From assembly GCF_007997215.1 (NCBI RefSeq), contig NZ_VORW01000003.1, forward strand, positions 248,001 through 312,000: 64,000 nucleotides of DNA. The letters are read 5' to 3'. This document shows positions 1 through 64,000 of the stretch, in pieces. Under the pieces are notes generated by a model that worked only from the letters and a program-made list of their open reading frames with translations, ran no database searches and had not been told where the DNA came from. The translations under genes were made by a program, and so were the position numbers. Position 1 is the first letter of the stretch, and the number at the start of each line of letters is the position of its first letter. Source of the DNA: Algoriphagus aquimarinus (lineage in GTDB: Bacteria > Bacteroidota > Bacteroidia > Cytophagales > Cyclobacteriaceae).

Positions 1-590
1 CCATTTTCCACATAAACGTAAGGCGCCATATCCAGAGAACCTGAATGCCCGTAGGCGTAGTCAAAGCCTAAATCATTTGGAGTGTGAGTGACAGTTTTGG
101 CAAAATCAATCGCATCGAAATCTTGGGGATTCCATCCTTCGCCTGCATTTTCTTCATCACCTTTTAACCCCCAGTCCCAGCCCAGATGCCATTTTCCTAT
201 AAATGCCGTATTATATCCTTGCCCTTTCAGCACATCTGCGATGGTGGTTCTATCATCTGGAATCAGAGCCTTTGATTTCCCTGTCAACACACCAGATTTA
301 AGCCGGCTTCTCCAGTTATATCTACCTGTCAGAAAACCATACCTGGTAGGCGTGCACACCGCAGAAGGCGTATGCGCATCTGTAAATTTCATTCCTCCAG
401 ATGCCAATGCATCTATATTAGGTGTAGGTATTTTACTATCCGGGTTGAATGCATGGATATCTCCGTAGCCCAGGTCATCTGCAAGAATTACGATAATATT
501 TGGCTGCCTTTCCTGTTCTTGGCCTTTTGGTGAGCAGGAAAAAATCTGAAGAGTGAAGACAAGTGCAAATAGCTGAAGAATTTGTTTCAT
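1..590 (-). CDS. Sulfatase (type I, formylglycine-dependent), 3' part beyond the window
   Basis: The gene starts at 590 and runs off the left edge, so only about 196 N-terminal residues are visible. It begins with a lipoprotein signal ending in IFSC (Cys19), so the mature enzyme is probably anchored in the envelope. The sulfatase fold is clear: an NIIVILADDLGYGD strand with the metal-binding Asp pair (38, 39), then CTPTR at residues 79-83, the C-x-P-x-R motif whose Cys is converted to formylglycine, and later a GYNTAFIGKWHLG motif. The family hydrolyses sulfate esters, often on marine polysaccharides; the substrate cannot be told from this fragment. The formylglycine-generating enzyme it needs is not in this window, because GldK (16829) lacks the catalytic cysteines. 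Confidence 0.93.
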   Translation of the reverse strand, partial: MKQILQLFALVFTLQIFSCSPKGQEQERQPNIIVILADDLGYGDIHAFNPDSKIPTPNIDALASGGMKFTDAHTPSAVCTPTRYGFLTGRYNWRSRLKSGVLTGKSKALIPDDRTTIADVLKGQGYNTAFIGKWHLGWDWGLKGDEENAGEGWNPQDFDAIDFAKTVTHTPNDLGFDYAYGHSGSLDMAPYVYVEN

Positions 591-662
591 AAGAGGGTAG
601 ATATTTGATCATCAATTTAGGGCGAAAGAACCAAAAAATAGTCGAATAAAATGATGTGTTAA

Positions 663-728
663 AAATCCCCCTTACCCCCTTTAATGACTTTTCGTTTCCC
701 AAAGAACTCAAGAAATCAAGGGGGAATT
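663..728. repeat. C5/G5 inverted repeat, REP/MITE-like
   Basis: AAATCCCCCTT (663-673) and AAGGGGGAATT (718-728) form an imperfect inverted repeat (10 of 11 positions) around a 44-bp spacer that begins with a second C run (TACCCCC). It lies between the sulfatase start and the atpG terminator, outside any convincing gene. Terminal C5/G5 arms of this kind resemble small dispersed non-autonomous repeats; whether it recurs in the genome cannot be seen here. Confidence 0.4.
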
Positions 729-762
729 GATTCTGCTAGCATTTGAGCGCCGTTCGTAAAAC

Positions 763-796
763 AAAAAAACCACAACCCTTGCGAGTTGTGGTTTTG
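763..796 (-). terminator. Rho-independent terminator of the atp operon
   Basis: Read on the minus strand, the stem AAAACCACAAC/GTTGTGGTTTT is followed by a T run, 20 bp after the atpG stop codon. It marks the 3' end of the ATP synthase transcript. Confidence 0.85.
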
Positions 797-815
797 GAAG
801 TAGGTCTATCGTTTA

Positions 816-1688
816 TTACTTACCGCCAAGTGCATTTGCACCGGAGACGATTTCAAGTATTTCATTGGTAATTGCAGCCTGACGTGTTCTGTTGTACATC
901 AATCTAAGCTCTTTCAGCAATTCACCAGCATTGTCTGTTGCTTTATCCATTGCAGTCATTCTAGCGCCATGCTCAGAAGCATTACTTTCTAGGACTGCTT
1001 TGTAAAACTGAATCTTCAAAGAAGTGGGTACCAATTCTTCAATAATGTATTTTCTGGATGGCTCCAAGATGTAGTCTGTATCAGGCATTTTCTCCTCAGC
1101 AGTATCATCCTTTGCCATTGGCAAGAATTGCTCTACTACTACTTCTTGAGTAGCTACGTTTTTGAACTCGTTGAACACCAATACTACCTGATCATATTCG
1201 CCAGCGATAAAAGCATTCATTGCAAATTCAGCTGCATTTCTCACTTTCTCAAAAGTAAGATCCAGGAATAACTGAGAATAATCAGAAACCATATTGAAAT
1301 CACGCTTTTTGAACGCTTCAAATGACTTCTTACCAATAGGAAGAATAGTGATATTCTTATCTGCAAATTGTCTAGCTATAGCAAGATTTACTGCTTTCAT
1401 GATATTTGAATTGAAAGCACCACAAAGTCCTTTGTCTGAAGTAACGGGAATGATCAAAACATTTTTCACTTCTCGTTTTTCAGCAAATACAATATCTGCA
1501 GCTCCATCAGAAGCAGCTGATACATTATTTAGGATTTGGGTCAACTTCTGAGAGTAAGGACGCATCTGTATGATTTTGTCCTGAGCTCTTCTAAGTTTGG
1601 CGGCGGAAACCATTTTCATGGCCTTAGTAATCTGCTGAGTGGAGACTACTGAGGTTATCCGTTCCTTTACTTCCTTAAGATTAGCCAT
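816..1688 (-). CDS. atpG: ATP synthase F1 subunit gamma
   Basis: The 290-residue protein is the central rotor shaft of F1, turning inside the alpha3beta3 hexamer and coupling it to the c-ring. The N-terminal helix (ANLKEVKERI, TQQITKAMKMVSAAKL) and the C-terminal helix (ATDNAGELLKELRLMYNRTRQAAITNEILEIVSGA, given here as the segment ending in GANALGGK) are the typical gamma coiled coil. Length is normal. It is the last gene of the minus-strand operon, 64 bp after atpA and just before a strong terminator. No Shine-Dalgarno sequence precedes the ATG, as is usual in this phylum. Confidence 0.98.
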   Translation of the reverse strand: MANLKEVKERITSVVSTQQITKAMKMVSAAKLRRAQDKIIQMRPYSQKLTQILNNVSAASDGAADIVFAEKREVKNVLIIPVTSDKGLCGAFNSNIMKAVNLAIARQFADKNITILPIGKKSFEAFKKRDFNMVSDYSQLFLDLTFEKVRNAAEFAMNAFIAGEYDQVVLVFNEFKNVATQEVVVEQFLPMAKDDTAEEKMPDTDYILEPSRKYIIEELVPTSLKIQFYKAVLESNASEHGARMTAMDKATDNAGELLKELRLMYNRTRQAAITNEILEIVSGANALGGK

Positions 1689-1718
1689 CTTGATTGCTTT
1701 GTGCTAGGGTATAAATAA

Positions 1719-1740
1719 CCGGAAGACTTTCGCCTCCCGG
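1719..1740 (-). other. GAAA-tetraloop RNA hairpin between atpA and atpG
   Basis: On the minus strand CCGGGAGGC-GAAA-GTCTTCCGG folds into a nine-pair stem (two G-U pairs) closed by a GNRA tetraloop. It sits in the 64-bp atpA-atpG gap and is not followed by a U tract, so it looks more like an mRNA stability or processing element than a terminator. Function is inference. Confidence 0.5.
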
Positions 1741-1752
1741 AATTCAAATCAA

Positions 1753-3330
1753 TTATTTAGAGAACTTAGGAGCTAATTCTGCAGCTGCCTTAGAAAGAAT
1801 CTTTCCAGCTCCATCCACATCACCTTTCAGGATCAGTTGAAGTGCTTCTGGATAAGAAGTATCCAAAAGGGTATAGAATTCTTTCTCAAATGCTCTAGCT
1901 TTATCCACCGGAACTGTATCCATCAAGCCTTTTGTAGAAGCATAGATGATAGCAACTTGATGCGCAACAGGTACTGGAGAGTACTGTGGTTGCTTCAAGA
2001 TCTCCTGGTTTCTTCTACCTCTTTCGATCGTACGCTTAGTAGTCGCATCTAGATCAGAACCAAACTTAGAGAATGCTTCCAATTCACGGAAAGCTGCCTG
2101 ATCCAATTTCAAGGTACCGGCAATTTTCTTCATCGCTTTGATCTGTGCATTACCACCTACTCTAGATACCGAGATACCTACGTTAATCGCAGGACGGATA
2201 CCGGAGTTGAACAAGTTAGTCTCCAAGAAGATCTGACCGTCCGTAATAGAAATCACGTTAGTCGGGATATAGGCAGAAACGTCACCAGCTTGAGTTTCGA
2301 TAATTGGAAGTGCAGTCAATGACCCACCACCTTTTACCAAGTGTCTAATAGAATCTGGCAAATCGTTCATTTCCTGAGCGATCTTATCAGATTTATTGAT
2401 TTTGGCAGCTCTTTCTAACAATCTAGAGTGAAGGTAGAATACGTCACCTGGATATGCTTCACGTCCCGGAGGTCTTCTCAATAGAAGAGAAACTTCGCGG
2501 TAAGCTACTGCTTGCTTAGAAAGATCATCATAAACTACCAATGCTGGACGACCTGTGTCTCTAAAGAATTCACCGATCGAAGCACCTGTAAATGGTGCAA
2601 AGAATTGCATTGGAGCAGGCTCAGATGCTGGAGCAGCTACAATCACTGTATAAGGCAGTGCGCCGCCTTTTTCCAAAGCTGCTACTACACCGGCAACGGT
2701 AGATGCTTTCTGACCGATTGCAACGTAGATACAGAAAACTGGCTCACCTTTTTCGTAAAATTCTTTTTGGTTAAGAATAGCATCGATAACTACGGCTGTC
2801 TTACCAGTCTGACGGTCACCAATAACCAATTCTCTTTGTCCTCTACCGATTGGAATCATCGCATCGATCGCTTTGATACCCGTCTGAAGAGGCTCAGTTA
2901 CTGGCTGACGATAGATTACACCTGGTGCTTTACGCTCCAAAGGCATCTCGTACAATTCGCCAGTGATAGGACCTTTACCGTCGATAGGATTACCCAAGGT
3001 ATTTACTACACGGCCAAGCATTCCTTCACCTACTTGAAGAGAAGCAATTCGTTTAGTTCTTTTTACTGTATCTCCTTCTTTGATTCCTCTGGAATCTCCG
3101 AAAAGTACAGCTCCAACATTGTCTTCTTCAAGGTTCAGTACCATTGCTTTCAGACCATTGTCGAATTCTAGCAATTCACCAGCTTGAGCCTTAGAAAGTC
3201 CATAGATACGAGCTACACCATCCCCCACTTGAAGGACTGTACCTACTTCTTCGAGTTCAGCTTCGGTTCTTGCACCAGAGAGTTGCTCTCTTAAAATTGC
3301 CGAAACTTCATCAGGTCTTACTTCTGCCAT
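1753..3330 (-). CDS. atpA: ATP synthase F1 subunit alpha
   Basis: The 525-residue protein is the non-catalytic nucleotide-binding subunit of the F1 hexamer. It has the N-terminal beta-barrel domain, the Walker A motif GDRQTGKT at residues 171-178, and the central signature around [14 protein letters not shown]. The start at 3330 gives the usual [11 protein letters not shown]-terminus with the conserved helix ending in [17 protein letters not shown]. It lies between atpH (26 bp away) and atpG. The catalytic beta subunit gene is not part of this operon. Confidence 0.98.
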
Positions 3331-3356
3331 GATATATTAAGATTAATGCTTTTTGA

Positions 3357-3917
3357 TTAGATTTTACTTTCGTAATGATTTTGGGTAAACTGAGTTTTTA
3401 ACTGTCTCAGTTTGCTACTCAATGACTCGTCAAGCTGACGATCATTTACTTTCAAAATATATCCGCCTATCAAGTCTGGATTTATTTTCTCTACCAATTG
3501 TACTGTCTGCTTACCAGATATTTCTTTCACTACATCAGAAAACTCCTTGCGAAGGTTATCATCAATAGAGAAAGTAGTAGTCAATTCAGCTACCTGAATA
3601 GACATATGAAGATTGTATTGGTTTTCAAATTCTTTTGCTACATCGAGAAGAATCTCTTCTCTGTTTTTACCGGAAACGATAGCAAAGAATGTCATCGTAA
3701 GCGGCTCAACCTCTTTAGCAAAAAGTGCTTTCAGCACACTCAATTTTTTATCAGAATTGATCACAGGGTTCTTTAGAACCAGCTTCAATTCATGATTACT
3801 TTCTGCCAAAGCAGTAAGTCTTTGAAAATCTCTGTGCACCTCCTCTAGTCTTCCTTTTTCCAAAGAAAGTTCCATGATTGACTTGGCATAGCGGGATGCT
3901 ACTCTCTGGTTTGACAT
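3357..3917 (-). CDS. atpH: ATP synthase F1 subunit delta
   Basis: The 186-residue protein is the delta (OSCP-type) stalk subunit that joins the top of F1 to the b-subunit stator. It starts SNQRVASRYAKSIMELSLEKG, the typical N-terminal helix, and has the C-terminal family signature near INPDLIGGYILKVNDRQLDESL. Only 9 bp separate it from atpF and 26 bp from atpA, so it is cotranscribed with them. Confidence 0.97.
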   Translation of the reverse strand: MSNQRVASRYAKSIMELSLEKGRLEEVHRDFQRLTALAESNHELKLVLKNPVINSDKKLSVLKALFAKEVEPLTMTFFAIVSGKNREEILLDVAKEFENQYNLHMSIQVAELTTTFSIDDNLRKEFSDVVKEISGKQTVQLVEKINPDLIGGYILKVNDRQLDESLSSKLRQLKTQFTQNHYESKI

Positions 3918-3926
3918 GGAGGTGTA

Positions 3927-4421
3927 TTAGTTAAGCTTAAGTTCTTTGATAAATCCATCTACCAAATCCTTTTGAGACTTGTCATCAGACAGATTTTTTC
4001 TCAATAATTTCTCAGTAATATCCAAAGAAAGTTCAGCAACCTGATTTTTCACATCTGCCAAGGCAGCTTTCTTCTCAGTTTCGATGACTGCTTTAGCATT
4101 CTCAATCATCAAAGCACCAGCTTTTATAGCTTCGTTCTTTGCATCATCGATCATTTTAACAGAAACATCTTGTGCTTTCTTCAAAATAGTATCTCTTTCC
4201 AGCCTAGCATCTGCAAGCAACTTCTCATTCTCAGCCTTCAAGTTAGCCATTTCATTTCTGGCAGTTTCAGCAGCTTTCAATGCATTATTAATGCTGCTTT
4301 CTCTTTCGTCCAATGCAGCTAGCATAGGCTTCCATGCAAACTTGATCAGAATGAAAAGTAGGCCTAAAAAGCCAAATAATTGCCAGAAAATAAGACCGGT
4401 ACCTGGTGTAATTAAATCCAT
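3927..4421 (-). CDS. atpF: ATP synthase Fo subunit b
   Basis: The 164-residue stator protein has one N-terminal membrane helix (LITPGTGLIFWQLFGFLGLL and following, residues 3-28) and a long Ala/Lys/Glu-rich coiled coil (about 35-150) that reaches up to delta. Single-gene, homodimeric b is expected, since no second b-type gene is present. It follows the 78-bp gap after atpE that contains a hairpin. Confidence 0.97.
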   Translation of the reverse strand: MDLITPGTGLIFWQLFGFLGLLFILIKFAWKPMLAALDERESSINNALKAAETARNEMANLKAENEKLLADARLERDTILKKAQDVSVKMIDDAKNEAIKAGALMIENAKAVIETEKKAALADVKNQVAELSLDITEKLLRKNLSDDKSQKDLVDGFIKELKLN

Positions 4422-4459
4422 GGGGTATGTTTTATCTCAGATTGTTCAATAGAAGAAAG

Positions 4460-4490
4460 AAAAGGGAAAGGCCTAACGCCAATCCCCTTT
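4460..4490 (-). promoter_or_regulatory. Intra-operon hairpin/partial terminator after atpE
   Basis: On the minus strand the arms AAAGGGGATTGGC and GCCTTTCCCTTTT pair with two mismatches around a five-base loop and are followed by a U-rich stretch (CTTTCTTC). It lies in the 78-bp gap between atpE and atpF. A leaky terminator or 3'-end protector here could raise the amount of c subunit over the stalk and F1 subunits, which the enzyme's stoichiometry requires. The structure is seen; the role is inferred. Confidence 0.45.
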
Positions 4491-4499
4491 CAAAGTAAA

Positions 4500-4757
4500 T
4501 TATGCGATCTCCGCGATGTTTAGCGCGATCAACAAACAGATAACTGCCGCAAATAGAGATACTACCTCAATCAAGGCTGCAATAATCAACATTGCACCCT
4601 GGATTTTACCAGCAGCTTCTGGCTGACGAGCAATAGCTTCCATAGCCTGACCACCAATACGACCGATACCTAGGCCTGCGCCAATCGCAACAATACCTGC
4701 ACCGATACCAGCTCCCATTAGAGCGTAACCAGCAGTCAACAAGATAATAGTTAACAT
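4500..4757 (-). CDS. atpE: ATP synthase Fo subunit c
   Basis: The 85-residue hairpin of two membrane helices forms the rotating c-ring. The glycine-rich first helix (GAGIGAGIVAIGAGLGIG), the polar loop ARQPEA and the ion-binding Glu in ALIEVVSLFAAV are all present. The positions that bind sodium in Na+-type c subunits (a Gln in helix 1 and a Ser/Thr directly after the Glu) are Ile and Val here, which points to proton coupling. A hairpin follows the gene. Confidence 0.97.
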   Translation of the reverse strand: MLTIILLTAGYALMGAGIGAGIVAIGAGLGIGRIGGQAMEAIARQPEAAGKIQGAMLIIAALIEVVSLFAAVICLLIALNIAEIA

Positions 4758-4794
4758 AAGTTTGAATTTATAAATTGAACAAAGAAATTATTAA

Positions 4795-5820
4795 TTAATG
4801 ATCCGCATGAGCGTGCTCAGCTACCGCAGAACCAATGTACATCGCTGAGAACAACGTGAATACATATGCCTGAATAGTGGCAACCAACAACTCAATTAGA
4901 TTTATAAAGGTAACCATCAGCGTACTTGCGATACCGATAGTGTACGATTCGAAGATAAAGGCCAAAGCTATGAAGCCTAGGATTACAATGTGCCCCGCTG
5001 TGATCGCAACAAAAAGTCGAACCATCAAAGCGAAAGGCTTAGTAAACAAACCGATAATTTCAACAGGAACGATAATCAACAACATCAATGGCGGAACACC
5101 TGGCGTCATAAAGACGTGCTTCCAGTAATCCTTATTTCCATTCACATTCGTGATAATGAAAGTCAATGTCGCCAACACCAAAGTGACAGCAATATTTCCA
5201 GTCATGTTGGCAGCGCCTGGGATAAGCCCAAGCAAATTACCAAACCACACAAAAAGGAACAGCGTAATCAAATAAGGAACAAAACGTTTGTATTGTGGGC
5301 CAATTGACTCTTTAGCGATGTCATCTCTTACGAAAATCACGATAGGCTCTATGATAGCTGCTGCACCTCTTGGAGCAATAGCACCATTTTTCTTATAGAA
5401 CGATGCCGCTGATAATGCAAGCCAAGCCACTACGATCAATACTATAAATAGCATTACCACGTTTTTGGTGATAGAGAATTCTACGAAGCCTGCTCCATCT
5501 GCTCTACCTAAATGGTCGTGCTCATCGATAAAGTAACCTTCATGTCCATACTCTTCTCCAAATGCATGAGTTTCGTGATTTTGAAAATCAGAAGACTTGA
5601 AAAACTCTAAACCCCTATCTCCAGAATAAACTATAACCGGAAGAGGAAGAGTAACATGAGTATGACCCAAAGTCACCAAGTGCCACTCATGTGAGTCCTT
5701 CACGTGATGCATGATGAAGCTAGTCTTGTCTTCTTCTTGCTCAGAGGCAAAAGTGCTGCTATTAAAAACTAGCAAAAATGCTGAAATTAAAAGACTTAGG
5801 GCCAGTATTTTACGCTTCAT
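4795..5820 (-). CDS. atpB: ATP synthase Fo subunit a
   Basis: The 341-residue membrane protein forms the proton half-channels next to the c-ring. The C-terminal part has the usual helices, including the Arg helix near PFALMVRLFVAITAGH. It has a cleaved-type signal (MKRKILALSLLISAF, ending near TFA) and a His/Glu/Asp-rich periplasmic segment of roughly 90 residues, a Bacteroidota feature; the C-terminus is also His-rich (AEHAHADH). I chose the ATG at 5820 because it gives the signal peptide and avoids overlap with the upstream gene; a non-ATG start at 5886 would lie inside that gene. Confidence 0.96.
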   Translation of the reverse strand: MKRKILALSLLISAFLLVFNSSTFASEQEEDKTSFIMHHVKDSHEWHLVTLGHTHVTLPLPVIVYSGDRGLEFFKSSDFQNHETHAFGEEYGHEGYFIDEHDHLGRADGAGFVEFSITKNVVMLFIVLIVVAWLALSAASFYKKNGAIAPRGAAAIIEPIVIFVRDDIAKESIGPQYKRFVPYLITLFLFVWFGNLLGLIPGAANMTGNIAVTLVLATLTFIITNVNGNKDYWKHVFMTPGVPPLMLLIIVPVEIIGLFTKPFALMVRLFVAITAGHIVILGFIALAFIFESYTIGIASTLMVTFINLIELLVATIQAYVFTLFSAMYIGSAVAEHAHADH

Positions 5821-5839
5821 TAACTCTTTTTTTTGAGGG

Positions 5840-6235
5840 CTACTTTGAAATCGGGCGCAAGTTAGACAGAAAGGTGTAGATATCAAAAACTAAGTAGAAC
5901 AAAAAAACTACGAAGAAATCCGCTATAAACAGAATAATATTCTCCATTCCAGGCCAAACAGCCAATCCTATAAAGACGATAGTGGCTATAAATCTAAGAA
6001 TCATAGCTAAAACCATGATATTGAAGAAATTTTCTGCAAATGATTTCAAGAGAAACCCATTCAATAAGCTGATCAAAAAAGATACAATTACCATGAAAAA
6101 ATAAATGTTCCAGATCTTTTCGTGTACAATATCAGGCAATAAAACACAAAATAAACCGATCAACCCCGCAACCGCAGCTGAGAAAAGCAGAAATTGAAGG
6201 TGCATATTTTTAGGCAAGCTCATAGTTTTTGACAT
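5840..6235 (-). CDS. Small four-helix membrane protein of the ATP synthase operon (AtpI/AtpR-like)
   Basis: The 131-residue protein has four predicted membrane helices (about residues 11-30, 40-62, 70-92 and 100-123) and almost no soluble part. Its position between atpZ and atpB is that of AtpI or AtpR proteins, which help assemble the c-ring or the Fo sector. Sequence similarity to AtpI is weak by eye, so the role rests on context. The stop codon is 19 bp before atpB, consistent with cotranscription. Confidence 0.75.
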   Translation of the reverse strand: MSKTMSLPKNMHLQFLLFSAAVAGLIGLFCVLLPDIVHEKIWNIYFFMVIVSFLISLLNGFLLKSFAENFFNIMVLAMILRFIATIVFIGLAVWPGMENIILFIADFFVVFLFYLVFDIYTFLSNLRPISK

Positions 6236-6266
6236 TTGCCTACAAAATTAGCCCATTTTTTTTAAC

Positions 6267-6497
6267 TCACTTGTTATCCTGCTTCATAGACATCCAAAGC
6301 TGGTAGAAGGCAAGAATCACTGATAGAAAACAGAATAATAGTAACCAAACCGGAAACTTCATGTCACTTTTTCCTTGCAGCCACCAACCAAACCATGTCC
6401 CTGCCCCTATTATTCCAAAAAGCTGAAAAGAAAGCCCTATGTATTTCACATAAACTGGAGTACTGTTGGGTTTTGTATCTTTGTGATCTTGGTTCAT
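6267..6497 (-). CDS. atpZ: AtpZ/AtpI family protein
   Basis: The 76-residue protein has two membrane helices (about 17-38 and 47-69). The segment GLSFQLFGIIGAGTWFGWWL with a following short polar loop matches the AtpZ/AtpI family, small accessory proteins at the head of ATP synthase operons that assist Fo assembly or carry Mg2+/Ca2+. It is the first gene of the minus-strand atp operon and is divergent from the sprE-like gene. Confidence 0.85.
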   Translation of the reverse strand: MNQDHKDTKPNSTPVYVKYIGLSFQLFGIIGAGTWFGWWLQGKSDMKFPVWLLLFCFLSVILAFYQLWMSMKQDNK

Positions 6498-6641
6498 AGT
6501 GACTGCTGTAAATGATTAATTTTATTAAAATTCTTGGTTAAATGAGGCTGACTTTAAGTGATACAAATAATAGACCATTGAATTCGTTCACTAAGTAAAC
6601 CAAAAAACCTATTTTGCTACTTGAATTGGGCAAAACAACTC

Positions 6642-9269
6642 ATGAGGATATTTTCCAGGCTAGCCATAGTCATCTTACTTTTTAGCGGAGCGTGTTCTTC
6701 TGAGCGCAACACCTTTACTAACAGGACATTTCATAATGTCACTGCGCACTTCAATGCCTATTACCTTGCTGATGTAAAATTAACAGAGGTAGAAACTGAA
6801 GTTTTTCAAAATTATAAAGAAGACTACACGCAGATTCTTCCCGTCTTTATCCCATTTGATTCTGCCACGATTCAATCCAATGCCGAGAAACTTCAATCAT
6901 CACGTGAATTGGCTTCCAAAGCCATCGAATGGCACAGAATCAGTAATTGGGTTGATGATAGTTACTACATTCTCGGGAAGCTTGATTATTATCAATCACA
7001 CTTTGATGATGCTCAGAATACATTCAAATACATCAATGTAAACTCAAAAAGTCCCGACCTAAGGCATCAGACCCTAATCACCTTACTCCGTCTCTATGTG
7101 GATCAGGGAGAAATTGAAAACGCAAATTTCACTATAGATTACCTATCGAAGGAAAGTGGGATTTCAGAGAAAAACCGCTACGAACTCTATAGAACCCTCG
7201 CTTATTATTACGAGAAAAGAGGGGATAAAAGTGGCGTCATCGGAGCTTTGGATAAGGCAATCGAATATTCTCAGGACAATAAAGAGAAATCAAGAATCAA
7301 CTTTATCCTTGCCCAACGCTACCAGAGAGAAGGCTTAGATGCCCTAGCATATGATTATTATAACCAAGCGCTAGAAGGAAACCCTCCTTATGAACGCAGT
7401 TTTTATGCACAATTATATGCACAGCAGGTGGCAGAGCTGAATGCTTCAAAAGACCTCAAGAAAGTCCGAAAATATTATGATGACCTGTACGAGGATCCAA
7501 AAAACAAGGATTTAAAAGATGTCGTGATCTATGAAAAGGCTCTTTTTGAAGAAAAGCAGGGCGACACCGAACTTACCATTGACCTCCTTCATCAGGCGGC
7601 AAAGGAACCTGGAAGTAATCCTAGAGTGAAAGGGTATATCTATCAAAAACTGGCAGAGATAAATCTTGGCGAGTTCAAAGATTATCGGGCAACCAAATAT
7701 TATTTAGATTCTGCGCTCACATTTATCAATGAAAGTGACCCAATCGCTCTCGAAATTACCAGTCAGAAAGAATCGCTTGATCAGTATGTATTCCATTTTG
7801 AGAGAATCCAAGACAATGATAGCCTATTATCCTTGGCGCAATTAACGCCCGAGGAGCAAAAACTAGTTGCTGAAAATTACATCAAATCGGAAGAAGAACG
7901 ATTGATCAGAGAAGCGGAAGCCCTTCAAAAACCACAAGCAACCAGCATTTTCGACAACCTTTTGGCATTTAGCGATAGGGGTTCGGGCTCTTCGTTTTAC
8001 TTTGACAATGGGGTAGCTATGCAGCAAGGAGCTATAGATTTTAGAAGAACTTGGGGAAACAGAGCTTTGCAAGATAATTGGAGAAGAAGTGCTATAAGTT
8101 TCCAAAATGCTGCCCCTACAATCACTGAGCCTACAGAAGGTGACTCTACAGCCACAGAAAAAGAGAGCTTGGTCAGTCAATTGCCAACTGTGGAAGGTCT
8201 ATTGGCTGGTATCCCTAATTCTCCAGAACAAATTGAGAGCCTTAATCTCGAGCTCGAGGAATCTTACTTTGAGTTGGGCAAACTACTCTATTTCGATCTG
8301 AAGGAAACAGAGCAAAGCATTGATAACCTAGAGACTTTAGTACAAGAATATCCAGCTTCTTCCAGAAAGCCAGAAGCTTATTATTTATTGTACTTAGCAC
8401 AAAAAGATTTGGCAGGGAATTCACAACAATATGTAGGCCGCTTGAACCGTGAGTTTCCTGATTCACAATACACCTTTTCTGTAAATAACCCAGATGCTGC
8501 TTCTGGAAATCTGGCCTATGTGGAATCTTCAAAAAGGTACGAACAAGCCTATAACGCTTATTATCAAGGGAAATATCAATCCAGTAAGGATATTATTAGA
8601 TCTACATTAGAAGATTATCCACTTACTCGCAATACTGAGAGACTTTTGCTTTTGGATATCATGAACACAGGCAAAACCGAGAGCCGTGCTAGGTATAGAG
8701 AACGACTGGAAATTTATATTCAGAATTCTCAAGATCAAGCTTTGGTAGAATTGGCAAGGAATATGCTAAAACCTTTACTATCCTCAGCAGAGTTAGCTGA
8801 GCTTAATCCAAAAGAAATAGAAGCAGCCGACTCCACCCAAGTAGAGCGTGCGGAATTAGCTGAAAATGGGGGAAATGAGGATTTATCTGACTCACCCTAT
8901 GAATACAATGCATCTGCAACTCACATATTTGTGATTGCGATGGATGCAGGACAAGCAGAAGAAGCAAAAAATCTATTAGCTGATTTGGATAGTTTCCACT
9001 CAACAAGTTTCGCTAAGGAAAGATTGAGAACAGGAAATATGAATAAGTGGGAGAATGCAATTTTTATCATTAGCCCTTTTTCAAATGCCGAGAAAGCAAA
9101 AGATTATTACAGTAAATTTCAAAAAGATTTCAAATCAGAAGGACTTTCTGATGAGGTAAAAGCAAACTCATTTGTGATATCAATAGAAAACTTTCAGGTA
9201 TTGAGTAAAAGCAAAAAATTAGAAGAATTAGAAGGATATAGGGCTTTCTTTAAGTCCGCTTATAAGTAA
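6642..9269 (+). CDS. sprE: SprE/PorW-like TPR lipoprotein of type IX secretion
   Basis: The protein has about 875 residues. From the ATG at 6642 it has a short lipoprotein signal (MRIFSRLAIVILLFSGAC) with the lipidated Cys at 18; a TTG at 6621 would only lengthen the n-region. The segment NTFTNRTFHNVTAHFNAYYL just after the lipid Cys, the tandem TPR-type helices (about 90-350 and again 520-680) and the overall length match SprE/PorW, the periplasmic lipoprotein that links the GldKN ring to the PorP/SprF side of the type IX machine. The gld cluster is about 4 kb downstream on the other strand. PBP1A follows after 3 bp. Confidence 0.85.
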   Translation: MRIFSRLAIVILLFSGACSSERNTFTNRTFHNVTAHFNAYYLADVKLTEVETEVFQNYKEDYTQILPVFIPFDSATIQSNAEKLQSSRELASKAIEWHRISNWVDDSYYILGKLDYYQSHFDDAQNTFKYINVNSKSPDLRHQTLITLLRLYVDQGEIENANFTIDYLSKESGISEKNRYELYRTLAYYYEKRGDKSGVIGALDKAIEYSQDNKEKSRINFILAQRYQREGLDALAYDYYNQALEGNPPYERSFYAQLYAQQVAELNASKDLKKVRKYYDDLYEDPKNKDLKDVVIYEKALFEEKQGDTELTIDLLHQAAKEPGSNPRVKGYIYQKLAEINLGEFKDYRATKYYLDSALTFINESDPIALEITSQKESLDQYVFHFERIQDNDSLLSLAQLTPEEQKLVAENYIKSEEERLIREAEALQKPQATSIFDNLLAFSDRGSGSSFYFDNGVAMQQGAIDFRRTWGNRALQDNWRRSAISFQNAAPTITEPTEGDSTATEKESLVSQLPTVEGLLAGIPNSPEQIESLNLELEESYFELGKLLYFDLKETEQSIDNLETLVQEYPASSRKPEAYYLLYLAQKDLAGNSQQYVGRLNREFPDSQYTFSVNNPDAASGNLAYVESSKRYEQAYNAYYQGKYQSSKDIIRSTLEDYPLTRNTERLLLLDIMNTGKTESRARYRERLEIYIQNSQDQALVELARNMLKPLLSSAELAELNPKEIEAADSTQVERAELAENGGNEDLSDSPYEYNASATHIFVIAMDAGQAEEAKNLLADLDSFHSTSFAKERLRTGNMNKWENAIFIISPFSNAEKAKDYYSKFQKDFKSEGLSDEVKANSFVISIENFQVLSKSKKLEELEGYRAFFKSAYK

Positions 9270-9272
9270 ACT

Positions 9273-11579
9273 ATGAGTAACAAAGCAAAACCCCAAGATA
9301 CCACTTGGGTATCTAAGACCATAAAATATCTTTGGATCGCCTTTATAGCAGGGATTTTTGGGTTCATTCTGTTCGTTTGGATGATCAGCATCAATTTCCT
9401 TGGGCTTTTCGGATCTCTTCCTGATTTCAAAGCGCTGGAAAATCCGGACTCGCAGATAGCCTCTGAATTGTATTCTTCCGACGGAATGCTTCTCGGTAGA
9501 TATATTCGTGAAAACAGAAGTCCAGTGACATACGACGAACTTTCTCCTAAGCTCGTGCAAGCATTGATAGCTACCGAAGATGTTCGATTCCAAGATCATT
9601 CGGGAATCGACATGAAAGCGATGATGAGAGTGTTTATAAAATCCATTCTCTTAGGGCAAGATGCGGGTGGTGGTTCTACCTTGAGTCAGCAAACAGCCAA
9701 AAACCTTTTCAAGACAAGGACTGATGCCAGTAATGGTTTACTGAGCTCTATTCCTGGACTTCGCATGCTTATCATTAAGACAAAAGAATGGATTGTGGCG
9801 ACACAACTGGAAAAAGCATACACCAAAAATGAGATTCTTACTCTTTATCTAAATACATCGGACTTTGGTTCAAATGCCTTTGGTATAAAGACCGCATCAG
9901 AGACTTTCTTCAATAAAACACCTGCCACTTTAGCTACAGAAGAAGCGGCGGTACTTGTAGGTCTATTCAAGGCACCTACCTATTATAGCCCAGTGTACAA
10001 TCCGGAAAATTCTCTTCGAAGAAGAAATACCGTTCTGGCCCAAATGATGAGGAATGATTATCTCACTAGAGAGGAATTTGACTCACTATCCAGCCAACCT
10101 ATAAAGTTGAACTATAGTGTGGCAAACCAGAATAAAGGTCTAGCTACTTACTTCCGCGAAATCGTAAAAGCCGATTTAGTGAAATGGACTAAAGAAAACT
10201 TGAAATCAGATGGTAGTGCATACGACTTGTATGGTGATGGCTTGAAAGTCTATGCGACCATTGACAGCAGGATGCAGCGCTATGCCGAAGAAGCTGTAGA
10301 AGACCATATGAAAATACTACAGGCTAAATTCTACAAAGAGATGGGCAATAAGGACCCATGGATAGATGAAAGTAATCGTGTTATCCCAAATTTCATCGAA
10401 GATGCAGTAAAAAGAACGGAAGCCTATAGATTACTGAAAATCCGGTACGGAAATGACACCGACTCTATTAATCTCAAACTGAATGAGAAAAAGCAAATGA
10501 AGGTTTTCTCTTGGGAAAAAGGTGAAATAGACACACTCATGAGCTCAATGGATTCCATGAGGTATTACAAAAAATTCCTTCAAACAGGTTTTATGAGTAT
10601 GGACCCACACACCGGGCAGATCAAAGCTTGGGTAGGTGGCTTGGATCATAAGTACTTTAAATACGACCATGTATCAAGGGCAAAGAGACAGCCTGGATCT
10701 ACATTCAAGCCATTTGTATATGCAGCAGCAATTGAAAATGGATATAGCCCATGCTATAGTGTCATCGATCAGCCAGTAGAAGTATACATACCAGGTCAAC
10801 CAGCTTGGAGTCCATCGAATGCTGACGGGAAATTCACCTATGAGAAAATGACAATCAGACATGCGATGGCTGAATCAGTTAACTCCATCACTGCCTACAT
10901 GATGAAAAAATTGAGTCCAAAGATAGTGGTTGAGACAGCCCGAAGATTAGGTATTACCAGTGATCTGGAGGAGGTTCCTGCACTAGCTTTGGGGGTAAAT
11001 GATGTATCTATTTTCGAAATGGTTGGAGCATTTGGGACTTTCGTCAACAAAGGCGAGCATACTACCCCATTCTATATAGACCGGATTGAAGACAAAAATG
11101 GTAATGTAATTCAGCAGTTCACCGCCAAAAAGAGACCTGCAATGAGTGAAGAGCATGCATACTTGATGACCTATATGCTTCGAGGAGGATTTGAAGAAAG
11201 AGGAGGAACAAGTCAAGGTGTCAATTGGGATTTGAGACAAGGATTGGAATTAGGTGGAAAGACTGGCACTACTCAGAATGCTTCTGATGGATGGTATATG
11301 GGTATGAGCAAAGACCTGGTAAGTGGGGCTTGGGTAGGTGGAGATGATCGTGCTATTCACTTCAGAAGCTGGTCTGAAGGTCAAGGTGGTAGAACTGCCA
11401 GACCTATCTGGCAGAATTTTATGATAAAAGTATACGCAGATAAAAGCCTCGGTTACACCAAGGGGCCTTTCCCTAGACCTGATCGTCCGCTAAGTATCGA
11501 GATAAATTGTGACGTCTATGAAAAAGAAAGCCAGCGATTTGCTGATTTTGATTACGACGCTAAGAAAAACGATTTCTAG
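9273..11579 (+). CDS. Bifunctional penicillin-binding protein 1A
   Basis: The 768-residue class A PBP polymerises and cross-links peptidoglycan. One N-terminal membrane helix (about 18-45) is followed by a GT51 transglycosylase domain with the catalytic Glu102 in EDVRF and the GGGSTLSQQTAKN motif. The transpeptidase domain has all active-site motifs: STFK (Ser476, Lys479), SVN, and KTGT near 663. It starts 3 bp after the sprE-like stop codon, so the two are translated from one mRNA. A terminator follows at 11601. Confidence 0.96.
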   Translation: MSNKAKPQDTTWVSKTIKYLWIAFIAGIFGFILFVWMISINFLGLFGSLPDFKALENPDSQIASELYSSDGMLLGRYIRENRSPVTYDELSPKLVQALIATEDVRFQDHSGIDMKAMMRVFIKSILLGQDAGGGSTLSQQTAKNLFKTRTDASNGLLSSIPGLRMLIIKTKEWIVATQLEKAYTKNEILTLYLNTSDFGSNAFGIKTASETFFNKTPATLATEEAAVLVGLFKAPTYYSPVYNPENSLRRRNTVLAQMMRNDYLTREEFDSLSSQPIKLNYSVANQNKGLATYFREIVKADLVKWTKENLKSDGSAYDLYGDGLKVYATIDSRMQRYAEEAVEDHMKILQAKFYKEMGNKDPWIDESNRVIPNFIEDAVKRTEAYRLLKIRYGNDTDSINLKLNEKKQMKVFSWEKGEIDTLMSSMDSMRYYKKFLQTGFMSMDPHTGQIKAWVGGLDHKYFKYDHVSRAKRQPGSTFKPFVYAAAIENGYSPCYSVIDQPVEVYIPGQPAWSPSNADGKFTYEKMTIRHAMAESVNSITAYMMKKLSPKIVVETARRLGITSDLEEVPALALGVNDVSIFEMVGAFGTFVNKGEHTTPFYIDRIEDKNGNVIQQFTAKKRPAMSEEHAYLMTYMLRGGFEERGGTSQGVNWDLRQGLELGGKTGTTQNASDGWYMGMSKDLVSGAWVGGDDRAIHFRSWSEGQGGRTARPIWQNFMIKVYADKSLGYTKGPFPRPDRPLSIEINCDVYEKESQRFADFDYDAKKNDF

Positions 11580-11600
11580 AAAAACATAAATCCTCTTTCA

Positions 11601-11630
11601 AAAACAGCCTTGGATTAAGGCTGTTTTTTT
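11601..11630 (+). terminator. Terminator after PBP1A
   Basis: Stem AAAACAGCCTT/AAGGCTGTTTT with an eight-base loop and a run of T, about 20 bp after the PBP1A stop. It separates this operon from uvrC. Confidence 0.9.
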
Positions 11631-11641
11631 AATTTTAGACC

Positions 11642-13447
11642 ATGCAGTCATCCTCCTTTTTACCTACAGATCATCTTACGCTTCCTGATCACCCAGGCGT
11701 GTATAAGTATTTCAATGAGGAAGATGAGTTAATCTACGTTGGCAAAGCCAAAAGTCTCAAAAAGCGAGTGAGCAGTTACTTTAATAAAAATACTGGGGTC
11801 AATCTCAAGACCAGGAAAATGGTCAAAGAGATCCGTAGAATTGAAATCACTTTAGTAGACAGCGAATTTGACGCGCTTCTTCTAGAGAATAACCTAATAA
11901 AAAAATCTCATCCTAAGTATAATATTCTACTTCGAGATGATAAGACATACCCGTACCTCTTATTGACCAAAGAAAACTTCCCAAGAATATTCCCCACAAG
12001 GAAAGTAATCCCTAAAAAAGGCACGTACTATGGGCCATTTGCAAGTGTAAAGGCAATGAACAATGTGCTTGAGTTGATACGCGAGCTTTTCACTATCCGA
12101 ACCTGCAAGCTTGATTTATCTCCTTACAAAATATCTGATGGCAACTACAAGGTCTGTTTAGAATATCATATTGGCAACTGTAAAGGACCATGCGTTGGCT
12201 TACAAAAAGAAGTTGACTACCAAAGAGACTTAGAGCATGTAAAGCATATTTTGAAAGGAAATTTAGGAGTGGCAAAAACCTATTTCAAGCAAGAAATGCA
12301 GCATCACGCTGAGAATTTGGAATTCGAAAAGGCACATCTCCTCAAGGAAAAACTTGAATCCCTTGAGAATTACCATGCAAAATCATTGGTTGCAAGTCCT
12401 TCAATCAACAATATTGATGTCTGTACTATTGTCTCTGATGATAAAAGTGCCTATGTAAATTTCATGCGAGTGAAAAACGGTTCATTGATCACATCTAAAA
12501 ATGTTGAGCTCAAGAAAAAACTGGATGAATCTGACGAGGAATTACTATTGACAGCGCTAATAAGGCTTCAAGACCAATTTCAAAGTGATGCTGAAGAGGT
12601 CTTATTAAACATAGAATTATCAGAACCAATAGAAGGGTTGAATGTAGTGATGCCGAAAATTGGAGATAAGAAAAAGCTTATAGAGCTATCATTGAAGAAT
12701 GCACTGTATTATAAAAAGGAAAAAGCGTTACTACTGGGCCTAAATCAAGATAAGAAAGACCGAGTAATTCGTCAATTACAACAGGACCTTAGCTTACCGG
12801 AAATCCCGGATCACATAGAATGCTTTGACAACTCAAATACCCAAGGAACAAACCCTGTGGCTAGTATGGTATGTTTTCTAAATGGAAAACCAGCTGTGAA
12901 AGAATATCGGCACTACCACATAAAAACTGTAGTAGGACCAGATGACTTCGCTAGTATGAAGGAGGTCGTAGGAAGGAGATATAAGCGATTATTAGAGGAG
13001 GGGAAACCAATGCCAAAGCTAGTAGTAATTGATGGCGGTAAAGGACAGCTCTCTTCTGCGGTAGAAGCGCTAAAAGAATTAGGTGTATATGGACAGATGC
13101 CAATCATTGGCATTGCAAAGCGTTTGGAAGAAATCTACTTTCCGGGAGATTCCTATCCCATCCACATTGATAAGAAATCTGAAAGTCTAAGACTATTGCA
13201 ACGAATCCGTGATGAAGCTCACCGATTTGCAATTACATTCCATAGAAACTTAAGAAGTAAAAATGCATTTGGTACACAGCTGACTTCTATCCCTGGAATT
13301 GGACAAAGTACAGCTGATAATTTATTGAGTCATTTTAAATCTGTAAAAAAAATAAGTGAAGCAACAGAGCCAGAAATAGCCGCAGTGATAGGAACTAATA
13401 GAGCAAAAATATTGGTGGAATGGAAAGAAAAAAATAAAGGGGCTTAA
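11642..13447 (+). CDS. uvrC: Excinuclease ABC subunit C
   Basis: The 601-residue nuclease makes both incisions in nucleotide excision repair. It shows the N-terminal GIY-YIG domain (PGVYKYFNEEDELIYVGKAK), a Cys-containing middle segment (YHIGNCKGPCVG), a UvrB-binding helix pair near 200-235, the RNase H-like C-terminal nuclease (CFDNSN, VVIDGGKGQ) and a terminal helix-hairpin-helix (LTSIPGIGQSTADNLL). Length and order are normal. It starts only 11 bp after the upstream terminator, so its promoter may overlap that hairpin. Confidence 0.97.
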   Translation: MQSSSFLPTDHLTLPDHPGVYKYFNEEDELIYVGKAKSLKKRVSSYFNKNTGVNLKTRKMVKEIRRIEITLVDSEFDALLLENNLIKKSHPKYNILLRDDKTYPYLLLTKENFPRIFPTRKVIPKKGTYYGPFASVKAMNNVLELIRELFTIRTCKLDLSPYKISDGNYKVCLEYHIGNCKGPCVGLQKEVDYQRDLEHVKHILKGNLGVAKTYFKQEMQHHAENLEFEKAHLLKEKLESLENYHAKSLVASPSINNIDVCTIVSDDKSAYVNFMRVKNGSLITSKNVELKKKLDESDEELLLTALIRLQDQFQSDAEEVLLNIELSEPIEGLNVVMPKIGDKKKLIELSLKNALYYKKEKALLLGLNQDKKDRVIRQLQQDLSLPEIPDHIECFDNSNTQGTNPVASMVCFLNGKPAVKEYRHYHIKTVVGPDDFASMKEVVGRRYKRLLEEGKPMPKLVVIDGGKGQLSSAVEALKELGVYGQMPIIGIAKRLEEIYFPGDSYPIHIDKKSESLRLLQRIRDEAHRFAITFHRNLRSKNAFGTQLTSIPGIGQSTADNLLSHFKSVKKISEATEPEIAAVIGTNRAKILVEWKEKNKGA

Positions 13448-13460
13448 AAAGCCCCTTTTT
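13436..13460. terminator. Bidirectional terminator between uvrC and gldN
   Basis: AAAGGGGCTT-AAA-AAGCCCCTTT with A and T runs on both sides; it overlaps the last codons of uvrC and ends 3 bp before the gldN stop on the opposite strand. It can end both convergent transcripts. Confidence 0.88.
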
Positions 13461-13463
13461 ATA

Positions 13464-14282
13464 TTACCACTCCCAGAGGGAGTTCTCGTATTCTAATAGT
13501 TTGTATTCAAAGGCAAGAGCATCTACATAGGCTTGCATCTCAGGATTGGGATGATCCACTGAAACAAGATCCGAAATCAATGCTTCCTCTGAATTAGTAA
13601 ACCTTCTAACTACAGATCTAAACAACCTTGTTTCGAAAGCCTGATCATAAGTTAAGCTCTTGGAAATATTCTGGAAATTCAACCATCTAGCTTCAGGATG
13701 ATTTTTGAAGTGATTATAGAAGTCCTTGTAGCGAATGAAAGCTATACTTTTTTGGCCAGCATTAGAATTAGTCTCAGAAGGCATTACTAGCTCAAGATAT
13801 TTGATATCAAATACCATATCAGAGTGATGCTTGTCAAAAACAAAATCTTCTCTAAAGTCTAGGTAATAAAGCTGCTTAGAGAAAATACTGTCACCTGTTG
13901 CATTCAACCAAAAATTGTCCTGGAATTCAGCAATAGAAAGTGGCTGCGTAAAATCCTCATCAGCGAAAACTTCCAGTGCATTCTCTTCTACTACTGCTTT
14001 ATAGATCTGATTAACTATTCCATTAGCCTTAGTATCTCCTGAACCGTATAAAGGAAGATTATATTTCTCTCTGAGGTCAATCCTCCTCCATACTCCAACT
14101 TGATACATTTTATCATCCTCGCGGATTCTCTTCGCCGAGTAGATAGTATCCATGTCAAATTGACGATCGCCAAACCCTGAAGGATTCACGCTTGTAGCCG
14201 GAATCTGCGCCTCAGTAGTAAGAGGAGCGATGCCTGCTGCTAAAAGCATAGACAAGATTAATTTTGGAAGAAACTTTTTCAT
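13464..14282 (-). CDS. gldN: Gliding motility/type IX secretion protein GldN
   Basis: The 272-residue periplasmic protein has a cleavable signal (MKKFLPKLILSMLLAAGIAP, cut near TEA-Q). The motif YQVGVWRRIDLREKYNLPLY and the Asp/Phe-rich middle part (YLDFREDFVFDKHHSDMVFD) are typical of GldN/PorN, which forms the large periplasmic ring with GldK under the outer membrane. It is the last gene of the porP-gldKLMN order, 34 bp after gldM. Confidence 0.95.
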   Translation of the reverse strand: MKKFLPKLILSMLLAAGIAPLTTEAQIPATSVNPSGFGDRQFDMDTIYSAKRIREDDKMYQVGVWRRIDLREKYNLPLYGSGDTKANGIVNQIYKAVVEENALEVFADEDFTQPLSIAEFQDNFWLNATGDSIFSKQLYYLDFREDFVFDKHHSDMVFDIKYLELVMPSETNSNAGQKSIAFIRYKDFYNHFKNHPEARWLNFQNISKSLTYDQAFETRLFRSVVRRFTNSEEALISDLVSVDHPNPEMQAYVDALAFEYKLLEYENSLWEW

Positions 14283-14316
14283 AATGAATTCATTAATACT
14301 ATTTCAATTTCAATGA

Positions 14317-15930
14317 TTACTTCACCCCAATACGAATCACTTGATTCAATGTTGAAGGAATTTTATTTCCTCTAAAGTTAGTTCGGGTCACCTGAGTTAC
14401 TACTACAACGATATCATCACCAGCTTTTGCACTTTCCAGCAATTGACGCATTGCAATACTATTTCCATTCGAGATTGAAATAGTTTGTCTTGGCACATCA
14501 CTTCTTAACAATCTTACCTCGCCACCGGTCACTTCAAATTTTGCATCTTTGGCCATAGTACGTCCAAACGTTGGCTCTGGTTGTGCTGAAACTTTCAGAC
14601 CAGTCAATGCACCCACTGCATAGGACTGACTAATATCAACCGCATTACCATTTGACAGCTCAGGGACAATACTAGGTGTGGGCACTGGCTTGATCTCATA
14701 ATCAACGGTCCCAATTTTATTTCCTCCGCTACTCACTCCAATAGCAACTTTTCCAGATGCTCCTGGAATAATAGTCAATTGCCCAGGTTTATTTCCTTTT
14801 ATTGATTGACCATTAGTAACAGCAAACTCAGGAGAATAAGTATTACCCAAAGCAGGAACTTCTATCAGCAACTCGTTTGCACAATCAGCATAAAGCTGGT
14901 TAACTACTTCAGAAGAAACTTTAATAACCGGCTGAGCTACAAAATAATCATAGTCAACTGGGAGCACCTTGTCTTCTCCTCCAATATTGGTTATAATCTC
15001 ACCTTTAAGAGTTCTTTTTGCTAATCCTCTTTCATCATATGATCCAGCTGGAGTCACAGTAAATTCAATCTTACCAAATCCTTTTGGATCCACTGTTACT
15101 GAACGACCGTCAATAGTCATAGTAGGAGCCGCTGAAGTAGAACTTGAAGCGATAAACATATCTGCTTCGAACTTTGTACCTGCTGCCACTACATTTGATA
15201 ACGCTGCAATTCTAGCTTCCGTCACATCAGCCTTGAAAAAGAATGAGCCAATTGTATTCTGCACCGCAGTCAATGACTCACCTTCAATATTCAACACTTC
15301 ATTTTGGTACTGAGAAATCAATGCAATAACTGCGCCCACTGGAGATTTAACAAAGTTGAGCTTCTCAAAACTCAAGTTCTGAGCTTCCCGATCGTTTGCA
15401 AATAACTCAATGTCTTTTGCATCCTTCGCAATAGGATCAAATCTTAAATCGCCAAGACCAATACCGGACAAAATCTCAGTGATTTCAGTTGGATAAGTAT
15501 TTAACTTATTCTTCATCTCTTCACCTATGCCCTTATTGACGAACATATTACCTGTAATTTCTGTATTCTTCAGGTTTGCATTGACGAAGTTCCCTTCATC
15601 ATTCTTTGCATTGGACTGTACAATTAAGTCTTGCTTTACGGCTTCTAGGTAATCATAGATTTCTGAAGTAGCTTCTCTGATTTTCTGAGATGCTGCAACC
15701 TTGGGTACATCTACTTCCTTGTTACCCTGCTGTTCTACCGTATAAGCGATAGACTCTACAGTTTTAACATTCTTATTGATAAAGTTCTTGGATGTTCTTT
15801 CCATCCCATCATTTATCAATACGAATTTCTGGAGGATCTTATTACTTACCTGGAGGGCCAATAGGGCCGTCAAAACCAGGTACATCATACCAATCATCCG
15901 CTGTCTAGGTGTCTCTTTAGCTCCTGCCAT
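14317..15930 (-). CDS. gldM: Gliding motility/type IX secretion motor protein GldM
   Basis: The 537-residue protein has one N-terminal membrane helix (about 13-35, MMYLVLTALLALQVSN) and a long periplasmic part made of a helical D1 domain followed by three beta domains. This is the GldM/PorM rod that is turned by GldL and reaches to the GldKN ring. The N-terminus GAKETPRQRMIGMMYLVL is highly characteristic. It lies 40 bp after gldL and 34 bp before gldN. Confidence 0.97.
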   Translation of the reverse strand: MAGAKETPRQRMIGMMYLVLTALLALQVSNKILQKFVLINDGMERTSKNFINKNVKTVESIAYTVEQQGNKEVDVPKVAASQKIREATSEIYDYLEAVKQDLIVQSNAKNDEGNFVNANLKNTEITGNMFVNKGIGEEMKNKLNTYPTEITEILSGIGLGDLRFDPIAKDAKDIELFANDREAQNLSFEKLNFVKSPVGAVIALISQYQNEVLNIEGESLTAVQNTIGSFFFKADVTEARIAALSNVVAAGTKFEADMFIASSSTSAAPTMTIDGRSVTVDPKGFGKIEFTVTPAGSYDERGLAKRTLKGEIITNIGGEDKVLPVDYDYFVAQPVIKVSSEVVNQLYADCANELLIEVPALGNTYSPEFAVTNGQSIKGNKPGQLTIIPGASGKVAIGVSSGGNKIGTVDYEIKPVPTPSIVPELSNGNAVDISQSYAVGALTGLKVSAQPEPTFGRTMAKDAKFEVTGGEVRLLRSDVPRQTISISNGNSIAMRQLLESAKAGDDIVVVVTQVTRTNFRGNKIPSTLNQVIRIGVK

Positions 15931-15970
15931 TTTTAAGTTTTAATGGATTTTAAAATGAATTGAAGAGAAA

Positions 15971-16771
15971 TTAACCTTTCATAGCGGAAAGCATTCCACC
16001 ATAGATCTTATTCAATGAACTTACGTTCTGATTCAATTTTGATAATTCTGTTTTAAATGCTTGGGTTTCTTTACCAGCTTCGGTAAGGCCTTCCATAGCA
16101 GCAGTCATGTTTGCGTAGAATTTATTCAACGTCTTCACATGACTATTTGCATCCTGAAGCTCCATCTCATAGACAGAATTCAAAGCAGAAAGATTTTTCG
16201 TCACTGTTACCACTTGAGTATGGTAAGCTTTTGCATCTTGAGATGCAGCAGACATTTCAGTAAGCGCTGCTGCAGTTTTGCTATAAGAAGCGTTCATATC
16301 CACCAATGTCTTCGCAGCAGATTTTACATTAATAGCATATTCATTAGTAGCTACGGCTGCATCCGATAGGTTACCCATTTTCTGAGCTGATGTAGCTAAA
16401 TTCTGCATTCCTTTACCAAGGCTTTCAATCAATTCCGGCCCTACTTTAGCGTTAGCCAACATTTCGTCAAGTTTCTGAGAAACTTGATCTCCTCCTCCTA
16501 CTACTCTCTGCGCTTTTGGCGCACTAGGACCACCTTCCAATTCAGGATAAACTTTTGCCCAATCCACCTCTTTATGGGTTGGCTCAAATGCTGAAAAGAA
16601 AAATATTAGCGCTTCCGTGGTAAGTCCAATACCAATCATATAATTGGCGCCAGTCCAATCCAAAATCTTGAACATCGCACCTAAAATAACGACTGCAGCA
16701 CCAATACCATATATCTTTGGCATTATGCTGGAATAAAATTTTGCTGAGAACGAATTGCTGTTGCTAGCCAT
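15971..16771 (-). CDS. gldL: Gliding motility/type IX secretion motor protein GldL
   Basis: The 266-residue inner-membrane protein has two membrane helices (about 18-36 and 44-63). The second contains Glu53 in LTTEALIFFFSAFEP, at the place of the conserved intramembrane Glu that carries protons in the GldL5-GldM2 rotary motor. A coiled-coil cytoplasmic tail (about 90-266) follows. With gldM it forms the proton-driven motor of type IX secretion and gliding. Confidence 0.97.
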   Translation of the reverse strand: MASNSNSFSAKFYSSIMPKIYGIGAAVVILGAMFKILDWTGANYMIGIGLTTEALIFFFSAFEPTHKEVDWAKVYPELEGGPSAPKAQRVVGGGDQVSQKLDEMLANAKVGPELIESLGKGMQNLATSAQKMGNLSDAAVATNEYAINVKSAAKTLVDMNASYSKTAAALTEMSAASQDAKAYHTQVVTVTKNLSALNSVYEMELQDANSHVKTLNKFYANMTAAMEGLTEAGKETQAFKTELSKLNQNVSSLNKIYGGMLSAMKG

Positions 16772-16828
16772 GTGTAAAGTTTAAATTAATGTTTTAAGGT
16801 AATTTTCGTTTGAGGGTATATTTTTTAC

Positions 16829-17923
16829 TTATCTTCTTCTTCTTGTTGAAGTTTTCACGTCCATTGATCCAGATCTACCGATAAAGGTCATGGTTGTTCT
16901 AAATCCAATGTGAGCTTGAGCAACATCTTCGTACTCGTAGGTTCTTGTACTTGTCTCAAGGTAATGAGCGATATCTTTCCAGCTACCACCTCTTACTACT
17001 TTTCTAGGCTCATTAGGATCAAGATATACTGGATCTAAATCCCAAGTAATAGAGCTGGATGTAGTAGCATAAGCATCCATTACCCATTCGGCAACATTTC
17101 CAGACATATTATATAATCCAAAACCATTTGGGGCAAATACATCGACAGGAGCAGTGTAAGCAAATCCATCATCAATATAATTTCCTCTTCCTGGTTTAAA
17201 GTTAGCCATTAAACAGCCTCTCTTATTCTTCAAATATGGCCCACCCCATGGATACTTAGCTACATCTTTACCACCTTTTGCTGCGTATTCCCATTCAGCC
17301 TCTGAAGGAAGACGGAAGCTTGGTGCATCAAAATCAGATTCATCATTGGCATTCATGTGGTAAGTTCTCCACTCACAATATTTTTTAGCCTGATCCCAAG
17401 AAACTCCTACAACTGGATAGTTATCAAAAGCTGGATGATCAAAGTAAAATTCCATTAATGGATCTCCATAATGGTATGCAAAGCTAGTTGACCAAACTGT
17501 AGTGTCAGGTCTTAACTCATCATAATTCAACTGAGGTGGATCTTTCAATGTAGTAGATGTGCCCGTCTCTAGAGTTCCGCTTTTAACAGATTCTAAAAAT
17601 TGACGATACTTATTGTTAGACACTTCGTACTTGTCCATGAAAAATTCAGAAATCGTAATCTGCTTATTTAAGGCTGATTGCGTATAGGCTATATCTTCAT
17701 CAGATTGCCCCATCCAAAAAGTTCCCGCTTTCACTGGTACCATGTCATAGGGAAGATTCTGTTGCCAGTTTGCTCTCTTCGGCACACCAGTCACTTCTCC
17801 CCTTCTATTCATCTTTTCGCTAGCTGAACCTTTCTTATTAAAAAGGCCGCAACCTGGCAAAAGTATCGCTATTGCCAACCCTAAGGTAATGGGCATTAAG
17901 CGAACATTGATTTTTTTATACAT
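16829..17923 (-). CDS. gldK: Gliding motility lipoprotein GldK (SUMF1/FGE fold)
   Basis: The protein has 364 residues from the ATG at 17923, which gives a clean lipoprotein signal ending in LLPGC; a start at 17947 adds only eight residues. The rest is a formylglycine-generating-enzyme (SUMF1) fold: MVPVKAGTFWMG, PVVGVSWDQAKKYCEWR, FRLPSEAEWEYAAKGG and the C-terminal VVRGGSWKD with GFRTTM. Enzymatically active members carry two cysteines shortly after the GGS motif; here that stretch (KDIAHYLETSTRTYEYED) has none, so GldK is a structural relative. It forms the periplasmic ring with GldN. Confidence 0.95.
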   Translation of the reverse strand: MYKKINVRLMPITLGLAIAILLPGCGLFNKKGSASEKMNRRGEVTGVPKRANWQQNLPYDMVPVKAGTFWMGQSDEDIAYTQSALNKQITISEFFMDKYEVSNNKYRQFLESVKSGTLETGTSTTLKDPPQLNYDELRPDTTVWSTSFAYHYGDPLMEFYFDHPAFDNYPVVGVSWDQAKKYCEWRTYHMNANDESDFDAPSFRLPSEAEWEYAAKGGKDVAKYPWGGPYLKNKRGCLMANFKPGRGNYIDDGFAYTAPVDVFAPNGFGLYNMSGNVAEWVMDAYATTSSSITWDLDPVYLDPNEPRKVVRGGSWKDIAHYLETSTRTYEYEDVAQAHIGFRTTMTFIGRSGSMDVKTSTRRRR

Positions 17924-18094
17924 AAATGACGTTTTTTCGTTCATCAAATAATTACGCTATGTAAAGTATCTTCAAGATTCGAAATTTAGCTGAATTTGGC
18001 TCAATAATGCAAATAACCTGCCAAAATATAGGTCATTGATTATTTATGTTTAAAAGTCAACTTGGTGTAAACTATACAATTTTATACTATTATT

Positions 18095-19084
18095 TTAAAA
18101 TCTAAACCGTGGTGTTCTTTGAATAACTCGTTGTACTTCTCTACTCATATCAGATAAAGTATAACGAAGCATCAATTCATGACTCGTAGGAGATTTAGCT
18201 TCAACCCCTGCGATGACTAAGTCAAATGCATAACCCAATTTCAATGAATTGTCTTTTAAGAGACTGTATCCTAAAATAAACGATACAGATTCCTCTCCCC
18301 TGAAAGCTACTCCTCCACTTATCTTATTTTGATGCGTAGCAATAACGCTCACTTCGTAAGAAAAATTATTAAATGAAACTGATTTTAGCAGAAAACTAGG
18401 CTCAATAGCAAGTTGTCCTACCGGTCTAAATCTATATCCTAACAATAAATAGGAATGGTTTTTCAACTGATTAGCGTAAGAACCATCACCAAAATCAAAG
18501 TTAGGCTCATTAATGTGACGACTACTTAAACCTATATAATAATCTCTTCCGTCCAGTAGCAAGCCTGCTCCAAAATTCATATTCACTTGACTCTCCTTAC
18601 CTGAATTCGGCAGGTTAGGTTCTGGGTTCACTACAATAAGCTCGCCATAATCTATCGAACTAGAATACATACCAATATAAGCACCAATACTTAACGTAGA
18701 TTTATTGAACTTTTTGTGATATGCGCCCTGAAGATTGACTTCCAAATTACCCGTAGCACCTATTTGATCATTGACAAGCGTGAGGCCATATCCAATGTTT
18801 TTACCTTCCAACCTTCCTTGAGCAGTAACTAATTGGGTTACAGGAGCCCCGCCTTGCGCAGAATTGGTTGTATAATTTAGCCATTGAGATCTATGTAAGG
18901 CCGAAAACCTGAATCCGCCCTCCTTACCCGCAAAAGCTGGATTATAATACATACCATTATACATGTACTGCGTAAATTGAGGATCCTGCTGGGCCATCAG
19001 CGAAGAAATCTCAAAACAAAAACAGAAGAATAGCAGGAGAATGGAATATCTCAAAAAGTATATAAAATGGCCTCTTTGAATCAT
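18095..19084 (-). CDS. PorP/SprF family type IX secretion outer-membrane protein
   Basis: The 329-residue protein has an N-terminal signal (hydrophobic stretch about 9-25, cut near LMA-Q) and then QDPQFTQYMYNGMYYNPAFAG, the diagnostic start of PorP/SprF proteins. The remainder alternates in short amphipathic strands as in a beta barrel. PorP-type proteins sit in the outer membrane with the GldKN ring and act in substrate attachment. It is directly upstream of gldK, matching the porP-K-L-M-N order known from Porphyromonas. Confidence 0.92.
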   Translation of the reverse strand: MIQRGHFIYFLRYSILLLFFCFCFEISSLMAQQDPQFTQYMYNGMYYNPAFAGKEGGFRFSALHRSQWLNYTTNSAQGGAPVTQLVTAQGRLEGKNIGYGLTLVNDQIGATGNLEVNLQGAYHKKFNKSTLSIGAYIGMYSSSIDYGELIVVNPEPNLPNSGKESQVNMNFGAGLLLDGRDYYIGLSSRHINEPNFDFGDGSYANQLKNHSYLLLGYRFRPVGQLAIEPSFLLKSVSFNNFSYEVSVIATHQNKISGGVAFRGEESVSFILGYSLLKDNSLKLGYAFDLVIAGVEAKSPTSHELMLRYTLSDMSREVQRVIQRTPRFRF

Positions 19085-19160
19085 ATTATTGCGGTTTTGT
19101 CCAACTTAAGAACTATTGTAAGAATTTAAACTGAAAAACCACAGATTTAGATTCTATGTT

Positions 19161-19934
19161 TTACAAATTATTCACCTTTTTAATATAAAGTTCCAACGCA
19201 CCCGTCATACTTGGGGCATTTGGCATAGGCGCTTCAATATCTAAAATTAAATCCAAATCCCGCACTGCCTGAGACGTCGTTGGGCCAAATGCAGCTATTC
19301 TGGTATTACCCTGTTTAAAATCCGGGAAATTGATTTTCAACGATTTAATTCCAGATGGACTGAAAAATGCAAGAATATCATATTTAACATCTGCCAAGTC
19401 AGATAAATCTGCCTCCAACGTGTGGTAAATAATAGCTTCAGTAAATGCAATTCCATTCTTTTCCATGTATTCCGGAATATCCTCTTTGCGAATATCCGAG
19501 CACGGGAATAGATACTTCTCTGATTTATGCTTTTTGAAAAAATCAAATAAATCCTGTGCTGTCTTTTGACCTACGAATAATTTCCGCTTTCGGATTACTA
19601 TATATTTCTGAAGGTAATGAGCCGTTTGGTCTGAAATACAAAAATACTTCATATCTGCAGGCATCTCAATTTTGAAATCTTTGCAGATAGCAAAGAAGTG
19701 ATCTATAGCATTACGACTTGTGAAAATAACAGCTGTATGCTTCAAAATATCAATCTTCTGCTTGCGGAATTCCTTTGGCACAACTGGCTCAACCTTAATA
19801 AACTGTCGAAAATCTATCTTCAGATTATATTTCTCCGCCAACTGCACGTAGGGAGAATTTGCCCCCGCTGGGGCTGGTTGAGATACTAGGATACTTTTTA
19901 CTGGTCTAAACCTGTCTTTGGTAACTGCGCTCAT
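19161..19934 (-). CDS. hemD: Uroporphyrinogen-III synthase
   Basis: The 257-residue cytoplasmic enzyme closes and inverts ring D of hydroxymethylbilane in heme and B12 synthesis. It has the bilobed family pattern: SILVSQPAPAGANSPYVQLAEKY, the TAVIFTSRNAIDHF motif, LFPCSDIR, and the second-half signature DILAFFSPSGIKSL with AAFGPTTSQAVRD. The ATG at 19934 has an AAGGAT element just upstream and gives a normal length; the longer reading from 19982 would run into the preceding gene. It follows a DUF4271 gene. Confidence 0.92.
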   Translation of the reverse strand: MSAVTKDRFRPVKSILVSQPAPAGANSPYVQLAEKYNLKIDFRQFIKVEPVVPKEFRKQKIDILKHTAVIFTSRNAIDHFFAICKDFKIEMPADMKYFCISDQTAHYLQKYIVIRKRKLFVGQKTAQDLFDFFKKHKSEKYLFPCSDIRKEDIPEYMEKNGIAFTEAIIYHTLEADLSDLADVKYDILAFFSPSGIKSLKINFPDFKQGNTRIAAFGPTTSQAVRDLDLILDIEAPMPNAPSMTGALELYIKKVNNL

Positions 19935-19965
19935 GCTTCTATTATCCTTTTGGTGATTATCGAGA

Positions 19966-21087
19966 TTAATTACCCAAATCAAGCACCAATTTGGCCAAGA
20001 TTAAAAAGGGCACTAATTCTGCGATGCAAAGGTAAGTAAATAAATGATATTTCTTAAAGCCCAATCTATTCACCATAATTAGGAACAATCCTAAAATACC
20101 TACGATATATATCCAGAAAAAACCTACAAATGAGAACTCCAATGCTCTTTTGATACCTGAAAACTCATTAAATAAGAAAAATGCACATATCAATATTAAA
20201 CCAATAGTTGCTATTACTACTAAGCGGAGTAAATAAAAAAAATGAGGGAATTCTAACTTTCCCAAATCAAATAAATAAGACAAAATTTTAATCGCAGAAA
20301 ACTTGATTATAGTAAGTATTAATAGAAAAAAAGCTCCACCTATCCAAAGTATAATTAAGGCATTAAAACTCAGTTCTACTCGTGCTTCTAGCCATTCTTG
20401 AAGAAACACAACCAAACTAGTCACCATAGCGAGTGACAAAAGCATATTTACTATAAAAACATAAAACAGAATATCTATGGAGAAAAACTTCTGTAAACTC
20501 CCACTTTCCGAAAAATCTTCTGCGTTCACTAAGGAGATAGGTCTAATCATCATAGCGAAAATGAATGGGTAAGCCAACTTGTAGAGCGCAATCAACAAGA
20601 GGGAAATCAATAATCCTAAAACAAAAAAATCACGGATACTTTGCCGATCAAAACCCCTCTTTTCTGAAAGTAGTCCCTCCTCGTTTACACTAGAATCTGG
20701 CCTTTCGAATCTCAAAATTTTCTTTACACTCGCCTGTCCCGAAGATATTCCATTTTTAAAGACAGTAAGATTTACCTGCTTTCCGGAAAATTCTTTTTTA
20801 AAGTCCCTGACTTGATCTGTGAAAGCAGTGTCTTGTTCCGTAAAAAACCACAGTTTCTCTCCTACAAAAACCACAGAATGATCTGGGAATTCAAAAGAAA
20901 AATAGGCTAATGGGAAAGTTTCTAGATCAAGCTCCAGCAGCAATCGGTCATTTGAGCTGAACCAAGTCTCACGTTCTCCTTCTTCCCATTTTGGATTGTA
21001 ATCTTCCAAAACTTGAGAAAAAGCCTGTTGTCCCACTGCAAAAAGCAGTGAGAATATAAGTATTGACTTGCTGATCAATTTTTTCAT
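19966..21087 (-). CDS. DUF4271 membrane protein
   Basis: The protein has 373 residues from the ATG at 21087 (a TTG two codons upstream is less likely). It has a signal peptide (MKKLISKSILIFSLLFAVGQ, cut near AFSQ), an extracytoplasmic domain of about 130 residues, then seven or so membrane helices (about 157-372). This arrangement and its place directly before hemD fit the DUF4271 family, whose function is unknown. The association with hemD suggests, but does not show, a link to porphyrin metabolism or to the cell envelope. It begins 2 bp after the upstream barrel gene. Confidence 0.82.
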   Translation of the reverse strand: MKKLISKSILIFSLLFAVGQQAFSQVLEDYNPKWEEGERETWFSSNDRLLLELDLETFPLAYFSFEFPDHSVVFVGEKLWFFTEQDTAFTDQVRDFKKEFSGKQVNLTVFKNGISSGQASVKKILRFERPDSSVNEEGLLSEKRGFDRQSIRDFFVLGLLISLLLIALYKLAYPFIFAMMIRPISLVNAEDFSESGSLQKFFSIDILFYVFIVNMLLSLAMVTSLVVFLQEWLEARVELSFNALIILWIGGAFFLLILTIIKFSAIKILSYLFDLGKLEFPHFFYLLRLVVIATIGLILICAFFLFNEFSGIKRALEFSFVGFFWIYIVGILGLFLIMVNRLGFKKYHLFTYLCIAELVPFLILAKLVLDLGN

Positions 21088-21089
21088 AC

Positions 21090-22793
21090 TCAAAATCTGG
21101 CTAAGTAGCCAAAATGAATCCTAGAATAGGAGAATTGTAAAGGTTGCAAATTAGACTTCCCGACTCCATAAATAAATCGAAAGACGCCTGAGCCCGTATC
21201 CAGGTTTATCCCTGCTCCAAAAGAGATGGGTTTATCAATCGAGGGTGCAAAGTACGGGTTTTCCATAATCCCAAAGTCAGCAAATACCATGAGAAATGAG
21301 TTTTCTCCAAAAAAAAGTCGCTGCTCCATATTTAGGTAACCATATGATCTCGCAAAAAAGAAGTTCTCATTAAAGCCACGAATGCTTTTCAGGCCACCCA
21401 AGCGAAACAAATCATTCAGAAGGAGGTTTTTATTTTGAGTGAATCCAGTACTTCCTTTGAACCACATTCCCCATGTAGGTCTGATAAAAATATGTTTTTC
21501 AATTTCTCCCTTTCCCAGATACTGAGGACTATTCAAATCCAAACCCACATAAACTTCAGGAGGAAATCCCGTGTTCTCTAGAATCCTCTTATTCCCAATT
21601 GCTAATTCACTGCTAATCAAAAAACCTCTTCTAGGGAAATAAGGTGAATCCAACTTATTCAAGTTCCACCCCAAACCATATTGATTCCAGCGATAATCGG
21701 CTATATCAGGAAGATTAGTAGCATTCTCGTAGGACTCTGTACTCAGCACATCACTGGACTGTCTCTTGGTAAAAAAACGTAGATAGCTGTTTGAACTTAC
21801 ATGATAGCCAAAATCCAAAGTTAAGTATCTATTTAAAAAAGTAGAATCTTGTTTGAGTAAATTGAATCCTAAACTTACATCCAGCGCGGAATTAAAAAGA
21901 AATGACTCTTTTGCCGAAATATCCAGAGACTGCGTTTCTACATTCAAACGCTGCCAATGAACAGCGACATCTCTTCCTTTACCCCCTAAGTGATACAATT
22001 CCAAATCTAGCTGGCCGGTAATGAGCATTTTTCCCGGCTCATTGGCATTAGGCAGCAACCCTATTACTCCATCCAACACATTGCTATTTCTATCTCGTAT
22101 AGTAAAAGTGGGTTGAGCCTTTTTAATCTGAAAATCGACTTTATTAGATTGTGTCTGAACGAAGTAGGGCGACCGACTAAGCACTTGACTTGCAAGGTCT
22201 AGTTGCCTTTGGGAAAATAGAGTTCCTGGCTGAATTCCGGTTAAGTTTTGAATATACCGTGCTTGGGTTTTGGTGTCTCCTGCTACTTTTATGCTATCCC
22301 AGAGAATCAGCGGTCCTGAATCATAGCTAAAAACTGCAGAAAGTTTATTTCCACTTCGCTGAATGCTATCAAGTTTAATCTCTGCAAAAGGAAAACCTCT
22401 GTTTTCTGCTTCAGTAATCACATTACGCATCCATTGTGAGGCAGAGCTATATTCCTCTGTAACGGGATCAATATCTTGGGTAATCTCCCTGGGCACATTT
22501 CCTTGAGAAAGTGATTCCCAGAAATATTTCTCACCAAGGGATATTTTCACCTGTAAAGAATCAATTGCAATTTCCTCCTCTTCAGAATAAAGACTAAGAT
22601 ACCCTTCGTTTTGTAGAGAACTTTGAATTGAATCGAGGTACTTCCGCCCTGCTATCTGGGTGGTAAAGCCTGTCCAGTCTCCATATCGCACGGGGTCATC
22701 ACTTGTCCAGGATATCCAATAGCCATTTTGTGCCTCACAAATGAGTCCTCCGGCAAGGAAATAAAGGAGAGATGCCAAAAGGAAGGTTTTCAA
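21090..22793 (-). CDS. BamA/TamA-family outer-membrane barrel protein
   Basis: The 567-residue protein has a signal peptide (MKTFLLASLLYFLAGGLICEAQ), a POTRA-like region (about 60-250, with GPLILWDSIKVAGDTKTQARY) and a C-terminal 16-strand-type barrel. The loop-6 motif of the Omp85 superfamily appears as SIRGFNE, and the protein ends in Phe as barrel substrates do. It is much shorter than the BamA at 48288 and may act like TamA or in export of a specific client. The start is a TTG: an in-frame stop at 22812-22814 excludes any upstream ATG, and no internal ATG keeps the signal peptide. Confidence 0.85.
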   Translation of the reverse strand: MKTFLLASLLYFLAGGLICEAQNGYWISWTSDDPVRYGDWTGFTTQIAGRKYLDSIQSSLQNEGYLSLYSEEEEIAIDSLQVKISLGEKYFWESLSQGNVPREITQDIDPVTEEYSSASQWMRNVITEAENRGFPFAEIKLDSIQRSGNKLSAVFSYDSGPLILWDSIKVAGDTKTQARYIQNLTGIQPGTLFSQRQLDLASQVLSRSPYFVQTQSNKVDFQIKKAQPTFTIRDRNSNVLDGVIGLLPNANEPGKMLITGQLDLELYHLGGKGRDVAVHWQRLNVETQSLDISAKESFLFNSALDVSLGFNLLKQDSTFLNRYLTLDFGYHVSSNSYLRFFTKRQSSDVLSTESYENATNLPDIADYRWNQYGLGWNLNKLDSPYFPRRGFLISSELAIGNKRILENTGFPPEVYVGLDLNSPQYLGKGEIEKHIFIRPTWGMWFKGSTGFTQNKNLLLNDLFRLGGLKSIRGFNENFFFARSYGYLNMEQRLFFGENSFLMVFADFGIMENPYFAPSIDKPISFGAGINLDTGSGVFRFIYGVGKSNLQPLQFSYSRIHFGYLARF

Positions 22794-22838
22794 TGGGCTG
22801 ACGGGGATTGATTATATTCGCAAAATAAAGAATTCACA

Positions 22839-23960
22839 TTGGCGGGCATATACATACACATTCCTTTTTGCAGGCAGGCATGCCATTATTGCGATTTCCA
22901 TTTCAGTACCAATCTGGACAGAATGGATCAGATGGCTGAAATGATTTGTAGAGAATTGGAAATAAGAGCCGAATATCTGCCAATTAAAAAGCTAGACACC
23001 ATTTACTTTGGAGGAGGGACACCCTCACTTCTTAAGCCAAAGCTCATTGAGAAAATTCTAGATCAAATTGCTAAAACCTTTAATTCGGATTGGAAGGAAG
23101 TAACCTTGGAAGCTAACCCGGATGATTTGAGTGAGGAGAATCTTACCTCATGGAAAATTCTTGGAATAGATCGATTGAGTCTTGGGATTCAAAGTTTCGA
23201 CGAGGAGGTTTTGAAGTTCTACAACCGGGCTCACTCTGCCGAAGAATCAAGATCAGCGATCGCAAAGGCAAGGAAAGTGGGCTTTGAAAAATTCAGTCTC
23301 GACTTGATTTACGGTTTCCCACAGACAAATCATGAACTGTGGAAGCGGGATCTATCTGAAGCAATTGTCCAAAATCCTGGTCATATCTCCAGCTATGCTC
23401 TTACGGTAGAGCCCAAAACTGCCTTGGGAAACTGGACAAAAAAAGGGCAGTTCCAGCCTGCTGATGAAGATTTTGTTGCCGAGCAATTTGAAATTCTACA
23501 GGAGCAAACCGAAAAAGCTGGATATATACAATACGAAGTTTCCAATTTCGGGAAGCCTGATCAATTCGCATTACATAACACTAATTACTGGAAAGGTGTG
23601 CCTTACTTGGGGGTAGGGCCAAGCGCTCACTCTTTTGATGGAAAAAACAGAGGAGCAAATCCTTCCAACAATTCGCTTTACATAAAAAGCTTGGAGAAAA
23701 ACACTCCTCCTTTCACAGTGGATAACCTTTCTGATGACGAGCGATTAAATGAATACATTCTTACTGGCCTGAGAACACTTTGGGGTATTGACTTCGAACT
23801 TATACACAGAGATTTCGGTCAGGATCTTCTAACTTCTAAAAAGACTATTATATCCCAAATGGATTCGGAAGGCTGGCTCCTTTGGAAGGATAAAAACCTA
23901 TCTTTGAGCAAAAGTGGAAAACTGTTAGCCGATAGCATTGCTGCGGCACTTTTCATTTGA
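22839..23960 (+). CDS. hemW: Radical SAM heme chaperone HemW
   Basis: The 373-residue protein has the radical SAM cluster motif C-x3-C-x2-C at residues 11, 15 and 18 (IPFCRQACHYCDFHFS) and the HemW pattern GGGTPSLL, EANPDD, RLSLGIQSF and a C-terminal domain with LNEYILTGLRT. HemW delivers heme to membrane enzymes; the fourth Cys of true coproporphyrinogen dehydrogenases (CxxxCxxCxC) is replaced by Phe, as expected for HemW. The start is a TTG: the next ATG lies after the cysteine cluster and an in-frame stop is close upstream. Confidence 0.94.
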   Translation: MAGIYIHIPFCRQACHYCDFHFSTNLDRMDQMAEMICRELEIRAEYLPIKKLDTIYFGGGTPSLLKPKLIEKILDQIAKTFNSDWKEVTLEANPDDLSEENLTSWKILGIDRLSLGIQSFDEEVLKFYNRAHSAEESRSAIAKARKVGFEKFSLDLIYGFPQTNHELWKRDLSEAIVQNPGHISSYALTVEPKTALGNWTKKGQFQPADEDFVAEQFEILQEQTEKAGYIQYEVSNFGKPDQFALHNTNYWKGVPYLGVGPSAHSFDGKNRGANPSNNSLYIKSLEKNTPPFTVDNLSDDERLNEYILTGLRTLWGIDFELIHRDFGQDLLTSKKTIISQMDSEGWLLWKDKNLSLSKSGKLLADSIAAALFI

Positions 23961-23974
23961 GATTTACATAAATT

Positions 23975-24286
23975 ATGGCGAGAGACGGATATTTCAGCAG
24001 AAAAAAGGAAGTGGCACCACTTGAGTCAGCTTTCAACGATCTGCTCAAAGCATACCGATTAGAGGGTAAATTCAGAGAAAAATCATTGGTCCATGATTGG
24101 CCGGAAATTGTCGGAAAAACTATCGCAGACCGAACTACTTCAGTCTTTATAAAAGACAAAAAGCTTTTTGTGAAGATAAGCTCAGGACCCATCAAAAAGG
24201 AATTGTTGATGCATAAAAGTAAGGTGCTTACGCTAATCGACGAGAAATATGGAGTGGGAGTCATTGATGACTTGGTCTGTATGTAA
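23975..24286 (+). CDS. DUF721/DciA-like protein
   Basis: The 103-residue protein carries the DUF721 pattern: an N-terminal helix (LESAFNDLLKAYRLEGKF), HDWPEIVGKTIADRT, then KKLFVKISSGPIKKELLMHKSKVL. In several phyla DUF721 proteins are DciA, which loads the replicative helicase DnaB where DnaC is absent. I infer that role only from family membership. It starts 14 bp after hemW. Confidence 0.82.
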   Translation: MARDGYFSRKKEVAPLESAFNDLLKAYRLEGKFREKSLVHDWPEIVGKTIADRTTSVFIKDKKLFVKISSGPIKKELLMHKSKVLTLIDEKYGVGVIDDLVCM

Positions 24287-24407
24287 ATTTTGACCTTTAT
24301 CTTTTAGCCTTTTTTAATTTAGACATTTTAACACCTGACTACGTTCAGTAAGTTAACCATCTTCATAATTTTCCATTCCGAATGAGTATTATTGTGGCAG
24401 CGCATCC

Positions 24408-26468
24408 ATGATCAAACTACCACCAATCCATATCGGAAAGCTAAGTCTGTTGCTCGCCATCTTGGTGTGGCTTGCCTTGCTATTTGTGGATTTAGTGCGA
24501 CTGATTGGGGTTCTCAATCAACTGGAGTCAGGAATTGCAGTAGAGTTCACCTGGATTCTTCAAACACTCTATTTTATTTGTGTTTATGGATTTTATAAAT
24601 ATTCTATAAATAAGAGCTCCCAAAGTGACTTTCTTAATTTAATATGGAGAGGAGCATCTACAGGTATTTTTGCTGTAGCTATTTTTGTGATCATTGATTT
24701 GTTCAAATCTTCATTAGGCCAAAGCAAACTTGCAAAAGATCCTTTTCTTGACACCTTTTTCTACCATGTAGAATTTGGCCTCATTACCATTTTTGTGATT
24801 TCCACTGCTCTATTGTGGCAGCATCTGATCCTTTATCAAAAATCAAAACGTATAGTAAAACAGTGGCAAGCATATGAAATAGCTATGCTGATTTCCATGT
24901 TTGTCGTGTTTTTCGATAGAGGTAATCCTGAATACACCTTCTTTTTTAGCCTAGCACTACTTGGAATCTTAGGAACTATCCTTTCGGCAAATTTGAAATG
25001 GATCCCTTATCTCACGTTTAAAGAGAAATGGAAATCCTTGCTTTTCCTTGCCATTATTATTTTCTCCATTGCCTATTTGATATGGAATACTTACGTGTCA
25101 ACGGAGGACATTATCACTCCCGTAAATCTGTCTGGCAGTCTATTCATCCTAGCTCTTTTCTGGTTTATCTTAGTTTATGCTGTTCTCAGCTTTTTAGTAA
25201 CGCTTTTCAACCTTCCTACTTCGTCAGTTTTTGAACAAAAACTGACAGAGGCGATTAATTTTCAGCGCTTAAGTCAGTCCATACAGCCTGAAGAAAATGA
25301 GGAAGAAGTGCTAGACATTCTGATGGATTCTTGCATGAGTGCGGCATATGCAGATGCAGCTTGGTTGGAAATGACCAGTGAAGAATTTCCTGACGGATTT
25401 ACTCAGGAGCGTTTTATAGATCGAAAGACAAGAGAAGAAATTTCAGAACTTATTCAACACAATAAAACCGTTCAGGACTGGGCTTCGGAAAAGCGTCCTG
25501 ACAATCTTAGTCCTATTACTCTTAAAGTTATTAATCCGAAATACGAGTCACTCCTGCTGGTTCCTTTGGTAATAAATAAATCAGTATTCGGGAAAATTGT
25601 GCTTTGTAAAGAGGTACGAGATGGATTCAATAAAGAAATGTTGAACATCATCAGCACATTTGCAAGACAAGCCTGTATCGCGGTAGAAAACCATCGATTG
25701 CTCAATCAAGCAATCCTTAACGAACGCTACCAAGAAGAATTGAAAATCGCTCAGCGGGTACAGAAGTCTTTACTCCCTACTCAGTTAGATCATAATCAAA
25801 ACTTTGATATCTGTGCATATTCCAATGCTGCAGATGAAGTAGGAGGAGACTATTACGATACTTATAAATTAGATGAGGATCGCTACGTATTGATTATCGG
25901 AGACGTATCCGGTAAAGGGACTTCTGCTGCATTCCACATGTCTCAGATGAAAGGAATTTTTCAGAGTCTGATACAATTAAATCTAAGCCCATCGGATTTT
26001 ATGATCAAAGCCAATTCTGCTTTGAGTAAATGTCTGGAAAGGAACCATTTTATTACAGCATCGATTTTCATCATCAATACAGCACAACAAACCATTTGTC
26101 ATTCTCGAGCAGGTCATGTACCGACGCTTTTTCATCAGAAAAGTCTTAATAAATCTGAATATTTACAGATTGATGGCTTAGGCTTAGGTATTTTAAGAAA
26201 CATGCAATATGAAAAACACGTTGTGGAGAAGACATTTACCTATCAATCCGGCGATGCGCTAGTCCTATTTACAGATGGTATCGTAGAAGCAAAAAATGAA
26301 AAATCACAACAATTTGGTTTTGAACGGATCAGAACCCTATTAGAAGTATATCACGAACTAAGTCCACAAGAAATTCAGACTAAAATTATTGATTCCTTGC
26401 ATGCCTTTGTCGGTGGCGATAGATTAATAGACGATGATTATTCTATGATGGTGGTGAAATTTACCTAA
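24408..26468 (+). CDS. Membrane-anchored PP2C phosphatase (SpoIIE type) with GAF domain
   Basis: The 686-residue protein has about seven membrane helices (residues 10-265), a short linker, a GAF-like sensor domain (about 285-425, ending FARQACIAVENHRLL), a coiled linker (ILNERYQEELKIAQRVQKSLLP) and a SpoIIE-type PP2C domain. All metal-binding motifs of the phosphatase are there: GGDYYD, GDVSGKGTSAAF, the RAGH motif, LFTDGIVEA and DDYSMMVV. Such enzymes dephosphorylate STAS proteins in partner-switching systems. The next two genes encode exactly the STAS and kinase partners. The signal it senses is unknown. Confidence 0.93.
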   Translation: MIKLPPIHIGKLSLLLAILVWLALLFVDLVRLIGVLNQLESGIAVEFTWILQTLYFICVYGFYKYSINKSSQSDFLNLIWRGASTGIFAVAIFVIIDLFKSSLGQSKLAKDPFLDTFFYHVEFGLITIFVISTALLWQHLILYQKSKRIVKQWQAYEIAMLISMFVVFFDRGNPEYTFFFSLALLGILGTILSANLKWIPYLTFKEKWKSLLFLAIIIFSIAYLIWNTYVSTEDIITPVNLSGSLFILALFWFILVYAVLSFLVTLFNLPTSSVFEQKLTEAINFQRLSQSIQPEENEEEVLDILMDSCMSAAYADAAWLEMTSEEFPDGFTQERFIDRKTREEISELIQHNKTVQDWASEKRPDNLSPITLKVINPKYESLLLVPLVINKSVFGKIVLCKEVRDGFNKEMLNIISTFARQACIAVENHRLLNQAILNERYQEELKIAQRVQKSLLPTQLDHNQNFDICAYSNAADEVGGDYYDTYKLDEDRYVLIIGDVSGKGTSAAFHMSQMKGIFQSLIQLNLSPSDFMIKANSALSKCLERNHFITASIFIINTAQQTICHSRAGHVPTLFHQKSLNKSEYLQIDGLGLGILRNMQYEKHVVEKTFTYQSGDALVLFTDGIVEAKNEKSQQFGFERIRTLLEVYHELSPQEIQTKIIDSLHAFVGGDRLIDDDYSMMVVKFT

Positions 26469-26484
26469 TAAAAAGATAGCTAAA

Positions 26485-26817
26485 ATGCTAACAATAGAAA
26501 CCCTACAAGAAAACGGACACGATATACTATTCCTCAAAGGTGAGGTGGATGCGAGTAACTCTGTAATTCTGGATGAGGCAATTACCAAATTGGTTACTGC
26601 TGGTAGTAGCTCCATTTTAGTAGATGGTACAGGCTTGGAGTACATTTCTTCCGCGGGATTGGGCGTTTTTATGTCCTATTTAGAGGATTTCCAGGAAAAA
26701 GAAATTGACTTGAAAATCTATTCTCTCTCTGATCGCGTGTTTGAAGTGTTTAAAATTCTGGGCCTAGATCAGCTCATGCAAATTTATCCTGACAAAAAAA
26801 CTGCGCTACTTGCCTGA
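26485..26817 (+). CDS. STAS-domain anti-sigma-factor antagonist
   Basis: The 110-residue single STAS domain is of the RsbV/SpoIIAA type. The phosphorylation loop reads EYISSAGLGVF; Ser56 aligns with the phosphoserine of SpoIIAA. In the expected cycle the HATPase protein encoded next phosphorylates this Ser and the SpoIIE phosphatase upstream removes the phosphate. The gene starts 16 bp after the phosphatase and ends 1 bp before the kinase ATG. Confidence 0.93.
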   Translation: MLTIETLQENGHDILFLKGEVDASNSVILDEAITKLVTAGSSSILVDGTGLEYISSAGLGVFMSYLEDFQEKEIDLKIYSLSDRVFEVFKILGLDQLMQIYPDKKTALLA

Positions 26818-26818
26818 A

Positions 26819-27232
26819 ATGAAGCATCAGATGAGAATATCCTGTCAAACTACAGCGCTTTCTGAGCTGCGTGTCTTCTTAAAAAAGACCTTGGGAGAGT
26901 TGCGTATATCCGACATTGACCAACACCAGATCACACTGGCGGTGGAAGAGGTATGTGCTAATCTGATCATCCATTCCCATAACTGCAACGCCCAAGATTA
27001 CATCGAACTCAACGTCAAACAAAATCCCGGAAAATTAATTTTTGAAATTACTGATGAGGGTAAAGCCTTTAATATGCTTGATTATGAGGTTCCAGACCTC
27101 AATAAAGTAAAAGGAGAAAAGCGAAAAGGCGGTTTAGGCATAATTTTGGTCAAGAAGATAATGGATGAAATAGAATTTGAATCCAGCAAGGGCACAAATA
27201 CCTGTCGGCTGATCAAATGGTTTCAATCCTAA
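26819..27232 (+). CDS. RsbW/SpoIIAB-like serine kinase (HATPase_c)
   Basis: The 137-residue GHKL ATPase has the N box (EEVCANLIIHSH), the G1 box (TDEGKAF) and the G2 box (KGGLGIILVKKIMDE), as in RsbW and SpoIIAB anti-sigma kinases. The ATG at 26819 sits 1 bp after the STAS stop codon; a TTG three codons upstream would overlap. Lineages of this phylum lack sigma-B, so its output target is probably not a classical stress sigma factor. It completes a three-gene partner-switching module. Confidence 0.92.
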   Translation: MKHQMRISCQTTALSELRVFLKKTLGELRISDIDQHQITLAVEEVCANLIIHSHNCNAQDYIELNVKQNPGKLIFEITDEGKAFNMLDYEVPDLNKVKGEKRKGGLGIILVKKIMDEIEFESSKGTNTCRLIKWFQS

Positions 27233-27279
27233 TTCTTGTTAAATGCTTAGTATTCGGGACATTTGACTTGAAATCCTAA

Positions 27280-27287
27280 TAAATTTG
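27280..27287 (+). promoter_or_regulatory. Possible promoter -7 box for the isomerase genes
   Basis: TAAATTTG fits the Bacteroidota TAnnTTTG -7 element, 33 bp before the start codon at 27320. A TTTG at 27262-27265 is closer than usual (14 bp), so support for the -33 element is weak. Confidence 0.3.
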
Positions 27288-27319
27288 TAAAATTGCATTC
27301 AAATTCTGCCATTTAAAAC

Positions 27320-29320
27320 ATGACAAACCGAACCATTTCGGCACTTATACTCACCATACTCCTAGCATTTGAATTCTCTGTCCCTGCGACGGCTATTGTT
27401 CAGACATCTGGGCAGGACGATCCATTAATGACCATAGGAGGAAAGACTGTGGACAAGGATGAATTGATCTATCTACTATCTAAAGGCAATAAATCTGAGC
27501 CTGGAACGCCTGGAATGTCCAGAGAAGAGTTTGAAGAAAACCTTGATCTTTTCACTAATTACAAGCTAAAAGTAAGGGAAGCTGAAGCAAAAGGACTCGA
27601 TCAATCAGAGGAATTTCTTAGAGAATTTGAGTCTTTTCGGGAAAACCTCAAAGCGCCATTTCTTATCCGAAATTCTTTGGAAGAGGGGGAACTAAGAAAA
27701 GCCTACTCCAGAATGCAGGAAATTATTCGAGCCAGTCACATTCTTCTAGAATTCCCGACAGATGCGAGTAAGGAGGATAGTTTGATTGTACTTCGAATGG
27801 CATTGAAAATCGAAGGCGAAATAAAAAACAATGGAAGTATAAATGAACTTGCAGTAGAATATTCAGATGATCCTTCCGCTCAGGTAAATAGAGGCGACTT
27901 GGGCTATTTTACCGCTCTACAGATGGTTCAGCCCTTTGAAGACGCTGCTTATAATTTACAGGCAGGACAGGTTTCAAGCCCAGTCTTAACCAATTTTGGC
28001 TATCATATCATCAAAGTATTCGATCGTCAACCCAATCCAGGACAGGTACGCGTTTCTCATATTTTGGTAAGAATAGATGAGAAATTGTCTAACGGCGAAG
28101 ATTTAGCAAAACGCAAAGTCGCTGATATCTATAATGAGATTCAGAAAGAAAGTACCATCTGGGAAGACATAGTAAAAAACTTTTCTGAAGATCCTGCTAG
28201 CAGTCAAAAAGGTGGAATGCTTCCTTGGTTCAGCGTTGGCTCGATGATTCCAGAATTTGAAATGGCGGCATTTTCACTGACTGAGACTGGAGAAGTTTCT
28301 CCGCCTATTCGAACACGCTATGGGTACCATATATTAAGATTAGAAAATAAAAGACCTGTTGAAAGCTTTGAAGTGATGGAAGAGAGTATTCGTTCCAGAA
28401 TATTGAGAGATTCTCGCTCTACGATGATTCAATCGCAGGTCATGGCTATTCAGAAATCCCGGTACAATTTCACCGAAAATGAAAAGAATATAGCCAAGTT
28501 AAAAGCTGAATTAAACACTACAACCAAAAATGGATTCGCTAGTGCTTTAGCCGAAAAAGATCTGGCCAGTGATCAGCTCTTTACCCTTCAGGGCAAAAGC
28601 TACATATCTCAGGATCTGGCTGATTATATGGCAGAAGAGGAAATCAGCCTGAAAAATAAAACAGGGACTTTTGATGCCTGGTACGAGCGCTTTGCAGCAA
28701 TGGAACTTAATAAGGCCGAAGAGGCTGATTTAGCTGCGAATAACAAGGAGTACCGTATGCTATTGAAAGAATATAGAGACGGTATTTTGCTGTTCTCACT
28801 CATGAATGACGAAGTATGGCAGAAAGGTCTCATGGATTCAGTAGCGCAAAAGACATTTTACGAAAAAAACATCCGGGACTACCAATGGAAGGGACGAGTG
28901 AATGCTTACATCGTCAAAGTACTTGATATCACTCAGCTAGATGCTGCTAGAAAAATATTACAAGGGAAAACCCTTTCGGAGGAGCTGATTTCTTCTTTCG
29001 AAAGTACTTATCAAACCTCCAATTCTTTGGCATATCAAACAGAAGCTGGTAACATCGAATACGGTGAGCATGCCGTTTTGTCTAAGGCAGATTTGAAAGA
29101 GAGCTATCAGGAACTTGAAGTAAATGGTCATTTGCATTTAGTTCTCTTAGGAGAAAGAATTCCAGCGAGTCCAAAAAAATTCGAAGAAACACGGGGATTG
29201 GTAATACGAGATTATCAGGAATATTTGGATGAAAACCTCGTTGAATCACTCCGTAAGAAGTACCCAGTTAAGATCAACCCTAAGGCTAAAGAGGAAACTT
29301 TCATAGCTTTGAATCAATAA
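27320..29320 (+). CDS. Periplasmic peptidyl-prolyl isomerase with two PpiC domains
   Basis: The 666-residue protein has a signal peptide (about 1-25), a SurA_N-like helical segment ([22 protein letters not shown]) and two parvulin domains, at about 135-240 ([10 protein letters not shown] to [10 protein letters not shown]) and 244-350 ([10 protein letters not shown] to [10 protein letters not shown]). The C-terminal 300 residues are poorly conserved. Such proteins fold or escort outer-membrane and secreted proteins. It is followed 52 bp later by a second isomerase gene, and the pair probably forms one operon. Confidence 0.9.
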
Positions 29321-29372
29321 TAATTCACAAAAGAAAACCGTCGCCCTAGTATTAAGAGACGGGAAAACATCC

Positions 29373-30740
29373 ATGAAATTGCTAAACCGACTTACATTCA
29401 CTCTAATCGCCAGCTTGCTGATAACTGCATCATTTGCTCAAGAAGCGCCACCAACAGGTCAGGTTCTTGACAAAATCGTAGCTAAGGTGGATAATTATAT
29501 CTTATTGGAATCAGATGTACAGAAAGCATATATAGAAGCTGTATCACAAAACCAGCAGGGACAACCAACTGTTTCTCGATGCCAAGTATTTGAATCCTTG
29601 ATGATCAATAAATTAATGGTCGCTAAAGCAGAAGTAGATTCTGTAGTAGTCACTGACGCAGAAGTAATGCTTCAGACAGAGCAACGATTCAACATGGTCA
29701 TGCAACAGTTTGGTGGTGATGAAAATACACTTGTAGAGGCTTATGGCAAAACCTCAGATCAGCTGAAGGCTGAAATCGAGGACGTAATCAGAGAACAACT
29801 CATCGTACAACGTATGAGAAGTCAGATCACAGAAGGACTGACTGTGTCTCCCAATGATGTTAGAGAGTTTTACAACAGTATCCCAAAAGATTCCTTGCCG
29901 CTATTCACTTCAGAAGCTACAGTAGGTCAAATTGTAATAAAACCTAAAGTGAATCCTCAGACAAAAGATGATATTTTCAAGCAATTGAATCAATTCAAAA
30001 AAGATATCGGTGAAGGGAGAGCAGATTTTGCAGACCTTGCCAAACAGCATTCTGAGGATCCAGGCTCTGGAGCACAAGGAGGCGATCTAGGCTTTTTTAG
30101 AAGAGGCGAATTAGCACCAGAATTTGAGTCAACCGCATTAGCACTCAAGCCAGGTGAATTAAGTGATCCTGTAGAAACAGCTTTCGGCGTTCACTTGATT
30201 CAATTACTTGAGAGACGTGATGACGGTTCTTACAATTCAAGACATATCTTGAAGATTCCAAAGGCAACTGTAGCTGACATTGAAAAATCTGAGCGATACC
30301 TGGACAGTTTAAAAACTGAGATTGAAGCAGGAAGATTGGATTTCGCTAAAGCAGCAAAAGACTATTCAGATGACAGAAGCACTTCAGATGCCGGTGGTTT
30401 CTTCACCGATCCCTCCAACAATTCAAATCGTCTATCCTTAAGAACACTTGAAGATCCATTGCTATTCTTTATGATAGATACGATGCAGGTAGGTGATATC
30501 ACTATGCCGATGCAGTTTGAAGATCCAAGAGAAGGCACCAAGGTTCGGATTCTATATTATAAAGCAAAATACCCAGCTCACCGAGCCAATATGGAAGATG
30601 ACTACGAAAAGCTAAAAGCAGCTGCACTCCGTAAAAAAGAGGATGACCTTCTTGGCAAATGGTTTATTACGGCGAAAGAGGATATTTTCATTGACCTCGA
30701 TCCAGCCTATGATCGATGTAATGCACTCGCAGAGAAGTAA
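29373..30740 (+). CDS. surA: SurA-like periplasmic chaperone/peptidyl-prolyl isomerase
   Basis: The 455-residue protein has a signal peptide ([22 protein letters not shown]), a SurA N-terminal domain ([19 protein letters not shown]) and two parvulin domains, one complete at about 180-290 ([36 protein letters not shown]) and a second, diverged one at about 290-400 ([20 protein letters not shown]). This is the domain order of SurA, which carries unfolded outer-membrane proteins to BamA. It ends just before a strong terminator. Confidence 0.9.
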
Positions 30741-30741
30741 C

Positions 30742-30775
30742 AAAAAATGCCCGAGAATATCCTCGGGCATTTTTT
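30742..30775 (+). terminator. Terminator after the surA-like gene
   Basis: Perfect stem AAAAAATGCCCGAG/CTCGGGCATTTTTT with a six-base loop directly after the stop codon at 30740. A and T runs on both sides make it bidirectional in principle. Confidence 0.93.
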
Positions 30776-30803
30776 GTTACTGACAGTATTCAATCCTCAC
30801 TAC

Positions 30804-31121
30804 TTACTTCTTTGCAAATAGCGCCTTAAAAGCTAATGCGATTTGCTTCAGTCCTTCCTTGAACAACCCCTTAGATTCCTGCAGCTTTGGCTTGAAGTCT
30901 TCAGTCCTTTCTTTAAACTCTCGCTCTAAAATCTCCTTACCTTTTTTAAACTCCGATTCGAGGGTAGTCTTATTCTCTTTCAAGTCTTGGATTTTCTTTT
31001 CGATATCTTCCTTCGCATCCATTCCTGCGTCAGCTCCTTTCTTTACAAGCTCTTCAATTTTATCTCCGATTTCCTTAAGTACTTTCTCTATGTCTTGAGT
31101 GCTGGATTTCTTTTCTTCCAT
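30804..31121 (-). CDS. Small coiled-coil protein, function unknown
   Basis: The 105-residue protein is almost entirely helical and very rich in Lys and Glu (for example IEKKIQDLKENKTTLESEF), with a hydrophobic amphipathic end (LKQIALAFKALFAKK). No signal or membrane helix is seen. The ATG at 31121 is preferred to a TTG at 31130. The composition resembles phasin-like or apolipoprotein-like coiled coils, but I do not recognise a family. It lies downstream of the ABC exporter gene on the same strand, 91 bp away. Confidence 0.7.
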   Translation of the reverse strand: MEEKKSSTQDIEKVLKEIGDKIEELVKKGADAGMDAKEDIEKKIQDLKENKTTLESEFKKGKEILEREFKERTEDFKPKLQESKGLFKEGLKQIALAFKALFAKK

Positions 31122-31212
31122 GACTAACAATTTTTAGATGAACTGATATACATCAAGTTAAATACTTTTTTTTGAAAGCTTATTTCCGAATCCAGAATAA
31201 GTACTGAAAAGC

Positions 31213-33003
31213 TTAATTATCAATAGATTCGCCTGCCTGTGTCTGCTTTTCGTATAGCTCTGCATACACCCCTTTTTGCTTCATTAGGGACTTGTGATTT
31301 CCTCGCTCGATCACTTTACCATCATCCAATACGATAATCTGATCCGCTAGCTTAGCTGAAGATACCCGATGCGAGATAATGATGGAAGTACGATTCATCA
31401 TGATATTCTTAAGCGCAGTCAAGATCACATTTTCTGTTTTTGTATCGACCGCCGATAGGCAATCATCTAGAATAAGAATCTTAGGCTGTTTGGCAATGGC
31501 TCTCGCAATGGATACCCGCTGCTTCTGTCCACCTGAAAGTGTTATCCCCCGCTCTCCAAGCATCGTTTCAAATCCCTTCGGGAATTCTACAATGTTTTGA
31601 TACACGTCAGCATCTTTAGCTGCCTGCTCTATAATCTTAGGGTCTGATTCTTCGATGCCAAAAGCAATGTTATTTCCGATGCTATCTGAAAACAAGAAAA
31701 CGTCTTGTGGTACATAGCCAATCTGCCTTCGCAGGTCAGAGATATCATATTCATTGATTGGATTACCATCTACCTTAATCACTCCAGCGGTAGGATCATA
31801 CATACGCATCAGAAGATTGGCAATAGTAGATTTCCCAGAACCTGTGGTTCCAATGATCCCCAGTGTCTGCCCCTCCTTGATCTGAAAACTAACATCCTTT
31901 AGCGCCTGAATTCCAGAATCAGGATAAATGAACGATAAGTTCTCAACTTCCACCGTTCCGTGGATATCTGCTTTGATAGTATCAGTACTTATTATTTCAC
32001 TTTTCTCATCCAAAAACTCATTGATCCGTGTCTGCGAAGCTGCTGCACGCTGCACGATACTAGTCACCCAACCAAGTGAGGTAACCGGCCAGGTAAGCAT
32101 ATTTACATAGAGAATAAACTCTGCGATTACACCATAGCCTATTTCTCCACTGATCACCTGCAAACCTCCCACATAGACCGTGATAATTGTAGAAACACCT
32201 ACTAAGGCCATTATGATCGGAAAGAATAACGCATTCACTCTCGTAAGCCGAATTGATTTTAACTTGTAGTCTTCACTTGCTGTCGCAAAATCATTGGCAC
32301 TGTCACTTTCCCTTACGAATGCCTTGAGCACCCGAATTCCTGAGAATGCCTCTTGTACAAAAGTGCTCAATTCACTCAAACTGCGTTGGATTTTTTCAGA
32401 GCGCTCATTGATCATATTATTCACATAATAGATACTCAACGAAAGAACTGGAAGAGGCAAAAGTGCATACAAAGTCAACACAGGATTGACTGTGATCATA
32501 TAAGTAATCACTAGAGGAAAAAGAATCAATAGGTTCAGCCCATACATAATTGCTGGACCAAGATACATCCGCACACGACTCACATCTTCTGTGATTCTGG
32601 CCATCAAATCACCCGTGCTATTTTTTCTATAAAAGCTAAGTGGTAGTTTTTGGTAGTGATCGTATATCTCATTCTTTATATCATATTCCACTTTTCGGGA
32701 CATGATGATGAGCGTCTGGCGGATGAAAAACAGGAAAACTCCTCTTAGCAAAGCCATTACTAAGATCAAAACTCCAAAGACTACAACAAATTTTAAGAAA
32801 ATATCTTGCGCCTGAGCACCCATTCCACCCTGTTCCAAAGGCCTATAAATAGAAAAACTCTCCACAACATAATCTATTGCAAGTCTGACTAGTTGCGCTG
32901 GGATAATTACGAAAATGTTTGAAATCACCGTAAAAACTATCCCTAAAAGGATCAAGCCCTTGTATTTGTACAAATACTTATTGAGTCGCCAAAGTGGTTT
33001 CAC
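31213..33003 (-). CDS. ABC exporter, membrane and ATPase domains fused (MsbA-like)
   Basis: The 596-residue half-transporter has six membrane helices (about 17-310) and a C-terminal ATPase with Walker A GTTGSGKST (about 386-394), the Q loop GYVPQDVFLFSD, the signature LSGGQKQR, Walker B ILILDDCLSAVD and the switch His in IISHRVSS. It forms a homodimer or heterodimer that exports lipids, drugs or peptides. There is no ATG in the first 60 codons; the start is GTG at 33003 (or the TTG just before it), giving MKPLWRLNKYLYKYKG. Confidence 0.93.
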   Translation of the reverse strand: MKPLWRLNKYLYKYKGLILLGIVFTVISNIFVIIPAQLVRLAIDYVVESFSIYRPLEQGGMGAQAQDIFLKFVVVFGVLILVMALLRGVFLFFIRQTLIIMSRKVEYDIKNEIYDHYQKLPLSFYRKNSTGDLMARITEDVSRVRMYLGPAIMYGLNLLILFPLVITYMITVNPVLTLYALLPLPVLSLSIYYVNNMINERSEKIQRSLSELSTFVQEAFSGIRVLKAFVRESDSANDFATASEDYKLKSIRLTRVNALFFPIIMALVGVSTIITVYVGGLQVISGEIGYGVIAEFILYVNMLTWPVTSLGWVTSIVQRAAASQTRINEFLDEKSEIISTDTIKADIHGTVEVENLSFIYPDSGIQALKDVSFQIKEGQTLGIIGTTGSGKSTIANLLMRMYDPTAGVIKVDGNPINEYDISDLRRQIGYVPQDVFLFSDSIGNNIAFGIEESDPKIIEQAAKDADVYQNIVEFPKGFETMLGERGITLSGGQKQRVSIARAIAKQPKILILDDCLSAVDTKTENVILTALKNIMMNRTSIIISHRVSSAKLADQIIVLDDGKVIERGNHKSLMKQKGVYAELYEKQTQAGESIDN

Positions 33004-33059
33004 CAAATAAAAATTTTAAAATGAAGGAATTAGATTAGGAAAACTGGGTATATTAATCC

Positions 33060-33089
33060 TTTGAAGGCCAATAAAAGTATTTAATTTTG
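33060..33089 (+). promoter_or_regulatory. Bacteroidota-type promoter of leucine dehydrogenase
   Basis: TTTG at 33060-33063, 18 bp spacer, TAATTTTG at 33082-33089. This is the TTTG/TAnnTTTG consensus with normal spacing. Transcription would begin near 33096, about 50 bases before the ATG at 33149. Confidence 0.6.
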
Positions 33090-33148
33090 TATCGGCTATT
33101 ATCGCAAGGAGTACCCAAATATAACACATTCTAAAAAGCTAAGTTCAC

Positions 33149-34249
33149 ATGTTAGAGATTAAAGCTACCGAAACAGTACGTGAAGGTTCGATCTTTGGCC
33201 AAATCACCACAATGGATCACGAGCAACTTGTGATTTGTAATGATGAAGCAACCGGCCTAAAGGCATTGATCGGAATTCACAACACCACCTTGGGTCCAGC
33301 ATTGGGCGGCACCCGTATGTGGCCTTATGCTTCTGAAGAGGAAGCGATTACAGACGTCCTTCGTCTTTCCAGAGGAATGACATTTAAAAATGCCCTAGCC
33401 GGACTTAATCTCGGCGGTGGTAAAGCAGTGATTTTGGGTGATCCAAAATTAAAGAACGAAGCTTTCCTAAGACGTTTCGGAAGATTCGTCCAAAGTCTTG
33501 GCGGAAGGTATGTGACAGCTGAAGACGTGAATATGAATACATCCGACATGGAGTTCATAGGCTTGGAAACTCGTCATGTCACTGGTCTCCCTGAGATCAA
33601 AGGCGGAGGAGGAGATCCTTCACCAGTCACAGCTTATGGCGTGTACATGGGTATGAAGGCTGCTGCAAAAAAAGCTTTTGGTTCAGAATCTCTACAAGGA
33701 AAGCGAATCGGTGTTCAGGGTGTAGGTCAAGTAGGCAAATACTTGATTGAGCACTTGGTGAAAGAAGGAGCACAGGTATTGGTGACTGATATTTTTGAAG
33801 ACAAATTACAGAAAGTAGCAAAGGCTACTGGTGCTCAGGTAGTGGACCCAAATGTTATCTACGACATGGAAATGGACATTTACTCACCATGTGCACTAGG
33901 TGCTACAATTAATGATCAGACTATCGATCGATTAAAATGTGCTGTGATTGCCGGCGGTGCTAATAACCAACTGAAGGACGAAACCAAGCATGGCCGCATA
34001 CTGGTAGAAAAGGGAATCGTATACGCTCCGGACTTTCTGATCAATGCTGGTGGCGTGATTAACGTAGGCGCTGAATACTTTGGTGGATATAATAGAGAGA
34101 CCGTTTACAAGCAAACTGAAAGAATCTTTGATACCTGTTTGGGTATTTTGAATAAATCTGAAAAGGAAAATATCCCTGCTCAGCAAGCTGCAATAGAAAC
34201 AGCAAAAGCAAGAATTGAAGCTATCGGAAGAGTGAAGCTTTCTTTTTAA
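33149..34249 (+). CDS. ldh: Leucine dehydrogenase (Glu/Leu/Phe/Val family)
   Basis: The 366-residue NAD-dependent enzyme interconverts branched-chain amino acids and their 2-oxo acids. The catalytic domain shows GGTRMWPYASEEEA and MTFKNALAGLNLGGGKA with the two conserved lysines (80 and 92); the Rossmann domain shows GVQGVGQVGKYLIEHL. Length is typical of leucine or valine dehydrogenases, shorter than glutamate dehydrogenases. It is a single-gene unit with its own promoter and terminator. Confidence 0.93.
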   Translation: MLEIKATETVREGSIFGQITTMDHEQLVICNDEATGLKALIGIHNTTLGPALGGTRMWPYASEEEAITDVLRLSRGMTFKNALAGLNLGGGKAVILGDPKLKNEAFLRRFGRFVQSLGGRYVTAEDVNMNTSDMEFIGLETRHVTGLPEIKGGGGDPSPVTAYGVYMGMKAAAKKAFGSESLQGKRIGVQGVGQVGKYLIEHLVKEGAQVLVTDIFEDKLQKVAKATGAQVVDPNVIYDMEMDIYSPCALGATINDQTIDRLKCAVIAGGANNQLKDETKHGRILVEKGIVYAPDFLINAGGVINVGAEYFGGYNRETVYKQTERIFDTCLGILNKSEKENIPAQQAAIETAKARIEAIGRVKLSF

Positions 34250-34269
34250 GTAATATCAATATCCTTTTC

Positions 34270-34304
34270 AAAACCACCGGAAATGACTTCCGGTGGTTTT
34301 TTTG
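34270..34304 (+). terminator. Terminator after leucine dehydrogenase
   Basis: Perfect stem AAAACCACCGGAA/TTCCGGTGGTTTT, loop of five, followed by more T. It lies 20 bp after the stop codon. Confidence 0.92.
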
Positions 34305-34340
34305 TCTATCCTAACTAGGCAATAGCCCCGTCAAATTACC

Positions 34341-34348
34341 TATATTTG
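34341..34348 (+). promoter_or_regulatory. Likely -7 box for the nusB operon
   Basis: TATATTTG matches TAnnTTTG, 17 bp before the nusB ATG, and lies between the upstream terminator and the gene. No TTTG is found at the normal -33 distance, so this is a partial match. Confidence 0.4.
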
Positions 34349-34365
34349 CAACTCATTTCGAAGAC

Positions 34366-35550
34366 ATGCTAAACAGAAGAATACTCAGAGTAAAGGCTTT
34401 TCAAAACCTATATGCATACGAACAGTGCAAGGGTTCCAACCTAAACCTCTCAAAAGATTTTATCCGAACTTCATTTATGCCGGATCTGAACAGCATGGAA
34501 GTGCAAGATAAAACCGCGCTTAATAAAGAGGCTGAGGAAGCTATCAAGCTTTTTGACCAAAACCTTACTTCTAAAGACCTGCTGAAATCAAGCGACGCTA
34601 GCCGCAAAGTAAAGCAAGTCGTATTGGAGGCTTTGACAAAGTTTCATGATGCCAACGAAAAAGATCACCAGTTTCTATTAAAGAACATGGTAGTGTCTGC
34701 CGAGCGCATTCCTCAGTTGTACTTATTGGCAATTGAACTTTTGCAGGCATTTGCGAAACATGTTGAAAAAGAAATTGAGAAGAAAAAGAAGTTTGCAGGA
34801 AACAATCCAATTGGCTTTGGGAATGAATTAAACCTTCCAAACAATCAAGTCTTACGCACACTACGAGAATCTAATTTGTACAAAGGCGCAATAGCTAGAT
34901 ACAATGTACATCTGGACGATGTAGAATTAGAAATCAGAGAATGGTTTAGAGACTACGTGAAGCCATCCGAGCACTATCAGGCATACCTTCAACTGGAAAG
35001 CCCAACGCTAGAGCAGGATTTTGATTTGGCAGATGATATATTGAAAAAAGTGATTTTCAAAAACGAAGTCATCCTTAATTTCTTTTCAGAGAAAGACCTA
35101 AATTGGGTAGAGGATAAATCCGTTGTGAGAAGCTTAGCATCAAAGGTTTTGAAAAATGCGGCTAACCTTCATGAGGAAAATGAAAGCCAAATGCCAGAGA
35201 TTGCTATGAACTGGGATGAGGATAAGGAGTTTTTTCAAAATATCTTTAACTTCACCATTGAAAATGACATAAAAAGTAAAGCTCTTATTTCTCAAAAAAC
35301 TAAAAACTGGGATATTGAAAGACTGGCATTTACAGATAAAGTGATTATCTCGATGGCAATTGCAGAGATGAAAAACTTTCCAAGCATCCCGGTTAAAGTA
35401 AGTATTAATGAGTACATCGATATCTCTAAAACCTACAGTACACCCAAAAGCAAGCAATTTGTCAATGGATTGTTAGACGTAATGGCAAAAGAGTTAACCG
35501 AAAGTGGAGAAATCCGTAAGAGCGGTAGAGGCCTTTTGGACAATAAATAA
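34366..35550 (+). CDS. nusB: Transcription antitermination factor NusB, long form
   Basis: The 394-residue protein starts MLNRRILRVKAFQNLYAYEQ, the RNA-binding arginine-rich start of NusB, and has the typical NusB C-terminal helices (WDIERLAFTDKVIISMAIAEM, VSINEYIDISKTYSTPKSKQFVNGLLD) only at about 300-385. Ordinary NusB has 130-160 residues; here some 200 extra helical residues lie inside, as in other Bacteroidota. NusB works in rRNA antitermination with NusE (S10). It heads a run of six closely spaced plus-strand genes. Confidence 0.9.
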   Translation: MLNRRILRVKAFQNLYAYEQCKGSNLNLSKDFIRTSFMPDLNSMEVQDKTALNKEAEEAIKLFDQNLTSKDLLKSSDASRKVKQVVLEALTKFHDANEKDHQFLLKNMVVSAERIPQLYLLAIELLQAFAKHVEKEIEKKKKFAGNNPIGFGNELNLPNNQVLRTLRESNLYKGAIARYNVHLDDVELEIREWFRDYVKPSEHYQAYLQLESPTLEQDFDLADDILKKVIFKNEVILNFFSEKDLNWVEDKSVVRSLASKVLKNAANLHEENESQMPEIAMNWDEDKEFFQNIFNFTIENDIKSKALISQKTKNWDIERLAFTDKVIISMAIAEMKNFPSIPVKVSINEYIDISKTYSTPKSKQFVNGLLDVMAKELTESGEIRKSGRGLLDNK

Positions 35551-35557
35551 TATAACT

Positions 35558-35860
35558 ATGAGCAAGAGCAGTAATTCACTCATCGCATTCCTAATAGGTG
35601 CAGGCGCGGGCGCAGCACTTGGGGTACTTTTTGCACCTGATGCGGGAACAAACACCCGTGATCGACTTTCTTTCAAACTTTCTAAATACAAGAAAGAATT
35701 GGAAGAACTGATCGACGACTTAGTAGATGGAAAAGAAATGCATCTAAATGAGGCAAAAACCGAAGGGAAGCGCGTTATTTCTGAAGCAAAAAACAAGGCA
35801 GAGAATCTGCTAAGCGATGTCAATAAATTAATAGATCAAATCAATCAAGGAAATAATTAA
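35558..35860 (+). CDS. YtxH-domain protein
   Basis: The 100-residue protein has one N-terminal Gly/Ala-rich membrane helix (LIAFLIGAGAGAALGVLFAP, about 8-27) followed by DAGTNTRDRL and a Lys/Glu-rich helix. This is the YtxH pattern, a small membrane-anchored family of uncertain role, often stress related. The ATG at 35558 is 7 bp after nusB; a reading from 35504 would overlap nusB. Confidence 0.87.
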   Translation: MSKSSNSLIAFLIGAGAGAALGVLFAPDAGTNTRDRLSFKLSKYKKELEELIDDLVDGKEMHLNEAKTEGKRVISEAKNKAENLLSDVNKLIDQINQGNN

Positions 35861-35865
35861 TCGTT

Positions 35866-36408
35866 ATGAAAATCAACGTATTGAATATGGCGGTATTGAC
35901 CGTCGCACTTGCATTGGGAACTTCGTGTAACCAAAAAAGTGAACAAGATGCCAAGATTCAGGCTCTTGAAGATAAAATTTCTCAACTAGAGACAGGGAAC
36001 ACGGCAGTTACTCCAGTAAATGCACAGGCTACCTCAGTATCCGACCCAGCTACGCAGGGAGCATTTGAATTTCCAGAAATGGAACATGACTTTGGTGCTA
36101 TCAACGAAGGCCAAGTAGTAGAGCATATCTTCAAATTCACAAATAATGGACAAGCGCCATTAGTAATCTCTAACATCACCGCTTCCTGTGGATGTACTAG
36201 TCCTGACTGGTCAAAAGCACCAGTGAAACCAGGCGATGAAGGATATGTGAAAGTTGTATTTAATTCTACTGCTAAGTCAGGTGCACAAGCGCCAACAGTA
36301 AGCATACAAGCTAACACAAACCCTGCTGTAACCCGATTAAGATTGAAAGGCACAGTAACTCCAAAAATTGCAGGCGCGGCCGCACCAGTAGGCCCGGTTA
36401 AACGATAA
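35866..36408 (+). CDS. DUF1573 lipoprotein
   Basis: The 180-residue protein has a lipoprotein signal ending in LGTSC (Cys21), a short coiled coil (AKIQALEDKISQLE), a Thr/Ala/Pro linker and a DUF1573 domain (EMEHDFGAINEGQVVEHIFKF, ISNITASCGCTSPDW). This Ig-like domain with a CGC motif is common in Bacteroidota envelope proteins; its function is unknown. It lies 5 bp after ytxH and 2 bp before yajC, a conserved neighbourhood. Confidence 0.9.
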   Translation: MKINVLNMAVLTVALALGTSCNQKSEQDAKIQALEDKISQLETGNTAVTPVNAQATSVSDPATQGAFEFPEMEHDFGAINEGQVVEHIFKFTNNGQAPLVISNITASCGCTSPDWSKAPVKPGDEGYVKVVFNSTAKSGAQAPTVSIQANTNPAVTRLRLKGTVTPKIAGAAAPVGPVKR

Positions 36409-36410
36409 TT

Positions 36411-36728
36411 ATGATTTCTACAGTATTAGCTCAAGCTGCCGCAGGTGGTAGTGGAATTTTAGGACAAGTTTTCCTATTCGGTTCAATTATTCTGATCATG
36501 TATTTCTTTATGATCAGACCTCAGCAAAAGAAGCAAAAGGAAAGCAAGAAATTTATTGAAGAAATAAAAAAAGGAGATGAAGTAGTGACCATCGGTGGCC
36601 TTCATGGTAAAGTAAGTTCTGTAGAAGGCGATGCCGTAATGCTTGAACTTGATAGAGGCCTGAAAGTCAAAGTGGAAAAATCCGCTATTTCTCTAGATTT
36701 CTCAAAGAAGCCAGAAATAAAAAAATAA
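36411..36728 (+). CDS. yajC: Preprotein translocase subunit YajC
   Basis: The 105-residue protein has one membrane helix (about 17-37) followed by MIRPQQKKQKE and KKGDEVVTIGGLHGKVSSVEG, the YajC signature. YajC binds SecDF and assists Sec export. It is translationally packed between the DUF1573 and YbbR-like genes. Confidence 0.96.
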   Translation: MISTVLAQAAAGGSGILGQVFLFGSIILIMYFFMIRPQQKKQKESKKFIEEIKKGDEVVTIGGLHGKVSSVEGDAVMLELDRGLKVKVEKSAISLDFSKKPEIKK

Positions 36729-36736
36729 ATTGAATT

Positions 36737-37699
36737 TTGCTGGAAACTAAAAAATCCTCACAAAGGATTTCTCCTAAAAAACTCTCTAATCTGAAAGTGG
36801 TAGTCCTCTGCATTGCAGCAGCTACCACTTTTTGGATTTTAAACGCCCTGAATAAGGACGATTATAATACTATTGTCGATTTTCCAGTTGAGATTATTTA
36901 TGATCAAAACCAGTTCATCGCTGTAGCAGGGTTACCAAAAACTTTGGAAATAGAAATCTCTGGTAATGGTTGGGATCTCCTTAGGAAGTATTTCAACTTC
37001 AACAACGACGCTTATCCTATAGAACTTAATAATCCAGCTTCAAAAAACTACATTCTCACCGCAGATCTCAAAAGATCTCTGGGTGAATTCCTTTCTCCTA
37101 CCCAACTCGTCTCCGTACTCGACGATTCTCTTAAATTTAAAATTGACAAAATAAAGTCAATCAAAGTAAAGCCAGTTCTTGATTCAAATAGTTTTTCTAT
37201 GGCCAAGAACTTTAGGATATCAGATCAGGTAACCTTTAGCTCGGAAACAATCACACTTAGAGGACCAAGTTCCATTTTGGACAGTTTGGATGGAAACTTC
37301 CCTGTGAAGCTGAATGAAACCCGCATCAACAAATCAATAGACAAAGTAATCCCCCTTGAAGTCCCTGACTCTTTGATCAATCTAGTACAAATAGAGAATG
37401 CGGAAATCAGAGTAAAATTCGAAGTCATCGCTTTTCTAGAAGGAAACAAAAGACTAAAAATCAATAAAGTTAACTTCCCAAAATCAGTCACTTTAGATAA
37501 TGAAGTGGTAATAATGATTTCCTATCTAATAGATGGGCGAAAAGTAGCTGAATTAAAAGACGTAGAGTTTGAAGCTGTGCTCGATTATTATAAGCGAAAC
37601 AAGGAAGATAGCACGATTACAGTTCAGGTGAAGCCAATGCCTGATTACTTGGACAAAGTAGTGATCACTCCAGAAATCCTGAAGCTAAAATATGAGTAA
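36737..37699 (+). CDS. YbbR-like (CdaR-type) domain protein
   Basis: The 320-residue protein has one N-terminal membrane helix (about 19-38) and an outer part of YbbR-type beta repeats (VDFPVEIIYDQNQFIAV; VTLRGPSSILDSL-like segment near 180). In Firmicutes, CdaR with this domain controls a c-di-AMP cyclase; here no cyclase is adjacent, so the role is open. The start must be TTG (36737) or a neighbouring codon, because the first internal ATG is near residue 155. Its end overlaps coaE by 8 bp. Confidence 0.85.
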   Translation: MLETKKSSQRISPKKLSNLKVVVLCIAAATTFWILNALNKDDYNTIVDFPVEIIYDQNQFIAVAGLPKTLEIEISGNGWDLLRKYFNFNNDAYPIELNNPASKNYILTADLKRSLGEFLSPTQLVSVLDDSLKFKIDKIKSIKVKPVLDSNSFSMAKNFRISDQVTFSSETITLRGPSSILDSLDGNFPVKLNETRINKSIDKVIPLEVPDSLINLVQIENAEIRVKFEVIAFLEGNKRLKINKVNFPKSVTLDNEVVIMISYLIDGRKVAELKDVEFEAVLDYYKRNKEDSTITVQVKPMPDYLDKVVITPEILKLKYE

Positions 37700-38297
37700 T
37701 CACACTCCCATTTTGGTAGGTATTACCGGTGGAATAGGATCTGGCAAATCCACTGTAGCTAAAATTTTTTCTATACTAGGAATTCCCATCTATTTTGCTG
37801 ACGATCGGGCCAAGTGGCTGATGGGAAATGACGAACATCTAAAAACTCAGATTAAAGATGCATTTGGATCTGAGTCTTACCTTAGTAATGGAGCGCTTGA
37901 TCGGAGTTTTCTCGCAAAAACAGTTTTCTCCGATCCTGAAAAAGTAAAAACGATTAACTCACTTGTTCACCCTGCTGTTGGACGGGATTTTTCGGATTGG
38001 GCATCTCAGCAAACTACTCCCTATGTGCTAAAAGAAGCTGCTTTGATCTTCGAAACAGGAAGTAATGATGCATTGGATCATGTAATCAATGTAAGCTCGC
38101 CACTTAAAGTACGGATTGCAAGAACACTGATGAGAGATCCTTTTCGCTCCGAAGAGCAGGTAAATCAAATTATCAATCAGCAACTTCCAGATGAGCAGAA
38201 AAACGAATTAGCTGATTTTGTAATCAAGAATACAGATAATAAGCTTTTGATTCCACAGGTTCTAAAAATCCATCAACAACTGATTGCAGAGAATTAG
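37692..38297 (+). CDS. coaE: Dephospho-CoA kinase
   Basis: The 201-residue P-loop kinase carries out the last step of coenzyme A synthesis, phosphorylating the ribose 3'-hydroxyl of dephospho-CoA. GITGGIGSGKSTVAKIF near the N-terminus, YFADDRAKWLM, and LVHPAVGRDFSDW are the family motifs. It overlaps the YbbR-like gene by 8 bp (stop and ATG interlocked), which suggests translational coupling. Confidence 0.95.
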   Translation: MSNHTPILVGITGGIGSGKSTVAKIFSILGIPIYFADDRAKWLMGNDEHLKTQIKDAFGSESYLSNGALDRSFLAKTVFSDPEKVKTINSLVHPAVGRDFSDWASQQTTPYVLKEAALIFETGSNDALDHVINVSSPLKVRIARTLMRDPFRSEEQVNQIINQQLPDEQKNELADFVIKNTDNKLLIPQVLKIHQQLIAEN

Positions 38298-38370
38298 ATC
38301 TCTACCTATTGTGAAAAACGATCGTTAGCCTTATTTTTCTCCTTCTGCATACACACTTTTCTATCATCTT

Positions 38371-39252
38371 ATGAAAGGATACAATCCTAAAGACTGGTTT
38401 AAAATTCTGTTTTTAGTCCAAAAATCTGATACGCTAGTCAAGCTTGGCCCATTCATGATTGTTATTTTTATTTACTCGCTAGGAATAGCTTGGCTAGAAA
38501 TGGATTACCTGAAGATCGGAAAGAATAGCTGGGTACAGAATATTCCCATCATGCATAGCTTGTTAAGTTTTGTGATCTCGCTCCTGCTTGTTTTTCGCAC
38601 AAACACAGCCTACGATAGATGGTGGGAAGGGAGGAAGCTTTGGGGTCAACTGGTAAACAACAGCAGAAACTTAGCTCTCAAATTAGCCGGGATTCTGGAC
38701 AACGAGGATGAAGAACACAGACGCTTTTTCAGAAGAACTATTCCGATTTATGCTTTTGCTCTGAAGGAACATCTGCAGAATAACATAACTATGTATATGC
38801 TGGATGACGTGAAAGATGTAGAAATAAAGCCTGAGATCGATCCCGAAAAGCATGTCCCAAACCAAGTGGCGAAATTGATGTTTGCCAAGGTAAATGATCT
38901 ATATAAAGCGAAAAAGATCACGGGAGATCAACTGATCGTTTTAAACAATGAGCTAGTTTCCTTCACTGATATATGCGGAGCTTGTGAGCGAATTAAGAAC
39001 ACGCCGATTCCCTATTCTTACAGCTCCTTTATCAAAAAATTCATCCTAGCTTATGTACTTACCTTACCGCTAGGCTATGTTTTTTCGCTAGGTTATTATG
39101 CTGCTCCTATTGTCACATTTATTTTTTACGTGTTAGCCAGCTTGGAAATAGTTGCAGAAGAAATAGAAGAGCCTTTTGGCAATGACGAAAATGATCTACC
39201 GATGGGGAAATTGTCAGAAAACATCCAAAAGCATGTACAAGAATTAATATGA
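38371..39252 (+). CDS. Bestrophin-family anion channel
   Basis: The 293-residue membrane protein has hydrophobic segments at about 27-45, 61-75, 215-232 and 238-255 and the family motif FRTNTAYDRWWEGRKLWGQL (about 78-97). Bacterial bestrophins form pentameric chloride or cation channels. I see no partner gene; it lies 73 bp after coaE and before the HipA-like kinase. Confidence 0.9.
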   Translation: MKGYNPKDWFKILFLVQKSDTLVKLGPFMIVIFIYSLGIAWLEMDYLKIGKNSWVQNIPIMHSLLSFVISLLLVFRTNTAYDRWWEGRKLWGQLVNNSRNLALKLAGILDNEDEEHRRFFRRTIPIYAFALKEHLQNNITMYMLDDVKDVEIKPEIDPEKHVPNQVAKLMFAKVNDLYKAKKITGDQLIVLNNELVSFTDICGACERIKNTPIPYSYSSFIKKFILAYVLTLPLGYVFSLGYYAAPIVTFIFYVLASLEIVAEEIEEPFGNDENDLPMGKLSENIQKHVQELI

Positions 39253-39272
39253 AATCGCCTTCATATTCCCTG

Positions 39273-39280
39273 TAATTTTG
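39273..39280 (+). promoter_or_regulatory. Likely -7 box for the HipA-like/DUF3037 genes
   Basis: TAATTTTG matches TAnnTTTG and lies in the gap after the bestrophin gene. A transcript from it would start near 39287, after the alternative TTG start at 39282, which favours the ATG at 39372. No clear -33 TTTG is seen. Confidence 0.4.
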
Positions 39281-39371
39281 ATTGCTGAGAATTTGTTCGG
39301 TATTTCAAATAGGAACTTTGTCTAAGCCAATAGTGCTTATCTCAACCATACCTACAAGTTTTGAAAATCTA

Positions 39372-40166
39372 ATGGACGAAAATGTAACTCTTCGCACGGT
39401 AAACGTGACACGTTATATCTTGCCTTTACGGGAGGGCGGCTCCTTGCCCGCACTGGCAGATGCGGATGATGGATTCAAATACGTTTTGAAATTCCGTGGA
39501 GCTGGTCAGCGCGAAAAAGCACTTATTGCTGAACTGCTTGGGGGAGAAATTGCAAGAGCTTTGAGATTGAAAGTTCCTGAACTCGTCTTTGCCAATTTGG
39601 ATCCAGCTTTTGGCAGATCGGAAGGAGACGAAGAGATCCAAGACCTTCTGAAAGGAAGTCAGGGATTAAACCTAGCCTTGCACTTCCTGTCAAGTGCCAT
39701 CAATTATGATCCTGTAGCCATGAGCACAGATCCACAGTTAGCTTCGCAAATTGTTTGGTTGGATATGTTCATCACAAATGTGGATCGAACCTATAGAAAT
39801 ACAAACATGCTGATCTGGAATAGAGAGCTTTGGCTGATCGATCACGGAGCATCATTTTTGTTTCAACACGCCTGGGTTAATTGGAGAAAAAATGCCGAAG
39901 GACCATTTCCAATTATCAAAAATCATGTACTTCTTCCTCTGGCTTCAGAGCTAGAAGCAGTGAATGAAGCTTTCAAAAAGATTTTGACACCTGAAAAAAT
40001 CAAAGCAATCGTAAATACTATTCCTGAGGTCTGGCTACTTGCCGGTGGTGATTCCGAAGATGCTGAGGAGAGCAGACAAGTTTACCTAGACTTCCTCACT
40101 CTTCGCCTTTCCTATTCTGATCAATTCATAAAAGAAGCTCAAGATGCAAGAACAGCACTTATATGA
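39372..40166 (+). CDS. HipA-like protein kinase (HipA_2 type)
   Basis: The 264-residue protein looks like a stand-alone HipA-fold kinase without the N-terminal lobe of classical HipA. YVLKFRG supplies a candidate nucleotide-binding Lys40; TNVDRTYRNTNMLIW gives the catalytic-loop pattern with Asp138, Asn143 and Asn145; LIDHG (Asp157) is the metal-binding element. The ATG at 39372 fits the family start; 39282 is a TTG. Its last 23 bases overlap the DUF3037 gene. There is no HipB-type antitoxin, so a toxin role should not be assumed. Confidence 0.83.
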   Translation: MDENVTLRTVNVTRYILPLREGGSLPALADADDGFKYVLKFRGAGQREKALIAELLGGEIARALRLKVPELVFANLDPAFGRSEGDEEIQDLLKGSQGLNLALHFLSSAINYDPVAMSTDPQLASQIVWLDMFITNVDRTYRNTNMLIWNRELWLIDHGASFLFQHAWVNWRKNAEGPFPIIKNHVLLPLASELEAVNEAFKKILTPEKIKAIVNTIPEVWLLAGGDSEDAEESRQVYLDFLTLRLSYSDQFIKEAQDARTALI

Positions 40167-40527
40167 ATATGCCATCATCCGCGTAGTACCACGGGTGGAA
40201 AGAGAAGAGTTTATCAATGTCGGGGTGGTTATCTGTCATTGGAAAAGAAATTTTCTGCGTAGCAAGATTCAGCTAGACTCAAAGAAATTGTTGATGTTAG
40301 ATCCTTTGGCTGACGTAGAAATGATACAATTGAATTTGGCCTCTTTTGAAAAAATATGCACCGGTGCCACCAATGGAGGCAATATCGCTACTATGGATTT
40401 AGCCTCAAGATTCAGATGGCTTACGGCAGTCAGAAGCTCCGTAATCCAAACATCTCGACCGCATTCTGGCTTTGCCAATGATTTGGAGAAAACGCTGGAA
40501 AGGCTTTTTGAAGAAAATGTAGGGTAA
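40144..40527 (+). CDS. DUF3037 protein
   Basis: The 127-residue soluble protein starts LYEYAIIRVVPRVEREEFINVGVVI, the DUF3037 signature. Its function is unknown. Its gene overlaps the HipA-like kinase by 23 bp and the pair ends in a terminator, so kinase and DUF3037 protein are made together and may be enzyme and substrate or regulator. Pairing of these two families is, as far as I recall, common in other bacteria. Confidence 0.83.
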   Translation: MQEQHLYEYAIIRVVPRVEREEFINVGVVICHWKRNFLRSKIQLDSKKLLMLDPLADVEMIQLNLASFEKICTGATNGGNIATMDLASRFRWLTAVRSSVIQTSRPHSGFANDLEKTLERLFEENVG

Positions 40528-40557
40528 GGTGGACTTAAGAGTATAGACATTAGATAA

Positions 40558-40590
40558 AAAAAGCGTGAAGAATTAATCTTCACGCTTTTT
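40558..40590. terminator. Bidirectional terminator between DUF3037 gene and serS
   Basis: Perfect stem AAAAAGCGTGAAG/CTTCACGCTTTTT with a seven-base AT loop, between two convergent genes. Confidence 0.92.
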
Positions 40591-40625
40591 AGCTTTCACC
40601 GACTCTGGTCTAAGTCTGCCTATAA

Positions 40626-41900
40626 TTAAGATATCTTATCAAATCCTAAATACGGATGAAGCACCTTCGGCATGTTGATTCCATCTGGTGTCTGATTATT
40701 CTCTAGGATAGAAGCCACAATTCTAGGCAAAGCCAAAGCAGAACCGTTCAGAGAATGTGCTAACTGAGTTTTCTTATCTGCTCCTCTGAATCGCAATTTC
40801 AATCGGTTCGATTGGTATGTTTCAAAGTTAGAAACAGAACTTACTTCCAGCCATCTCTCTTGAGCGGCAGAATACACTTCCATATCATACGTCAAAGCAG
40901 AAGTGAACCCCATATCACCTCCACAAAGTCTCAGGACGCGATAAGGTAATTCAAGCTTTTGCAGAAGACCCTGCACATAAGAGCTCATGCTTTCCAAAGT
41001 CTCATAGGATTTATCAGGATGAGTGATCTGCACGATCTCCACTTTGTCAAACTGATGAAGTCTGTTTAGCCCCCTTACGTGCGCTCCCCAGCTGCCTGCT
41101 TCTCTACGAAAGCAAGGAGAATGACCCACATTTTTTATGGGTAGATCACTTTCAGAAAGAATCACATCACGATAAATATTCGTGATTGGGACTTCACCCG
41201 TAGGAATCAAATACAATTTATCCGCATCAGCATAATACATCTGCCCTTCCTTATCCGGAAGTTGGCCAGTACCAAAGCCAGAGTCTTCATTCACCAAAAT
41301 CGGTGGCTGAATCTCATAATAGCCTTGAGCTAATGCCTCGTCCAAGAAAAAGTTAATCAGTGCTCGCTGAAGTCTTGCTCCTTTGCCTTTATAAACAGGG
41401 AATCCTGCCCCAGTGATCTTCACACCAAGGTCAAAATCAATAATGTCGTATTTCTTGATCAAGTCCCAGTGCGGAAGTTTACCTTCATACAAGTCAGGAA
41501 TTGCTCCGTTCTCCAATACCACCTCGTTGTCCTCGGCTGATTTGCCAGCAGGAACGGAAAAATGAGGAACATTGGGAATAGTATAAAGTAAGGCCAGCAA
41601 TTCTTCTTCAGCCTTAGCATTTTGGTCTTCAAGATCCTTGGTCTGAATCTTAAGTTCTGTTGTTTTCTCTCTGATTTTGGTTGCCTCTTCAGCTCTTCCC
41701 TCACGCATCAATGATCCAATCTGCTTCGAAATCGCATTGGATTCACTTTGTATTTGATCACGCTCAGCCTGAGTAGATTTTCTCAACTCATCCAGCTCAA
41801 CTGCCTGATTCAGTACAGCTTCTGCATTTGGAAAATTTCTCTTTTGAAGTCCGGCAAGTACGCCGTCGAAGTTTTCTCGAATTTGATTAACTAAAAGCAT
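40626..41900 (-). CDS. serS: Seryl-tRNA synthetase
   Basis: The 424-residue class II synthetase charges tRNA-Ser. The N-terminal long coiled coil (about 28-100) binds the tRNA arm; the catalytic core shows motif 2 (CFRREAGSWG) and motif 3 (LNGSALALPRIVASILENNQ), and TGEVPITN. Length is normal. A TATCTTTG box lies 26 bp upstream. Confidence 0.97.
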   Translation of the reverse strand: MLLVNQIRENFDGVLAGLQKRNFPNAEAVLNQAVELDELRKSTQAERDQIQSESNAISKQIGSLMREGRAEEATKIREKTTELKIQTKDLEDQNAKAEEELLALLYTIPNVPHFSVPAGKSAEDNEVVLENGAIPDLYEGKLPHWDLIKKYDIIDFDLGVKITGAGFPVYKGKGARLQRALINFFLDEALAQGYYEIQPPILVNEDSGFGTGQLPDKEGQMYYADADKLYLIPTGEVPITNIYRDVILSESDLPIKNVGHSPCFRREAGSWGAHVRGLNRLHQFDKVEIVQITHPDKSYETLESMSSYVQGLLQKLELPYRVLRLCGGDMGFTSALTYDMEVYSAAQERWLEVSSVSNFETYQSNRLKLRFRGADKKTQLAHSLNGSALALPRIVASILENNQTPDGINMPKVLHPYLGFDKIS

Positions 41901-41925
41901 CTTAAAATCTTTGAAATTGAAGCTT

Positions 41926-41933
41926 CAAAGATA
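41926..41933 (-). promoter_or_regulatory. Likely -7 box of serS
   Basis: On the minus strand TATCTTTG (TAnnTTTG) lies 25 bp before the serS ATG, in the gap after the upstream lipoprotein gene. The -33 element is not convincing. Confidence 0.45.
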
Positions 41934-41939
41934 AGCATG

Positions 41940-42707
41940 TTAGCGAACAATGATGGCTTTACTCACACTTGAAAATGGCCCATCGAGCTCTTTTCCATTA
42001 GATCGTTGCAATCTCACTTTCACTTGATAGGCACCAGCTGGCAAATGTTCTATCCGAACAGGAGCCATATGATCAATTTCATAGGTTAGATCGTTTACCT
42101 CGATGACTACTTTAAGTCCATCGAGTTTCATATCACCCCCAACTACCAAAAAGTCAATAATCACTTCACTCCCAGCCTCGTAGAACTGATCTGAGCGAGG
42201 AAAATTCAAAGCAAGGTAAGGTTCGGCTGAATAAGGAAATGGTCTAGACTCTCCTACCTGAAAGTCTCTATCCACATAATTACCAAAATTTTTCAAAGCC
42301 AATCCTTCTTCATCTACCAAGTATGCAACTACACGATAACTCCCTAAAGCAAGGTCTCTTTGGAAGATTGGCGAATAAAAACCTACAGGATCTCCCCCAT
42401 TTAAGATATTGAAAAGCTTAAATTCTTTGGTCGCACTCAAATCAAACGGGAAGTTTTTGACATTAAATTCAAAAGGCACTTTCCCAGGTTTGAAAATCTG
42501 ATTTCCTAATGGGGTATATAATTCAAGGATGGCATCTGGGTACGCAGCTTGATCCTCATATTGAAAGAATTTCACCTGCGGGGCTGCTGGCTCTTGCGCA
42601 TCAATATTAGGAGGCATTTCTACTACTTCCTCATTCACTCGCTGTTTTTCGGCAGAACAAGCTGAGAAAAGGCAAATCAAAAGGAGTAAAGTCAGGATTT
42701 TATTCAT
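41940..42707 (-). CDS. Lipoprotein of unknown function
   Basis: The 255-residue protein has a lipoprotein signal (MNKILTLLLLICLFSAC, Cys17), an acidic/Pro linker, and two probable Ig-like beta domains, about 55-150 and 160-255 (for example DGLKVVIEVNDLTYEIDH, HLPAGAYQVKVRLQR). I do not recognise a named family. It is upstream of serS on the same strand with a 39-bp gap that holds the serS promoter, so it may be a separate transcript or a read-through partner. Confidence 0.75.
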   Translation of the reverse strand: MNKILTLLLLICLFSACSAEKQRVNEEVVEMPPNIDAQEPAAPQVKFFQYEDQAAYPDAILELYTPLGNQIFKPGKVPFEFNVKNFPFDLSATKEFKLFNILNGGDPVGFYSPIFQRDLALGSYRVVAYLVDEEGLALKNFGNYVDRDFQVGESRPFPYSAEPYLALNFPRSDQFYEAGSEVIIDFLVVGGDMKLDGLKVVIEVNDLTYEIDHMAPVRIEHLPAGAYQVKVRLQRSNGKELDGPFSSVSKAIIVR

Positions 42708-42781
42708 ACAGCATGTAAATTGAGTTTAAAGATATTTAATTTTAAAGAAAAATTAGACGTATAACTATAATACAGCCCCAT

Positions 42782-43759
42782 ATGGAAATCCTATTTGACG
42801 AGATACCAAGTTTAGACTTAGCTGATTTCACCTCTGGCTCTCCGGCCCAAAAGGCAGCATTTGTACAGAAACTAGGAGAAGCTTACCAAAACATAGGTTT
42901 CGTAGCAATTAAGAGTCATGGCTTGTCACAAGATCTCCAAGATAGACTTTATGGCTCCATCAAAGATTTTTTCAAACTTCCGGATACAATCAAAACCAAC
43001 TACGAGAAACCTGAAATCGGATTTCAACGTGGCTACACAGGTAAGGGAAAAGAGCATGCCAAAGGAAGAAATACCGGTGATTTAAAGGAATTTTATCATG
43101 TAGGGCAGGAACTCAGCCGAATCCCAGACTCAGACCCTATCAAATCCGAATACCCGCCAAACATCTGGCCTTCCGAGCTTCCAGAATTTCAAAACGATGC
43201 AAATGAAGCTTATCGTACCTTAGAAAGTGCTGGCAAAGCCATGCTTCAAGCGATCGCGCTTTCATTGGATTTGGACGAAAATTACTTCGAAGACAAAGTC
43301 GCACATGGAAATTCTATCTTAAGACAAATCCATTACTTCCCAATTGAAAACCCAGATGAAGTTCCTGCTGATGCAGTAAGGGCTGCGGAGCATGGCGACA
43401 TCAATTTGATCACCTTATTAATGGGAGCAAGTGCAGATGGACTTCAGGTCTTGAGAAGAGATGGAAAATGGATCCCAATCACTGCCCTACCTGACCAATT
43501 GGTCGTAAACGTGGGTGATATGCTGGAGAGATTGACAAATAAGAAATTGAAATCCACCATTCACCGTGTAGTCAACCCACCTCGAGAAAAGATGAATACC
43601 AGCAGGTACTCAATCCCATTCTTTATGCATCCGCGCTCCGAAATGGGTCTTACCTGCCTTGAAAGCTGTATGGATACAGATCACCCAAAACAATTCGAAG
43701 ATGTCACTGCAGGGGAATTCCTGGAAGAACGCCTTCGAGAACTAGGACTCAGAAAATAA
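42782..43759 (+). CDS. 2-oxoglutarate/Fe(II) oxygenase, isopenicillin-N-synthase-like
   Basis: The 325-residue enzyme has the DIOX_N start (IPSLDLADF, YQNIGFVAIKSHG) and the double-stranded beta-helix core with the iron ligands His-x-Asp in EHGDINLIT and the distal His in STIHRVVNPP, plus the cosubstrate-binding R-x-S in SRYSIPFF. The substrate is not predictable. It is followed after 3 bp by a chromate-transporter-family gene, so they share an mRNA, but a functional link is unproven. Confidence 0.92.
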   Translation: MEILFDEIPSLDLADFTSGSPAQKAAFVQKLGEAYQNIGFVAIKSHGLSQDLQDRLYGSIKDFFKLPDTIKTNYEKPEIGFQRGYTGKGKEHAKGRNTGDLKEFYHVGQELSRIPDSDPIKSEYPPNIWPSELPEFQNDANEAYRTLESAGKAMLQAIALSLDLDENYFEDKVAHGNSILRQIHYFPIENPDEVPADAVRAAEHGDINLITLLMGASADGLQVLRRDGKWIPITALPDQLVVNVGDMLERLTNKKLKSTIHRVVNPPREKMNTSRYSIPFFMHPRSEMGLTCLESCMDTDHPKQFEDVTAGEFLEERLRELGLRK

Positions 43760-43762
43760 GGC

Positions 43763-44962
43763 ATGTCGGTAAAGCAGGTCCGATATTATCTATTTCTGAA
43801 AGACACAATTACGCTTTCACTTACTGCATTTGGTGGTCCGCAAGCATTTCTTGCCATGCTATTAGAGCGGATGGTGACAAGGCGTGCCTATATTCAGGAA
43901 GATGAGCTATGGGAGCTGAATGCACTTTGCAACATGCTCCCCGGCCCATCTTCCACTCAGCTAGTATGTGCCATCGCTTACCGAGTGGGTGGCCCAAACT
44001 TAGCCTACCTTGCCCTCATTGTCTGGATTTTGCCCGCTACTTTACTCATGATTTTTGCGGCAATGCTCATTTTCTTTCTTCAGGAAAATACTCCTGGGGC
44101 ATTGGATTTTGCGAGGTTTATCCAGCCTATGGCAATTGGTTTTATCATTTTTGCTGCGCAAAAGATAATTGGAAAGACAATTAAGACTACCGAAGCCATG
44201 GTGCTGGTGCTGATTTCGGCATTTGTATCATTCTTCTATAGTTCACCCTATATCTTCCCTGTCTTATTGACTATAGGAGGCTTGAGTACCTCTATCAAAT
44301 ATAAGCAGCAACCTAAACTGGAGAAAGATGCACCCCTTATAATCGAATGGTCTAACTTTTACCTTTGGGGTGGAGTGTTAATATTGGCTGCAGTACTGGG
44401 TGCGGTCACCAAATATCAACCTATCATTCTTTTCGAGAACTTCTATCGAAATGGAAGTCTGATCTTCGGTGGCGGCCAAGTACTTGTCCCGTACCTATAT
44501 ACCGAGTTTGTAGACTTCAAACATTTCCTGACTTCGGAAGAATTCCTGACAGGATATGCGATTTCTCAAGGCATACCCGGTCCTACATTCAGCATATCAT
44601 CTTATGTAGGAGCACTTTCCATGAAGGAATTTGGAACGGCAGGTTTTTTTATTGGTGGATTTATAGCAGCAGCAGGAATATTCTTACCTGGAATCTTCCT
44701 CATATTCTTTGTGATTAGGTTTTGGGATCAACTGAAAAAATACCGCCCCGTTAGAGCAGCTTTAGAGGGAATAAACGCCGTATCATGCGGGATGTTAATT
44801 GCAGCAGCCTATTTGCTTTTTGAGCCACTTGAAGCAAATGGATTGAATATTCTATTTATTCTAGCCACCTATATTTTGCTTCAGTTTACAAAAATTTCAT
44901 CCCCTGTTATCATTGCGGGCGGGGTGGTTTTAGGGATTATTTACAATAGCTTCTTCCTCTAA
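43763..44962 (+). CDS. chrA: Chromate transporter (CHR) family protein
   Basis: The 399-residue membrane protein is a full-length bidomain CHR transporter: each half starts with a related motif (SLTAFGGPQAFLAMLLERM and the second-half SLIFGGGQVLVPYLY), with LPGPSSTQL in the first half and QGIPGPTFSIS in the second. About ten membrane helices. Members export chromate or other oxyanions with proton coupling; sulfate-like anions are possible. The ATG is 3 bp after the oxygenase stop. Confidence 0.92.
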   Translation: MSVKQVRYYLFLKDTITLSLTAFGGPQAFLAMLLERMVTRRAYIQEDELWELNALCNMLPGPSSTQLVCAIAYRVGGPNLAYLALIVWILPATLLMIFAAMLIFFLQENTPGALDFARFIQPMAIGFIIFAAQKIIGKTIKTTEAMVLVLISAFVSFFYSSPYIFPVLLTIGGLSTSIKYKQQPKLEKDAPLIIEWSNFYLWGGVLILAAVLGAVTKYQPIILFENFYRNGSLIFGGGQVLVPYLYTEFVDFKHFLTSEEFLTGYAISQGIPGPTFSISSYVGALSMKEFGTAGFFIGGFIAAAGIFLPGIFLIFFVIRFWDQLKKYRPVRAALEGINAVSCGMLIAAAYLLFEPLEANGLNILFILATYILLQFTKISSPVIIAGGVVLGIIYNSFFL

Positions 44963-45055
44963 ACAGGAATTAATTCCCTACTTATTTCCCCCAAAAGGAA
45001 CAAGAATAGACTGAGTCACGTTTTGAAATCTAAATTCATTCCCTATCTTTCTCTT

Positions 45056-45721
45056 ATGCACGCATACGAATACATCAATAATCTGATCCCACCTCTGAAG
45101 CTTTCCGATAAAACCGGAATGGCCTTAGCATGGATGGAAGAAATCAGAACTGACGTACTTCCAGTTATTGACAAAGGAGTTTTTTTAGGATTGATAAAAG
45201 AGGAAAGGATTTTTGAAGTGAATGATCCCGAGGCCTTAATTGCCGATATAGAACCTTCAAATCCGGATTGTTGGGTTTTTTCAGATAAACACATTTACGA
45301 TGTACTGAGAGTCAGCTCAGAGCAAAATTCAAATATTGTAGCAGTTCTAGACAGGGAATCAAATTATTTGGGAATCGTAACTATGGAGGATTCCATTGCT
45401 GCTTTTGCCGATAGTCTCTCTATAAAATCACAGGGAAGTGTAGTGATTCTCTCTCTTAGTATGACTGATTATAGTTTATCTGAGATCTCAAGAATCATCG
45501 AATCAGAAAATGCCAAAGTTCTAAGTTCATTTATCACAACTGATCCCTTGGATGATACTAAGATCAAACTCACTTTGAAGCTTGATCAAACCGAACTGAG
45601 ACACATTAAAGCAACGCTCGAGCGATTCGGATATAAAATCATAGATCACTATCAAGAAGAATCTGGCGTGACTAGCGAAGAGGACAGAATCGGTAATTTG
45701 TTAAGATTTTTAGATATTTAA
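45056..45721 (+). CDS. CBS-domain protein
   Basis: The 221-residue soluble protein has a CBS pair (about 1-125: MEEIRTDVLPVIDKGVFLGLI, NIVAVLDRESNYLGIVTMED) followed by an ACT-like C-terminal half, similar to AcuB-type proteins. CBS pairs usually bind adenine nucleotides. The ATG at 45056 is preferred to a TTG at 45023. It lies 3 bp before nadK, the usual neighbour in this phylum. Confidence 0.87.
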   Translation: MHAYEYINNLIPPLKLSDKTGMALAWMEEIRTDVLPVIDKGVFLGLIKEERIFEVNDPEALIADIEPSNPDCWVFSDKHIYDVLRVSSEQNSNIVAVLDRESNYLGIVTMEDSIAAFADSLSIKSQGSVVILSLSMTDYSLSEISRIIESENAKVLSSFITTDPLDDTKIKLTLKLDQTELRHIKATLERFGYKIIDHYQEESGVTSEEDRIGNLLRFLDI

Positions 45722-45724
45722 GCC

Positions 45725-46600
45725 ATGAAAGTCGCTCTTCATGGCTTGGCTCTGAAAGCAGAATTGTTTTCAGACGTACAGTCACTTTTCAACGAACTTA
45801 CTAACCATCAATTCGAAATATTCGTCACGGAGCAGTTTGACAAGCAACTTCGAAAGCATGGCAAAAAATCCCTGTCCTACTGGGTACTGGAAAGCCGTGA
45901 GGATATGGCCTCCATGGACTTTGTGATATCTATAGGCGGAGATGGCACCTTACTGGATGCTGTGTGCCAGGTAGGTGATCTGGAAATCCCAATTCTAGGG
46001 CTCAATACCGGAAGGCTTGGCTTTCTGGCTACTGTGGCAACAGAAAAGATTTCTGATTCTATAGCAGACTTGGCTAATCACAATTATCAAATAGAATCAA
46101 GAACCTTGATCTCACTTCAAAGTCATAGGAAGCTATTTAATGGTTTGAATTTCGGACTTAACGAATTCACCATACATAAACGTGACACCTCATCAATGAT
46201 CACTGTTCATACCTATATCGATGGAAAATACCTCAACAGCTATTGGGCGGATGGATTAATTGTCTCTACGCCTACCGGATCTACCGGCTATTCGTTAAGT
46301 TGCGGAGGGCCTTTGATCTCACCAGAAGCCAAAAACCTGGTCATCACACCAGTAAGTCCTCACAACCTAAACGTGCGCCCAATAATCGTATCAGATGAAA
46401 GTGAAATCAGTTTTGAAATAGAAGGAAGGTCAGAAAAATTCCTGATTTCATTAGATTCGCGTTCTACTTCTATTTCTTCAGAGATGAAGTTGAGTGTCAA
46501 AAAGGAAAAGTTTTCCGCTAAATTGGTAAAGCTACCGCACTATCATTTCTTCGATACATTAAGGCAAAAGCTTAATTGGGGGTTTGACATGAGGAATTAA
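45725..46600 (+). CDS. nadK: NAD kinase
   Basis: The 291-residue enzyme phosphorylates NAD to NADP. The nucleotide-binding GGDGTLLDAV, the LGLNTGRLGFL segment, LNEFTIHKRDTSSM and GLIVSTPTGSTGYSLSCGGP are all present. Length is normal. It is packed against the CBS gene and precedes a DUF6089 gene, uppS and bamA, a gene order common in this phylum. Confidence 0.96.
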   Translation: MKVALHGLALKAELFSDVQSLFNELTNHQFEIFVTEQFDKQLRKHGKKSLSYWVLESREDMASMDFVISIGGDGTLLDAVCQVGDLEIPILGLNTGRLGFLATVATEKISDSIADLANHNYQIESRTLISLQSHRKLFNGLNFGLNEFTIHKRDTSSMITVHTYIDGKYLNSYWADGLIVSTPTGSTGYSLSCGGPLISPEAKNLVITPVSPHNLNVRPIIVSDESEISFEIEGRSEKFLISLDSRSTSISSEMKLSVKKEKFSAKLVKLPHYHFFDTLRQKLNWGFDMRN

Positions 46601-46666
46601 TAGACATAAATAGCAGTAAAAAAACCAAACTTGAGCTTAACAATTATTAACCCGTTAAATACAAAG

Positions 46667-47458
46667 ATGCGTTTTTTAAACGTTAGGTACTTCATAACTT
46701 GCATCGTCTTGAAAAAGGTCAATTTTCACATTTACAATCACTTACTAATTCTGTTTTTAGTTTTTCTCGGTATTACTGGAGAGATACAAGCTCAGAAGTA
46801 CGAAATAGGAGGTGGTTTAGGTGTCGCCGCTTATTCAGGTGATATCATCAGAAAAATTGACCCGGGTCAAATTGGACCTCAAGGCACGTTGTTTGGCAAG
46901 AGAAATTTTGATAATGTGTGGACGCTGCGAGTGGCAGGAAGTATAGCTATGCTAAATGGAGCTGACAGTATTAAACCAATAGACCAATTGGCAGAGGCTA
47001 GAGATGCAAGATTTAGAGCAGGAATTATCGAGGCATCAGCTGTGATGGAATTCAATTTCCTAGACTATTTGGCTGGTAATTCCGAATTCAGATTTTCACC
47101 CTACGCATTCTTTGGGATAGGATATACTTATGCTTTTGCAAAAGGAAATACCTTCGCATATAATGTATCTTCAAGATATAGTTTGGGTACGGTTGTCATT
47201 CCATTTGGAGGAGGAGTTAAGTATCAACTCAACGAACGTTGGACCTTAGCCACAGAATTAGGCTTTAGACCTACCTTCACTGATTACCTAGATAAGATTG
47301 ATAGTAAAGAACCTGTTATCCCTAAATTCCAGGATCCAATCAATCCAGGAGAACCCTATGGAATCAATTTTGGGAATGTCTATGACAAGGATTGGTACTA
47401 CTTTTTGGGAGTCACAATCAGCTATACATTTGCGACTACAAAATGCTATGCCTATTAA
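46667..47458 (+). CDS. DUF6089 outer-membrane-type protein
   Basis: The protein has 263 residues from the ATG at 46667; a TTG at 46709 would give a more compact signal peptide (ending EIQAQ) and is a serious alternative. The mature part starts KYEIGGGLGVAAYSGDI and has barrel-like strands (SPYAFFGIGYTYAFAKGN, WTLATELGFRPTFTDYLDK). This is the DUF6089 family, small outer-membrane proteins of unknown function found between nadK and uppS. Confidence 0.85.
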   Translation: MRFLNVRYFITCIVLKKVNFHIYNHLLILFLVFLGITGEIQAQKYEIGGGLGVAAYSGDIIRKIDPGQIGPQGTLFGKRNFDNVWTLRVAGSIAMLNGADSIKPIDQLAEARDARFRAGIIEASAVMEFNFLDYLAGNSEFRFSPYAFFGIGYTYAFAKGNTFAYNVSSRYSLGTVVIPFGGGVKYQLNERWTLATELGFRPTFTDYLDKIDSKEPVIPKFQDPINPGEPYGINFGNVYDKDWYYFLGVTISYTFATTKCYAY

Positions 47459-47542
47459 TTAATTGACCCTTAGGGCTGATTATTGGAAAAGAAATACCAT
47501 TTTTGTACCTCCAAAAAAAGTAAGCATTCGGAAACGACTGGA

Positions 47543-48280
47543 ATGAAGAGCGCATTAGACCCTAACAGAATCCCCCGACATATTGCAATTATCATGGACG
47601 GCAATGGACGCTGGGCCAAGAAGAAAGGTGCCATGAGAATATTTGGGCACCGACATGCAATTAAGGCTGTTAAAGACTCTATAGAAGGGGCTGATAATTT
47701 AGGTGTTAAATACCTAACTCTATTTTCATTCTCCACAGAAAACTGGTCAAGACCTCAGGAAGAAGTCAACGGACTCATGGAACTTCTGGTAAAAACTATT
47801 ACCGATGAAGTCCCTATGATGATGAAAAACAACATCCAATTAGAGAGTATTGGTGATGTGGATAGTCTTCCTAAATCTGCCTACGAAAAACTAATGGAGG
47901 CAAAAAACACCACCTCCAAAAACACTGGTCTCACTGTAATCTTAGCACTCAGCTATAGTGGTAAGTGGGAACTCACTCAAGCAGCTAAACGCATTGCTCA
48001 AAAAATCTCAGAAGGAAAATTGAAAGTGGATGAAATCACAGAAGATGTGATGGCAAATCATCTGGAAACTGCTGGCATACCTGATCCTGAACTCATGATC
48101 AGAACCAGTGGCGAACACAGACTAAGCAATTTTCTGCTATGGCAATTGGCCTACACGGAAATGTATTTTACTCCCGTGCTATGGCCAGATTTTAGAAGAG
48201 AACACCTAGATGCTGCAATCTCCGATTACCAAAAGCGTGAACGGAGATTTGGAAAAACAGGTGAGCAAGTTAAATCTTAA
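47543..48280 (+). CDS. uppS: Isoprenyl (undecaprenyl) diphosphate synthase
   Basis: The 245-residue cis-prenyltransferase makes undecaprenyl diphosphate, the lipid carrier for peptidoglycan and O-antigen sugars. HIAIIMDGNGRWAKKKG with the catalytic Asp19, FSTENWSRP, and the C-terminal IRTSGEHRLSNFLLWQLAY are diagnostic. The ATG at 47543 gives the normal length; a TTG at 47483 is less likely. It supplies the carrier for the GT genes at 53-58 kb. Confidence 0.97.
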   Translation: MKSALDPNRIPRHIAIIMDGNGRWAKKKGAMRIFGHRHAIKAVKDSIEGADNLGVKYLTLFSFSTENWSRPQEEVNGLMELLVKTITDEVPMMMKNNIQLESIGDVDSLPKSAYEKLMEAKNTTSKNTGLTVILALSYSGKWELTQAAKRIAQKISEGKLKVDEITEDVMANHLETAGIPDPELMIRTSGEHRLSNFLLWQLAYTEMYFTPVLWPDFRREHLDAAISDYQKRERRFGKTGEQVKS

Positions 48281-48287
48281 GTAATTG

Positions 48288-50984
48288 ATGAAAAGAAGTT
48301 TACTGATTCTGTTTTGTCTGGTTTGGGCAAGTTCAGCAATGGCGCAAATACGTTTGGGCCAAAGTCGCTATGCCTCAAGCAAGCCAATCGATATTTTGGA
48401 GCTGAATTATGCTAAGCCCCAAACCTTTAGAATCGCAGAAATAAAAGCTGTAGGTCTAACTACTTTGGATGAAATCGCCATTCTATCCCTCTCGGGATTG
48501 AAAGTGGATGATAAAATTGAAGTACCCGGAGACGCAATTTCCAATGCTTTGAAAAAGCTTTGGGGACAAGGTATCATCGGAGATGTCAAAATTTTGGTCA
48601 CCAAAATTGAAGGAGAAGATATTTCCCTACTTCTTGACTTAACAGAAAGACCTAGGTTCTCCCGCGTAGAATTTACCGGCATGAACAAAACCCAGGAAAG
48701 TGAACTTCGTGACAAAGTAAATATCCGAGGACGTGTAGTAAGGGACGATGTACTGAATAACGCCAAAAGAAGTATTGAGAAATATTACCTTGATAAAGGC
48801 TTTATGAATGCTGACGTAAAAATCAGACAGGAAAGAGACACAACCTTACCAAACTCGGTGAAATTGATCTTTGATGTAGAGCAAAACTCTAAAGTCAGAA
48901 TCAATGCCATCGAATTCTATGGCAATCAAGAAGTCACTGACTCTAAACTGAAAAAGAAGCTAAAGAAGACTAAGGAACATGCAAGGGTTAGCGTTTTCAA
49001 AGACGGCTATTCCCGTATAAGCGATGCGTCTGCTTCAGACATTAAGAACACCATCCTGCACACGGACTCTGTATCCAACGAAGATGTAAAAGACTACATC
49101 AATAAGAACTTTAAACTGAACTTCTTCAACGGTTCCAAGTACATTCCAAAAGAATACAGGAATGACAAAGACAACGTGATTAATTTCTATCAAAGTAAAG
49201 GGTTTAGAGATGCCAAGATCGTTGCCGATTCAGTATATAACTTTGGACAGGATAAAATCAACATTGATATAGCTCTGGAAGAAGGTCAAAAGTATTACTA
49301 TAGAAATATCACTTTTAATGGAAACTTTATCCATCCTGACGAAGTCCTACTTGCTAAGCTTGGTATCCAAAGAGGTGATGTTTACGATAAAGAGCGTCTA
49401 GATAAGAGGCTAAACTATGACCCTACAAAAGGTGATGACGTTAGTTCCTTATACCAAAATGATGGGTACCTCTTCTTCTCTATAGATCCTGTAGAAGTAA
49501 ATGTTGCAGGAGATTCCATTGACTTGGAAATGAGAATTTTTGAAGGCCCTCAGGTAACTGTGAATAGTGTCAATATCAAAGGGAATGAAAGAACCTCTGA
49601 TCACGTAGTAATGCGTGAAATACGTATCCTTCCAGGTCAGAAATTCAACAGAGAGCTCCTAGTCCGTACGATTCGTGAACTATCTACTCTTGGGTATTTT
49701 GACCCTGAGAAAATCAATCCGGATCTGCGCCCAAACTTCGAAGCAGCAACAGTAGATATTACTTTTGAGCTAGAAGAAAGACCAAATGACCAAATTGAGC
49801 TTTCAGGAGGCTGGGGAGGATTCTATGGTTTCGTAGGAACAGTCGGCCTTTCATTCAACAACTTCTCTATCCGAAACATCAAAGACTTCTCCAAGTGGGA
49901 TCCACTCCCTGTAGGTGATGGACAGAAGCTTTCACTAAGAGTACAAGCTAACGGTCGTTCATTCCAGAACTACTCAGTATCCTTGACCGAACCATGGTTT
50001 GGAGGCAAGAAGCCAAATGCTTTGAGTTTCTCATTCAATCACTCTGTACAGCGTCAGGTTGACTTCTACAACCAAGCTAGTTTTGGTGCAGAGCTAGGCT
50101 ATTTCAAAATTACAGGAGTAACTCTAGGGCTTGCTAAGCGTGTGACTTGGCCTGACGATAACTTTAGCATCAGTAACTCCCTGCAGTTTCAAGTTTATGA
50201 GTTTGATCAGTTCGGCACCTCATTCGGCTTAAGTTATCCTACAGGAACGTCCAACAGTATTACATTGAATACTACGATTGCTAGATACAACCTAGACAAT
50301 CCAACCTATCCAAGATTCGGATCAAACATTATTTTGTCAGGAGCCTTTACTCCTCCATATTCCTCTTTGAACAAGAATATAGATGATGAGTCAACAGACC
50401 AAGAAAAATACAAGTGGTTGGAATACCACAAATGGATGTTTGATGCATCAATTTATACCCCATTATTTGGCTCAACCAAATTGGTAGCAAGTGCACGAGC
50501 TCACATGGGTTTCTTAGGTTCTTATAGCTCTAAGCTCGGAGTTATTCCATTGGAGAGATTTGTAATGGGTGGAGACGGTATGTCTATGAACAACTTTGCA
50601 TTAGGCCAAGAAATCATCGGTCTACGTGGATATGAAAATCAATCTATCACGCCAGGTAGAGCCAGCCGAGGAACAGCCAATCCAGAGCCATACGGAGGAA
50701 TAGTATATAATAAGTATGTAATGGAAGTGAGATACCTAGTCTCTCCAAATCCTTCAGCAACGATCTTTGTACTAGCATTTGCAGAGGCAGGAAATAACTG
50801 GGGTTCCTATAAAGATTTCAATCCATACGATTTGAATAAATCAGCGGGAGCAGGAGCGAGAATCTTTATGCCAGCATTTGGACTATTGGGTATTGATTGG
50901 GGATATGGATTTGACGCCATACCAGGTACAACCCAGCGAAGTGGCTCACAATTTCACTTCACTATAGGTCAGCAAATAAGATAA
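48288..50984 (+). CDS. bamA: Outer-membrane protein assembly factor BamA
   Basis: The 898-residue protein has a signal peptide (MKRSLLILFCLVWASSAMAQ), five POTRA domains (about 50-470, with ERPRFSRVEFTGMNKTQESEL and VNIKGNERTSDHVVMREI) and a C-terminal barrel. The loop-6 motif appears as GLRGYENQ. BamA inserts barrel proteins into the outer membrane. The ATG at 48288 is used; a TTG lies one codon before. It is followed by two skp genes. Confidence 0.96.
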   Translation: MKRSLLILFCLVWASSAMAQIRLGQSRYASSKPIDILELNYAKPQTFRIAEIKAVGLTTLDEIAILSLSGLKVDDKIEVPGDAISNALKKLWGQGIIGDVKILVTKIEGEDISLLLDLTERPRFSRVEFTGMNKTQESELRDKVNIRGRVVRDDVLNNAKRSIEKYYLDKGFMNADVKIRQERDTTLPNSVKLIFDVEQNSKVRINAIEFYGNQEVTDSKLKKKLKKTKEHARVSVFKDGYSRISDASASDIKNTILHTDSVSNEDVKDYINKNFKLNFFNGSKYIPKEYRNDKDNVINFYQSKGFRDAKIVADSVYNFGQDKINIDIALEEGQKYYYRNITFNGNFIHPDEVLLAKLGIQRGDVYDKERLDKRLNYDPTKGDDVSSLYQNDGYLFFSIDPVEVNVAGDSIDLEMRIFEGPQVTVNSVNIKGNERTSDHVVMREIRILPGQKFNRELLVRTIRELSTLGYFDPEKINPDLRPNFEAATVDITFELEERPNDQIELSGGWGGFYGFVGTVGLSFNNFSIRNIKDFSKWDPLPVGDGQKLSLRVQANGRSFQNYSVSLTEPWFGGKKPNALSFSFNHSVQRQVDFYNQASFGAELGYFKITGVTLGLAKRVTWPDDNFSISNSLQFQVYEFDQFGTSFGLSYPTGTSNSITLNTTIARYNLDNPTYPRFGSNIILSGAFTPPYSSLNKNIDDESTDQEKYKWLEYHKWMFDASIYTPLFGSTKLVASARAHMGFLGSYSSKLGVIPLERFVMGGDGMSMNNFALGQEIIGLRGYENQSITPGRASRGTANPEPYGGIVYNKYVMEVRYLVSPNPSATIFVLAFAEAGNNWGSYKDFNPYDLNKSAGAGARIFMPAFGLLGIDWGYGFDAIPGTTQRSGSQFHFTIGQQIR

Positions 50985-51076
50985 GTATGGATTTAGTGCG
51001 GCGAATAGTTAATTTATGCAAAAATTGATACTCTAAGAATGTTAAGAAATAGAGTCATTGTTAACTTCCCAAACTC

Positions 51077-51607
51077 ATGAATAAATCACTGAAAATTGTA
51101 TTTTTGCTGCTCATAGTGCTACAAGCAGCACCATTGGCAGCCCAAAAGATGGGATACATTGATTCAGAATATATTCTAAATAAGCATCCAGACTACAAAA
51201 TTATTCAGCAAGAGCTCGAGAACATTAGCTCCGAATGGAAGAAAGAGGCACAAAATTTGGATAAAGAGATCAAAGATCTTTCTGTTCAGTTAAAAGCAGA
51301 GGAAGTCCTCCTCACAGAGGAAATGTACCAGCAACGGCTGGAAGGCATTAAATTGAAACAAAAAGAATCTCATGAATTCAATAGTCGGATTTTCGGAATA
51401 AACGGGCAGTACTTCCAAAAACAAGCGGAATTAATGCAGCCTTTACAATCCAAAATGTATGACGCTATTGAACGGGTATCCCGGAAAAATAATCTGGCTA
51501 TACTATTTGATAAAGCAGCCGAACCATCGGCTATTATCTATACAGACCCCAGACATGATTACTCCGAGTTCGTCTTGGAAGAATTAGGAATCGAAGAAAA
51601 CAAATAA
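51077..51607 (+). CDS. Skp/OmpH family periplasmic chaperone (first copy)
   Basis: The 176-residue protein has a signal peptide (about 1-22, cut near LAAQ) and the OmpH start KMGYIDSEYILNKHPDYK, then a long charged helix (about 40-130) of the tentacle type. Skp holds unfolded outer-membrane proteins for BamA. The gene is 92 bp after bamA and 13 bp before a second copy. Confidence 0.92.
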   Translation: MNKSLKIVFLLLIVLQAAPLAAQKMGYIDSEYILNKHPDYKIIQQELENISSEWKKEAQNLDKEIKDLSVQLKAEEVLLTEEMYQQRLEGIKLKQKESHEFNSRIFGINGQYFQKQAELMQPLQSKMYDAIERVSRKNNLAILFDKAAEPSAIIYTDPRHDYSEFVLEELGIEENK

Positions 51608-51620
51608 ATAGAAACACAGA

Positions 51621-52169
51621 ATGATGAAAGTAAAAGTTATCCTTTCCGCAGTAGCCTTGCTTTGCGTAGGATTCGTGGCTCAGGCACAAGATGTAAAAAT
51701 TGGTTACACCAATGTGGAATTTATCATGGATTTGATGCCAGAAATGGAGCAAATCGGAGCTGATATCAAAGATTACGAAACTCAGCTTCAAACTAACATT
51801 CAAACCAAAGCTGAAGATTTTCAGCGTCAAGTACAGACTTATCAGCAAGCATCTCAGACAATGACTGAGCAAGCTAGAGCTGCTAAAGAGCAGGAATTAA
51901 CGGCTCTGCAAGGTACTTTACAAAAATATGAGCAAGATGCTCAGACAAGCTACCAAAGAAAACTGGGAGAGCTTTTAGCACCAGTTCAAACTAAAGTGGT
52001 CAATGCGATCAACTCAGTAGCTGCTGAAAACAATTACACTCATATTTTCGCTGAATCTGCTGGTCAAGCTCCTATCTTACTTTACACTAAAGAAGAAGAT
52101 AAATTTACTGAGCTTGTATTGGCTAAGTTGGGTCTTAAAATGCCAGTTGCTCCAACAGCAACTAATTAA
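51621..52169 (+). CDS. Skp/OmpH family periplasmic chaperone (second copy)
   Basis: The 182-residue paralogue has a signal peptide (about 1-23), the start VKIGYTNVEFIMDLMPEME, and a Gln/Ala-rich helix (QVQTYQQASQTMTEQARAAK). It differs clearly from the first copy, which is more Lys/Glu-rich, so the two may bind different clients or mix in trimers. A terminator follows. Confidence 0.92.
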   Translation: MMKVKVILSAVALLCVGFVAQAQDVKIGYTNVEFIMDLMPEMEQIGADIKDYETQLQTNIQTKAEDFQRQVQTYQQASQTMTEQARAAKEQELTALQGTLQKYEQDAQTSYQRKLGELLAPVQTKVVNAINSVAAENNYTHIFAESAGQAPILLYTKEEDKFTELVLAKLGLKMPVAPTATN

Positions 52170-52188
52170 TTAACCACTAGTTATCGAG

Positions 52189-52229
52189 AAGCCGCTAGTT
52201 CGATCTAATTCGAATTAGCGGCTTTTTTT
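52189..52229 (+). terminator. Terminator after the bamA-skp-skp genes
   Basis: AAGCCGCTAGTTCG pairs with CGAATTAGCGGCTT (one G-U pair), loop of eight, then a T run. It is 20 bp after the second skp stop. Confidence 0.9.
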
Positions 52230-52414
52230 GTTATTACTTATTCTAACCTGAAGGTCACAGTTCCGACAACAGCCCTACTTCTATACTAAACTGGGATTAC
52301 AACTAATCGCAATGCAATAGTATAAGATAATGCAACTCGACCTACTGTCTTTCCCCACTCGTTAATCGGAGAATTCCTCATCATTGCTTAAATTAATATC
52401 AGCTTACTTCAACT

Positions 52415-52720
52415 ATGCCAAAGCGTAATCCAAAAGATGTAATCAGCAAAAGCCAAGATGCTGTCTTGGTAGATTTTTATGCGGACTGGTGCGGGCCATG
52501 TCAGACAATGAATCCAATTATCGATGAAGTGCTAAATGAGCTTGGAGGAAAAGTAAAGCTCCTCAAAATCAACATCGACAAAAGCCCTCAAATGGCTCAG
52601 CAGTTTGCTGTACGTTCAATCCCCAATTACATCCTTTTTAAAAAAGGAAAAATCCTCTGGAGAAAAGGAGGTTTGATTACCAAGCGAGATTTACATCACG
52701 CATTAAAAGGCTTTGTTTGA
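52415..52720 (+). CDS. Thioredoxin-family protein
   Basis: The 101-residue protein has the active site WCGPC with Cys26 and Cys29 and the cis-Pro segment RSIPNYILFKKGK. There is no signal peptide, so it acts in the cytoplasm. The usual cis-Pro neighbour Thr is Asn, a minor change. It stands alone between the terminator at 52229 and the convergent flippase-like gene. Confidence 0.92.
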   Translation: MPKRNPKDVISKSQDAVLVDFYADWCGPCQTMNPIIDEVLNELGGKVKLLKINIDKSPQMAQQFAVRSIPNYILFKKGKILWRKGGLITKRDLHHALKGFV

Positions 52721-52802
52721 AAAGACAAGGTAATTAACTCTATAAATCGAGTTCCAACTTTTCCTATTGAGTCGCCAAAGCAATCCTTATTATTTATTGA
52801 AA

Positions 52803-53696
52803 TCAGTGCCTCAATGCACTTTCATCAAAATCAACCTTCACCCCGGCACCTACAAGTGAAACCAATGCTGTGATCAAAAAGAATATAAGACTGAAAGCTA
52901 CCGCGGTGGCTTCATCGATTCCTGCGTAGGTATGAGCATAGACGAAAACAAGTTCTCTAGCCCCTACTCCACCTATAGTCAATGGCAAAACAGCCACTAT
53001 CGACGATAGAAGGAAAACCAATTGATACGCAAGTATACTCTCAGTTACTCCAAGAGCTCTTAATATGAAAAAAGCACTTACTAACTGTGCTAACTGACCC
53101 AACAGCGACCAGGCATTTGCCTTCCAAAATGAAGGAAGAAACTTTTTAAACAGTAGCTTTTGTATCAACCAAAAGGCTGGGAGAACCAATACCGCTGCTA
53201 TTCCGATTAATAACTCCAAAGGAATATCCGAAGCAAAAGGCAAAGTCAAATCTACAGGAAGAACCATCAGAAGCAGCAGCAAAATAATTGCCACCAAGCC
53301 TCCTAATCGATCAAGTAAGGCAGCTTGAACAAGCTCCTTAACTGAGGTTTGATAATGTTTATTAAGCAAATAGACTTTGTATCCGTCACCGCCAATCCCT
53401 CCCGGCAGAAAGAGATTATAAAACATTCCGATTAGATAAAGCCTTAAATTTAGCTTTTCGGAAATCGCCAATCCTATATTTTTGAAATATAAATTAAGTC
53501 GGAAGGCAGTGAATACTTTACTGAGCACAAATAGTAGAAGTGCAGGTATTAGCCAAAACCAATGAATCGTCTGGACAATCTGCCACAGTTGATTAGTATC
53601 AATTTTTCGAAAAACCAGAAAGAGCGCCAAACCGGTTAACACCAGTTTTAAAGCAGTCGATACTTTCTTCTTAAGAGAACTCCCTGTTTTCGCCAA
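52803..53696 (-). CDS. LPG-synthase-TM/UPF0104 flippase-like membrane protein
   Basis: The 297-residue protein has about eight membrane helices and the family motifs FYNLFLPGGIGGDGYKVYLL and PLTIGGVGARELVF. It corresponds to the membrane domain of MprF-type enzymes without the catalytic part; such proteins are often near GT2/GT39 genes and may flip lipid-linked sugars. The start is a TTG at 53696; an in-frame stop two codons upstream and no early ATG exclude other choices. It is 43 bp after the GT2 gene. Confidence 0.88.
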   Translation of the reverse strand: MAKTGSSLKKKVSTALKLVLTGLALFLVFRKIDTNQLWQIVQTIHWFWLIPALLLFVLSKVFTAFRLNLYFKNIGLAISEKLNLRLYLIGMFYNLFLPGGIGGDGYKVYLLNKHYQTSVKELVQAALLDRLGGLVAIILLLLLMVLPVDLTLPFASDIPLELLIGIAAVLVLPAFWLIQKLLFKKFLPSFWKANAWSLLGQLAQLVSAFFILRALGVTESILAYQLVFLLSSIVAVLPLTIGGVGARELVFVYAHTYAGIDEATAVAFSLIFFLITALVSLVGAGVKVDFDESALRH

Positions 53697-53739
53697 AATT
53701 CAATTGATGTTTGGTAACGCACTAAACCTTGTCTATTTC

Positions 53740-54705
53740 TTACTGAATTCCAGCAGCTGGCTCCAATACTCCTTGATAGACAGATTTAATGGTATAAGTC
53801 TTCTTATCCTGAGATTCGAAATAGGTACGTACAATTATTTCGGCGATTATACCTGTGGTGATAAACTGAATTCCACCAAGCACCAAGATAAAGCCCAAGA
53901 TCATAATTGGCCTACCCCAAATATCCTCGCCCATTACTTTGAGGATGAGCAAGTAAATGTTGATCAAAAAACCTATCATAAACGAGATGATACCTATACC
54001 TCCAAACAAGTGAATTGGGCGCTGAAAGTACTTTTGAAAAAACAACATCAGAATCAAATCCGACATTACTTTGAATGTACGGCTCAATCCATACTTGGAC
54101 TCCCCGTGAATTCGTGGATGATGCTTCACATCCATTTCGGTCATTTTGGCTCCTTGCTGTTTTGCCAAAACAGGAATAAAACGATGTAATTCTCCATACA
54201 AACCCATGCCCTGAGCGATCTCAGCTTTATAAACTCTTAGGGTACAACCGTAATCTTTGAGATATACTTTGGTCGTGTTTCTGATCACCCAGTTGGCAAT
54301 TTTACTTGGTATTTTTCGAAGCACAAATCCATCTTTTCGATTTGCTCTGCGACCAGCGACCACATCCCATTCCTCTTCCATAGCCTTTTTCAGCATCACT
54401 GGAATATCAGTTGGGTCATTCTGCAGATCGCCGTCCATGGTAGCAATGTATTCACCAATAGCCATGTCAATGCCTGCAGCTAATGCAGTAGTCTGTCCGA
54501 AATTTCTATTAAAAATAATCAGCTTGGTTCGGCTGTTAGCATACTTTTTCACCTCTGCTACAGTCCTATCAGTAGAGCCATCTTCAATTAAAATCACTTC
54601 GTAATCAATCTCTTCTAAAGCAGAATAAGTAGCTTCCAGAAGAGGCTGGATATTATCCTCTTCGTTATAAACAGTGATTACTATAGAAATAAGTGGCTTG
54701 GACAT
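53740..54705 (-). CDS. GT2 glycosyltransferase, polyprenyl-phosphate type (ArnC/DPM1-like)
   Basis: The 321-residue enzyme has the GT-A domain (SIVITVYNEEDNIQPLLEA, ILIEDGSTDRT, the DxD site in ATMDGDLQNDP) and two C-terminal membrane helices (about 230-255 and 265-290). This is the layout of enzymes that load a sugar from a nucleotide donor onto undecaprenyl phosphate. The ATG at 54705 is used. The convergent and divergent neighbours are ArnT-like enzymes that would use such a donor. Confidence 0.93.
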   Translation of the reverse strand: MSKPLISIVITVYNEEDNIQPLLEATYSALEEIDYEVILIEDGSTDRTVAEVKKYANSRTKLIIFNRNFGQTTALAAGIDMAIGEYIATMDGDLQNDPTDIPVMLKKAMEEEWDVVAGRRANRKDGFVLRKIPSKIANWVIRNTTKVYLKDYGCTLRVYKAEIAQGMGLYGELHRFIPVLAKQQGAKMTEMDVKHHPRIHGESKYGLSRTFKVMSDLILMLFFQKYFQRPIHLFGGIGIISFMIGFLINIYLLILKVMGEDIWGRPIMILGFILVLGGIQFITTGIIAEIIVRTYFESQDKKTYTIKSVYQGVLEPAAGIQ

Positions 54706-54720
54706 GCTATAAAATTTTGT

Positions 54721-54752
54721 CAAAAATACAGTAAAATAGTTCCTAGGACAAA
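54721..54752 (-). promoter_or_regulatory. Promoter of the GT2/flippase-like genes
   Basis: On the minus strand TTTG (54752-54749), 20 bp, TATTTTTG (54728-54721). The expected start of the RNA is near 54714, only some ten bases before the GT2 ATG at 54705. Confidence 0.55.
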
Positions 54753-54786
54753 AAAGCTACGAATGGCTTTGGCAAGCGAACGAAAA

Positions 54787-54820
54787 TTTGGTGTGACAAA
54801 GTTCAATCGGCTTATCTTTG
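54787..54820 (+). promoter_or_regulatory. Promoter of the ArnT-like gene, nearly leaderless
   Basis: TTTG at 54787-54790, 22 bp, TATCTTTG at 54813-54820. The -7 box ends four bases before the ATG at 54825, so the RNA would start at or next to the start codon. It is divergent from the GT2 promoter at 54721-54752. Confidence 0.55.
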
Positions 54821-54824
54821 CGGC

Positions 54825-56486
54825 ATGTCCTTAGCCGCCTCCGAAAATCCTCAAATCAACCCATGGGTAATCATGATTGCATTTGCCATTCTGGTTGGTC
54901 CCTTTGCATTGGGCTTTCATATGCATTACCCCGATGAGATGTATTACACTGATGCGGCAGTCAAAATGCTACAAACCGGTGACTATTTGACTACTTACCT
55001 AGGGAGTGGCGAACTAAGATTCAAAAAACCCATAGGAACCTACTGGACAGTACTTGCTGGGTTTAAGCTTTTTGGAGTTACTCCATTTGCTTCCAGATTT
55101 TTCTTTTTGCTCGCGGGAGCATTGACAATAGGATTCACGTATTGGACTGCAAGAGTTTTATTTGAGGACAAGAGAATCTCTGGACTTTCGGCTTTGATCA
55201 TAGCTTCCAACCCAGTTTTAATATTCAGTGCGACACGATCCATTCCAGATGTGTTATTGGTTTTGACGATGACTGCAAGTGCTGTGGGGTTTGCTGGTTT
55301 GATCAGATTTGGAGATGCTACTCCGAAAAAGTACCTGTGGATTCTTTATATCAGCTTGGCATTTGCATTTGAAGTGAAAGGCCTTCCAGCAGCAGCTTTA
55401 GGCGGCATTGGTTTGATTTACTTACTTTTCAATCCTTGGAAAAAAATCTCCTTCAAAACGATTTTTCATTTCCCTTCCATTTTAGTCAGCGTCTTTATTG
55501 GCTTATTTTGGTTTGCAGCCATGTGGAAAATCCACGGACCAACTTATCTAGATAGTTTTCTAGAGGACCAAGTCGGTACCCGTGTGGCTTCACGCTATCT
55601 TCTTATCGTCCAAAATGGCTTTCTGGCACTTGGAATCCTTATTTTGATCTTTCTTCCTTGGGTTCTTTTTGGCTTTACAAAAGCTAAAAAATCAATCATA
55701 AATGCAAGAAAAGAAGATCCCGTATTTTTCTGGTTTGCGATACTCTGGGGCATAGCAATTCTCGGTATGGGCGCTATGACCAGCAAATTCTATGAGCGCT
55801 ATTTACTCCCTGTAGCTCCGGTTTTGGCTATTTTACTAGCTTGGGTTCTGGTGAAAGCAGACTATGAAAGTAGAAGAACTGGTTTAAAAATCGCCAGTTG
55901 GTTCTTTCTTATACTGAACTCAATTGTATTCCTTTTTAGCCTTTGGCTAAATTTTAACTTAGGTGCATCTTTCCTTATTTGGATTCAATTCGGGTTAGCT
56001 CTCCCTATTCTATTTTACTTAGGAAGACTTACAGTTAAAAGTATAAAGCTTACAAAAGCAATAGCTTATGGTTTTATGCTACTATTCTTTTTGATCTCAA
56101 CAGGTACTTACCAGATTTCATTACCAGATCAAGGTCAGCAAGTGAAAGAGTTTGCAGCAAAGGAGAATATTGATCCAACTGGTGCAATTGGTTTCATCGG
56201 GAATCTGCATACGAGCAGTAAGATTAGAATCGGTCTTGGCACTGACTTCCAGATGATCGACTTACCTCGTTATGAGTTTAGAGAAGAGCTGCATAAGTAC
56301 GATCGACTAATCATTGAGGATAAATACTTGGATTCCATCGATGCTTCTGGATACGCCAAGCAAGTGATATCTGTAAACTGGGCATCAAGAGCAATTCCGG
56401 ATCTTCTTTTTGCCGCAGGATCACCTGAGTTTGATAAACTGTTGGAAGAAAAAGGACAAAAATACTATCTACTGGAGGCTAAATAA
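54825..56486 (+). CDS. ArnT-like GT39 glycosyltransferase
   Basis: The 553-residue protein has about eleven membrane helices. The first periplasmic loop holds the acidic catalytic site (YPDEMYYTDAAVKMLQTGD) and RFKKPIGTYW, as in ArnT and other polyprenyl-phosphate-sugar-dependent transferases; the C-terminal 80 residues form a soluble domain. It would move a sugar from an undecaprenyl-phosphate donor to an acceptor outside the inner membrane, such as lipid A or protein. Its stop is 2 bp from the stop of the next, convergent, ArnT-like gene. Confidence 0.9.
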   Translation: MSLAASENPQINPWVIMIAFAILVGPFALGFHMHYPDEMYYTDAAVKMLQTGDYLTTYLGSGELRFKKPIGTYWTVLAGFKLFGVTPFASRFFFLLAGALTIGFTYWTARVLFEDKRISGLSALIIASNPVLIFSATRSIPDVLLVLTMTASAVGFAGLIRFGDATPKKYLWILYISLAFAFEVKGLPAAALGGIGLIYLLFNPWKKISFKTIFHFPSILVSVFIGLFWFAAMWKIHGPTYLDSFLEDQVGTRVASRYLLIVQNGFLALGILILIFLPWVLFGFTKAKKSIINARKEDPVFFWFAILWGIAILGMGAMTSKFYERYLLPVAPVLAILLAWVLVKADYESRRTGLKIASWFFLILNSIVFLFSLWLNFNLGASFLIWIQFGLALPILFYLGRLTVKSIKLTKAIAYGFMLLFFLISTGTYQISLPDQGQQVKEFAAKENIDPTGAIGFIGNLHTSSKIRIGLGTDFQMIDLPRYEFREELHKYDRLIIEDKYLDSIDASGYAKQVISVNWASRAIPDLLFAAGSPEFDKLLEEKGQKYYLLEAK

Positions 56487-56488
56487 TA

Positions 56489-57997
56489 TCAATAGGTATC
56501 GGAAATATAGGGATCATATCTCTCCATATTCTCCCAAACCTGAATCGTAGCATCTCTGAGTTTTTCTCCTTGAAAAAAGACTTGAAAATGCTCCTCATAC
56601 CTCAACTTCTGAAAAGTTGCAAATTCTCCAGGCTCTTCATAGTTCCAGCTGACAAAAATTCCTTGCTGCTCTTTTCCGACAAATTGCTCTAATCCTGGCC
56701 AAAGATCAAATTGGTTCTTTCTAGAACCCATATTCACCATATAGGTTTGAGGATTGCCAGGAAGATAAAAAGCAAGCTCTGAAGCCATGTGATACGTCTC
56801 TGAGAACACATAAGCATCTTTCACCCCGAGACTATCCTGAAGGAAAGCGACACGATCTGCGAGTGGCTGATAACCAGACATCCTTCTGAAAGCTGACTTT
56901 TCAGCCTTTTTGATCGGAGCAATACTTTTGAGGAACGTAAAATCAGGCAACAAAAATAGTAAAGGAACAAAGATGCTTAGTCCAACTCCCCAATTCCTCA
57001 ACTTAATCCAGACTCCTTTTTGTTCACAAACCCACGCTGCTAATACAATTGCTAAACTGCTATATGCGAAGACCGGCCAATTCACTTCAATTGAAGTCAA
57101 CAAGCTCAAAAATGCAAATCCAGCCCAAGACATAACTGCTGGAAGTAGTAAATAGATAAATTTAGAGTCTCTGTACTTCTTAATCTTTACTAAAAAACCT
57201 CCAAAAAGAGGCAATAAAAAAACAGATACCATCGCTAGTTGCCCACCTAAATATTCAAAGAATTGCTTAGCAACTTTGCCTACATCAAAAGGTGTTGAGT
57301 CCCCTTCCCCTGCTCCACTCAAAGCTGCCAGGTGTTTGAAGGTATCAAAACCATTTTGCCAGTTCCAGATCAGCATGGGTAGAAAACCAATTGCACTAAC
57401 CAAAATGTAGCTCAGGAAGTACTTCTTCTGAATTGCCCACTCCTTTGTATAAAGTAAAAAGAATAACAAAAATGGGAATACCAGTATCATCACCATTTTT
57501 GCCATCAGCCCAAAAGCTGTAGTCAAGCCCGCCAAAATCCACCATGACATCTTTTGCTCTCTGATACCTCGATAAGCCAAGTAAACACTTAAAATCCAGA
57601 AAAAAGTAAGCGAAGTATCTGTCATGTGAAACGTACTGGCCAACCACCACAGTGGCATTGACTGCAATAATAAAGAAGCCCAAAATCCAACTTTCTTCGA
57701 GAACAGATAAGTCCCAAAAATAAATGTCACCCATGAAATACCTACTCCAAATACAATCGCATTGATTCTGACCCCAATCTCAGAATTACCTAGAATAGCT
57801 GTGCTAATGTAATTCAGTACGGCGACAAGTGGCGGCTTAGAATAATAATGCCAAGCCATATTTTGAGACCAGAGCCAGTACTGAGCCTCTTCAGTGAAAA
57901 GACTTATTTCGGGGCGAAATGTGAATAGCATCTTAGAGACAACTAGCCCGAGGGTAATGAGCCAAAAATATAAAGTATAGTTGGGTGACTTTTGCAT
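56489..57997 (-). CDS. ArnT-like GT39 glycosyltransferase (second)
   Basis: The 502-residue membrane protein has the family site TEEAQYWLWSQNMAWHYYSK with PPL directly after it, and about ten helices, then a short soluble tail. It is not a close copy of the enzyme at 54825. The ATG at 57997 is used because the longer reading from 58048 would cover the hpf terminator. The gene is convergent with the first ArnT-like gene with no terminator between them. Confidence 0.9.
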   Translation of the reverse strand: MQKSPNYTLYFWLITLGLVVSKMLFTFRPEISLFTEEAQYWLWSQNMAWHYYSKPPLVAVLNYISTAILGNSEIGVRINAIVFGVGISWVTFIFGTYLFSKKVGFWASLLLQSMPLWWLASTFHMTDTSLTFFWILSVYLAYRGIREQKMSWWILAGLTTAFGLMAKMVMILVFPFLLFFLLYTKEWAIQKKYFLSYILVSAIGFLPMLIWNWQNGFDTFKHLAALSGAGEGDSTPFDVGKVAKQFFEYLGGQLAMVSVFLLPLFGGFLVKIKKYRDSKFIYLLLPAVMSWAGFAFLSLLTSIEVNWPVFAYSSLAIVLAAWVCEQKGVWIKLRNWGVGLSIFVPLLFLLPDFTFLKSIAPIKKAEKSAFRRMSGYQPLADRVAFLQDSLGVKDAYVFSETYHMASELAFYLPGNPQTYMVNMGSRKNQFDLWPGLEQFVGKEQQGIFVSWNYEEPGEFATFQKLRYEEHFQVFFQGEKLRDATIQVWENMERYDPYISDTY

Positions 57998-58012
57998 TGC
58001 TGAGTATAAAAC

Positions 58013-58044
58013 AAAAAGGCATCTCCCGATTCCCGAGAGATGCC
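58013..58044 (-). terminator. Terminator after hpf
   Basis: On the minus strand GGCATCTC/GAGATGCC with an eleven-base loop, followed by TTTTTG. It lies 23 bp after the hpf stop codon and just upstream of the ArnT-like ATG. Confidence 0.87.
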
Positions 58045-58067
58045 TCAAATTTAGGTATGCTGAGCTG

Positions 58068-58373
58068 TTACTGCTTAGCCAAGACTACTTTTTCTTTATA
58101 TTTTTTAATTTGGCGTCTTAGACCTTCGATAGCATCATCAGAAGCTGCTTCGAAAGAATCAGCCTGATTCTTTGCAAAAAACTGCTTCCCTGGCACATTC
58201 AGTTTGATTTCTACGATTTTGTTGGCATTGTTGTCATTTTTGTCAAGTCTTAAAAAAACCTCCCCGTCTATTATTTGATCAAAGTAAGTATCCAGCTTAT
58301 CGGCTTTTTTTTGAATAAAATCGATCAATTTTTGATCGGCGTCGAAGTGGATGGAGTGCATCTGCAGTTTCAT
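58068..58373 (-). CDS. hpf: Ribosome hibernation factor (short HPF/YfiA type)
   Basis: The protein has 101 residues from the ATG at 58373; an ATG four codons earlier (58385) is equally possible. MQMHSIHFDADQ-type start, the sigma-54-modulation/S30AE fold with VEIKLNVPGKQFFAKNQADSFEAA, and a basic C-terminal helix (LRRQIKKYKEKV). It is the short form without the dimerisation domain. It inactivates ribosomes in slow growth. It is 25-37 bp after the xerC/D-like gene and shares its transcript. Confidence 0.92.
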   Translation of the reverse strand: MKLQMHSIHFDADQKLIDFIQKKADKLDTYFDQIIDGEVFLRLDKNDNNANKIVEIKLNVPGKQFFAKNQADSFEAASDDAIEGLRRQIKKYKEKVVLAKQ

Positions 58374-58409
58374 ATTCAATTGCATTTAGTGGTGAACAAA
58401 TAATTTATA

Positions 58410-59294
58410 TTATGCTTTCGGATGTGCCTGCTCGAACACAGCCTTAAGTTTTTCCATTGAATTGTGTGTGTACACCTGAGTGGCGGCGAGACTTGCATGA
58501 CCTAGCAAATCTTTGACAGCATTCAGATCAGCACCTTTGTTGAGGAGGTGAGTAGCAAAAGTATGTCTCAGCACATGTGGGCTGCGCTTGGAAGTCTGCG
58601 CAAAAAGATCCAGATAATGCCTGACGATGCGAAAAATCATCATAGGGTAACTTTGCTTTTGTTGATTGCTGACAATAAAATAGTCACTTTGACCTACTTT
58701 TGAAAACCTTTCCTCAAATACTTTTTTGTACAGCAAAATATTCTGTTTTAATCCTTTTGTAATAGGAATTATTCTTTCCTTTTTTCTCTTCCCAAGCACC
58801 TTCACCGAATCCTCGATAAGATTAATGTCTGACCATTGCAATCCAATTAACTCCGAAAGTCTGACTCCAGTTAGGTAAAGAAATTCCAACACCATCTTGT
58901 CTCGCTGTCCTTCGAAAGTCGGCTCGTAAACGCTTTCATCTAAAACGGATTTTATGGCCTCTTCCTGTACAAATTCGGGAAGTTTCTTCGGGTTTTTAAG
59001 ACCTTTTAACTTATACGTTGGATCTTTAGAAATGATCCGTGATCTAAGCAAAAACTTGTAATAAGATCTCAGAGTGGCGATTTTACGATTGACCGATGTA
59101 GTACTTAAACCACTATCTACCAGATCGATTACCCATGCCCGAAGCTCTGGATGTTGGGCTTCAGAAATTTCATTTAATTCGAAAGAAAGGGCCACAAATT
59201 CTTCGAATTGCGTCAGGTCCCGACGATACGCATCTACCGTATGCGGGCTGGCCTTTTTCTCAAACTCTAAATAATTGACGAAAGAATCGATCAT
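58410..59294 (-). CDS. xerC: Tyrosine recombinase XerC/XerD
   Basis: The 294-residue recombinase resolves chromosome dimers at dif. The SAM-like N-terminal domain is followed by the catalytic residues Arg145 (LTGVRLSELIG), Lys169, His240 and Arg243 (HVLRHTFATHLL), His266 (DLLGHASL) and Tyr275. Length and neighbours (rpsU, hpf) indicate the housekeeping enzyme rather than a phage integrase. XerC and XerD cannot be told apart by eye. Confidence 0.93.
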   Translation of the reverse strand: MIDSFVNYLEFEKKASPHTVDAYRRDLTQFEEFVALSFELNEISEAQHPELRAWVIDLVDSGLSTTSVNRKIATLRSYYKFLLRSRIISKDPTYKLKGLKNPKKLPEFVQEEAIKSVLDESVYEPTFEGQRDKMVLEFLYLTGVRLSELIGLQWSDINLIEDSVKVLGKRKKERIIPITKGLKQNILLYKKVFEERFSKVGQSDYFIVSNQQKQSYPMMIFRIVRHYLDLFAQTSKRSPHVLRHTFATHLLNKGADLNAVKDLLGHASLAATQVYTHNSMEKLKAVFEQAHPKA

Positions 59295-59367
59295 ATGTCA
59301 CGTAACTCAGGAGATAAGTTAGGGTAAAAAATGACAAGTAATGCGTATCAAATTCACAAAAGGGCAT

Positions 59368-59402
59368 AAAAAAAACGCACCTGCCTGATGGCAAGTGCGT
59401 TT
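59368..59402 (-). terminator. Terminator after rpsU
   Basis: On the minus strand AAACGCACTTGCC/GGCAGGTGCGTTT (one G-U pair), ATCA loop, then a long T run. It lies 22 bp after the rpsU stop, so xerC/D needs read-through or its own promoter. Confidence 0.92.
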
Positions 59403-59424
59403 GATATTGGAAGATCAAAACTGA

Positions 59425-59619
59425 TTACTTCGCTGCTTCTTCTTGAAGATGCTGCTTGTAAGCCGCCTTGATTACTTGTGCTCTTCTTTTAATGGAAGGC
59501 TTAGTGAAAGCTTGTCTCGCACGAAGTTCACGGACTGCACCAGTCTTATCAAACTTCTTCTTGAAACGCTTTAGCGCTTTCTCGATTGATTCGTTCTCTT
59601 TTACGTTAACTATGATCAT
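59425..59619 (-). CDS. rpsU: Ribosomal protein bS21
   Basis: The 64-residue protein (MIIVNVKENESIEKALKRFK, then KKFDKTGAVRELRARQAF) is a small basic 30S protein that sits next to the 3' end of 16S rRNA. The start at 59619 is fixed by an excellent ribosome binding site; a longer reading from 59688 has no support. In Bacteroidota bS21 helps to hide the anti-Shine-Dalgarno sequence, so a strong site on its own gene can act as a feedback switch. Confidence 0.97.
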   Translation of the reverse strand: MIIVNVKENESIEKALKRFKKKFDKTGAVRELRARQAFTKPSIKRRAQVIKAAYKQHLQEEAAK

Positions 59620-59626
59620 ATCTATA

Positions 59627-59636
59627 CACCCCCTTT
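59627..59636 (-). promoter_or_regulatory. Very strong Shine-Dalgarno sequence of rpsU
   Basis: On the minus strand AAAGGGGGTG lies seven bases before the rpsU ATG. It pairs with the 3' end of 16S rRNA (complement AAGGAGGTG) over nine positions with one G-U pair. No comparable site precedes any other gene in this window. Confidence 0.85.
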
Positions 59637-59644
59637 CGTGGGCA

Positions 59645-59673
59645 CAAAGGTATTGATAATATTGTAAAAACAA
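59645..59673 (-). promoter_or_regulatory. Promoter of rpsU
   Basis: On the minus strand TTG (59673-59671), 18 bp, TACCTTTG (59652-59645). The RNA would start near 59638, so the leader of about 19 bases consists mainly of the Shine-Dalgarno sequence. Confidence 0.55.
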
Positions 59674-59760
59674 TAACAGCTCCCACAATAAAGTCTTTCC
59701 AAGCCGCTTGACATGTAGGGTGATTTGCCTAATTATCTCAGGAATCTTATTTAATCCAAG

Positions 59761-61107
59761 GTGAACATCTGTAATCCACTCAAGAGCTATTTCCTAGCAT
59801 TCGGCATCCTAATCCTTTTATTCACCCAATCCATTTCAGGTTTTTCCCAAGAAAATCCTGAGAAAATGGAATTGTTTAAAGATGCCAAACTGGGTATTTT
59901 TATTCACTGGGGTATTTATTCAGTGAATGGGATTGATGAATCTTGGTCTTTTTTCAATGATTACATCAGCTATGAAGACTACATGAAGCAGCTTTCGGGA
60001 TTTACAGCCAGCAAATACGATCCTGAAAAGTGGGCGAGACTGATCAAATCAAATGGGGCAAAATATGCTGTGCTTACAGCCAAGCATCATGATGGAGTAG
60101 CGCTATGGGATACGAAGGCCTCCGATCTTTCTGTCGTCAAAAAATCTCCTGCAGGAAAAGATTTGGTAGGCCCACTCATGAACGCTCTAGAAAAGGAAGG
60201 AATTAAAAAAGGAATCTACTATTCTGTCCTTGACTGGTCTCACCCAGATTATGACAGAAATACAAGAGAGACTTTCCGATATAAGAATGATCCAGTACGC
60301 TTCCAAAAGTTTGTAGACTTCAATTTCAAGCAGTTAGAAGAATTATCCAGCAAGTACAACCCAGACTTATACTGGTTTGATGGAGATTGGGAACATACGC
60401 CAGAAGAATGGAAAAGTGCTGAGCTGAAAGCTAAACTATTGACCTATAATAAAAACCTAATCATAAACTCAAGACTAGGACCAGGCTACGGTGACTATGA
60501 CACCCCTGAGCAAGGAGTGCCTGTAACTAGACCTAGCAGTGAATTTTGGGAGCTATGTATGACCATGAACAACAGCTGGGGCTATCAAGGCAACGATCAT
60601 ACATACAAATCTCCAAGCGAGCTACTCCGCATCTTTGTAGACTGCCTGCATATGGGAGGAAATCTTCTATTAGATTTTGGACCTAAACCTGATGGCACTA
60701 TTCCAGAAGAAGCTGAAAATATTTTGAATGAATTTGGACGCTGGACATCCAAGCATGAGTCAGCCATCTACGAAACTCAAGCTGGTATTCCAGATGGACA
60801 TGTGTATGCCCCAACCACACTTTCTGCAGACAAGACAATACTATATAGCTACCTGGATTATAAAGTGAATGAATCCCTTGCCATCAAAGGCCTGAAAAAT
60901 AAGATTCAGCGGGTTTGGGTGGTAGGAAATGGCACCAAACTACAAGCGAGAGAAGTAGGTAAAATGTACTGGAATGCTGTACCAGGCATGAAGTACATTG
61001 ATATTCCTGACAATGTTTATGATAAAGACATTACCGTCTTGGCTGTATTGCTAGATGGGCCGGTAGACCTCTATCGGGAAAAAGGACAGGTGATTGAGAG
61101 CAATTAA
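59761..61107 (+). CDS. GH29 alpha-L-fucosidase
   Basis: The 448-residue exported enzyme has a signal peptide (about 1-30, ending SGFSQ) and a GH29 catalytic domain: LGIFIHWGIYS, YAVLTAKHHDGVALWDT, and LYWFDGDWE with the probable nucleophile Asp207. It releases fucose from glycans. The C-terminal beta domain (about 350-448) is complete. The start is GTG at 59761; the first ATG (residue 36) would remove the signal. No type IX sorting domain is evident at the C-terminus. Confidence 0.92.
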   Translation: MNICNPLKSYFLAFGILILLFTQSISGFSQENPEKMELFKDAKLGIFIHWGIYSVNGIDESWSFFNDYISYEDYMKQLSGFTASKYDPEKWARLIKSNGAKYAVLTAKHHDGVALWDTKASDLSVVKKSPAGKDLVGPLMNALEKEGIKKGIYYSVLDWSHPDYDRNTRETFRYKNDPVRFQKFVDFNFKQLEELSSKYNPDLYWFDGDWEHTPEEWKSAELKAKLLTYNKNLIINSRLGPGYGDYDTPEQGVPVTRPSSEFWELCMTMNNSWGYQGNDHTYKSPSELLRIFVDCLHMGGNLLLDFGPKPDGTIPEEAENILNEFGRWTSKHESAIYETQAGIPDGHVYAPTTLSADKTILYSYLDYKVNESLAIKGLKNKIQRVWVVGNGTKLQAREVGKMYWNAVPGMKYIDIPDNVYDKDITVLAVLLDGPVDLYREKGQVIESN

Positions 61108-61507
61108 AAGTAAAAGCAATTTTTCAAATTTGCCGGAGCTGATTTTTTAGGATAGGAGAAGCTTCTTTGTATTATCTACTATATAAGAGGTTATTCATCT
61201 AATAGAATAGTTTTAAATCTACCGGTAATTAAGATATGGCCAAATCCAGCTACACTTATTCGCTTCAAAACTATTGACGGTCAAGTAGCTATAGCCGTAC
61301 TTTTCGCTTGAAGGTACTTTGAATTAAAGAATTCGAAAATAAAAATTTTGTAAACTTTTTACTACCATTAAAAATGCAAACAATTGATAGTTAAATGTTT
61401 GCATTTTTTACTTGTAAACTTGCAGATTAAAATCATTTTTTAAAATTCCAATTTTAGCTTACTTCATGTATTCATACAGCATCCGCGTATTTTTAAACCA
61501 ACAGAAT
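61108..61507. other. 400-bp AT-rich intergenic region before the ribonucleotide reductase gene
   Basis: No coding potential or tRNA is seen, and no B12-box-like motif that would suggest a cobalamin riboswitch. It contains a small hairpin, GTACTTTTC/GAAGGTAC, near 61297-61317, a perfect dyad at 61370-61408, and a repeated TTGTAAACTT at 61348-61357 and 61412-61421 on either side of that dyad. Confidence 0.6.
61370..61408 (+). terminator. Perfect 13-bp dyad followed by T run
   Basis: AAAAATGCAAACA (61370-61382) and TGTTTGCATTTTT (61396-61408) with a 13-base loop. It reads as a weak rho-independent terminator on either strand, 260 bp after the fucosidase stop, and could also be an operator. The large distance from the fucosidase gene makes a simple 3' terminator uncertain. 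Confidence 0.5.
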
Positions 61508-64000
61508 ATGAGCACACAAATCACATCTAAAGTTCAGCCCAAAACTTACACGCAAGACGAAGCATTTGAAGCTTCACAAGCCTATTTTAAAGGAGATGAC
61601 CTAGCAGCACGTGTGTGGATCAATAAATACGCTCTGAAAGACTCAGAAGGCAATCTGTATGAATTGACGCCAAACGACATGCATACCAGAATTGCAAAAG
61701 AACTGGCAAGAATTGAAGCACGATACCCAAATCCGCTTTCAGAAGCAGAGATTTTTGACCTGATTAAGGATTTCAAATACATAGTGCCTCAAGGAAGCCC
61801 AATGGCGGGAATTGGAAATCCATACCAAATAGCTTCACTTTCCAATTGCTTTGTAATAGGAAATAACGGTGAATCCGATTCCTACGGAGGGATCATGAAA
61901 ATAGATCAAGAGCAAGTGCAACTGATGAAGAGACGTGGTGGCGTAGGTCACGACCTTTCGCACATTCGCCCAAAAAGCTCTCCAGTCAAAAACTCAGCGC
62001 TTACCTCTACAGGCATTGTTCCATTCATGGAGCGTTACTCCAACTCTACCAGAGAAGTAGCTCAGGACGGACGTCGTGGCGCGCTTATGCTGTCAGTTTC
62101 TATCAATCATCCAGATTCTGAAGATTTCATCGACGCCAAATTGGAGCAGGGAAAAGTAACTGGCGCAAATGTCTCTGTGAGAATAGATGACCAGTTCATG
62201 AAAGCCGTGAAAGGAAATACTGACTATGTTCAGAAATATCCAATTTTCAGCGAAACCCCAAAATTCACAAAGACGATAGAAGCGACGAGAATATGGGAAA
62301 AGATCGTTCATAACGCGTGGAAATCCGCTGAACCAGGAATTCTATTTTGGGATACAATCATCAATGAGTCTGTACCGGATTGCTACGCAGATCTTGGCTA
62401 CAAGACAGTTTCTACTAACCCATGTGGAGAGATACCGCTTTGTCCTTACGATTCTTGCCGCCTATTAGCGATTAATCTTTTCTCTTACGTAGAAAATCCT
62501 TTTACTCCAGAAGCAAAGTTCAATTTTGAGCTATTCAAAAAGCATATTCATGCAGCACAACGCATCATGGATGATATCATCGACCTAGAATTGGAAAAAA
62601 TCGATGCGATCATAGCAAAAATAGACGCGGATCCTGAGCAGGATGAGGTAAAAGCTACCGAACGTAATCTGTGGCTGAATATCCAGAAGAAAGCAAATGA
62701 AGGCCGTAGAACAGGTATAGGCATCACTGCCGAAGGCGACATGGTAGCAGGCTTGGGAATCAGATACGGAAGCAAAGAAGGAAATGAATTCTCTGTGGAA
62801 GTACACAAAACTTTGGCTATTGAAGCCTACAGAGCATCAGTTTATACTGCCAAAGACAGAGGAGCATTTGCTATTTTCGATGCAGAGCGAGAAAAAAACA
62901 ATCCTTTCATCCAGCGCCTGAAAGAAGCAGATGACAAGCTTTACTATGAGATGTTGGAATATGGTAGAAGAAATATTGCGCTTCTTACCATCGCACCTAC
63001 AGGTACGACCAGTTTGATGACTCAGACTTCCTCTGGCATTGAACCGGTATTTATGCCTGTATATAAGCGTAGAAGAAAGGTGAACCCTAATGATAAAAAT
63101 GTCCGCATTGATTTCGTAGATGAGCTAGGTGATTCTTGGGAAGAATATGTGGTTTTCCACCATAGATTTAAGCAATGGATGGAAGTGAACGGCATCGATT
63201 CTTCCAAAAACTTTGCGCAAGCAGAACTGGACGAGATCGTAAAAAGATCTCCTTACTACCTAGCTACTTCCAATGATGTGGACTGGATGAGTAAGGTAAG
63301 TATGCAGGGAGCCGTGCAAAAGTGGGTCGATCACTCCATCTCAGTTACGATCAATCTTCCAAACGATGCTACCGAAGAACTGGTAGGGCAATTATACATG
63401 GAAGCTTGGGAAGCTGGCTGCAAAGGAGTAACCGTCTACAGAGACGGATCGAGATCAGGTGTTTTGATTTCTAATGAGGAGAAAAAAGAAGAAGGAAAAG
63501 AAGAACTAGTAAACTCGATCACTCCTTTCCCTACCAAACGCCCTCAAATATTGGAAGCAGATGTAGTTCGCTTCCAAAACAACAAAGAAAAATGGATCGC
63601 ATTCATAGGCCTGATTGATGGAAGACCTTATGAAGTATTCACGGGTCTGGCAGATGACGAAGATGGCATCCTAATTCCTAGATGGGCAAACAAAGGAGTG
63701 ATCATCAAAAACAGAAATGAAGATGGTAGCTCTCGATATGACTTCCAGTACAAGAATCAACGAGGTTATAAGACGACTATCGAAGGCTTATCACATAAGT
63801 TTGATCCAGAGTATTGGAACTACGCCAAATTGATCTCCAGTACACTTCGCTATGGCATGCCGATCGACAAGATTGTAGATCTGATAAACAGCTTGCAATT
63901 GGATAACGAATCTATCAATACTTGGAAAAATGGCGTAGTACGAGCAGTGAAGCGCTACGTTGAAGACGGAACGAAAGCTAAAGGACAAGCTTGTGAACAA
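61508..64000 (+). CDS. nrdJ: Adenosylcobalamin-dependent (class II) ribonucleotide reductase, 3' end beyond the window
   Basis: The first 831 residues are visible. The enzyme reduces ribonucleotides to deoxyribonucleotides with a B12 radical. Motifs: QIASLSNCFVIG (redox Cys), RRGGVGHDLSHIRP, VSTNPCGEIPL with the active-site Cys, GRRTGIGITAEGDM, LLTIAPTGTTSLM and WEAGCKGVTVYRDGSRSG. A further C-terminal domain (about 670-831) precedes GQACEQ, the likely start of a terminal Cys pair cut off by the edge. The ATG at 61508 gives a short N-terminal extension before the core. Confidence 0.93.
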   Translation, partial: MSTQITSKVQPKTYTQDEAFEASQAYFKGDDLAARVWINKYALKDSEGNLYELTPNDMHTRIAKELARIEARYPNPLSEAEIFDLIKDFKYIVPQGSPMAGIGNPYQIASLSNCFVIGNNGESDSYGGIMKIDQEQVQLMKRRGGVGHDLSHIRPKSSPVKNSALTSTGIVPFMERYSNSTREVAQDGRRGALMLSVSINHPDSEDFIDAKLEQGKVTGANVSVRIDDQFMKAVKGNTDYVQKYPIFSETPKFTKTIEATRIWEKIVHNAWKSAEPGILFWDTIINESVPDCYADLGYKTVSTNPCGEIPLCPYDSCRLLAINLFSYVENPFTPEAKFNFELFKKHIHAAQRIMDDIIDLELEKIDAIIAKIDADPEQDEVKATERNLWLNIQKKANEGRRTGIGITAEGDMVAGLGIRYGSKEGNEFSVEVHKTLAIEAYRASVYTAKDRGAFAIFDAEREKNNPFIQRLKEADDKLYYEMLEYGRRNIALLTIAPTGTTSLMTQTSSGIEPVFMPVYKRRRKVNPNDKNVRIDFVDELGDSWEEYVVFHHRFKQWMEVNGIDSSKNFAQAELDEIVKRSPYYLATSNDVDWMSKVSMQGAVQKWVDHSISVTINLPNDATEELVGQLYMEAWEAGCKGVTVYRDGSRSGVLISNEEKKEEGKEELVNSITPFPTKRPQILEADVVRFQNNKEKWIAFIGLIDGRPYEVFTGLADDEDGILIPRWANKGVIIKNRNEDGSSRYDFQYKNQRGYKTTIEGLSHKFDPEYWNYAKLISSTLRYGMPIDKIVDLINSLQLDNESINTWKNGVVRAVKRYVEDGTKAKGQACEQ

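Follow-up and report, generated by a model that had tools for sequence, protein, structure and literature searches.

The described systems closest to the locus analysed here are RsbU/RsbV/RsbW of Bacillus subtilis (sigma-B), SpoIIE/SpoIIAA/SpoIIAB (sigma-F) and RsbU/RsbV1/RsbV2/RsbW of Chlamydia. SpoIIAB grips sigma-F at region 3. In Chlamydia, RsbW has been reported in complex with the housekeeping sigma factor, sigma66 (available part of PMC11619594). For other described partner switches, among them SypE/SypA, HmpU/V/W and RbaV/RbaW, the target is unknown and need not be a sigma factor (available part of PMC8256260). No study of a partner switch of this type in Bacteroidota was found in the literature searched, with subscription papers and preprints outside its scope. 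To our knowledge, no defined partner-switching stress response is known in Bacteroidota.

The locus lies in a stretch of 64,000 nucleotides of Algoriphagus aquimarinus (Cyclobacteriaceae; genome of 5.16 Mb), referred to below as the window, and encodes a phosphatase, a STAS protein and a kinase (the trio; Table 1). Compared with RsbU/RsbV/RsbW, the three protein types were the same, and the STAS serine, the kinase box and the PPM metal site were kept; the phosphatase had a membrane-GAF sensor, whereas RsbU has an RsbT-binding domain, no sigma-B gene was found, and the kinase stayed below the NCBIfam cut-offs of the RsbW/SpoIIAB equivalogs (47.7 bits against 135 for TIGR01925; 45.3 against 145 for PRK04069). 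Compared with SpoIIE/SpoIIAA/SpoIIAB, the locus likewise combined a membrane PPM phosphatase with a STAS protein, and its kinase was closest to SpoIIAB among solved structures; no sigma-F was found, and the phosphatase scored 54.5 bits with the SpoIIE equivalog TIGR02865, whose cut-off is 490.8. The Chlamydia system shares the Gram-negative background and the presence of more than one STAS protein, and differs in the sensor domain of its RsbU phosphatase. SypE/SypA, HmpU/V/W and RbaV/RbaW differ in sensor architecture, and SypE joins kinase and phosphatase in one protein. A phylum-wide switch, catalytically intact by sequence and without the expected sigma factor, makes it possible to test directly which targets RsbW-type kinases have when sigma-B/F is absent, and named, culturable species of Algoriphagus, Belliella and Echinicola are available for testing the switch.

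Gene layout and protein domains

The three genes lay back to back, separated by 16 and 1 bp, as claimed in the original prediction, and open reading frames and Pfam agreed. The start of the kinase was taken as the ATG at 26819; the mechanical list of open reading frames begins at TTG 26810.

Table 1. Coordinates, in the window, of the trio, its promoter-like elements and the genes that follow it
Feature	Position	Strand	Remarks
Phosphatase gene	24408..26468	+	686 aa; 8 predicted membrane helices, GAF-like domain, linker helix, PPM/SpoIIE domain
STAS anti-anti-sigma-type protein gene	26485..26817	+	110 aa; Ser56 kept
RsbW/SpoIIAB-type serine kinase (GHKL) gene	26819..27232	+	137 aa from ATG
Promoter-like -7 element of the trio, TATTATTG	24387..24394	+	One base off TAnnTTTG
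Promoter-like -7 element 5' of the PPIase gene, TAAATTTG	27280..27287	+	Conserved TAnnTTTG
PpiC-type peptidyl-prolyl isomerase (PPI), neighbour outside the switch	27320..29320	+	Pfam; conserved neighbourhood of the order
SurA-like isomerase, neighbour outside the switch	29373..30740	+	Pfam; beside a PPI in 10 of 15 genomes that lack the trio

The phosphatase matched Pfam SpoIIE (8.6e-42) and, weakly and below the curated cut-off, a GAF domain. Residues were counted over 84 rows (the window plus 83 complete trios), and the metal-site aspartates D481, D499, D623, D676 and D677 were invariant (84/84). An AlphaFold run (46 alignment rows, mean pLDDT 81.3, pTM 0.46) modelled residues 9-267 as eight long helices, where seven had been claimed. 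In the same model, a mixed domain (about 298-401) coincided with the Pfam GAF region, and one long helix (409-455) linked it to the PPM fold (466-685). Fold matches of the phosphatase domain were RssB, SiaA, SpoIIE and RsbX, with RssB and SpoIIE closest among solved structures; no known fold emerged for the membrane domain from the 50 PDB rows listed for the phosphatase, which were PPM phosphatases by title. An envelope signal arriving through the predicted membrane helices is plausible. Dimerisation of PPM domains through a coiled-coil linker has been proposed as a general mechanism of such phosphatases (available part of PMC12143880), and by analogy the linker helix would drive dimerisation in the Algoriphagus phosphatase too.

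The STAS protein matched Pfam STAS (2e-15), exceeded the cut-off of TIGR00377 (anti-sigma factor antagonist) and was nearest to TM1442 and RsbV among solved structures. Retention of its phosphorylatable serine was borne out: Ser56 was serine in 84/84 rows and aligned with the RsbV serine of 6m36_B, which we take to be the phosphoserine; the neighbouring S55 was present in 81/84 rows. The kinase matched Pfam HATPase_c_2 (9.9e-23), and RsbW stood with SpoIIAB as its closest solved structures. Its Glu/Asn box (E44 and N48), its glycines G105 and G107, and R18, which aligns with SpoIIAB R20, were each present in 84/84 rows; D79 was present in 79/84 and replaced in 5/84, which was counted against the best explanation. 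With STAS serine, kinase ATP site and PPM ligands all in place, the trio is, by generic sequence features, a partner switch of known kind.

Conservation of the trio

With the phosphatase as query, 279 of 395 phylum genomes gave a match at 1e-10, paralogues included; at 1e-40, matches came from 184 of the 291 genomes searched in the order and from 41 of the 42 listed for the family. Stretches around the best phosphatase matches were taken at 98 loci, of which 96 were mappable (L083, at a contig end and without a phosphatase open reading frame, and L079, unmappable, were dropped). Phosphatase, STAS and kinase genes were contiguous at 83 of the 96 mapped loci across the phylum (41 of 51 in the order of the window and 42 of 45 outside it), a recurrence of gene order which argues that the trio is not due to chance. 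The trio is evidently under constraint.

At the other 13 loci, the phosphatase gene was not followed by a STAS-kinase pair. Three of these (L091, L093 and L106) had the kinase with no STAS called in between, and ten, all in the order, had a lone phosphatase. The STAS-kinase pair was found side by side at a distant site in all ten genomes with a lone phosphatase, and in a tree of 33 kinases those of the split genomes all clustered with the order's trio kinases (support 100/99), whereas the second kinase, represented by three sequences, fell apart from them. A kinase match of at least 67 bits occurred in 16 of 16 genomes with the phosphatase (the ten split ones and six others). Among 52 genomes termed phosphatase-less (no match at E<=1e-40 or, in the 395-genome set, none at 1e-10 or weak matches only), two had a trio-type kinase of at least 93 bits, a third was doubtful (55.9 bits) and 31 had no match; weak phosphatase matches in these genomes (about 1e-18 to 1e-34) were read as a paralogue. 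Since relatives share their history, only a small number of independent losses underlies all of these co-occurrence counts.

Upstream neighbours varied. GuaB (IMP dehydrogenase) was encoded ahead of the phosphatase, in the same orientation, at 22 of the 51 loci of the order (e.g., L073, L076, L168 and L178), also where STAS and kinase had moved off (L175 and L180), and HemW-DciA at 11 of 51. No gene fusion that could point to a target was recognised at the mapped loci, the 1395-aa open reading frame of L093 being taken as over-long.

Sigma factors and the target of the switch

The trio is very probably an active partner switch, and the probability that the module is functional and acts in trans is put at about 0.75, a figure that does not extend to what the target is. 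At rest, Ser56 of the STAS protein would be phosphorylated by the kinase. A membrane or GAF signal would then cause the phosphatase domain to dimerise through the linker helix and the STAS protein to be dephosphorylated, and unphosphorylated STAS would bind the kinase, so that a third partner would be freed or captured. No fixed neighbour of the operon fits this third partner, which would be encoded in trans; the next gene was on the opposite strand in 13 of the 42 complete trios outside the order, which leaves no co-transcribed downstream target at those 13.

Absence of a sigma-B or sigma-F factor, as originally claimed, agreed with the searches. None of 395 phylum genomes exceeded the cut-off of the sigma-B/F/G model (SigBFG, TIGR02980), a cut-off exceeded by 1 of 14 control genomes, and 392 had some match. 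The only SigBFG match of the Algoriphagus genome was below the cut-off and was the primary sigma factor; second matches of about 254-266 aa occurred in other classes of the phylum. Sigma70_r2 gave 19 matches in the Algoriphagus genome (18 above the curated cut-off), namely the primary sigma factor and 18 region-2 matches of ECF size (one below the cut-off). Region 3 was found only in the 287-aa primary sigma among the ten sigma proteins scanned, the other nine of the 19 being 163-195 aa in length and outside the scan. A hidden sigma-B/F was considered and rejected for this genome after the Sigma70_r2 and SigBFG searches and the region-3 scan of ten of the 19 proteins, with Sigma-54 outside their scope.

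An output through a non-sigma effector is the alternative with most in its favour, although still a tentative one: free STAS or phospho-STAS would bind a cytoplasmic target directly, as proposed for SypA, HmpV and RbaV. The absence of sigma-B/F above the curated cut-off throughout the 395 genomes is consistent with it, as are the STAS proteins acting on unknown targets in other systems (available part of PMC8256260). The adjacent serines S55 and S56 of the STAS protein also resemble Ser56/57 described for RbaV. Against it, no target gene was constantly linked to the trio, and kinase R18 aligns with SpoIIAB R20, where an arginine is expected in sigma binders too.

The inference in the original prediction that, with sigma-B and sigma-F lacking, the kinase must act on something else went too far, since the primary sigma factor and the 18 region-2 matches of ECF size remain. 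The primary sigma factor was ranked first among single candidates because a SpoIIAB-like grip on region 3 would fit only this protein, and because of the complex of RsbW with sigma66 in Chlamydia (available part of PMC11619594). As the target it is possible rather than probable, and at ten loci outside the order an ECF sigma factor rather than the primary one adjoined the trio, which was counted against this explanation. So was the invariance of kinase R18, which may reflect binding of the STAS protein only.

These ten loci (L105, L107, L108, L110, L112, L114, L115, L118, L119 and L120) belonged to two distant families (f17 and f35, at a guess Ignavibacteria-like), and in each an ECF sigma factor (193-201 aa) and a protein of 377-527 aa lay upstream of the trio on the same strand. 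The gap between the latter protein and the phosphatase was 6 bp at L119, -4 bp at L120 and 49-261 bp at the other eight loci. The arrangement hints at an ECF sigma factor, or the anti-sigma factor of one, as the target, for which BtrU/V/W of Bordetella, with BtrS presumably as the ECF sigma factor, is a precedent. However, the arrangement was seen at none of the 51 mapped loci of the order of the window, and the 377-527 aa proteins had no Pfam match (three of ten scanned), "anti-sigma" being a designation by position. The best matches of the f17/f35 ECF sigma factors among those of the Algoriphagus genome reached 70-81 bits with the runner-up close behind, and the f17/f35 factor was rejected as a candidate in Algoriphagus for want of a clear orthologue. 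A target of this kind is doubtful for this locus. An 856-aa phosphatase (PDZ-like, GAF and SpoIIE; L108:3794-6364 at one locus) came after the extended operon at several loci.

Downstream isomerase genes

The trio could instead control the downstream isomerase and SurA genes, or their proteins, as an envelope-folding response. PPI and/or SurA followed 34 of the 41 complete trios of the order (PPI1 near in 32, PPI2-SurA directly next in two, L159 and L160), which makes the adjacency on this side an old one within the order. The gap between kinase and PPI1 was only 0-15 bp in five members of the family (L072, L073, L153, L156 and L158), and where the STAS-kinase pair had moved, PPI1 followed it in two of the ten split genomes (L303 and L306) and MoxR in one (L304). 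Conversely, the neighbour was absent from the trio at the 45 loci outside the order, and in 15 genomes without the trio SurA adjoined PPI in 10 and MoxR was next in 8.

A promoter-like element in the gap also stood against this reading. Elements of this kind were counted in 80 named Cyclobacteriaceae loci, all with the trio. TAnnTTTG occurred in 67 of the 80 gaps between kinase and PPIase genes (5.3 expected from single-base shuffles), and a relaxed TAnn[ACT]TTG, a pattern relaxed post hoc once the sequences had been inspected, occurred within 45 bp 5' of the phosphatase in 80/80 (7.4 expected from shuffles), with the shuffle odds overstated in both cases by the relatedness of the 80 loci. Strict TAnnTTTG was present in the last 110 bp 5' of the phosphatase at 17 of 80 loci. 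The consensus of the kinase-PPIase gap was TAAaTTTGTAAcATTGCA (79 of 80 gaps aligned), with the TAnnTTTG block conserved and the rest variable. In Bacteroides, the -7 element of the primary sigma factor reads TAnnTTTG (available part of PMC7366714). The element ahead of the trio, TATTATTG (24387-24394), may belong to a promoter that is weak or of a special type, and the isomerase and SurA genes are probably a transcription unit apart from the trio.

Thus, of the original suggestion that the isomerases are the output, the conserved adjacency stood, and the output itself was weakened by the promoter-like element in between and by PPI-SurA pairs kept without the trio; it is now improbable. Decay of the trio into an inactive relic is scarcely credible, its catalytic residues being invariant across phylum-wide divergence.

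Related genes elsewhere in the genome

The Algoriphagus genome also encoded a second GAF-SpoIIE phosphatase (L034:4968-6179), a second RsbW-type kinase (L035:6367-6783, between ybeY-like and exoA-like genes), a second STAS protein (L036:5486-5833, adjoining a purA-like gene) and a third (L037:5981-6361, adjoining an rnz-like gene); the names ybeY, purA and rnz were read off the sequences. Among 33 genomes, the purA-side STAS protein reached at least 74 bits in 9 of 10 with the trio and in none of 23 without it, and the second kinase reached at least 146 bits in 10 of 10 with the trio and at least 112 bits in 2 of 23 without it; few independent losses lie behind these counts too. Outside the order, purA-STAS2 adjoined the trio locus at 8 of 45 loci, and another SpoIIE phosphatase lay directly 3' of the kinase at 24 of 45. 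The best reading of these patterns is that the trio belongs to a small network, with the second kinase and second STAS protein, whose parts appear to have been mostly retained or lost jointly.

A wider and unlikely extension would make the trio, the second kinase, the second and third STAS proteins and the second GAF-PPM phosphatase parts of a single network, ancestral in Bacteroidota, through which the primary sigma factor is gated. This would amount to a general stress response that uses no alternative sigma factor of the B/F group. Cytophagales and deeper classes would have retained the network, and many families of Bacteroidales and Flavobacteriales type would have lost it as a whole (taxon names as deduced by the authors).

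Two proteins, encoded at positions 18095-19084 of the window and at L036:610-1632 of the same genome, look like PorP/SprF, a family of type IX secretion to which both presumably belong.
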